33,762 nt of DNA from Geobacteraceae bacterium (GTDB taxonomy: Bacteria; Desulfobacterota; Desulfuromonadia; Geobacterales; Pseudopelobacteraceae): positions 1 to 33,762 of the forward strand of contig JANXZX010000080.1 in NCBI GenBank assembly GCA_025355325.1, in the 5' to 3' direction. Positions 1-33,762 of the stretch are shown here, piece after piece (position 1 is the stretch's first letter; each line of letters begins with the position of its first letter). A program made the position numbers and the translations under genes. The notes under the pieces were generated by a model. That model was not told the origin of the DNA. It worked only from the letters and a program-made list of their open reading frames with translations, and did no database searches.

Positions 1-14
1 GCCTAATCCAGCGA

Positions 15-407
15 TTAACGCTTGGAGAACTGGAAACGGGCGCGAGCTGCTTTTCTGCCGTATTTCTTACGCTCTTTTACGCGTGAATCACGAGTGATGA
101 AGCCGGCTTTTTTCAGAACACCGCGCAGTTCAGGCTCATGCAGCAACAGAGCTTTGGTTATGCCATGCTTGATAGCACCGGCCTGGCCGGTATCGCCGCC
201 ACCGGAAACCGTGACGTACACATCAAAAATGCCAACTTTTTCAACCAGCTCAAACGGCTGACGAACAACCATTTTAGAGGTTTCACGACCGAAATACTGA
301 TCGAGGGTTTTGTGGTTAACGGTGAAATTTCCTACGCCGGGCTTAAGCCATACACGAGCAATTGAACTCTTGCGTTTGCCTGTCCCATAATAACTGACTG
401 CTGCCAT
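15..407 (-). CDS. rpsI: 30S ribosomal protein S9
   Basis: Small-subunit ribosomal protein S9, which reaches its C-terminal tail toward the P-site tRNA. The 130-residue protein has the family start ([19 protein letters not shown]), the central [20 protein letters not shown] stretch and the diagnostic basic C-terminus ending FQFSKR. Length is normal for S9. An AGGAGA ribosome-binding site lies about 8 nt before the ATG at 407. It follows rplM by 21 nt, the standard L13-S9 operon order, so the two are surely co-transcribed from the promoter upstream of rplM. The downstream side is cut by the window edge, so no terminator can be seen. Confidence 0.98.
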
Positions 408-428
408 ATCATTTTCTCCTTGGAGGTA

Positions 429-857
429 TTAAAGTGCCAGGTTCTTAGGCTGCTGAGCAGCGTGTGGGTGGCTGGATCCCGCATATACTTTAAGCTTGCT
501 GAGCATGGCCCGTGCAAGTTTATTCTTGGGAAGCATACCTTTGACCGCTTTTTTGATAAGATCTTCCGGCTTTTTTTCAAGCAGCTTGCCGGCTGAAATT
601 TCTTTCAGACCGCCAACGTATCCGGAGTGGCTGTAATAAATCTTGTCAGCCAGCTTGCGACCGGTCAGGGCGATTTTTTCAGCGTTTATGACGATGACGA
701 AATCGCCGGTATCAACACTTGGTGTGTAGAGAGCCTTGTTTTTTCCGCGCAGAACGCCTGCAATCTGAGTTGAAAGACGACCCAGAACGACATCCTGTGC
801 ATCAACAATGTACCAGTCACGTTTTACGTTTTCAGCTTTAGCTACTTCTGTTTTCAT
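429..857 (-). CDS. rplM: 50S ribosomal protein L13
   Basis: Large-subunit ribosomal protein L13, an early assembly protein. The 142 residues contain the family signatures [48 protein letters not shown] and the [13 protein letters not shown] motif. An open frame extends upstream to a TTG at 890, but the ATG at 857 gives the exact family length and is preceded by a GGGGAA Shine-Dalgarno-like stretch; the extra 11 residues would overlap a leader hairpin. First gene of the rplM-rpsI operon. Confidence 0.97.
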
Positions 858-879
858 AATTTCCCCGCCCGCAGTACAA

Positions 880-896
880 CCTGTAGACAATACAGG
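880..896 (-). promoter_or_regulatory. Hairpin in the rplM mRNA leader
   Basis: CCTGTA and TACAGG form a perfect 6-bp stem around a 5-nt loop, 23 nt upstream of the rplM ATG and downstream of the predicted promoter. L13 leaders in other bacteria are used for autoregulation by the ribosomal protein; whether this small hairpin does so is inference. It could be incidental. Confidence 0.3.
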
Positions 897-919
897 CCAT
901 GATTTTTTTGAAGAGGTGT

Positions 920-948
920 AACTTACTGAAAGAGTGTAAGCATGTCAA
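920..948 (-). promoter_or_regulatory. Sigma70-type promoter of rplM-rpsI
   Basis: On the minus strand a perfect TTGACA -35 box (948-943) is followed after 17 nt by TAAGTT (925-920) as a weak -10 box. It sits about 63 nt before the rplM ATG, with no other gene between. The -35 match and spacing are what support it; the -10 matches only 3 of 6. Confidence 0.5.
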
Positions 949-987
949 GGGAAAAATTTCCGTGGCAACTAAATTCTCTTATCAATG

Positions 988-1016
988 TTGTAACGAAGCA
1001 TATTTCATGCTACTAA
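988..1016 (+). promoter_or_regulatory. Possible promoter of gatCAB
   Basis: TTGTAA (988-993) and TACTAA (1011-1016) are spaced by 17 nt, about 38 nt before the gatC ATG in the divergent intergenic region. Both boxes are imperfect (4/6 and 3/6), so this is a weak call. A promoter must nevertheless lie in this short region because the upstream operon is divergent. Confidence 0.3.
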
Positions 1017-1053
1017 TATCCGGCAATTATCAGACCTTTTCGGAGTTGGCACT

Positions 1054-1341
1054 ATGAAAATAACGGTAGCAGATGTCGAGCATGTCGCACGCCTGGCCCG
1101 ACTTGAACTCACCCCCGGAGAAAAAGAGCTGTTTGCCGGTCAGATGGGCGCAATCCTCGGATACGTAGAGAAACTCAAAGAGCTGGATACAGAGGGAATT
1201 GTGCCGACATCACATGCCGTGCCGATGGAAAATTCCTTTCGCGAAGATATCGCCCGACCTTCAATCGGTCTCGAAAAAGCCCTGGCTAACGCTCCCTCAC
1301 GTGCCGGCAGTTTTTTTGTTGTGCCGAATGTTATCGAATAA
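1054..1341 (+). CDS. gatC: Asp-tRNA(Asn)/Glu-tRNA(Gln) amidotransferase subunit C
   Basis: Small stabilising subunit of the GatCAB amidotransferase, which converts mischarged Glu-tRNA(Gln) or Asp-tRNA(Asn) to the correct amide form in the cytoplasm. The 95 residues match the family: VEHVARLARLELTPGEKE near the N-terminus and the conserved LDTEGIVPTSHAVP and FREDIARPS segments. A CGGAG site sits 8 nt before the ATG. It heads gatC-gatA-gatB, with 18 nt to gatA. Confidence 0.97.
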   Translation: MKITVADVEHVARLARLELTPGEKELFAGQMGAILGYVEKLKELDTEGIVPTSHAVPMENSFREDIARPSIGLEKALANAPSRAGSFFVVPNVIE

Positions 1342-1359
1342 GCAAGGATTAGAGATACC

Positions 1360-2814
1360 ATGACCATTATAGATATGACCATTCACGAACTCCATGCCGC
1401 GTTGAAGGGAAAGCAGATCTCTTCTGTGGAAGCCACAACGGCGCTGCTGGAGCGGATCACCGCCGTCGAGCCGCAGGTTGGCTCCTTCATCACGGTTACT
1501 CCCGAACAGGCTCTGGCGGCTGCCAAAGCTGCCGATCATCGGATCGCCTCAGGCGACTGTCAGCTGTTGACCGGCATACCGCTGGCCATCAAGGACATTT
1601 TTCTGACCGAAGGGATCCGCACCACCTGCGGCTCACGCATTCTTGAAAACTTTATACCCCCATACAGCGCAACCTCCTGGGAGAAACTGCGTGACTGTGG
1701 TGCGGTACTGCTCGGCAAACTGAATCAGGACGAGTTCGCCATGGGCTCATCTAACGAATCGAGCGCCTACGGCACCACTCGCAATCCGTGGGACACCACC
1801 TGTATTCCGGGGGGATCTTCAGGTGGTTCGGCAGCTTCCGTTGCCGCCCGTCAGGCGGTCGCGACGCTCGGCACCGACACCGGAGGTTCCATCAGGCAGC
1901 CCGCTTCCCACTGCGGTTGCGTCGGCCTGAAACCGACCTATGGCAGGGTTTCCCGCTACGGTGTCATCGCCTATGCCTCATCGCTGGATCAGGTCGGACC
2001 GCTGACCCGCGATGTTGCCGACTGCGCGATCATGCTGGAGGCTATTGCCGGCCATGACCCAAAAGATTCCACCAGCGTCGATACGCCGGTGCCGAACTAT
2101 TCCGCATCCCTGACACAGGGTGTCAAAGGCATGAAAATCGGCCTGCCGAAAGAATATTTTATTGACGGCCTCGATCCTGATGTCCAGAAAGCAATGGACG
2201 CAGCCATCGATACTTATCGGCGCCTCGGAGCCGAATTCGTGGAGATTTCGCTCCCGAATACCGACTACGCGGTGGCAACCTATTATCTGATCGCAACGGC
2301 TGAAGCCAGCTCCAACCTGGCACGCTACGACGGGGTCCGCTTCGGTCACCGCGCTGAAGCTGACGGACTGCTCGACATGTACACTAAGAGCCGGAGCGAA
2401 GGCTTCGGCAGCGAAGTCAAACGCCGCATCATGATCGGCACCTATGCCCTGTCGTCAGGCTATTACGACGCCTATTACGTCAAGGCCCAGAAAGTGCGAA
2501 CACTGATCATGAATGATTTCGTCAAAGCGTTTGCCGATGTCGATGTCATGCTGACGCCGGTTGCACCGACACCGGCGTTCAAGATCGGTGAAAAGATCAA
2601 TGATCCACTGCAGATGTACCTTTCCGATATTTTTACGATACCGGTCAACCTGGCCGGCACCTGCGCCATGTCGCTCCCGGCCGGCTTTTCGGCAGCCGGT
2701 TTGCCGATAGGTCTGCAACTGATCGGCAAACCGTTCGGTGAAGAGAGCATTCTGCGGGCGGGCTACGCATTTGAACAGGCCACCGAGTGGCATATCAGGA
2801 AAGCAACGATTTAA
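1360..2814 (+). CDS. gatA: Asp-tRNA(Asn)/Glu-tRNA(Gln) amidotransferase subunit A
   Basis: Glutaminase/amidase subunit of GatCAB; releases ammonia from glutamine for transfer by GatB. The 484-residue protein carries the amidase-signature Ser-cisSer-Lys triad: Lys78 in AIKDIF, Ser153 within [10 protein letters not shown] and Ser177 within [13 protein letters not shown]. The residues fall almost exactly where known GatA proteins have them (79/154/178 in the staphylococcal enzyme). A second in-frame ATG five codons in (1375) is possible but the longer form fits family length. Second gene of the operon. Confidence 0.97.
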
Positions 2815-2830
2815 CTTCCGGAGCATATCT

Positions 2831-4270
2831 ATGAAATACCAACCCGTCATCGGTCTTGAAGTACACGTTCAGCTCCTGACCGACACCAAAATATTCTGCG
2901 GCTGTTCGACAACGTTCGGCTCCGAACCGAACTCCCAGACCTGCCCGGTCTGCCTGGGACTGCCGGGCGCTCTGCCGGTGCTCAACAAGAAGGTGGTGGA
3001 ATTCGCCATCAGGGCCGGTCTCTCCACGAACTGCTCCATCACGCCGCGCAGCATTTTCGCCCGCAAGAACTATTTCTACCCCGATCTTCCCAAGGGCTAC
3101 CAGATCAGCCAGTTTGAAGATCCGATCTGTCAACTGGGATGGCTCGATATCACGGTTGAAGGACAGGAGACGAAGCGGATCGGCATTACCCGCATCCATA
3201 TGGAAGAGGACGCCGGTAAGCTGGTGCATGGCGATTCCGATATGAACGATGGCTCGGGAGTTGACCTGAACCGGGCATGCACACCACTCCTGGAAGTTGT
3301 CTCGGAACCGGATCTGCGCACATCCGACGAAGCGGTCTCCTACCTGAAACAGCTGCACCAGATTGTTACCTGGCTCGGCATCTGTGACGGAAACATGGAA
3401 GAGGGAAGTTTCCGCTGCGATGCCAACGTTTCGGTTATGCCGGTCGGCTCAAGCACCTTCGGCACACGGGCCGAGATAAAGAATATCAACTCCTTCAAAT
3501 TCGTCAAACAGGCCATCGAATATGAGATTGAGCGCCAGATCGACCTGATCGAAGATGGCGGCACCGTCGTTCAGGAAACGCGTCTTTTTGATCCGAACAG
3601 TTGCACAACCCGTTCGATGCGGAGCAAGGAAGAGGCACATGATTACCGCTATTTCCCTGATCCCGACCTGGTGCCGCTGGTAATCAGCGACCAGTGGATC
3701 GAACGGGCGCGCCGGGAACTGCCGGAGCTGCCGGAGCAGCGCCAGCATCGTTTCATGACGGATCTGGGACTGCCGGCCTACGACGCCGAAGTGCTGACGG
3801 CAAGCCGGGCATTGGCCGATTACTTTGAAGCGTGTGTTGCCGCCCATGACAACGCCAAAGCGGTCGGCAACTGGATAATGGGTGAAATCACCCGATCCCT
3901 GAATGACAGCGGAACTTCGATTGAGGCCTGCCCGGTGACGCCCGCCCGACTGGCAGAGTTGTTGAAACTTATCGACAACGGCACCATTTCCGGCAAAATC
4001 GCCAAAACCGTTTTCGATGAGATGTGGAAAAGCGGCAAAACACCGCAGACCATTGTTGAAGAGCAGGGGCTGGTACAGGTTTCCGACATCGGCGCCATCG
4101 AGAGCATCATTGATGAGATTATGGCCGCCAATGCCGGTCAGGTGGAAGAGTATCGCGGCGGCAAGGAGAAGGTCTTCGGCTTTTTCGTCGGCCAGGTAAT
4201 GAAAGCCAGTAAAGGAAAAGCCAACCCGTCGGTAGTCAACGAACTGCTGCTGACCAAATTACAGGGGTAG
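2831..4270 (+). CDS. gatB: Asp-tRNA(Asn)/Glu-tRNA(Gln) amidotransferase subunit B
   Basis: tRNA-binding and kinase/transamidase subunit of GatCAB; activates the mischarged tRNA with ATP and accepts ammonia from GatA. The 479 residues start with the family sequence [13 protein letters not shown] and include four zinc-type cysteines (Cys23, Cys25, Cys38, Cys41 in CGC and CPVC). The C-terminal GatB/YqeY helical domain ends in [13 protein letters not shown]. The frame is open upstream to 2738 inside gatA, but the ATG at 2831 has a CCGGAG site just upstream and gives the correct start. The gap to gatA is 16 nt. Confidence 0.97.
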
Positions 4271-4284
4271 GGCGGAGGTCAGCA

Positions 4285-4647
4285 ATGAGCCGGACGGTGA
4301 TGATTGTCGATGACTCTCTCTTCATGCGCAAAATCATGCGCGGGATCCTCGTTGAAAAGGGCTATATTGTGGTCGCCGAGGCGGCAAGCGGCATAGAAGC
4401 CATGAGAAATCTTCATACCAGCCATCCGGACATCATTATGCTGGACATCATCCTGCCAGATTCAAACGGCCTCGACCTGCTGGAGTCCGTAATTACGGCC
4501 TGCCCCGATTCAAAAGTCATCGTCTGTTCATCGCTCGGAGAGGATTCGGTCGTCCGGAAAGCTCTCAATCTCGGCGCCTGCGCATACCTTCAAAAACCGT
4601 TTACTCCGGAAAAGATTTCAGAAGTTCTGGAAAGCCTGGGAGGTTAA
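4285..4647 (+). CDS. CheY-type single-domain response regulator
   Basis: A 120-residue stand-alone receiver domain without an output domain. Visible phosphorylation-site residues are Asp9/Asp10, the acceptor Asp54 (IMLDIILP), a Ser at 82-83 (VIVCSSLGED) and Lys104 (LQKPF). A GCGGAGG ribosome-binding site precedes the ATG, 14 nt after gatB, so it may be transcribed with gatCAB. The CheA-type kinase starts only 3 nt after its stop, making that kinase the obvious phosphodonor. Its target, flagellar motor or otherwise, cannot be told from this window. Confidence 0.93.
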   Translation: MSRTVMIVDDSLFMRKIMRGILVEKGYIVVAEAASGIEAMRNLHTSHPDIIMLDIILPDSNGLDLLESVITACPDSKVIVCSSLGEDSVVRKALNLGACAYLQKPFTPEKISEVLESLGG

Positions 4648-4650
4648 CCG

Positions 4651-6282
4651 ATGGACATGTCCCCCTATCGGGATCTGTTCGTTTCCGAAGCACGCAGCCA
4701 TCTCTCCGCGTTCAGCGAGCTGATTGTGCGCCTTGAAGACTCTCCCGACGATCCCGCCGCAATTGACGAACTTTTTCGCCATGCTCATTCCATGAAAGGA
4801 ATGGCGGCTACCATGGGCTTTGAACAGGTTGTGGGGATTGCTCATCTCATGGAAAGCCAGCTGAGCCGGGTTCGCAGCGGGGAATTCCGGATGCAGCCGG
4901 CATTTGCCGATCTCCTGCTGGAAAGTGGTGATACTCTGGGCCGGCTGGTGTCCGTGATTGAGGCAGGAAGTGGCGCTGCCGAAGACACCACCGGACTGCT
5001 CGAACGGCTTGCCTCATTTGACCCCTCTGCCGAGGAGGAACCCGTTGCTTCCGCAACACCGCCAGCTGAAGAAGCAGACACACCCCGCGAAACGCCTGCC
5101 GCCACACCCCATGAATTCCGGCTGGCCGACACATTCAAAAGTATCCGCATCAAAACCGAAACACTCGACCGCCTGGTAAATATTACCGGGGATCTGATTA
5201 CCAACCGCTATCGCCTGGATGAAGCCATACGCCTGGCCAATGCTGCCGCCGAATGCCATGAACCGCTCCACCAGCTCACCGCCTTGCTGCGTACGCTTCG
5301 AGATGAGGTTTTCAAAGCCCGCATGCTGCCGTTTTCCTTTGTAGCCGAACGTTTCCCTCGACTGGTCCGGGATCTGGCACGCAGACAGGAAAAAGAGATC
5401 CGTTTCCATCTTGAAGGAAAAGAAATTGAACTCGACAGAGGCATTCTGGAAGAAATCACCGAGCCGATTGTCCATATCCTGCGCAATGCTGTCGATCATG
5501 GCTTGGAAACAGCCGACGAGCGGATTCGTGCCGGAAAACCGGCCGCCAGCACACTTTCACTGACGGTGAACCGCGATAAAGACCATGTTGAAATTATCAT
5601 TGCCGACGACGGGCGTGGAATGGATCCGGAACGGCTGAAACAGAAAGCTGTCGACAAAGGGCTCATTACCCGGGAGCAGGCCGACCGGATGACTCCCCAG
5701 GAAGCGTACCAGCTGATCTGCACCCCCGGATTTTCCACCGCCGAAACCGTTACCGACATTTCGGGGCGGGGTGTCGGCATGGATGCCGTTCGAACAGCGG
5801 TTACCGCATTGGCCGGAGTTCTGACCATTCATTCCCAAATCGGTCAGGGCAGCCGTTTTGTTATGCGGCTGCCGATCACGGTTTCAATTATTCATGCGTT
5901 GATGGTCCGGTGCGGAGCTTTTGAAATTGCCTTTCCACTGAATGTTGTCGTGCGCACACTGGAGCTGAAACCTTCTGAAATTTTCGGGGAACCGGGACAG
6001 AGAAGCATCTCTCCGGAAGACCACTCCGCACCGCTGCGCAGCCTGCGTCAGTCGCTGAATCTTCCGGAATCTGTCGGTGGCGGAGACGCACTGCAGCCGG
6101 TGATCGTGTGTGATATCGGGGGGGCTGTGGTAGCATTCAGCGTTGACCACATTCTGGGGCAGCAGGAAATATTCGTCCGTCCCCTGCGCTCACCGCTGTC
6201 TCACCTGCGGGGAGTTGGCGGGGCCACTATTACCGGTGACGGCCGGGTACTGTTTGTTGCCGATGTAAGCGCATTGGCATAG
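4651..6282 (+). CDS. cheA: CheA-type chemotaxis histidine kinase
   Basis: Soluble CheA-family kinase of 543 residues. Order of domains: Hpt with phospho-acceptor His46 (FRHAHSMKGMAA); a short Pro/Glu/Ala-rich linker at about 125-155; the dimerisation helices at about 160-245; a HATPase domain with N box HILRNAVDHGLE (275-286), G1 DDGRGMD (319-325) and G2 GRGVGMDAV (372-380); and a CheW-like regulatory domain from about 410 to the end. It is about 110 residues shorter than E. coli CheA because the P2 CheY-docking domain is missing. It lies immediately behind its probable partner receiver gene. No cheW, cheR, cheB or receptor gene is nearby, so the class of pathway (motility or alternative function) is open. 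Confidence 0.93.
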   Translation: MDMSPYRDLFVSEARSHLSAFSELIVRLEDSPDDPAAIDELFRHAHSMKGMAATMGFEQVVGIAHLMESQLSRVRSGEFRMQPAFADLLLESGDTLGRLVSVIEAGSGAAEDTTGLLERLASFDPSAEEEPVASATPPAEEADTPRETPAATPHEFRLADTFKSIRIKTETLDRLVNITGDLITNRYRLDEAIRLANAAAECHEPLHQLTALLRTLRDEVFKARMLPFSFVAERFPRLVRDLARRQEKEIRFHLEGKEIELDRGILEEITEPIVHILRNAVDHGLETADERIRAGKPAASTLSLTVNRDKDHVEIIIADDGRGMDPERLKQKAVDKGLITREQADRMTPQEAYQLICTPGFSTAETVTDISGRGVGMDAVRTAVTALAGVLTIHSQIGQGSRFVMRLPITVSIIHALMVRCGAFEIAFPLNVVVRTLELKPSEIFGEPGQRSISPEDHSAPLRSLRQSLNLPESVGGGDALQPVIVCDIGGAVVAFSVDHILGQQEIFVRPLRSPLSHLRGVGGATITGDGRVLFVADVSALA

Positions 6283-6405
6283 CCTGGATACGTCTGTAAA
6301 AAGTTCCCGAAGTTAGCCGGACTTTGAAACGGTTGCGACGGATAACCGTATGTGTCAGAATCATTTTTTATCAGCCTCATTGTGAAAGGTAGATCGGGAA
6401 TATCA

Positions 6406-7116
6406 ATGTTGAGAATATGTATCATATGTCTGTCCGTATTACTTTTTGCCGGACCATTGTCGGCAGCCTCTAACCCCGCATCACTCAAAGATGTCGTTGC
6501 CGCTCTCGAAAAAGGGTATGCCGGGCTGCAGGATGTGCAAGCCGACTTTACCCAGAAAACCTCCATTGCTGCCGTTAATCGTGACCAGAAAGGAAGCGGT
6601 GAAGTGTTGCTGAAACGTCCCGCATCGGCTACCGCCATGTTCCGTTTCAATTACGTCAAGCCGAAACAGCAGATCATCTCGAACGGCAAACAGGTCTGGT
6701 TCTACACGCCGGAAACCAAACAGGTGCTGGTCAACAGCGTCACCGCCATGTTCTCGGGGGGTAACGCCATCGCACTGTCGTACCTGACCGGTCTTGGCCA
6801 CGTATCACGGGATTTCGATATCGCCTTTGCCGCCGAAGTTCAGGACAAGAACGGCAACTATCAGCTTGACCTCACCCCGAAAAAAGCGAGCCCGGTTCTG
6901 ACGAAACTCCAGTTGACGGTTTCTGCTGAAGCGGTCGGCCAGATACAGGCATCCGGAGAGGTAAAAAACATCTTTCCGGTCATAGCATCGACAATTCACG
7001 ACGTTGGCGGCAACCGAACCCGGATCGACTACAGCCGGGCGAGGGTCAACAAAGGAATCGCCGACGGAAAATTCAATTTCAAGATCCCGGAAGGGGTTGA
7101 GGTTGTCAAACCATAA
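6406..7116 (+). CDS. lolA: Outer-membrane lipoprotein carrier LolA-like protein
   Basis: Periplasmic chaperone that carries lipoproteins from LolCDE to the outer membrane. From the ATG at 6406 the protein is 236 residues, beginning with a signal peptide (basic start, hydrophobic ICIICLSVLLFAG, cleavage near LSA-AS at about residue 20). The mature part has the LolA pattern: helix LKDVVAALEKGYAGLQDVQADFTQKT, then FRFNYVKPKQQIISNGKQVWFYTPETKQ (split across two strands). A GTG at 6352 would add 18 residues in front of the signal peptide; the later ATG, with GGGA upstream, is preferred. No LolB is present nearby. Confidence 0.88.
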   Translation: MLRICIICLSVLLFAGPLSAASNPASLKDVVAALEKGYAGLQDVQADFTQKTSIAAVNRDQKGSGEVLLKRPASATAMFRFNYVKPKQQIISNGKQVWFYTPETKQVLVNSVTAMFSGGNAIALSYLTGLGHVSRDFDIAFAAEVQDKNGNYQLDLTPKKASPVLTKLQLTVSAEAVGQIQASGEVKNIFPVIASTIHDVGGNRTRIDYSRARVNKGIADGKFNFKIPEGVEVVKP

Positions 7117-7152
7117 ACCGTTTCCACTTATTACATATCGGGAGGTTACGTA

Positions 7153-7638
7153 ATGCCGTCATTCGACATCGTATCAAAAGTTGACATGCAGGAGGTCGAT
7201 AACGCCGTGAATCAGGCGATCAAGGAGATCGGCCAGCGCTACGACTTCAAGGGCTCCAAATGCCAGATCACCCCGGAGAAGGATTCCGTTAAGGTACTGG
7301 CGGACGATGACTACAAGCTGAAGGCGGTCATCGATGTGCTGCAATCAAAGTTTTTAAAACGCAACATCTCGATCAAAGCGCTGCAATACGGCAAGGTCGA
7401 ACCGGCATCGGGCGGCATGGTACGTCAGACCATCACTGTCCAGCAGGGTATTTCGAAAGAAAAGGCCAAGGACATCACCAATGCCATCAAAGAGAGCAAA
7501 CTCAAGGTACAAGCCCAGATTCAGGATGATCAGGTGCGGGTGACCGGCAAGAACCGGGACGATTTACAGGATGCGATTCAGCTGTTGAAGGGTAAGGATA
7601 TTGATGTAGAAATGCAGTTTACTAATTTCAGGGAGTGA
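7153..7638 (+). CDS. yajQ: YajQ-family nucleotide-binding protein
   Basis: UPF0234/YajQ protein of 161 residues, the usual length. The start [20 protein letters not shown] and the segments [10 protein letters not shown] and [16 protein letters not shown] are diagnostic. YajQ proteins bind nucleotides and a Xanthomonas member is reported to sense cyclic-di-GMP; that function is not demonstrated for this protein. A CGGGAGG site lies upstream of the ATG, and the gene follows lolA by 36 nt with no visible terminator between them. Confidence 0.95.
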
Positions 7639-7687
7639 TTTTTCTTGGCGTTGACGGAGTATGAGACTGGAATCTGGGGACTTACGC

Positions 7688-9363
7688 ATGACTGAAAAAG
7701 AACTGCGCGAATATCTGAAACATCAGTATCCCGTAGAAAACGAGTCCTGCGAGTGGAAGGAGTTCAAGATTCTGACTCACGCTGTTTCCGCGACAAGGGC
7801 AACGACATCATTTCATACATCTCGGCACTTGCCAACATGGAAGGCGGTGAACTGATTATTGGTGTCAGGGATGATACCCTTGAGATAGTTGGCATAGAGA
7901 GTCTCCACAACTACACCCCTGAAAACATCCGCCTACGTATTCTCACCAAGTGTCCAAATCTCGATTCGGAAGGTTTTCTTGTTGAGCCTTTCGCAACATC
8001 CGATAGCGAGAAACGCGTATGGGTATTTCATGTTCCCCGGCATAAATTGCGCCTGCCGGTCTATGCCCATGACAAGGCATGGCAGCGCATCGACGACAGC
8101 CTTGTCGAGTTACGACCCGAACGCCTGACTAACATTCTTGCCGAAGCGACGGAACTGATAGATTGGTCAGCCCAGATTGTTCCAAATGCGACTCTTGATG
8201 ATCTTGACCCAGCAGCGTTAACCCTGGCGCGTGATAAATTCAAAGAAAAGAACCTGAACACCTCGTTTGCTGGTGAAATTCCCGATTGGGATGCTCGAAC
8301 ATTTCTCAATAAGGCCAAGATTACCATTCAGGGCAACATCACCCGCTCGGCGCTCATACTGCTCGGCAAGCCCGAATCCATTCACTTTCTTTTACCTGCT
8401 TTAACGCAGATCACCTGGAAACTTGAAGCCGAGGAACGCGCCTACGAACATTTCGAACCACCATTTCTTCTGGCTACCACAGCCGTTCTTCATCGCATCC
8501 GCAATATCAAGTACAAGATATTCCCCGATAACCAATTGCTAGCGACTGAAGTCAACAAATACGATACGCGGGTTATCCTTGAGGCCTTGCACAACTGCAT
8601 TGCTCATCAGGACTATGCCCAATGCGCGCGTATTGTGATAACCGAGAAGGTAGACAGGTTGATTTTCGAAAACGCCGGCAGCTTCTTCGACGGAAAACCC
8701 GAGGATTATTTTATTGGAGAGCGGACACCACAACGCTATCGCAACCAGTGGCTGGCACAAGGCATGGTCAACCTGAACATGATCGATACTGTCGGGCATG
8801 GAATCCATACTATGATTATGACCCAGCGCCAACGATACTTTCCACTTCCCGACTACAGCAAATCTGAGCCCGGAAAAGTGGTGCTTGAAATATTCGGACA
8901 CCTCATCGACGAAAACTATACCAAATTATTGTTGGAAAGACAGGATCTGCCCCTTTCGACGGTCATACTTCTTGACCGTATCCAAAAACGTCAACAAATC
9001 ACCGATGATGCAGCCAATATGCTCCGCAAGGCCGGTTTAATTGAAGGAAGAAAACCACATTTCTTTGTGTCGGCAAAAGTTGCAGCTGCTACCAACACCA
9101 TGCCCACTTACACCCGCAATCGTGGCCTTGAGAAGGCTCACCTCAAGGAGTTTGTGCTCCAACATATCCGGGAATTCGGACCCACACCGCGAGCACAGTT
9201 TGAAGAGTTGCTGTTTTCAATGCTGCCTGCAGTTCTTGGCAACGAAAAGAAGCGAAATAAGGTAAAAAACCTCCTGACTGAAATGCGAATGAAAGACAAG
9301 AGCGTTCGTTGCCGAACGACAAACGGCGCATCGTTATGGGAACTTGAAAACAATGCCGTTTAA
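7688..9363 (+). pseudogene. Frameshifted AlbA_2 / HATPase_c_4 ATP-binding regulator
   Basis: The gene is split over two frames. The first frame, from ATG 7688 (GGGGA site upstream), encodes about 34 residues ending WKEFKILTHAVS, the start of an AlbA_2 (Schlafen-type) domain. The second frame picks up without a gap at RDKGNDIISYISALANMEGG and runs to 9363. The join is at about 7788-7791 (TCCGCGACAAGG), where one extra G would restore a single frame of about 558 residues. After AlbA_2 (GGELIIGVRDD) come a HATPase_c_4 region (LEALHNCIAHQDY; IFENAGSFFDG) and a C-terminal winged-helix-like part. Such proteins are thought to be DNA-binding regulators. It may be a recent pseudogene, an assembly error, or rarely programmed frameshifting. 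Codon use looks more AT-rich than in its neighbours, and it sits between housekeeping genes, which suggests insertion. Confidence 0.85.
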
Positions 9364-9392
9364 ATTTTATGTTTTGTATACAATTTAAACGG
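9356..9392. repeat. 11-bp inverted repeat over the regulator stop codon
   Basis: CCGTTTAAATT (9356-9366) and AATTTAAACGG (9382-9392) are perfect inverted copies separated by 15 nt. The left arm contains the TAA stop of the frameshifted regulator gene. The hairpin is AT-rich and has no proper T-run, so it would be a poor intrinsic terminator; a protein-binding site or an insertion end are alternatives. Confidence 0.5.
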
Positions 9393-9410
9393 GTTTTAAA
9401 CGGGCTTTAA
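9384..9410 (+). repeat. Short tandem repeat TTTAAACGGGY
   Basis: TTTAAACGGGT (9384-9394) is followed directly by TTTAAACGGGC (9395-9405) and a partial third unit TTTAA (9406-9410). The unit shares its core with the adjoining inverted repeat. It lies in the AT-rich gap 9364-9627, which holds no gene; the rest of that gap has only small hairpins such as TTTAAC-ATTC-GTTAAA near 9470 and the rimO promoter. Confidence 0.55.
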
Positions 9411-9559
9411 GAGCTATTGGTTGCTTAACATATTGATATTTAATGCAGTTGCTTGTTGTCTTTGCGTTTAACATTCGTTAAATAATTAACCACAACTGCA
9501 AAAATATGCTTGGTCTTACGGGTGTGTTCTGTAGTGAACCGGGTACGAAGAAGAAATGA

Positions 9560-9589
9560 TTGTCATCATATACCGCATTCCCGTATAAG
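9560..9589 (+). promoter_or_regulatory. Sigma70-type promoter of the rimO operon
   Basis: TTGTCA (9560-9565, 5/6 match) and TATAAG (9584-9589, 5/6 match) are spaced by 18 nt and lie 38 nt before the rimO GTG. This is the best promoter match in the window and could drive rimO, the kinase/regulator pair and the two chr genes. Confidence 0.55.
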
Positions 9590-9627
9590 TAGAGATTATC
9601 AAAAAAACATGACCTGAAGAGGATAAC

Positions 9628-10974
9628 GTGAGCGAAATCGTCAAACAAAAAGTAAACATGGTCAGCCTCGGCTGCCCGAAAAATCTGGTGGATGCCGAAG
9701 TGATGCTTGGCGTGCTCTCGAAACAGGAATACGAGATCACCATGGACGAAAAGGATGCCGACGTCATCATCGTCAACACCTGCTCCTTCATCAAAGAAGC
9801 AAAGCAGGAAAGCATCGACGCCATACTCGATCTGGCCGAGCGTAAGCATGACGGACGCTGCCACACGCTGATCGTATCCGGTTGTCTGCCGCAGCGCTAT
9901 CAGGAGGAACTGGCGAAGGAGCTGCCGGAGGTCGATATCTTTATCGGCACCGGTGATTATCCCCGTATCGCCGAGATTCTGGCCGAAAAGAGCGGCGTCG
10001 AAGGTCAGCTCCGTTATGTCGGCGATCCCGATTTTATCTACGATGAGACTCTGCCGCGCCTGAACTCTTCGCCGGCCTGGTTTTCATATCTGAAAATAGG
10101 CGAAGGATGCTCCAACTGCTGCTCGTACTGCATCATCCCGAAATTGCGCGGTGCCTACCGGTCCCGACCGATTGACGCCTTGGTTGCCGAAGCTGAGCGA
10201 CTGGTTGCCAGGGGAGTCAAGGAGATTAATGTCATCTCCCAGGACATCACCCGCTACGGCAGCGATATGAGTGACGGCAGTACGCTGGAAATGCTGATCA
10301 AGCGGTTGGCCTTGATTGAGGGTTTGCGCTGGATCCGGCTGCTTTACGCCTATCCGGATGGCATCACCGACAGCCTGATTGCGCTGATTCGTGATGAACC
10401 GAAGATCTGCAAATATCTGGACATTCCGATCCAGCACATCTCCGATCCGGTTCTGAAGGCGATGAAACGCAGAAGTTCTGAGCAGCAGATTCGCGATCTG
10501 ATCGCCAAACTGCGGAGTGAAATCCCCGGTATCGCCCTGCGAACTTCGCTGATCGTCGGCTTCCCCGGCGAAACGGTTGAGGACTTCACTACGCTGACCA
10601 CCTTTGTTGAGCAGACCGGTTTCGACCGCCTGGGAGTATTCTGCTATTCAAGAGAAGAGGGGACTCCTGCCGCAGAAATGCCGGATCAGGTGTCGGAACG
10701 GGTCAAGCGGGAGCGCTACCGCAAGCTGATGCGTGCCCAGGCGCGGCTTTCTTTCCGTCACAACCGCACCCTGATCGGGACCACCGAACAGGTTATTGTG
10801 GAAGGATACAGCGAGGAGACCGAACTGCTGCTCAAGGGACGTTCATCCCGGCAGGCGCCCGACATCGACGGCCAGGTCTACATCACCTCCGGAAATGCCG
10901 ATATCGGCGATATCGTTACGCTCAGGATCACCGATTCGTCAGATTATGATCTGATCGGCGAAATGGTTGAATAG
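9628..10974 (+). CDS. rimO: Ribosomal protein S12 methylthiotransferase RimO
   Basis: Radical-SAM enzyme that adds a methylthio group to an aspartate of ribosomal protein S12. The 448 residues show the N-terminal UPF0004 domain with its three cluster cysteines (Cys16 in SLGCPKN, Cys52 in NTCSF, Cys86 in SGCLPQ). The radical-SAM CxxxCxxC follows at Cys161/Cys165/Cys168 ([10 protein letters not shown]), and a TRAM domain ends the protein ([17 protein letters not shown]). The S12-specific form is indicated by [16 protein letters not shown]. It starts at a GTG with GAAGAGG upstream. A promoter lies just before it and the histidine kinase gene follows at 12 nt. Confidence 0.96.
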
Positions 10975-10986
10975 AATCAGGTTCAT

Positions 10987-12399
10987 ATGAAACTTAATGC
11001 CAAACTGATTATCATCATGCTTTCACTGCTGGTTCTGGCAATGTTGACGCTTTTCATCCTCAACCAGTTTGCCCAGACCGATCTGGTGAATGAAATTCAG
11101 GAGAGTTCGCACGAAATATCCAAGGCGACTCAAATGGGCATTGAGGATCTAACCTCCAGTGCAGAGACCTCACGCCTGACTGATTATCTCGAAAGGGCCC
11201 GTGAAAAAGGCATTAACGAGATTAACATCATCAATACGGAGGGAGAAATCATCGACTCTTCCGATCCTGATAAGATCGGGAAGATACGCGAGCTTAAAAA
11301 GCTGGAAAAGGGGGTCCATGCGGTAAAGCGGCCCATCGGCGGCGCGATGCTCTCCCAAAAACCGTATGAAGTGGTGGTTCCGGTTATTGTCGGTGACGAG
11401 CAGCTCGGCTATGTCCAGATAAACATGCTGCTGGATAATATTCGTGATATTCAGCGAGCCAACTTTATCCGCCGCCTGTTTGCAACCGCCATGGTTTTCG
11501 CGGTCGGCATGGCTCTGACCATATTTCTCGCCCGCCGCTACACAACCCCGATCAAAAATCTGGTGGAGGATTTTAAAAGGGTCTCGGCCGGAGATCTGTC
11601 GGTGACCATCCCGGTTGAAAACGACGATGAAATTGGAGAGATGGCTGCCGGGTTCAACAACATGGTTGAAAAACTGCGCGAGCGTGAAGCGCTTGAGAAG
11701 CGTCTTTATGAAGCGGAACACCTCTCGCGGGTCGGCCAGCTGGCATCCGGCATCGCTCACGAAATCAGGAACCCGCTTAACTATATCAGTCTGGCAATTG
11801 ATCACCTTAAAATGGAAATGCTTCCCCGGTGCGGAGATAAACGCTCCGAACTTGAGGAGGTGGCTGACAAGATCAAGGAAGAAGTGCGCCGCGCTAATTA
11901 TATGGTGGTGAACTTCATGAATTACGGTCGTCCACTCAAACTGCGCCGGACACAGGTCGGCTACTCTGAACTGCTGGCCAAAGTTTTGCCGGTGTTGCAG
12001 GATCGCCTGAACGAGCACCACGTAATTGTCGATCAGCAAATCCCTGACGACCTGCCACATCTCTGGATCGATGGCGAGCTGTTTCGCAACTGTATCCTCA
12101 ACTTCATCACCAATGCCATGCAGGCCATGCCGGACGGCGGCACAATCACTCTTGGAGCCGCACTTGAAAACAATCTGGTAACGTTGACCTTCCGTGATCA
12201 GGGAACCGGCATATCTCCTGACGATATCGATAAAATTTTCCAGCCCTATTTCACAACCAAGGATGTCGGAATCGGACTGGGACTGGCTATAACCGAGCGG
12301 ATCATCAAGGAACATGGCGGCGAAATTGTGGTTGAAAGCACTGTGGGCACCGGGACAACCATCACCGTTTCGCTACCGCTGCAACCACTCGAAGCATGA
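10987..12399 (+). CDS. Membrane-bound sensor histidine kinase (HAMP, NtrB-like)
   Basis: A 470-residue inner-membrane kinase. Helix 1 at about 7-28, a periplasmic sensor region of about 130 residues, helix 2 at about 164-182, HAMP at about 183-235 (TTPIKNLVEDFKRVSAGD), HisKA with acceptor His258 (SGIAHEIRNPL), then HATPase_c with ITNAMQAMP, DQGTGIS, FTTKDVGIGLGL. The periplasmic part (INIINTEGEIIDSSDP) looks like a single Cache/PAS-like sensor; the ligand is unknown. Its stop overlaps or nearly abuts the NtrC-type regulator downstream, its clear partner. Confidence 0.92.
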   Translation: MKLNAKLIIIMLSLLVLAMLTLFILNQFAQTDLVNEIQESSHEISKATQMGIEDLTSSAETSRLTDYLERAREKGINEINIINTEGEIIDSSDPDKIGKIRELKKLEKGVHAVKRPIGGAMLSQKPYEVVVPVIVGDEQLGYVQINMLLDNIRDIQRANFIRRLFATAMVFAVGMALTIFLARRYTTPIKNLVEDFKRVSAGDLSVTIPVENDDEIGEMAAGFNNMVEKLREREALEKRLYEAEHLSRVGQLASGIAHEIRNPLNYISLAIDHLKMEMLPRCGDKRSELEEVADKIKEEVRRANYMVVNFMNYGRPLKLRRTQVGYSELLAKVLPVLQDRLNEHHVIVDQQIPDDLPHLWIDGELFRNCILNFITNAMQAMPDGGTITLGAALENNLVTLTFRDQGTGISPDDIDKIFQPYFTTKDVGIGLGLAITERIIKEHGGEIVVESTVGTGTTITVSLPLQPLEA

Positions 12400-12416
12400 G
12401 GAGAACCGAGGACCTT

Positions 12417-13805
12417 ATGAAAAGTAAAGGCAGCATACTGATAGTCGATGACGAAAAGGGACAGCGCGAGATCCTTAACCTGATCCTGAAAAAAGAGAAC
12501 TATGATGTCGTTGATGTGCCGGGGGTACGTGAGGCTCTGGTGCAGTTGGAGAAACGTGAATTCGACCTGATCATGACCGATCTCAAGATGCAGGGGCAAA
12601 GCGGACTTGACCTGCTGGAGAAGGTTCTGGCCGAGGACCCTCAGCAGTGCATCATCATGATGACAGCCCACGGCACAGTTGATTCGGCTGTAGAGGCCAT
12701 GCGCAAGGGAGCCTTCGATTACCTGGAAAAACCGCTTGAGCGCGACAATCTGGTACTGACGCTGCTGAGAGCCTTTGAACGCATCGGCCTGGTGCGTGAA
12801 AACCGGGTACTGCAAAAAAGAATCGAATCGATCGCGACGATACCGAACATGCAGGGCGAGCATCCTAAAATGAAGGAAGTTTTCCGCATTGTCGCCAAGA
12901 TCGCCCCCTCGAATTCCACCGTCCTGATTGTAGGTGAATCAGGAACCGGCAAGGAGCTGATTGCCCGGGCGATCCATGATGGGAGCCCCCGCCGGAACAA
13001 GCCGTTTATCGCCATCAACTGCGCCGCCATTCCGGACACCTTGATTGAAAGTGAATTATTCGGTCACGAAAAAGGGAGCTTTACCGGCGCCAACGCCCGC
13101 GAAATCGGCATATTCGAAGCTGCGGACGGCGGCACGGTGTTTCTCGATGAAATCGGCGAAATGAACGTTGCCATGCAGGCCAAATTATTGCGGGCCATCC
13201 AGGAAAAAGAAATCCGCCGGGTCGGCGGTAAAGTAAATATCGGCCTGGATGTCCGGTTGGTGTCAGCCACGAACAAAGAACTGGAACACGAGATAAAAAA
13301 GGGGCTCTTCCGCGAAGATCTCTTCTACCGCCTCAATGTTATCCGCGTCAACCTCCCACCCCTGCGCGAGCGGGGCAGCGACATCAAAACACTGGCAGAA
13401 TTTTTTCTGGAAAAATACAGCAAGGCAGCCGGTATCACCCTGGACGGCATCTCAAAACAGGCGCTGAAGCTGTTAATGAACTACAGCTGGCCCGGCAATG
13501 TCCGTCAGCTGGAATCGGTAATCGAGCGTTCGATACTGATGGCCGAAAGCAACTATATTGGACCGGATGACCTCCCGACCGAAATCACCGCCAGCGGTTC
13601 TCTGGCAGCAGGAGGTATCAACTTCGATCTTCCCGCAGATGGCATCGATTTTGAGGCGCTGGAAAAAGATCTGATCATCAAAGCAATGGAACGGGCTGAA
13701 TGGGTCATCGGCAAAGCGGCGCCGCTGTTGGGGATGAGCTACAAAACCCTGCAGTACCGTCTGGATAAATTTGCCATCGAGCGGCCGGAAAAGCGCTCCA
13801 GATAG
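12417..13805 (+). CDS. Sigma54-dependent response regulator (NtrC family)
   Basis: A 462-residue activator of RpoN-dependent promoters. Receiver domain with Asp11/Asp12 and acceptor Asp55 (LIMTDLKM); AAA+ domain with Walker A GESGTGKE, sigma54-contacting loop GSFTGA (Ser in place of the commoner Ala), Walker B GGTVFLDEIGEM and the arginine-rich PPLRERGSDI; and a Fis-type HTH at the C-terminus (GMSYKTLQYRLDKF). The ATG at 12396 overlaps the kinase stop (ATGA), but the ATG at 12417 has a CGAGGA site and starts directly before the receiver, so it is preferred. Paired with the upstream kinase; its target promoters are not evident here. Confidence 0.92.
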   Translation: MKSKGSILIVDDEKGQREILNLILKKENYDVVDVPGVREALVQLEKREFDLIMTDLKMQGQSGLDLLEKVLAEDPQQCIIMMTAHGTVDSAVEAMRKGAFDYLEKPLERDNLVLTLLRAFERIGLVRENRVLQKRIESIATIPNMQGEHPKMKEVFRIVAKIAPSNSTVLIVGESGTGKELIARAIHDGSPRRNKPFIAINCAAIPDTLIESELFGHEKGSFTGANAREIGIFEAADGGTVFLDEIGEMNVAMQAKLLRAIQEKEIRRVGGKVNIGLDVRLVSATNKELEHEIKKGLFREDLFYRLNVIRVNLPPLRERGSDIKTLAEFFLEKYSKAAGITLDGISKQALKLLMNYSWPGNVRQLESVIERSILMAESNYIGPDDLPTEITASGSLAAGGINFDLPADGIDFEALEKDLIIKAMERAEWVIGKAAPLLGMSYKTLQYRLDKFAIERPEKRSR

Positions 13806-13821
13806 AGAGTACCCGTCCGGC

Positions 13822-14379
13822 ATGAATAGTAACGTCCACAAAGTGCGTTTAAGCGAAATCTTTTTGACCTTCGCCAAAATCGGCCTGACCGGTTTCGGAG
13901 GCGGCATGGCCATAGTCGCGCTGGTAGAGCGAATCTGCGTACGCGAGAAGGAATGGATCTCTTCGGAAGAGTTCCTTCACGGGCTCGCCTTCGGTCAGAT
14001 TCTGGGCCCGTTTTCCCTCAATGTCTGTACCTTTACCGGTCACCACCTGCGCGGAATCCGCGGCGGGATTATTGCGTCTGTAGGATTTATATTCCCTTCC
14101 TTTCTGCTGGTATCGCTGCTCTCCTGGATTTACTTTACCTACCACAAACTGCCGCAATTGCAGGCCGCCCTTAAAGGAACCAACCCGGTTATCATCGGCT
14201 TGATAGTGGTGGTCGCCTTCGACATGGGGCGCAAGCAGATTAAAGGTACAACCGGAATCCTGATGGCGCTTGCCGCATTCGGCGCTTCGATATTCCTCAA
14301 GCTTAATGCCGCCTGGATCCTTCTGGGAGCAGCGCTCTGGTCATTGTGCCGCAGCTATTACCTCCGGAGGCTCAGCTGA
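13822..14379 (+). CDS. chrA: Chromate transporter family protein, N-terminal half type
   Basis: Half-size member of the CHR (chromate ion transporter) family, 185 residues from ATG 13822, with several hydrophobic helices. The N-terminal family motif is clear: FLTFAKIGLTGFGGGMAIV, then EFLHGLAFGQILGPFSLNVCTFTGHH (split here as EFLHGLAFGQILGP and NVCTFTG). Half-size CHR proteins work as pairs; the second half follows with a one-base overlap. Substrate is not proven: chromate efflux is the name-giving activity, sulfate or other anions are possible. Upstream in-frame extension to 13771 would overlap the regulator gene and is not favoured. It follows the regulator by 16 nt. Confidence 0.85.
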   Translation: MNSNVHKVRLSEIFLTFAKIGLTGFGGGMAIVALVERICVREKEWISSEEFLHGLAFGQILGPFSLNVCTFTGHHLRGIRGGIIASVGFIFPSFLLVSLLSWIYFTYHKLPQLQAALKGTNPVIIGLIVVVAFDMGRKQIKGTTGILMALAAFGASIFLKLNAAWILLGAALWSLCRSYYLRRLS

Positions 14380-14897
14380 TGGTTTCTCTGCTAACCCTGG
14401 CATGGATTTACTTCCGCATCGGCCTGATCTTTGTCGGCGGCGGCTACGTGCTGATTCCGCTCCTGAACCATATTATGGTTGAGCAATACCGTTGGCTGAC
14501 CCTGCGGCAGTTCCTCGACGGGCTGGCACTCTCACAGCTCACCCCCGGTCCGCTGGCGATGCTGGCCACCTTCACAGGTTTCCGCGCCGGCGGTTTTCTG
14601 GGCGGACTGGTCGCCACGGTCTTCATCTTCACCCCCTGCGTCATATTGATGCTGATCATCGGCCGCAACTACCACCGGCTGAAAAATATCGACATCATCA
14701 AAAACACCCTCGACGGCCTGCTTCCGGCGGTAGTCGGCCTTGTAGCGGCAGCAGCCTGGAACCTGGGGGTTTCATCACTCTCAGGGGTGAAAGAAATTAT
14801 CATTCTGGCAATCGGTTTTGCGATATTCAAATGGACGAAAGTCACACCGATGTTTGTTATTCTGGGAGCGGGAGTGGTGGGTTTGTTGCTGAATTAA
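14379..14897 (+). CDS. chrA: Chromate transporter family protein, second half
   Basis: Partner half-size CHR protein, 172 residues from ATG 14379. It shows the paired-half motifs YFRIGLIFVGGGYVLIPLL, LDGLALSQLTPGPLAMLATF and a hydrophobic C-terminus. The ATG overlaps the stop of the preceding gene (TGATG) and has GGAGG 8 nt upstream, so translation is coupled and a heteromeric transporter is likely. The hairpin terminator at 14925-14954 closes the transcription unit. A longer reading from 14346 lacks a ribosome-binding site and overlaps the first half. Confidence 0.88.
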   Translation: MVSLLTLAWIYFRIGLIFVGGGYVLIPLLNHIMVEQYRWLTLRQFLDGLALSQLTPGPLAMLATFTGFRAGGFLGGLVATVFIFTPCVILMLIIGRNYHRLKNIDIIKNTLDGLLPAVVGLVAAAAWNLGVSSLSGVKEIIILAIGFAIFKWTKVTPMFVILGAGVVGLLLN

Positions 14898-14924
14898 CCG
14901 TGACTATTCATGTCAGCTTTAACC

Positions 14925-14954
14925 AAGGCATCCGGTTTCCCCGATGCCTTTTTT
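14925..14954 (+). terminator. Intrinsic terminator after the chr genes
   Basis: AAGGCATC (14925-14932) pairs with GATGCCTT (14943-14950), with GG/CC pairs inside the loop, and is followed by a run of T (14949-14954). It lies 28 nt after the second chr gene. It also covers the first in-frame ATG of the helicase gene (14944), which therefore cannot be the normal start of that gene. Confidence 0.8.
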
Positions 14955-14982
14955 CGTGCAGTGTGCTATGGTGCATGATCTT

Positions 14983-17484
14983 ATGGAAACTCAATTTACC
15001 ACTGATTGCCGCGCCCTGATGCGCCACGAAATTGCTGCTGCCGGCGGCAACGAGGTGTTCTTCATCGGGCGCACCAACGTGGACGGCATCGTCTACGAAG
15101 CAGAAACCATCGCCCGCGGCAACAAGGTTGCTGTCCCTGCCATCATCACCCGCGCCTCCGGCGGCGATGTCGTGATCCACAATCACCCCACCGGCGACCT
15201 GACACCCTCATCAGCAGATATGGACATCGCATCAGTCTGCGGCAATCAGGGGATCGGCTTTGCCATCATCGATAATCAGTGCAGCCGTTGTTATCAGGTT
15301 GTCGCCCCGTTTACCGAAAAAAAGGGCGAGCTCCTTTCTCTGGAAGAAATAGGCCGGATCTTTGCCGCCGATGGCATGATGGCTCACCTGAAAGGGTATG
15401 AGCAGCGAGATGAACAGGTACGTATGGCTTTTGCCGTCGCCGAAGCCTTTAACAATGACAAGGTCGTACTTGTTGAAGCCGGTACCGGCACCGGAAAATC
15501 ACTGGCGTATCTGATCCCGGCCATCCTCTGGGCGGTGCGCAATAATGAACGGATTGTCGTATCCACCAACACCATCAATCTGCAGGAACAGCTGATCAGA
15601 AAAGATCTCCCGTTTCTGGCACGAAACTCCTCTATCGAGTTCAAAGCGGCACTGGTCAAAGGGCGCAGCAACTACGCCTGTCTGCGCAAGCTGGAACATG
15701 CCGAAGCGGAACCGTCGCTGTTCCCGGATGAAGCATCTGCCGAACTGACTACCATCATCGAATGGAGCCATAGCAGTCAGGATGGCTGCCGGAGCGATCT
15801 GGCCTTTACGCCGCAAGCCGGTACCTGGGAAGAATTGTGCTGCGAAGCCGACCAGTGCGGCCGCTCGCGCTGCAAGCATTTCGGCCGCTGCTTTTTTTAC
15901 CGGGCACGGCGCGAATCATCAGCCGCGCGGATTCTGGTAGTCAACCACGCCCTGCTGCTGTCTGATATCGTCCTCCGCAAGGAGACCGGCTACGATGCAA
16001 CCGCTATTCTCCCCCCCTTTACCCGCCTGATTTTCGACGAAGGGCACCATCTTGAGGATGTCGCCACCAGCCATCTGTCGCTGACGATCACCCGGAGCGG
16101 GATACTGAAACAGTTGCAGCGCCTGGTGCCGCAAAAAGCCAATCGCGCCGGACTGCTGACAATCATTTCTTCCCGCATCGGACGCGATCTGCCGGAATCC
16201 CAGGAAGGGCTCTACGCCGAACTGTCTGGACTGCTGGAAAGCCACCTGCTCCCCAAAGCCCATGACCTGTCGGGGATGACCGAGCAGACGATGGATTGGC
16301 TGGCGTTCAGCGCAGAACATGACAGCGGCATCGCCGCCGGGCGCGAACAGAAACTGCGGCTCACCCCGGAGGTCGAGCGCACTCCGTTCTGGCAGGAATG
16401 CCGGCAAAAGCTGCATGCCCTGGCGGATGTCATAAATGATTACACCGCAGCACTCCGCACTCTGGTGCGGCGTTCGAAAGATCTGCCGGAAAAGTTGCAG
16501 GAAAAGTTGTCCGACCAACTGCTCGATACCAGCGGCATCGAAGGACGGCTACAGGCAATGGCGGATGCGCTGCTGTTTTTCACGACCGAGGCGGAGGGGT
16601 ATTGCCGCTGGATTGAAACCAAACGGGGCAGTCGCGGTGTTCAGGCACGGCTTACAGCAGCCCCGCTCGACATCTCCGCCCAACTGAAGGAAACGGTACT
16701 CGACAAACTCAAGACTATTATTGTCACATCGGCAACGCTGACGGTCGGCGGACAATTCGGCTATCTCAAAAAACGTACCGGTTTTGGGCTGCTCCCCCCT
16801 GCGCGTATATCGGAACTTCAACTGGCATCGCCGTTCAACTACGCCCGCCAGGTGTTTGTCGCCGTACCGGAAGACATGCCGGAACCAACAGCACCCGGAT
16901 TTCGTGAAGCTCTGGAACAGCATATCCTCCAGGCGGTTACCATCTCGCGCGGCGGCGCCTTTATCCTCTTTACCTCTTATGATCTGCTGGGTCGTGTTCA
17001 CCAGGCACTGTCACCGATACTGGCCCGTCAGGGGCTGACCGCTCTCAAACAGGGGGAAACCGGACGTCACACCCTGCTGACTCAATTCCGCAAGGAGGGG
17101 AACGCCGTGCTGTTCGGCACCGATTCGTTCTGGGAAGGCGTTGATGTTAAAGGGGAGGCGCTCAGACTGGTGATCATCGCCCGGTTGCCGTTTCAGGTAC
17201 CGACCGAACCGGTACAGCAGGCCCGCGCCGAAAAGATCAAGGCCGATGGCGGCGATCCGTTCCGCGATTTTTCCGTACCGCAGGCGGTCATCAAATTCCG
17301 CCAGGGTTTCGGACGGCTCATTCGGAGCCGCGATGATCGTGGCGCAGTGCTTATTCTGGACCGGCGCGTACTAAACAAAAGTTATGGCAGAATTTTTTTG
17401 CGCTCGCTGCCGGATACGGAAATTGTCAGAGGGGATTCAACAGGAGTGTTCAGCAGGATGGAGGAGTTTTTCAAAAGGACGTAA
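14983..17484 (+). CDS. JAMM (RadC/JAB-like)-DinG Fe-S helicase fusion
   Basis: An 833-residue two-part protein. Residues about 20-110 form a JAMM-type domain with Glu24 and the full metal signature HxHx7Sx2D (His66, His68, Ser76, Asp79; IHNHPTGDLTPSSAD), as in RadC. From about 140 follows a DinG/XPD-type superfamily 2 helicase: Walker A EAGTGTGKS (Lys172), four cluster cysteines Cys233, Cys292, Cys297, Cys303 with the C-x4-C-x5-C spacing of E. coli DinG, the DEGH box (FDEGHHLED, about 351) and motif VI FRQGFGRLIRSRDDRG. It likely unwinds R-loops, forked or damaged DNA 5' to 3'; the JAMM role is unknown. Starts at 14944 and 14968 are possible; 14944 lies in a terminator. No strong ribosome-binding site is seen before 14968 or 14983. 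Confidence 0.88.
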   Translation: METQFTTDCRALMRHEIAAAGGNEVFFIGRTNVDGIVYEAETIARGNKVAVPAIITRASGGDVVIHNHPTGDLTPSSADMDIASVCGNQGIGFAIIDNQCSRCYQVVAPFTEKKGELLSLEEIGRIFAADGMMAHLKGYEQRDEQVRMAFAVAEAFNNDKVVLVEAGTGTGKSLAYLIPAILWAVRNNERIVVSTNTINLQEQLIRKDLPFLARNSSIEFKAALVKGRSNYACLRKLEHAEAEPSLFPDEASAELTTIIEWSHSSQDGCRSDLAFTPQAGTWEELCCEADQCGRSRCKHFGRCFFYRARRESSAARILVVNHALLLSDIVLRKETGYDATAILPPFTRLIFDEGHHLEDVATSHLSLTITRSGILKQLQRLVPQKANRAGLLTIISSRIGRDLPESQEGLYAELSGLLESHLLPKAHDLSGMTEQTMDWLAFSAEHDSGIAAGREQKLRLTPEVERTPFWQECRQKLHALADVINDYTAALRTLVRRSKDLPEKLQEKLSDQLLDTSGIEGRLQAMADALLFFTTEAEGYCRWIETKRGSRGVQARLTAAPLDISAQLKETVLDKLKTIIVTSATLTVGGQFGYLKKRTGFGLLPPARISELQLASPFNYARQVFVAVPEDMPEPTAPGFREALEQHILQAVTISRGGAFILFTSYDLLGRVHQALSPILARQGLTALKQGETGRHTLLTQFRKEGNAVLFGTDSFWEGVDVKGEALRLVIIARLPFQVPTEPVQQARAEKIKADGGDPFRDFSVPQAVIKFRQGFGRLIRSRDDRGAVLILDRRVLNKSYGRIFLRSLPDTEIVRGDSTGVFSRMEEFFKRT

Positions 17485-17508
17485 AAAAGGGGCGCTGGTT
17501 CGCGCCCC
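17483..17508 (-). terminator. Intrinsic terminator of the minus-strand membrane-protein gene
   Basis: GGGGCGC (17489-17495) pairs with GCGCCCC (17502-17508) around a 6-nt loop. On the minus strand the hairpin is followed by six T (complement of 17483-17488), so it terminates the gene at 17532-18011. On the plus strand it starts 4 nt after the helicase stop but has no T-run, so it may only weakly terminate that gene. Confidence 0.8.
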
Positions 17509-17531
17509 GTCTCGGACAAATGTCGGGTCGT

Positions 17532-18011
17532 TTACATTGATTTTATCTGTTTTTTTGCACTAAAGTTGAAACACTGGAAATACATCAGACAGGTCAGCAG
17601 AAACGAAAAAATCGTAATGGCAAGCACCGGCGTAACACCGGCCGCCTTTTTGGCGTCAGGCATCAGCATAATAAAGACCGCAAAAAACGCCACACCGCAA
17701 AATTTCCACAGATCTCCGATCAGGCGTTTCTTGCGCAGGGCCGCCAGCTGCTCTTTGGTAAGTTTTGGCGAACTCCCTTCAATTTCAACACCGGCATCAC
17801 GCCACGCCAGTTTGTAGACCGGCCATATCAGTACCAATTGACCGACAACGGAGAACAGAACACTGCGGATGAAAAGATCCGGCTTGTTCAGAGCAGCGAA
17901 CTTGCTCTGAAAAACAATCGCCAGGACAATCAACAACCCGGTTAAAATGGTCTGAACAATCCGGTATATCATCATCTGCCGGTTAAGTTTTTTGAAATCA
18001 TTGCTGGCCAT
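17532..18011 (-). CDS. Unrecognised four-helix membrane protein
   Basis: A 159-residue hydrophobic protein from ATG 18011, which has a GGAG site 9 nt upstream; an ATG six bases earlier is too close to that site. Four membrane segments are visible: IYRIVQTILTGLLIVLAIVF, the stretch from FIRSVLFSVVGQLVLIW, FCGVAFFAVFIMLMP, and TPVLAITIFSFLLTCLMYF. Between helices 2 and 3 is a charged cytoplasmic-looking loop (SSPKLTKEQLAALRKKRLIGD). I do not recognise the family and assign no function. It is divergent from the downstream kinase gene and has its own terminator, so it is probably a single-gene unit. Confidence 0.75.
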   Translation of the reverse strand: MASNDFKKLNRQMMIYRIVQTILTGLLIVLAIVFQSKFAALNKPDLFIRSVLFSVVGQLVLIWPVYKLAWRDAGVEIEGSSPKLTKEQLAALRKKRLIGDLWKFCGVAFFAVFIMLMPDAKKAAGVTPVLAITIFSFLLTCLMYFQCFNFSAKKQIKSM

Positions 18012-18121
18012 TGACATACACTCCGTAAGGTATTTATAACTAGTTACAGGAGCGCAAATGTACCAGAAAGCGGCCTGATTCACAAGCTCGCAAAGCGCAA
18101 ACGCCTCTTTTAGGATAATTT

Positions 18122-19057
18122 ATGAACATACTTCGCCGCATTTTCCATCCGATTATGGCCCTGATCGCCATCCAGCTTGTCTGGATCACCGTTGTTGTGT
18201 TCTGGATCTACTGGTTTATCGGCAAGCACCGCGAATTCCGCGAGCTGGCAGAGAAATATCGTCCCGAACTGCTGGGGCAGGGGGCAAACTGGCCGGTCAT
18301 GGTAGAGGGTCTGGCCATGCTGGTGGTAATTCTGATCGGCGTGTACGTAATTTTTGTCTATTGGAACCGCCAGTCGCACCTGTATGTACAGCAACGCAAC
18401 ATCATCTCCCAGGTCACCCATGAACTGAAATCACCGCTCGCGTCCATCCAGCTCCATCTGGAAACAATCCGCCTGCGCAGGCCATCTGAAGAGCGTCTCG
18501 ATTCGTTTGTCACCACCATGCTGGCCGACACCGACCGGCTTCATTATCTGATCAACAACCTGCTCATGGCCGCCCGCCTGGAGCAGCGGCGCAAGCAGTC
18601 CGACCGGCGACTGACCGATGTGACACAGCTGGTAGACGAACACGTCGAACGCGAACGGACCACCCTGCCGCAGGGAGGAATCATTTCATTCGAAGCGACA
18701 CCGGCGTTGAAAGCGCTGGTAGATCCGGAGGAATTGGGTATGGTGATACGCAATCTGTTCGAGAATGCGGTTCTCTATTCCCCGCAGAGTCCGGATCTGA
18801 CCGTGAAACTGGAGAGGGTCGGCGCCTCGCTTCAGTTATCGGTGCAGGACCGTGGCCGGGGACTTGACAGGAAAGAACTAAAAAAGGTGTTCGACCGTTT
18901 TTATCGCGTCCTACCGCCGGGCGACAATGTCCGCGGCACCGGTCTTGGCCTCTATATCGTGGAAACCGTTATTAAAGGTTATGGTGGGACCGTCGGCGTG
19001 ACCAGTGACGGACTCGGCAAAGGGTGCACATTTACGGTAAAATTTCCTGCAGTATGA
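18122..19057 (+). CDS. Sensor histidine kinase with minimal periplasmic domain
   Basis: A 311-residue PhoR/BaeS-type kinase. Helix 1 at about 8-33, a periplasmic loop of under 30 residues, helix 2 at about 60-82, HisKA with acceptor His100 (QVTHELKSPLAS), HATPase_c with FENAVLYSP, DRGRGLD, FDRFYR and GTGLGLYIVE. There is no HAMP, PAS or other sensing domain, so it either senses within the membrane or through a partner. AGGA lies 8 nt before the ATG. Ten nucleotides after its stop begins the OmpR-type regulator gene. Confidence 0.92.
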   Translation: MNILRRIFHPIMALIAIQLVWITVVVFWIYWFIGKHREFRELAEKYRPELLGQGANWPVMVEGLAMLVVILIGVYVIFVYWNRQSHLYVQQRNIISQVTHELKSPLASIQLHLETIRLRRPSEERLDSFVTTMLADTDRLHYLINNLLMAARLEQRRKQSDRRLTDVTQLVDEHVERERTTLPQGGIISFEATPALKALVDPEELGMVIRNLFENAVLYSPQSPDLTVKLERVGASLQLSVQDRGRGLDRKELKKVFDRFYRVLPPGDNVRGTGLGLYIVETVIKGYGGTVGVTSDGLGKGCTFTVKFPAV

Positions 19058-19067
19058 GGTGACGAGA

Positions 19068-19775
19068 ATGACAGACGATAAACCGCATATCATGTTGGTT
19101 GAGGATGAAATTCATCTGGCGCGCGGCATCTGTTTCAATCTGGAGGAAGAGGGGTTCCGTGTCAGCCATTTCGAAACCGCCGAGCGCGCTCTTGAAACGT
19201 TGGAGATAGAGCACTTTGATCTGGTAATCCTCGACGTCATGCTTCCCGGCATGGACGGACTTCAGGCCTGCCGGGCCATCAGGGAACTTGACCCGCGAGT
19301 CCCGATCCTGATGCTGACCTCACGTTCCGAAGATGCCGACCGGGTGGAGGGGCTGGAAAACGGCGCCGATGACTACCTCACCAAGCCGTTCAATCTGGTG
19401 GAGTTTCTGCTGCGGGTTAAGGGGATGCTGCGACGTTCATCCTGGTATCGGCCGGAACCGGTCGAGGAAGGGTACCGTTTTGGCGACAATGAAGTATTCC
19501 TGCTGTCATACCGGGCCAGAACAGCCCAGGGGGAAATTGATCTTACCGAAATGGAAGTCCGGGTGCTGTCACTCTTTTTTCAAAAGGAAGGACAGGCCAT
19601 TCACCGCAGCGACCTGCTGCAATCCGTCTGGGGCTACAGCAGCGATACCGAGACCCGGACACTGGACAACTTTATTGTCCGGCTCCGCAAATATTTCGAG
19701 CCGTCACCATCCCATCCAAAACATTTTCAGACTGTGCGCGCAGTAGGATACCGATTCAGCCGCGACGGCAATTGA
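19068..19775 (+). CDS. OmpR/PhoB-family response regulator
   Basis: A 235-residue DNA-binding regulator. Receiver domain with Glu12/Asp13 and acceptor Asp56 (LVILDVMLPGMDG), conserved LTKPF; then a winged-helix Trans_reg_C domain (LTEMEVRVLSLFF, SVWGYSSDTETRTLDNFIVRLR split into two, TVRAVGYRF). The ATG at 19068 with AGGTGA upstream is chosen over a GTG three codons earlier. Partner of the preceding kinase. Its stop codon lies at the edge of a palindromic element that also holds the stop of the convergent cytochrome gene. Confidence 0.93.
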   Translation: MTDDKPHIMLVEDEIHLARGICFNLEEEGFRVSHFETAERALETLEIEHFDLVILDVMLPGMDGLQACRAIRELDPRVPILMLTSRSEDADRVEGLENGADDYLTKPFNLVEFLLRVKGMLRRSSWYRPEPVEEGYRFGDNEVFLLSYRARTAQGEIDLTEMEVRVLSLFFQKEGQAIHRSDLLQSVWGYSSDTETRTLDNFIVRLRKYFEPSPSHPKHFQTVRAVGYRFSRDGN

Positions 19776-19896
19776 GAAAGGCAGGATTTTTTGTCCTGGC
19801 AAGGAAACCGAGTGGTTGCGCGGAGGCGTACAACAGTACGCCGCACAAGCAAACACGATGGGTGACACCGCCAGGGCGAAAAAGCCTGCCTTTCTA
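19775..19896. repeat. 122-nt imperfect palindromic element between convergent genes
   Basis: The outer arms AGAAAGGCAGG (19775-19785) and CCTGCCTTTCT (19885-19895) pair perfectly. The stem continues inward with T/A runs and CCTGGC (19795-19800) against GCCAGG (19870-19875), giving about 26 pairs with one mismatch and two G-T pairs. In the middle is a second hairpin, GGCGTAC (19825-19831) and GTACGCC (19836-19842), with an AACA loop. It overlaps the stop codons of both flanking genes. The structure is like that of dispersed palindromic elements (REP/MITE-like) or a bidirectional terminator; there is no second copy in this window. Confidence 0.7.
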
Positions 19897-20226
19897 GTGG
19901 TGAAAGCGCCCTTTCCGTTCCTTATGGGCATTAGTCGGAGACTTGTGGCAGTCAAAACAGGCCATTTCCTGTACCTTTTTAGTCTCCAGGGGTGACTGCT
20001 GCCCTCCCAGAGTCGGCTGGTTATATTCGGGGGTCTGGAAGGAGAGACGCCCACGCTCATCGGATATTGCGGCCGGCTTGTAAACCGCCTGCCAGTTGGC
20101 GCTGATCGCCGTGGTATGACACTGGTCGCACCCTCCCGGTGGCGGGATGCTTTTCCAGGCGCTGAACATTGCACATCCGCTTATGGTGAAAACGCATCCG
20201 GCAAGCAGTAATAAAACATATTTCAT
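19894..20226 (-). CDS. Small diheme c-type cytochrome lipoprotein
   Basis: A 110-residue exported protein with two heme c sites: CDQCH (Cys33, Cys36, His37) and CFDCH (Cys90, Cys93, His94). The start is a lipoprotein signal, hydrophobic with a lipobox ISGC at Cys18 (LAGC at Cys11 is a less likely alternative as the signal would be very short). It should be a periplasm-facing, membrane-anchored electron-transfer protein. Extra histidines at the end (His101 and the terminal pair) could ligate heme. GGAG sits about 9 nt before the ATG. It is a single gene between tatD and the palindromic element; partner not evident. Confidence 0.85.
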   Translation of the reverse strand: MKYVLLLLAGCVFTISGCAMFSAWKSIPPPGGCDQCHTTAISANWQAVYKPAAISDERGRLSFQTPEYNQPTLGGQQSPLETKKVQEMACFDCHKSPTNAHKERKGRFHH

Positions 20227-20263
20227 GGGGTTGCTCCTTGATATCCAGCATGACAGTAAGTAA

Positions 20264-20272
20264 ATGATAGCA
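20264..20272 (-). promoter_or_regulatory. Extended -10 promoter of the diheme lipoprotein gene
   Basis: The minus strand reads TGCTATCAT, an extended -10 (TGnTATCAT, 5/6 to TATAAT), 38 nt before the cytochrome ATG. No convincing -35 box lies at the right distance, as is common for extended -10 promoters. Confidence 0.4.
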
Positions 20273-20294
20273 TAGATCCGGTCGAATTAAAGCG

Positions 20295-21074
20295 TCAGGC
20301 AGAAATTAGTTCCGCATGCAGGATGCGACGCACATTAGCCGTTGTAATTCGAGCCACCTCTTCCAGAGGCACTCCCCGCACCTCCGACACCCGCTGTGCC
20401 GTCTCCGTCAACCAGGCCGGGCGGTTGAAAACACCGCGATACCGCTGTGGAGTCATATCCGGAGCATCAGTTTCCAGCACCAGATGTTCCAGCGGCAGTT
20501 CACGGGCGATGCGCAGCGGCTTGACGGCATTATTCCAGGTAACGGTACCGGAAATCGAGATGGCAAATCCGAGCCTGATAAACTCCCACGCCATTTCCAC
20601 CGAACCGGAAAAGGCATGCATAATCCCGCCCACCCGGTCAGCACCCTCTTCGCGCAATATTGTCACGACCCGCTGAAACACGCTACGACAATGAATCAGA
20701 ACCGGCAGGCCGCAGGCAACAGCCACCCGGAGCTGCTGCCGAAAAGCCCGCTCCTGCTGTTCCAGTGAAACCGTATAGACCGGATCGAGACCTATTTCAC
20801 CGATAGCAACGCCGTGCGCGGAAATTTCTGCCAGCCGTTCAAGAATCTGATCATCAAGACAATCTGCATGCATAGGGTGGATGCCGTATGCCGGCATGAT
20901 CCGGGGGTACTGCGCCACGATGGCAGATATACCGGCCCAGCCGTCGGGATGCACGCCGGGCACGACGAAGCCCTGCACTCCCGCGACATCGGCTTCCTGC
21001 ACAATATGCGGAAGGTCTGAGCTGAGCGGTTCCAGATCAAGATGGCAATGACTGTCAATCAATCCAGCGGTCAC
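20295..21074 (-). CDS. TatD-family metal-dependent hydrolase (DNase)
   Basis: Cytoplasmic metal-dependent nuclease-type hydrolase of the amidohydrolase fold, about 259 residues. Metal ligands are visible: DSHCHLD at the N-terminus, GEIGLD, LIHCRS, MHAFSG and ETDAPDMTP. Start: a GTG at 21074 overlaps the TGA of the upstream gene (GTGA), arguing for translational coupling; a GTG at 21083 would add three residues and has GAGG upstream, so either is possible. Members are called TatD, YcfH or YjjV; the exact paralogue cannot be told. Confidence 0.9.
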   Translation of the reverse strand: MTAGLIDSHCHLDLEPLSSDLPHIVQEADVAGVQGFVVPGVHPDGWAGISAIVAQYPRIMPAYGIHPMHADCLDDQILERLAEISAHGVAIGEIGLDPVYTVSLEQQERAFRQQLRVAVACGLPVLIHCRSVFQRVVTILREEGADRVGGIMHAFSGSVEMAWEFIRLGFAISISGTVTWNNAVKPLRIARELPLEHLVLETDAPDMTPQRYRGVFNRPAWLTETAQRVSEVRGVPLEEVARITTANVRRILHAELISA

Positions 21075-22267
21075 AAGAACCACCCGAACAGCCTCACCAC
21101 CCTCTCCATGATCCTGATTACCATGCCGCGCCGCTCATGAATATCCAGTTCCACTGTGCTGGAATCGTTAATTTCCTCCAGCAGCAGCTCCCGAATCTGA
21201 CCGCCGAACTGCACGTTATCAACCATGCAGTTGATCTCGAAATTTCGATGAAAACTGCGCTGATCGAGGTTGGCTGAGCCGATAACGGCGCGTTCACCAT
21301 CAATCAGCATGACTTTGGCGTGCAGAATTTCCCGCTCCAGCTCATAAATTTCAACACCACCCCGCAGCAGCGTTGCATACGAAGCTCTGCCAAGCAGCAG
21401 CATAAACGGCACGTCGCTGCGGGCCGGCAGCAGCAACCGCACCTGGACGCCCCGGCGGACAGCTCGCAACAGGGAGCGGATAATGCGCGGCCCTGGCACA
21501 AAGTAGGGGGTGGCAATAAGGATTTCTTCGGCAGCGGAGGCAATATTAACCTGAAATGCTTCGCGGATATAGGAGCGTCGCTGACGGGGGCCGCCACTAA
21601 TGATATTGACCGCCGCATCTCCTCTTTTGTCATTAGTTCGATGGGGGCGGCATATCGCCGGTAAGCCGGCAGCCTCCTCCCGGTCGCCATTCCAGGTGGT
21701 ATTGAACACCGCCTCCAGCTCGCATACCGCCTCGCCCCGAATGCTGAAGCCAATATCCCGGAAGCTCTGTTTACCGGTCACGCAGCCGGCATATTCGTCC
21801 CCGATGTTGAATCCACCCAGTAAAGCCAGCGTGCCATCGACAATCGTCATCTTGCGGTGATCCCGTTTATCGAACCAGTACACACCACGAGCAAAAGACG
21901 GGACGTTGAAAGCAAGCAGCTTGACGCCTTGAAGAGCCAGTTTTTTAAAGTATGATGAAGGCGTTTCGAGACAACCGATATAGTCGTATATCAACTTTAT
22001 TTCAACACCGCGCTGGGCGGCAGCTCCCAGCTCCCGCGCCAGCCCGATGCCGATATGATCATCGTGAATGAGGTAATATTCCAGCAGAATAGTGTGTTCG
22101 GCAGAGCGGATGGCGTCAAAAAGCGCCTCAAAAAACTGTCTCCCACCGTGAAAGAGCTCGACACTGTTGTGCCGATGGGTGACCGGCAGTTCCAATGGGC
22201 GCAGGCGGCTTAACAGGCGAATGAACCTGGGAAGACGCTTCTTATGCCTGAGGTAATTGCTTCGCAT
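21071..22267 (-). CDS. Cardiolipin synthase-like phospholipase D protein
   Basis: A 398-residue phospholipase D superfamily protein with two HKD motifs: HRKMTIVD (followed by GFN) and HAKVMLID (followed by GSAN). Family activity is transfer between phosphatidylglycerol molecules to make cardiolipin at the inner membrane. There are no N-terminal membrane helices of the ClsA type; the length and soluble basic N-terminus are like ClsB. Its ribosome-binding site is weak. It follows the FAH-family gene by 15 nt and overlaps tatD, so the three form one transcription unit. Confidence 0.9.
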   Translation of the reverse strand: MRSNYLRHKKRLPRFIRLLSRLRPLELPVTHRHNSVELFHGGRQFFEALFDAIRSAEHTILLEYYLIHDDHIGIGLARELGAAAQRGVEIKLIYDYIGCLETPSSYFKKLALQGVKLLAFNVPSFARGVYWFDKRDHRKMTIVDGTLALLGGFNIGDEYAGCVTGKQSFRDIGFSIRGEAVCELEAVFNTTWNGDREEAAGLPAICRPHRTNDKRGDAAVNIISGGPRQRRSYIREAFQVNIASAAEEILIATPYFVPGPRIIRSLLRAVRRGVQVRLLLPARSDVPFMLLLGRASYATLLRGGVEIYELEREILHAKVMLIDGERAVIGSANLDQRSFHRNFEINCMVDNVQFGGQIRELLLEEINDSSTVELDIHERRGMVIRIMERVVRLFGWFL

Positions 22268-22282
22268 GTTTCTTAAGTAGCG

Positions 22283-22939
22283 CTAAGCGACCGGAATCGC
22301 CAAACGCCCTACCGACGCGATCTCAGCGGTCATGACATCTCCAGCCCGCACCTGACCAACTCCGGCCGGTGTACCGGTCAGAATAACATCCCCCGGATTC
22401 AAAGTAAAAATACCTGAAATATAGGCAATGATCTGCGGAATGCGGTTGATCATATCGGAGGAGGTACCGTTCTGCCGCCCCTCGCCGTTAACTGCAAGTT
22501 TCAGGTTCAATGCGTGAGGATCGGCAACCGATGCGGCCGGGACAAAATCGGACAACGGGCAGGCAGTATCAAACCCTTTGGCGATCTCCCACGGCAGCCC
22601 CTTGGCTTTCATCTGGTTCTGCACATCGCGCAGCGTCATATCTATGGCCACACCATACCCGGCAACGTGTGCCATCGCACTCTCCACTGAAACGTTGCGC
22701 GCCTGAGTACCGATCAGAACCGCCAGTTCTACCTCGTAATGACATTCCTGCGAGTAGGAGGGAATCAGCACCGTATCGCCATCGCCAATGACCGACGAAG
22801 CCGGTTTCATGAACAGCACCGGCGCTGTCGGAGTCTCATTGCCCAGTTCCCTGGCATGCTCGGCATAGTTACGCGCCAGGCAGACTATTTTTCCGATCGT
22901 GAATTGTTGATTCGTCGCGGGGATTATTGCTGTTTTCAT
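22283..22939 (-). CDS. Fumarylacetoacetate hydrolase family protein
   Basis: A 218-residue FAH-family enzyme of the YcgM/fumarylpyruvate hydrolase type, cutting C-C bonds in diketo acids or decarboxylating oxaloacetate. Metal ligands Glu69, Glu71 (HYEVELAVLIG) and Asp100 (AIDMTLRDVQ) and the motifs LARNYAEHARELGN and ILTGTPAGVG are present. The physiological substrate cannot be read from the sequence. It is the first gene of the unit FAH-cls-tatD, with a possible promoter just upstream. Confidence 0.92.
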   Translation of the reverse strand: MKTAIIPATNQQFTIGKIVCLARNYAEHARELGNETPTAPVLFMKPASSVIGDGDTVLIPSYSQECHYEVELAVLIGTQARNVSVESAMAHVAGYGVAIDMTLRDVQNQMKAKGLPWEIAKGFDTACPLSDFVPAASVADPHALNLKLAVNGEGRQNGTSSDMINRIPQIIAYISGIFTLNPGDVILTGTPAGVGQVRAGDVMTAEIASVGRLAIPVA

Positions 22940-22959
22940 GGGACCTCACACTAGGTATG

Positions 22960-22989
22960 TTTATAATTAAGACTTGCTATGCATCTAAA
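22960..22989 (-). promoter_or_regulatory. Possible promoter of the FAH-cls-tatD unit
   Basis: On the minus strand TTTAGA (22989-22984, 4/6) and TATAAA (22965-22960, 5/6) are spaced by 18 nt, about 20 nt before the FAH ATG. It lies between this gene and the strong terminator of the preceding operon, so a promoter is required in this interval. Confidence 0.4.
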
Positions 22990-23028
22990 AAATGTGACCA
23001 ACTATATCACAAACTCATTTTATCGCAC

Positions 23029-23073
23029 AAAAAAAGCCGCACGGTCAGGCTAACACTGAACGGGCGGCTTTTT
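23029..23073 (-). terminator. Intrinsic terminator after gpmI
   Basis: GCCGC (23036-23040) and GCGGC (23064-23068) form the base of a stem, with CG and CAG/CTG pairs extending it with mismatches. On the minus strand it is followed by seven T (complement of 23029-23035). It is 29 nt after the gpmI stop and ends the long minus-strand operon. A five-T run on the other side makes it potentially bidirectional. Confidence 0.85.
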
Positions 23074-23102
23074 ATGTTACAACCGGAGGGCATAACCCAC
23101 CA

Positions 23103-24635
23103 TTAAATCAAACTTTCTCCACTCATCTCAGGCGGCTGCACCAACCCCAGCATCTTCAGCATGGTTGGCGCGATATCGGCCAGCCTGCCGCCTTCACGCA
23201 GCTTGAGGCCCTTACGGCTCTCATCCACCAGCACCAGCCAGACCGGATTGGTTGTGTGAGCGGTGAACGGCTCACCGTTTTCATCCTGCATCTGTTCGGC
23301 ATTGCCGTGGTCGGCGGTGATAAATACTGCGCCACCTTTTTCCTGCACCTTTGCCACCACACGACCGACACAGGCATCAACCGCTTCGACAGCTTTGATC
23401 GCAGCCGTTTCGACACCGGTATGACCAACCATATCGCAATTGGCAAAATTGAGGACGATCACATCGTACAGATCCTGATCCAGCAGTTTCACCAGTTTGT
23501 CCGTCACCTGATACGCACTCATCTCCGGTTTCAGGTCATAAGTGGCAACCTCCTTCGGTGATGGAATCAAGGCGCGGTCCTCGCCGGGAAAGGGAGTTTC
23601 GACGCCCCCGTTGAAGAAAAAGGTGACATGGGCATATTTCTCGGTTTCGGCAATGCGCAGCTGTTTCAGTCCGGCATCGGCCAGAACACCGCCAAGAATA
23701 TTGGACAGCTCCGTCGAGGCAAAGGCAATTGGCAGCCCGAATGTTGCGTCATATTCTGTCAGACAGACATAGTCGGCCAGTTTCGGCCGATTGTGTCGCA
23801 CAAAGCCTTCAAAGTCGTTCAGTGCCAGCGCCCGGGTAATTTCACGGGCACGGTCGGAACGGAAGTTGAAGAAAATGAAACCGTCACCATCCAGTAGCTG
23901 GCCGACCGGAGCACCGTCCTGACAGATCACCGTGGGCAGAACAAACTCATCAAAAATCTTGGTGGCGTAGCTCTGCTCAATGGCCTCACGGGACGAGGTA
24001 CACAGTTCACCCAGGCCATGCACCATTGCATTGTACGCTTTTTCCACCCGATCCCATCGGGTATCCCGATCCATGGCATAGTAACGGCCCATAACAGAAG
24101 CGATTTTGCCGCAGCCGATGCGGGCGATTTCCGCCTCAAGTTGCGCCAGATACTCAGCGCCGCTCTGGGGTGGCGTATCACGACCATCCAGAAGGCAATG
24201 GACAAAGACATCCTTTAATCCTTCCCGTTTTGCCAGTTCCAGCAGAGCGTACAGATGGGTGTTGTGCGAATGCACCCCGCCATCGGAGATCAGGCCGGAG
24301 AGATGCAGCCTCCCCCCGCTTGCCCTGGTTTTGGCGATGCAGTCGAGCAGCACCGGATTGGTAAAAAAATCGCCGTCCATGATGGCCTTGCTGACCCTGG
24401 TCAATTCCTGGTAGACGATTCGGCCGGCACCGATATTGAGGTGCCCGACTTCGGAGTTGCCCATCTGACCCTCGGGCAAACCGACCGCCATACCGGAAGT
24501 TCGGATCGCAGCATGCGGGTATTCGTTCAGGTATTTCGTCAGATGAGGGGTTTTTGCCAAGGCAACGGCATTGTGGAGCGGGTTGGGATTAATCCCCCAG
24601 CCATCGAGAATCATCAGAAGCAGTGGTTTTTTCAT
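23103..24635 (-). CDS. gpmI: 2,3-bisphosphoglycerate-independent phosphoglycerate mutase
   Basis: Glycolytic/gluconeogenic enzyme interconverting 3- and 2-phosphoglycerate with two metal ions (usually manganese). The 510 residues from ATG 24635 match family length. Alkaline-phosphatase-fold residues are clear: Asp11 (LDGWGIN), the phosphoserine nucleophile Ser61 ([14 protein letters not shown]), [10 protein letters not shown], and the C-terminal metal sites NCDMVGHTG and [10 protein letters not shown]. An upstream frame extension to 24656 overlaps rlmH and is not favoured. Last gene of the long operon. Confidence 0.97.
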
Positions 24636-24652
24636 CGGTACGCCCTTTCGGA

Positions 24653-25111
24653 TCAATGATGATACGGCTCTTTGTTCAGGATCGTAAATGCCCGGTAAAT
24701 CTGCTCCAGCAGAAATGCCCGGACCATCTGGTGGGTAAAAGTCATTTTTGACAATGCCAGCAGCTTGCCGCGCCGACGGAACTCTTCGGAAAACCCGTAC
24801 GCGCCGCCAATGGCGAAGATCAACTCACCCACACCACTATCGCGCTGCTTGCCGACAAAGGTCGCCAGTGCGGGAGAGTCCATCTGTTCCCCCCGTTCAT
24901 CCAGGAGAATCAGTGTTGCGCCGGGTGAGATCTGTTTTTCAAGGCGTTCGCATTCCCGGCGGCGCATTTCTTCGGCTTCGGCGCCCTTCTCATCACGGAT
25001 ATCGACCAGTTCCAGAGGTGTATACCGCCGGATGCGCCCGGCGTATTCGTCGATCGCATCCTTGACCCACGGATCACGGCTTTTGCCGACCCAGAGCACT
25101 TTGATTTTCAA
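24653..25111 (-). CDS. rlmH: 23S rRNA pseudouridine-1915 N3-methyltransferase
   Basis: SPOUT-class methyltransferase that modifies pseudouridine 1915 in helix 69 of 23S rRNA, using SAM. The 152 residues show the family start [31 protein letters not shown], the SAM-knot [10 protein letters not shown] and [12 protein letters not shown] with the C-terminal EQIYRAFTI...YHH. The start is TTG, overlapping the rsfS stop (TTGA), with AAGGGC upstream; no ATG is available near the family start. Lies between rsfS and gpmI in the operon. Confidence 0.95.
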
Positions 25112-25521
25112 AAATCAGAGCCCTTGCGCGACGCTTTGATTTCCGGCGCCAGTTCAAGTTCGGGAGCCATACCCCACAACCCGTCCAGATCATAATAGCG
25201 GCGGATCTGGTCGTGGAAAATATGTACCAGCACATCACCGTAATCCATGACGATCCATCTGCCGTCGTTTGCCCCCTCAATGTCGTTGACCTTGCCGTAT
25301 TTCTTCAATCCGGTGCGGATATTGTCGGCTATTGCCTGATTCTGTTTGTCGGACGAGCCGGAGATGATCACCATATAATCGGCAATCGACGAGACCCGTG
25401 AGATGTCGCGAACACAGATATCATAGGCCTTCTTGTCATACGCCAGTTCGGCGCATTTGAGCGCGCGCTCACTGGGGGTCAGGGTTGTTTTTTCTACGGC
25501 TGCTGTTTTTTTTACTGGCAT
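25108..25521 (-). CDS. rsfS: Ribosomal silencing factor RsfS
   Basis: YbeB/RsfS protein of 137 residues that binds L14 and blocks subunit joining under starvation. Family segments: LKCAELAYDKKAYDICVRDI, DYMVIISGSSDKQNQAIADN (given in parts: DYMVIISG, SSDKQNQA) and DGRWIVMDYGDVLVHIF. The first ATG overlaps the nadD end by 10 nt. The nadD-rsfS-rlmH order is common among bacteria. Confidence 0.95.
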   Translation of the reverse strand: MPVKKTAAVEKTTLTPSERALKCAELAYDKKAYDICVRDISRVSSIADYMVIISGSSDKQNQAIADNIRTGLKKYGKVNDIEGANDGRWIVMDYGDVLVHIFHDQIRRYYDLDGLWGMAPELELAPEIKASRKGSDF

Positions 25522-26162
25522 TGGTTATAGATCCTTTGCTGCGAGATATATGCTGCTACATCTGGTGGTACAAATCGGGAAATATCGGCTCCTGTTGCGG
25601 CAAGCCGACGGATTTCCGTCGATGATATTTCCAATGGTGAACCGGTGATAAACTTTATTTCGGTGCCTGACACATGAGTCAAAATGCCGCTTTCGCTCTG
25701 TACCCGGAACTCGTTCCTGACGGTTTCCGGCAGTGCTTCCTGCGGGTTGAAGATGGTGCTGCCGGGACGTTCGACAACAATCAGATTGCATGAAGAAAAG
25801 ATCTCGGCGTAACGGTGCCACGCGCCGATCTCCAGAAATGAATCGCCACCGATAATAAAAAACAGTTCGTCACCCGGAAACTGTCGGCGAAAAGCCCGGA
25901 TCGTATCAATGGAATATGATTTTCCGCCCCGCTCCGCTTCGATGGGTGACATTTCGAAGCCGACTCTGCCGACAAGAGCAATGCCGACCATATTTGAGCG
26001 ATGTTCAAATGAAACGTCTCCCGCTACCGCTTTGTGTGGCGGGTCTGCCGCCGGTATAAAAATGATCCTTTCGAGACCACAGGCCATCTGTGCCTCTCCG
26101 GCGATGCGCAGATGAGCGTTGTGAATCGGATTGAAGCTGCCTCCGAACAAGGCGATCTTCAT
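25512..26162 (-). CDS. nadD: Nicotinate-nucleotide adenylyltransferase
   Basis: Makes deamido-NAD from nicotinate mononucleotide and ATP. The 216 residues have the nucleotidyltransferase motifs GGSFNPIHNAHL near the N-terminus and ISSTEIRR near the C-terminus, plus FIPAADPPHK. The ATG overlaps the TGA of the preceding MshEN-domain gene (ATGA), so translation is coupled and there is no strong site of its own. Confidence 0.96.
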   Translation of the reverse strand: MKIALFGGSFNPIHNAHLRIAGEAQMACGLERIIFIPAADPPHKAVAGDVSFEHRSNMVGIALVGRVGFEMSPIEAERGGKSYSIDTIRAFRRQFPGDELFFIIGGDSFLEIGAWHRYAEIFSSCNLIVVERPGSTIFNPQEALPETVRNEFRVQSESGILTHVSGTEIKFITGSPLEISSTEIRRLAATGADISRFVPPDVAAYISQQRIYNQCQ

Positions 26163-27292
26163 GTCATCAGAATCTTGTTTTTTATAATGAGCATTTCAAA
26201 TGCCAGTGATGCTTTGTACACCAACTTCTGAAGCTCCTGTAGCCGCGCACCCAGCGCTTCCTTATCAGCTGAAACGATAACTTCAGCAACGACTTTATTC
26301 ATCATGACAATCGGCAGTACCAGAAGCGGTGTGTCGTAATCCACCCCGAGGACATCAAGCAATTGCGTGTTTTCTGGTCTTTCCATCAACCTGCTCATTG
26401 AGTACAAGCGGGTTTCAATGACATTTTTCATTACGGAAAACCTGCTCAGGGGAATAGCCATGTTTTCCAGTTCTGTAAGACGTTTCCCATCGGCGATGCC
26501 GCGCCAGCCGACCGCTGTGTCATTCCGGATAATGAACAGGGCACCGACCCTGAATTCCTGGCCAAGATAGGTGATGAATACGTTTGCAACCTGATCACGA
26601 TTCGTTGCAGAGGCAAACTCAAGCGAAAGTTGATCGACCGTATACCGGTCCGCCGTATCAACCGGTGAAGCAGGTTCTTGTTCAGTCCCTGGCAAAGAGG
26701 CAAACACATCTGATTCACGGGGGATATTGATATTAAGCAGCTCTTCGGTAATTTTCGCCATCGGGTTTTCAATTATTTCGGCATTTTTGTCGGTTCGCGC
26801 TGGCGAAACGGCTCTCCTTTGGTTGTCAAGCTCCACCTCAATCCGCAGGAAACGGTCATCGCGCCGGATATTATAATGCTTCGAGAGAGCCGCAGCGATC
26901 CGGACTTCCGGCGCAATGTAAGGAATAACAACACAACTTGTTACGAAGGCCACCTCATCAATCGCTTTAAAATCGGTTGGATCTGCCATTGCCAGAGCCA
27001 GTTTTTTCCCTTCAAGCCTGAGAGGAAGCACCCGGTATTTAGCGGCCAATTCTGTCGGTACCAGCGCAAGAACCTCCGGAGATATCCACGACAATGCTCG
27101 CTGAGGGACTGCGGAAACTCCCAGCTTCTGACTCAAAAGGGTGCACAGCTGTTCGTCGGATATAAACCCGAGTTCAATCAAAGCGCTACCCAGCTTAATA
27201 CCGAATATGGTCTGGTTTTTTAGCGCCTCATCAAGCTGCGCCGGGGTAATCAGTTTTTCATTCAGCAGCAGTTCGCCAAGCTTGATCGCCAT
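26159..27292 (-). CDS. MshEN-domain protein (T2SS ATPase N-terminal domain, no ATPase)
   Basis: A 377-residue cytoplasmic protein. Residues 1-140 form the GspE/PilB N-terminal (MshEN, T2SSE_N) domain: two successive motifs, KLGELLLNEKLITPAQL (4-20) and KLGSALIELGFISDEQL (33-49), match the pattern (R/K)LG-x-x-L...G-x-I...L that binds cyclic-di-GMP in MshE-type ATPases. A linker of about 60 residues follows and then a C-terminal region (about 220-377) with a GAF-like pattern (VANVFITYLGQEFRVGALFI). There is no Walker A or B, so it is no secretion motor. It sits directly behind gspN and couples to nadD by ATGA. Role in tuning secretion is inference. Confidence 0.8.
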   Translation of the reverse strand: MAIKLGELLLNEKLITPAQLDEALKNQTIFGIKLGSALIELGFISDEQLCTLLSQKLGVSAVPQRALSWISPEVLALVPTELAAKYRVLPLRLEGKKLALAMADPTDFKAIDEVAFVTSCVVIPYIAPEVRIAAALSKHYNIRRDDRFLRIEVELDNQRRAVSPARTDKNAEIIENPMAKITEELLNINIPRESDVFASLPGTEQEPASPVDTADRYTVDQLSLEFASATNRDQVANVFITYLGQEFRVGALFIIRNDTAVGWRGIADGKRLTELENMAIPLSRFSVMKNVIETRLYSMSRLMERPENTQLLDVLGVDYDTPLLVLPIVMMNKVVAEVIVSADKEALGARLQELQKLVYKASLAFEMLIIKNKILMT

Positions 27293-27311
27293 CCGCTTTT
27301 CCCCCTTGTCT

Positions 27312-28151
27312 CTACAAAATCTGCGGTTTTAAAAGTGTACCACTAATCGGCACTTTATAAACTCCCGGAGAGGCCATGAACTTGGCCAGCAGCATGAATA
27401 CCAGCTTCTGCTTTTCCAGAAATTCCGGTTTCGGCATAATCTCCAGGCTCATATTGAGAGGAGTCACGCCGGCATTGGCATCCGAAGGTATATCACCGGA
27501 AAGCCGCATGTAAATGCCATCACCCTCCAGCGTAAAGCTCTCCAGGCGGGCTTTCCCGCCACTGACCCTGACCATCCCCTGGGTTTTCAGGTCAGTAACA
27601 TCCGGAAGCGGAAACGCCCCCAGCTTGACACCCGAAAATTCGAGTTTTTTTATCTCCAGTTTCAGTTCACCACTCAGCCCTTTCGAACCTCGCTGCAAAG
27701 AGCCCCGGCTCCAAAGTTGACCGGCCGCTTTGGCCCCCAGAACGCTTTTGAAGAACGGGATATCGGTCAGGGAGATGCCGTCTGCATCAAGATCCAGAGC
27801 AGCTTGACCATTCATGGCATACCTGATGTCCAGATGCCCCTTTCCGATTGTTGCCCCCCCGGTAACTACCGCCCGTCCAAGAAACAAGGGGAGCAGCAGT
27901 GCCCTGATCTGCAACCGTTCACAACTGAGTATCGCTCCCTGCTCTGACGACAACAGGGCATTGTCCCACGCCAGACCGGGAAGCAGGGTCTTGTGCACCG
28001 CCGGAGTGAGCGTTACCCCCTGTCGAGACAGCATCCGGGCAACTGCGACGTCAATACTCGCCGTCGGAAAAAGCAGATAACTGAACAGCAGAAAAAGTAT
28101 CAGGACAGCAGCCAGGATGGCGGCTCCCCGTGCCAGCAATGCTGCTTTCAT
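27312..28151 (-). CDS. gspN: Type II secretion system protein GspN
   Basis: A 279-residue inner-membrane-anchored periplasmic protein: one helix at about 8-28 then a beta-rich periplasmic part. The C-terminus ends with the segment VYKVPISGTLLKPQIL, typical for GspN. GspN is an accessory part found in only some T2SSs. Its ATG overlaps the gspM TGA. The family call rests on position after L-M and topology as well as sequence, so it is less sure than the pseudopilins. Confidence 0.82.
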   Translation of the reverse strand: MKAALLARGAAILAAVLILFLLFSYLLFPTASIDVAVARMLSRQGVTLTPAVHKTLLPGLAWDNALLSSEQGAILSCERLQIRALLLPLFLGRAVVTGGATIGKGHLDIRYAMNGQAALDLDADGISLTDIPFFKSVLGAKAAGQLWSRGSLQRGSKGLSGELKLEIKKLEFSGVKLGAFPLPDVTDLKTQGMVRVSGGKARLESFTLEGDGIYMRLSGDIPSDANAGVTPLNMSLEIMPKPEFLEKQKLVFMLLAKFMASPGVYKVPISGTLLKPQIL

Positions 28152-28699
28152 CGCTTCGGCTGGCCCGGCGCCGGTTTAAGTAGTGCCAGAACCAGGGTCA
28201 AATCACAGCGGGTAGGATCTTCAAAACGTACCCGCAAATTACATTTTTTAATAACAAGCGGACGGCTCCCTTTTTCCAGGCGATAGAGCAGATTAATCGC
28301 TTCGTTAAGGGTTAAACTGTCAATCCGGATATCGGCGGCATCTTCAGTAAAGCCGCTCCGTTCTTCGCCCTTGAGTGGCACGATTTTAACCGACTTCCCT
28401 TTAATGCCGGTATCTTCAATAATCTTGGCCGGTGAATCATCCGGACGAAGCGAGGCGAGACGCCCGGTCAACTGATCGGATGACTGTCGGGCCGACTTAT
28501 ATACCGATTTCAGTGACAGCAGTTCCTTTAGTACTATTTCACGAGAGGCCCGCTTTTTTTCAAGCGCTCGTACTTTCGAATTCAGCGCCGACCAGCCGAC
28601 CGCCGCTGCCAGAAGCGCAATCAAAACATAACCGACCCAAAGACGCGACCGGCTGTCCAGATCCTGCCATCTATTGCGAAGGGTTTCAAGAAGCATCAT
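28148..28699 (-). CDS. gspM: Type II secretion system protein GspM
   Basis: Bitopic platform protein of 183 residues: short cytoplasmic start, helix at about 20-40 (LWVGYVLIALLAAAVGW), coiled-coil-like region to about 85 and a small ferredoxin-like periplasmic domain. It partners GspL in the inner-membrane assembly platform. Two consecutive ATG codons (28699, 28696); the first overlaps the gspL TGA. Located in the canonical L-M order. Sequence conservation of GspM is low, so topology and context carry the call. Confidence 0.83.
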   Translation of the reverse strand: MMLLETLRNRWQDLDSRSRLWVGYVLIALLAAAVGWSALNSKVRALEKKRASREIVLKELLSLKSVYKSARQSSDQLTGRLASLRPDDSPAKIIEDTGIKGKSVKIVPLKGEERSGFTEDAADIRIDSLTLNEAINLLYRLEKGSRPLVIKKCNLRVRFEDPTRCDLTLVLALLKPAPGQPKR

Positions 28700-30009
28700 T
28701 TTGTCCCCTCCTTGAGCGTTCCGGTCAGGGTGAAACCGACCGTGCCATCCGGACGACTCTTTACCTCACCCAATTCGGAAGCGGCAAAAAAAGGAGTAAG
28801 CGTGCTTTTGAATTCATTGACCGCCTGAGCGGAACGGGCATCCCCTTTAATCCGCACACTGCGACCCTCCAACTCTGCTTCGAACAGGCCGTTGATGCTG
28901 TTTCCTTTTGCTTCGGCCAGTTTTTTCAGAACAGCCAGATATTCGCTGGAACTTTCAACACCGACAAGTTTTTTTATCTCGCCTTTGATTTCGGATATTT
29001 CATCAACTGCTTTCGCTCTCGTGGGGAAAATCTCGCGATAGATCGCCGTGATAGATTTGTTCACTGAAGCCGTGTCGGCTGAGACGGCTCGATACTGAAG
29101 TCCTTTGCTTATGAACAGCAGCATTACAATGGCCACTACCAGAATACCGGTCAGAATAAGCTTCTTGCGCAGCTTTACATCTCCGGCGGTCCAGGCAAGC
29201 TCTCCCCTCCGGAAATCGGGAAGCGTGCCAGCAAAACCGGCGCGTGCCACCGCGTAGAGTCCGGCCAGCTGTTGAAAGGTTTCAGCGTTTTTAAACAACC
29301 GCCCCAGCTCGGGCGGAACGTCTACCACTTCGACCGGCAGCGGCAGCGCATCGCCTGCGGCAAGTCGATCAGCATCCGGGCCAATCAGACAGAGTCGCGA
29401 CGGGAGTTCACCTCCGGAAAGTTCCAGAACCGACAGCGCAGAGGCTATCATCGGAGCGGTCACATCTGCATTGAACGCGCGGAAATAGGCCAATTGCCCT
29501 TCCCGCAACAGCGCCAGTGTTTTCCCGTCACATACGACACAATCCGTCGGTAATCCGGGCAGCTCAGGCAAGCCGAACGGAAGCGAACTGACAATCTGGG
29601 GTTCGATGCCCGCCTCCCGCAACTGTGCGATTGCGGCGCTGATTTCGCTCTTCCTGGCCCACAGTGCCAAGAACTGACCGTCTCCAATCGGCATAACTTC
29701 CAGCGCCAGATCTTCAACCGGCAGGGCGATTTCTCCCTGAAGATGAGCCGGGAGCACCTCGCGCACCTTGCGGAGATTGGTAAACGGCAGTGAAACCGTA
29801 CGCTGTGCAAACAGCACCGGGGGAAGGCACAGTACAACGCGCGGGGAACCGGTTATTTTACCGGCTATACCCCGAAGAGCGTCAGCCAGAGTCTGATCAT
29901 CGTTCAGCTCGATCATGGCAGCCCCGACCAACTCCGTGGCGCGTCCGGACACCCCGAAATGGGCAACCGTAAGCTGTTTTTCTTCCGCCTGCAGTATCAG
30001 ATAATCCAT
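28696..30009 (-). CDS. gspL: Type II secretion system protein GspL
   Basis: Bitopic platform protein of 437 residues: an actin-like cytoplasmic region to about 275 that in the family recruits the GspE ATPase, a single helix at about 290-308 (ILTGILVVAIVMLLFIS), a coiled coil, and a periplasmic ferredoxin-like domain. The motif VLPAHLQGEIALPVEDL is the PilM/GspL-type interface. Located between gspK and gspM, 38 nt after gspK; the only sizeable gap in the gsp series. Confidence 0.88.
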   Translation of the reverse strand: MDYLILQAEEKQLTVAHFGVSGRATELVGAAMIELNDDQTLADALRGIAGKITGSPRVVLCLPPVLFAQRTVSLPFTNLRKVREVLPAHLQGEIALPVEDLALEVMPIGDGQFLALWARKSEISAAIAQLREAGIEPQIVSSLPFGLPELPGLPTDCVVCDGKTLALLREGQLAYFRAFNADVTAPMIASALSVLELSGGELPSRLCLIGPDADRLAAGDALPLPVEVVDVPPELGRLFKNAETFQQLAGLYAVARAGFAGTLPDFRRGELAWTAGDVKLRKKLILTGILVVAIVMLLFISKGLQYRAVSADTASVNKSITAIYREIFPTRAKAVDEISEIKGEIKKLVGVESSSEYLAVLKKLAEAKGNSINGLFEAELEGRSVRIKGDARSAQAVNEFKSTLTPFFAASELGEVKSRPDGTVGFTLTGTLKEGTK

Positions 30010-30047
30010 GTACGCTGAACCCTCACCCGCCTGTTAATACGTGTTGC

Positions 30048-30971
30048 TCAATATTCCTGCCATGACAGAACATCCGTGGCACCGCCCGACACCCGCACAA
30101 CTGCCTCAACTGTCCGTCCGGCATCTTTTACCCTGGCAACGGAGGTTATTCTGAAGAGAGTGCCCTTGACTGTGATCATTCCCCCCAGGCCTGTGGCAAT
30201 CGTCTCCATGCCGGGCACCCGTGAAGAGAGTTCCCCTGTTACTTTAAACGGCTGGACATTCCGCTCTTGCACGATACGCTCCGCCATCCGGTCATCAATG
30301 CGGTCATCCAAAGCGGTCAACACCTCTTTGGGTGCGGTATTGACGTTGATCTTCGACAACGGTGAATTAAGCTGTTCCGAATACAACGTCAAAAACGGAC
30401 GCAGATTGCCAAGAATCTCCGTTGTTATCCCCTTGATCAGCGACAATTCCGTCAAACTCGATATTTTTCCGTTACGTGCGCTGTATGGCGGCTTCAGAGT
30501 CCTATAATAGGATGATTCCGCACCGCCGGAGGTCTCGGTGTCATCGGCATCAACCCAGTCCTTGACCGCAGGCCATATATCTACCGGCAGTTTCAGACGC
30601 TTACCGAGACGCTGCAGCACTTCCATCGATTTCTGTTGCGCCACATCGTTGACGTTTATTTTACCGCTTTCTTCGCTGATGGTAATTTCCAGCGCCCCGG
30701 CCTCGTCATCAATTTTAAACGGTGTTGCCCAGCGGTCGGTAAGCGATGTGTAAGCGCGCCCCGAAAGAGCCATTTGCAGAAGCTTCGCGCCCCCCGCCGC
30801 ACCGGATTCGGCCAATATTGAAGCCTGCTGACCATCACGAAAACTGCGGCTGAGCGAAGTGTCCACATATACCTGATGGATCATCTCCACCAGCACCGCC
30901 ACCATCAACGCCGTTATAACCAGGGTCAGTATCAGGGCGAAACCGCCTTCTTTTCTCAGTCGCCCCGTCAT
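30048..30971 (-). CDS. gspK: Type II secretion system minor pseudopilin GspK
   Basis: Large minor pseudopilin of 307 residues that caps the tip complex with I and J. A prepilin-type leader ends at Gly10 with mature start FALILTLVITA; the usual Glu at mature position 5 is absent, as is normal for GspK. The insert domain shows SGKINVNDV, KDWVDADDTETSGGAES, YSARNGKISSLTELSLIKGI and KINVNTAPKEVL. ATG overlaps the gspJ TGA. Confidence 0.93.
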   Translation of the reverse strand: MTGRLRKEGGFALILTLVITALMVAVLVEMIHQVYVDTSLSRSFRDGQQASILAESGAAGGAKLLQMALSGRAYTSLTDRWATPFKIDDEAGALEITISEESGKINVNDVAQQKSMEVLQRLGKRLKLPVDIWPAVKDWVDADDTETSGGAESSYYRTLKPPYSARNGKISSLTELSLIKGITTEILGNLRPFLTLYSEQLNSPLSKINVNTAPKEVLTALDDRIDDRMAERIVQERNVQPFKVTGELSSRVPGMETIATGLGGMITVKGTLFRITSVARVKDAGRTVEAVVRVSGGATDVLSWQEY

Positions 30972-31588
30972 GAGCCGGTTACCCGTCTGGCAGAGAGCAC
31001 CGAGAACTCGACCGGTTTTCCATCCTCCTCAATCTTCACGGTCACCCGGACATTCACCGGAAATCTAAGGTTTATCGCAGTATCCCAGCTTTTAACCCAC
31101 TTTGACCCGTCATAACATTCCACCAGAAAGGAGCTGATCGTCTCCATCTGCGGATACGACGGGATTGTTTTTTCTTCGGAAAACAGGTCACGCTCCTGAC
31201 GGATCAGAATGCGCTTCTTATCTTTCTCGACGATCTTGTAGGCAACGACAACGGTGCCTGATTCGGTACGCCCCTGCCCGGCGGCGGGAGGAGCCAGGGT
31301 TGTCAGCTCCAGCGTCGATGACTGCGTACCAAAATTATCGCGGTCTTCCACGACAAAGTGCAATCGCTTGTCATCGCGACTAAACTGGGCGGATGAAACC
31401 TCCCGGCGGATCAGATCAAGGGTGGCCCCGAGTTCCCGCCGCGATTCCATGCCGGATGAAGCACGGTCCCTTGCCCGAATCACTCCGAAATAGCTGCCAT
31501 AAAGTGCAGCAGTGAGAATGCCGAGCAAAACGACCGCGATCAGGACTTCCAGCAGTGTAAAGCCGCTATTTCTGGAGATACCTGACAA
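30968..31588 (-). CDS. gspJ: Type II secretion system minor pseudopilin GspJ
   Basis: Minor pseudopilin of 206 residues. The TTG at 31588 follows a perfect AGGAGG site by 6 nt and gives a 9-residue prepilin leader ending in Gly before FTLLEVLIAVVLLG (Glu at mature position 5). The open frame runs upstream to 31675, and an ATG at 31606 exists, but these lack a site and make unlikely leaders. It overlaps the gspI end by 23 nt. Confidence 0.92.
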   Translation of the reverse strand: MSGISRNSGFTLLEVLIAVVLLGILTAALYGSYFGVIRARDRASSGMESRRELGATLDLIRREVSSAQFSRDDKRLHFVVEDRDNFGTQSSTLELTTLAPPAAGQGRTESGTVVVAYKIVEKDKKRILIRQERDLFSEEKTIPSYPQMETISSFLVECYDGSKWVKSWDTAINLRFPVNVRVTVKIEEDGKPVEFSVLSARRVTGS

Positions 31589-31898
31589 GGGCCACCTCCT
31601 TGCCATCACTGACGCGCTTAACCTTGACAACCAGTTTTTGCAGACCGGGCAGCTCGCTCGGCAGCAGATCGGCACTCCAGCTCAGTTCAGGGTGCAGCGG
31701 TGCAAGAGTCCCTTCTCCCTTGGCCGGCGCCTGTTCCAACTCCGCCATTCGATATCTGGCCAGCAGCGTAAGGGTGGTGTTATCGCGCTCGTTGGCTATG
31801 ATGCCAAGATGGTAATTAACCGATCCGAGCACCGTCAGGAGCACTCCTGCCATGATGGCCAGGGAAACCATTACTTCGAGAAGTGTAAAACCCCTCAT
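31566..31898 (-). CDS. gspI: Type II secretion system minor pseudopilin GspI
   Basis: Small minor pseudopilin of 110 residues with a very short leader, Met-Arg-Gly before FTLLEVMVSLAIMAG; Glu at mature position 5 is present. The C-terminal ALVRYLQK end and length match GspI. Its ATG overlaps the gspH TGA. It nucleates the tip complex with J and K. Confidence 0.92.
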   Translation of the reverse strand: MRGFTLLEVMVSLAIMAGVLLTVLGSVNYHLGIIANERDNTTLTLLARYRMAELEQAPAKGEGTLAPLHPELSWSADLLPSELPGLQKLVVKVKRVSDGKEVALVRYLQK

Positions 31899-32446
31899 GG
31901 CGGATCCTCGCTGTAGCCCTCGAAAGCCTTGACCTTTCCCCCGGAGGGAAACGCCATCACCGTCCAGAATTGCCCCCCTGCTGAACGGAGATGAATGGTA
32001 ACAAAGTCGCGTACACCCGCCACGCCGATATCCACCCGCACCTGACCGTCGCTGATCTTGCCCAGCCTCGGTATGCGCACATCAGCGACGATGATACCCT
32101 CTTTTACCGTAGTTTTTTGCAGCATCGGATCGGAGGGTTCTTTCGCACTCCCATCAGCACCGATTTCATAAATCTTCGCAGTTTCAGTTCCGGGTGCAAG
32201 GGAAAGATAATAAGCCGTCCGTGATGTGGCGGCCCTTTCCTGTGCATATCGAAGCGTAGCACCCAGTGTTCGGGCGGATATTTTAAGGTTTTCCTGGTCT
32301 GATGAAGGGAGCCGGGGGATGACCAGCAAAAGTACCATACTGATAATAGCCATCACCACCGCTATCTCGATCAGAGTAAACCCTGATTCACAGAATCTCT
32401 TCTCGTGTGGCTTGGCTGTTGAACCGAAGGCCCGGCGACGTCGCAT
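31895..32446 (-). CDS. gspH: Type II secretion system minor pseudopilin GspH
   Basis: Minor pseudopilin of 183 residues from ATG 32446, with a 22-residue basic leader ending Ser-Gly before FTLIEIAVVMAIISMV (Glu5 present). The GspH/FimT-type region with RTLGATLRYAQERAATSRT and MAFPSGGKVKAF follows. No clear ribosome-binding site; a TTG at 32464 would start inside rnd. It begins 4 nt after the rnd stop, so it likely relies on coupling to rnd. Confidence 0.9.
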   Translation of the reverse strand: MRRRRAFGSTAKPHEKRFCESGFTLIEIAVVMAIISMVLLLVIPRLPSSDQENLKISARTLGATLRYAQERAATSRTAYYLSLAPGTETAKIYEIGADGSAKEPSDPMLQKTTVKEGIIVADVRIPRLGKISDGQVRVDIGVAGVRDFVTIHLRSAGGQFWTVMAFPSGGKVKAFEGYSEDPP

Positions 32447-32450
32447 CTGT

Positions 32451-33599
32451 CTAGACCATTGCAAGGATGCGAAGCAGATCCGTTCCGAAGAGTCCCTTTT
32501 GCCATTCTCTCATACCGGGAATGGTATTGAGTTCCTCCATTGATGATCCGGCCGTATCTGCAACAGCTTCAAGCAGCCAATTTGGGGCCAGCAACCCCGG
32601 ATCAAGCCCGAGTTCGAGACTGAATCGCTCACGCCATGCTTTGAGGTTTTTCAGCCGTTCCTTGACCGATTCCGTAATTTCTTTTTTAGCGGTACGCGGA
32701 AAACGGGGCAGATTGTCTTCAGGAGTTTCCATTCCCCGTTCGACTGCCGACAAAATTCCGGCGCCGTGCCTCTGAAGCTGTCCGGATGTCATCCCTTTGA
32801 ATAATGACAAATCATGCAGCGTTTGAGGTCGGCTCTCTGCAACTTCAATAAGAGTATCAGCCGACAACACCTTGAATGGCGGCCGATCAAGGTGTTCAGC
32901 CTGTCGGGCCCGCATCTGGAGCAATTCTTCCAGGATCGCAAGAGAGTGGCCGCGTAACTTGCTGGCACCTTTACAGTAGAGAAATAACGGGCCGTCTTTT
33001 TCCGACACCCGCGCCTGGCAAACCAGCGTCCCCTCTTCTTCAAGCCATGCCAATCTCTGTTTCTCTTCAAGCTCTGCACGTAGCTGATCATAGAGGGGGA
33101 GCAGATCCGAGGTGTCAGCCGCTGCATACAAACACATTTCGCGACTTAAGGGGCGTTTGCTCCAATCGGCTTTCTGGTATTTCTTGTCCAGTTCGATGCC
33201 GAATCGCGCCTTTAACAGTGCGGCCAGGCCAAACTCCCCAATCCCCAGAAAACGGGCCGCTATCATGGTATCGAACAGATTCGTGACCTCGATGCCGAAA
33301 TCGCGGTGCAGTGAACGGATGTCGTAATCCGCGCCATGCATGACAACCAGAATCTCAGGATTGCCCAGCGGCGCTGCCAGCGGCTCAAGAGACGTCACTG
33401 CCAGCGGGTCGATCAACCAGCTCTGTTGCCGGGTCGAAACCTGTACAAGGCATACTTTTTCGCGATAGTGGTGGAGGGAATCCATCTCCAGATCGACAGC
33501 AATCTCCGTCTGTCGGGAAAGGATATCGGCAACTTCGACCAAACGTGCCGACGTGGTAATAATTTCGCAGGTTCCAGCCTGCCTATGGAAAGAACTCAA
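32451..33599 (-). CDS. rnd: Ribonuclease D
   Basis: A 3'-5' exoribonuclease, 382 residues, acting in tRNA 3' maturation. The DEDDy exonuclease core is visible: AVDLEMDSLHHY (Asp, Glu), HGADYDIRSLHRDF, NLFDTMIAARFLG and YAAADTSDLLPLY. HRDC-type helical regions follow (LSADTLIEVAESRP, LSLFKGMTSGQLQRHGAGIL). The start is TTG overlapping the mqnC TGA (TTGA), with AGGGAG 8 nt upstream. Confidence 0.95.
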   Translation of the reverse strand: MSSFHRQAGTCEIITTSARLVEVADILSRQTEIAVDLEMDSLHHYREKVCLVQVSTRQQSWLIDPLAVTSLEPLAAPLGNPEILVVMHGADYDIRSLHRDFGIEVTNLFDTMIAARFLGIGEFGLAALLKARFGIELDKKYQKADWSKRPLSREMCLYAAADTSDLLPLYDQLRAELEEKQRLAWLEEEGTLVCQARVSEKDGPLFLYCKGASKLRGHSLAILEELLQMRARQAEHLDRPPFKVLSADTLIEVAESRPQTLHDLSLFKGMTSGQLQRHGAGILSAVERGMETPEDNLPRFPRTAKKEITESVKERLKNLKAWRERFSLELGLDPGLLAPNWLLEAVADTAGSSMEELNTIPGMREWQKGLFGTDLLRILAMV

Positions 33600-33762
33600 A
33601 CCGTAAACTCCCTAATAATCGAATAGGTTGTGGTACGCTGAGCCGCCCGGAAGCCGGCTCCGTGTATCAGGGTGATCATCTCTTGCTGCGACATACAGAA
33701 ACTGCAACCGGCCGCGGCAACTACATTTTCTTCAAGCATGGTTCCACCAAGGTCGTTAGCTC
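33596..33762 (-). CDS. mqnC: Dehypoxanthine futalosine cyclase, C-terminal end (partial)
   Basis: The last 54 residues of a protein cut by the window edge: ANDLGGTMLEENVVAAAG, then CSFCMSQQEMITLIHGAGF and QRTTTYSIIREFTV. This is the C-terminal part of MqnC, a radical-SAM enzyme of the futalosine menaquinone pathway; the related MqnE and CofH have different residues at these sites. The stop TGA overlaps the rnd start TTG. Confidence 0.8.
   Translation of the reverse strand, partial: ANDLGGTMLEENVVAAAGCSFCMSQQEMITLIHGAGFRAAQRTTTYSIIREFTV

Follow-up and report, generated by a model that had tools for sequence, protein, structure and literature searches.

A RadC-like DinG helicase from a Geobacteraceae bacterium: fusion of a RadC-clade JAB domain to an Fe-S helicase that is common among Geobacter relatives

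The window analysed here, a 33,762-nucleotide stretch of a Geobacteraceae bacterium (contig JANXZX010000080.1), carries an open frame on its forward strand (14944-17484) that encodes 846 amino acids, within which an in-frame ATG at 14983 gives a protein of 833 amino acids. The start at 14983 is the likelier one because in many relatives the alignment begins only at residue 14 of the longer product, and all residue numbers below are counted from it. The frame and its features are as follows:

14983..17484 (+), RadC-like DinG helicase, 833 aa; the alternative upstream start at 14944 gives 846 aa
14983..15360 (+), N-terminal RadC-clade JAB/JAMM domain, residues ~1-126 (Pfam RadC, AF2, Foldseek)
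15052..15054 (+), codon of the JAMM glutamate Glu24 (E in 87 of 87 aligned fused proteins)
15178..15189 (+), codons of the H-N-H-P motif, His66-Asn67-His68-Pro69 (H66 and H68 in 87 of 87; all four invariant)
15208..15219 (+), codons Ser76 to Asp79 (S76 and D79 in 87 of 87)
15397..17481 (+), DinG/YoaA-type SF2 helicase, residues 139-833 (Pfam, NCBIfam, nearest structures)
15481..15501 (+), Walker A region, residues 167-173, GTGTGKS (T168, G169, G171 and K172 invariant in 41 sequences)
15679..15891 (+), stretch that holds the cysteines of the Fe-S cluster, C233, C292, C297 and C303 (alignment to E. coli DinG)
16924..17415 (+), Helicase_C_2 region, residues 648-811 (Pfam)

Just upstream (13771-14897) lie two overlapping half-size chromate transporter genes, and downstream on the opposite strand (17532-18083) is a 183-aa open frame without a Pfam match at 1e-4. 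The ten neighbours in the window comprise, by Pfam, chromate transporters, two-component systems, TatD, a PLD enzyme and two unmatched products, and there is no sign of a defence island or mobile element among them. SOS control was also rejected, as a scan with what we take to be the Geobacter LexA pattern gave 6 matches at one mismatch versus 7.3 expected, the nearest being about 5 kb away. No conserved neighbourhood was found across phyla, with no neighbour cluster besides the helicase in more than 8 of 26 distant loci. Neighbours identified by Pfam at two loci (L100 and L113) are of ordinary kinds, namely a histidine phosphatase, two-component genes, S-adenosylhomocysteine hydrolase, PSP1, a methyltransferase, an HD receptor, YbeY and a phosphoribosyltransferase. 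L110 and L113 have a same-strand radC upstream, and a piece of radC is present at the edge of L111. The 14983..17484 product is the sole Helicase_C_2 protein found in its own genome and is probably a housekeeping protein.

The initial annotation had described the larger part of this protein as a complete DinG-type helicase, and this is borne out. Following the N-terminal RadC match, Pfam detects DEAD, DEAD_2 (2e-4) and Helicase_C_2 (2e-48), and the full-length model (pLDDT 88.2, pTM 0.81) has E. coli DinG (6fwr) as its best structural match. The best NCBIfam score is that of YoaA (577.7 bits, cut-off 680), and two DinG models score 500.4 and 441.1 bits (cut-offs 789 and 598), with the equivalog level reached neither for YoaA nor for either DinG model. 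Cysteines C233, C292, C297 and C303 all align with C120 and the C-x4-C-x5-C triplet of E. coli DinG; in 41 sequences C297 and C303 are invariant and C233 and C292 are at least 90% conserved. The claim that these cysteines keep the E. coli spacing holds for the triplet, where it is identical, but not for the preceding interval, which is 59 residues in the window protein versus 74 in E. coli DinG, given the triplet numbering that we assume for the latter. An exonuclease had also been said to occupy the N-terminal place in other DinG proteins, and this agrees with the alignment to S. aureus DinG, in which the match starts after 247 residues of other sequence. On the N-terminus of the window protein, no exonuclease family is detected by Pfam or NCBIfam, and the matches to exonuclease/helicase models are confined to the helicase part.

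What occupies that place had been annotated as a domain with an intact JAMM signature, and Glu24, His66, His68, Ser76 and Asp79 are indeed identical in all 87 aligned fused proteins. This set derives from 110 loci with a relative, one source being the best 80 of 584 relatives, from which 4 partial loci and 19 with an identical core were removed to leave 87, the window included. By record titles, the set extends beyond Geobacter relatives to members of Planctomycetota, Sumerlaeota, Auribacterota, Acidobacteria, Bacillota, Spirochaetia and Fusobacteria and consists mostly of metagenome bins, and the lowest identity to the window protein in a 41-member alignment is 34%. The intervals from His68 to Ser76 (8 residues) and from His68 to Asp79 (11 residues) are those that we take to be JAMM protease spacing. 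That the full catalytic set is strictly identical across such distant relatives suggests an enzymatic role for the JAB domain.

RadC had been named as the nearest family. Pfam RadC (PF04002, cut-off 22.1) matches the whole protein at 23.0 bits (E 8e-5), spanning only profile positions 11-88 of 121, and the N-terminal piece alone at 27.3 bits (E 4e-6); for the window protein by itself the whole-protein match is marginal. It is more than a chance match because all 37 members of the domain alignment match Pfam RadC (6 of 37 also match Prok-JAB; E 0.01) and because the five signature residues are invariant in the 87 proteins. When the domain profile is compared with solved structures, RadC 2qlc is found at 2e-7 and the next, an Archaeoglobus JAMM protein, at 0.22; comparison with the profile of the same genome's three free RadCs gives a probability of 95.9 across 77 columns. 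Foldseek analysis of an AF2 model of residues 1-150 (pLDDT 89.7) places five 2qlc chains at the top, followed by JAMM/MPN proteins such as BubCD and CSN5; TM-scores normalised by query length are modest (0.37-0.54) and the rmsd is large. The nearest solved structure is thus RadC 2qlc in both family-profile and fold searches, as the annotation would have it. Identity with the RadC family proper was rejected, as the NCBIfam RadC models give 24.7 and 20.0 bits with the N-terminal piece and 21.5 and 16.5 bits with the whole protein, far below their cut-offs of 180 and 133.85. From these comparisons, the domain is best described as a divergent RadC-clade JAB rather than RadC proper.

The fusion is real, common among Geobacter relatives and ordinary for its clade. 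A full-protein match (E 0.001) is present in 137 of 141 genomes of the order and in 103 of 103 with completeness of 90% or more and contamination of 5% or less, counts that refer to the whole protein rather than to its JAB part and that include G127, a genome described below. A second order of the class has a weak, fusion-type RadC match in 57 of 58 genomes, with those of G526 and G540 falling below the Pfam cut-off and four of the 57 residing in frames shorter than 800 aa (251, 469, 662 and 787). The match in the 58th genome (G571) is cut at the end of the contig sequence, and a second JAB loss there was rejected on this ground. When the phylum was searched with the domain profile at E 1e-12, matches were obtained in 34 of 394 genomes, 32 of them in frames of at least 845 aa, one in a frame of 517 and one in a frame of 200. 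At this threshold, a JAB domain of the fusion type would rarely if ever occur free, bearing in mind that the profile favours fused forms because it includes about ten helicase residues. Of 148 genomes of the phylum, 80 have a Helicase_C_2 match, with many of the other matches in frames of about 620-700 aa and some in longer ones. Two DinG-type helicase frames are unusually long, G163:C6:725148 (1353 aa) and G191:C4:99491 (1185 aa), and are perhaps other fusions.

A quick tree was made from 51 helicases (34 fused, 16 JAB-less and G127), the JAB-less rows all coming from the window's own phylum rather than from an E. coli or Bacillus DinG outgroup. The JAB-less label is based on frame length and on the absence of a match in the phylum-wide search with the domain profile; the loci extracted for these rows, cut 1.5 kb upstream of the C-terminal match, stop short of where the domain would lie. 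One fully supported branch holds all 16 JAB-less rows, and G127 sits inside the other side, where the fused helicases are found together. The JAB label needs only two changes on this tree, which leaves several independent fusions unsupported; with a midpoint root, the deep change may be either a gain or a loss. We read the pattern as one presumed old fusion followed by one loss in G127. By sequence, the JAMM residues, the helicase and the Fe-S ligands are intact, in an old fusion that is maintained under strong constraint.

Separate copies of radC are retained beside the fusion. A separate RadC match (E 1e-30 or better) is present in 95 of 97 genomes of the order that are at least 95% complete, some of the 95 perhaps carrying only a short mobile-type copy, while G079 and G018 have the weak fusion match only and no separate strong RadC. 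The window's own genome (L001) has one canonical 242-aa radC beside a uppP-like gene plus two short ones. Two members of the window's genus, G102 and G111, have 18 and 10 RadC-domain matches, an expansion that is perhaps carried by mobile elements. Downstream of the fusion at L080:10326-10995 is a radC-like stretch with in-frame stops that represents either a decayed radC or assembly errors. HolC was found in 0 of the 97 genomes (E 0.001), in a search that was positive for E. coli and Caulobacter among 14 control genomes, and this absence agrees with PMC11981726.

The location of radC relative to the fusion was analysed in 27 near-closed genomes (at most 7 contigs; G047, with no listed radC place, was left out), taking the strongest RadC where there are several, with sizes rounded and with cuts chosen after the distances had been seen. 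In 15 of the 27, radC and the fusion are no more than 125 kb apart, versus 6% expected at random; in 7 they are no more than 20 kb apart, versus 1% expected, and in 12 the distance is 171 kb to 1.2 Mb. The 15 are not 15 events because the genomes are related. Of 8 genomes from family f5 in the second order, 6 (G290, G247, G471, G517, G562 and G571) have a same-strand radC downstream of the fusion at a distance of up to about 5 kb, radC and the fusion are on different contigs in G567, and no strong radC was found in G557. This proximity shows old regional linkage, not function.

G127 belongs to the same family as the window. Its DinG match begins at residue 115, such that the JAB domain is absent and the helicase is kept from the linker onward. 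Its single PF04002 match is a canonical 230-aa radC (L116:3433-4125), located after uppP on the same strand as the DinG frame, with 55 bases between its end and the first ATG of that frame (L116:4181); the TTG start assigned to this frame by the ORF tool, at 4106, overlaps radC. The region L116:3433-6400, in which canonical radC immediately precedes a JAB-less DinG, is a possible natural domain swap. Unless this draft, one genome of about 70 contigs, is misassembled, the JAB domain would have been lost and radC would have become the upstream neighbour.

Our favoured reading, held tentatively and at somewhat below even confidence, is that the window protein is the lineage's DinG/XPD-family helicase equipped with an N-terminal RadC-clade metal hydrolase, for which nucleic acid is the likelier substrate. 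The helicase would move 5'-3' on single-stranded DNA as judged from the DinG family, while the JAB domain would hold one zinc via His66, His68 and Asp79 with Glu24 as the base. The domain may then hydrolyse a target encountered during unwinding at stalled forks, R-loops or lesions, this target being either the strand exposed by the helicase or a protein roadblock there. Nucleic acid appears more likely than protein because nuclease domains occupy this place in other DinGs and because the H-N-H-P core is that of RadC. A passage of PMC3482391 argues for a nuclease role of RadC, and a passage of PMC5512222 had earlier drawn from the nuclease's place the same clue to nucleic-acid processing.

The fold neighbours of the JAB domain favour peptide bonds as the target. 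It is conceivable, with a lower probability, that the domain is a peptidase that cuts DNA-bound or crosslinked proteins in the path of the helicase, or that, like other JAMM enzymes, processes a ubiquitin-like tag. This would fit the full JAMM set in what we take to be the classical spacing, the JAMM/MPN proteins that follow RadC in the fold search and the Prok-JAB matches of six of the 37 members. However, the HNHP core is that of RadC, which is said in PMC5512222 to be unlikely to have a groove for the ubiquitin tail. We consider it unlikely that the JAB domain is no longer catalytic, binds metal for shape and functions in docking or regulation, leaving the work to the helicase. While G127 manages without the domain and keeps its helicase from the linker on, Glu24, presumably a base and not a ligand, is invariant together with the four other residues in all 87 proteins, which a mere scaffold would not require. 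There is a similarly small chance that the JAB domain and canonical RadC share chemistry, such that the fused copy is a tethered RadC-type activity for which free RadC can substitute. The canonical radC just upstream of the JAB-less DinG in G127 and the excess of nearby radC genes among near-closed, albeit related, genomes would be consistent with this. Against it, the swap occurs in one genome only, a draft that may be misassembled, the retention of a separate RadC in 95 of 97 genomes argues for separate roles, and the likeness to free RadC spans only 77 columns. Still more doubtful is the stronger version that the fused JAB and free RadC represent a single activity in two interchangeable versions, acting on a substrate opened by a DinG/XPD helicase, with G127 as a natural swap; if true, RadC would be a helicase-assisted hydrolase.

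JAB domains of the RadC clade are widespread in bacteria without an agreed activity. The fusion is a good test system because its helicase, from a well-studied family, suggests the substrate and because the active-site residues are invariant, and the arrangement in G127 points to a direct genetic test of a role shared by RadC and the fused domain. The proposal that the fusion gives a clue to RadC function remains suggestive, and it is not new because the combination has been named (PMC11981726) and the same clue was drawn before (PMC5512222). The present additions are that this is the sole Helicase_C_2 protein found in its genome, that fused helicases fall together on a quick tree, that a separate RadC is kept in 95 of 97 genomes and HolC in 0 of 97, and that in G127 radC is upstream of a JAB-less DinG.

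Among known systems, canonical RadC (2qlc and the L001 copy) has the JAB fold and HNHP..PS..D core in common with the window domain, in which the N-terminal part and PREVF stretch of the 242-aa canonical RadC are missing, as is a match to the last quarter of the RadC domain profile. With JAMM metalloenzymes it shares the E, HxH, S and D set in what we assume to be their spacing. E. coli DinG (6fwr) shares the helicase fold and the four Fe-S cysteines. YoaA shares the helicase fold and gives the best NCBIfam score, but the window protein is below its equivalog cut-off and the YoaA partner HolC was not found in the order. To our knowledge, neither E. coli DinG nor YoaA carries a JAB domain. Exonuclease-DinG proteins such as that of S. 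aureus (8zef, 9ii8; PMC12345164) have the same helicase with an extra enzyme domain at the same N-terminal place; this domain is a 3'-5' exonuclease in S. aureus and a JAB in the window protein, whose four cysteines do not align with those of S. aureus DinG. The closest system is 'RadC-like DinG', a subgroup named in 2025 together with a Desulfuromonas soudanensis protein and without experimental study so far according to that source (PMC11981726), which describes a RadC-like domain at the N-terminus in which an E, two H and a D are conserved, an Fe-S helicase likened to YoaA, and hosts without HolC; RadC-DinG fusions had already been noted in a passage of PMC5512222 (2017). The architecture is thus already known, and with the D. 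soudanensis protein compared by description we see no difference in kind: the window protein likewise combines the E/H/H/D domain with a four-cysteine Fe-S helicase in an order in which HolC was not found.
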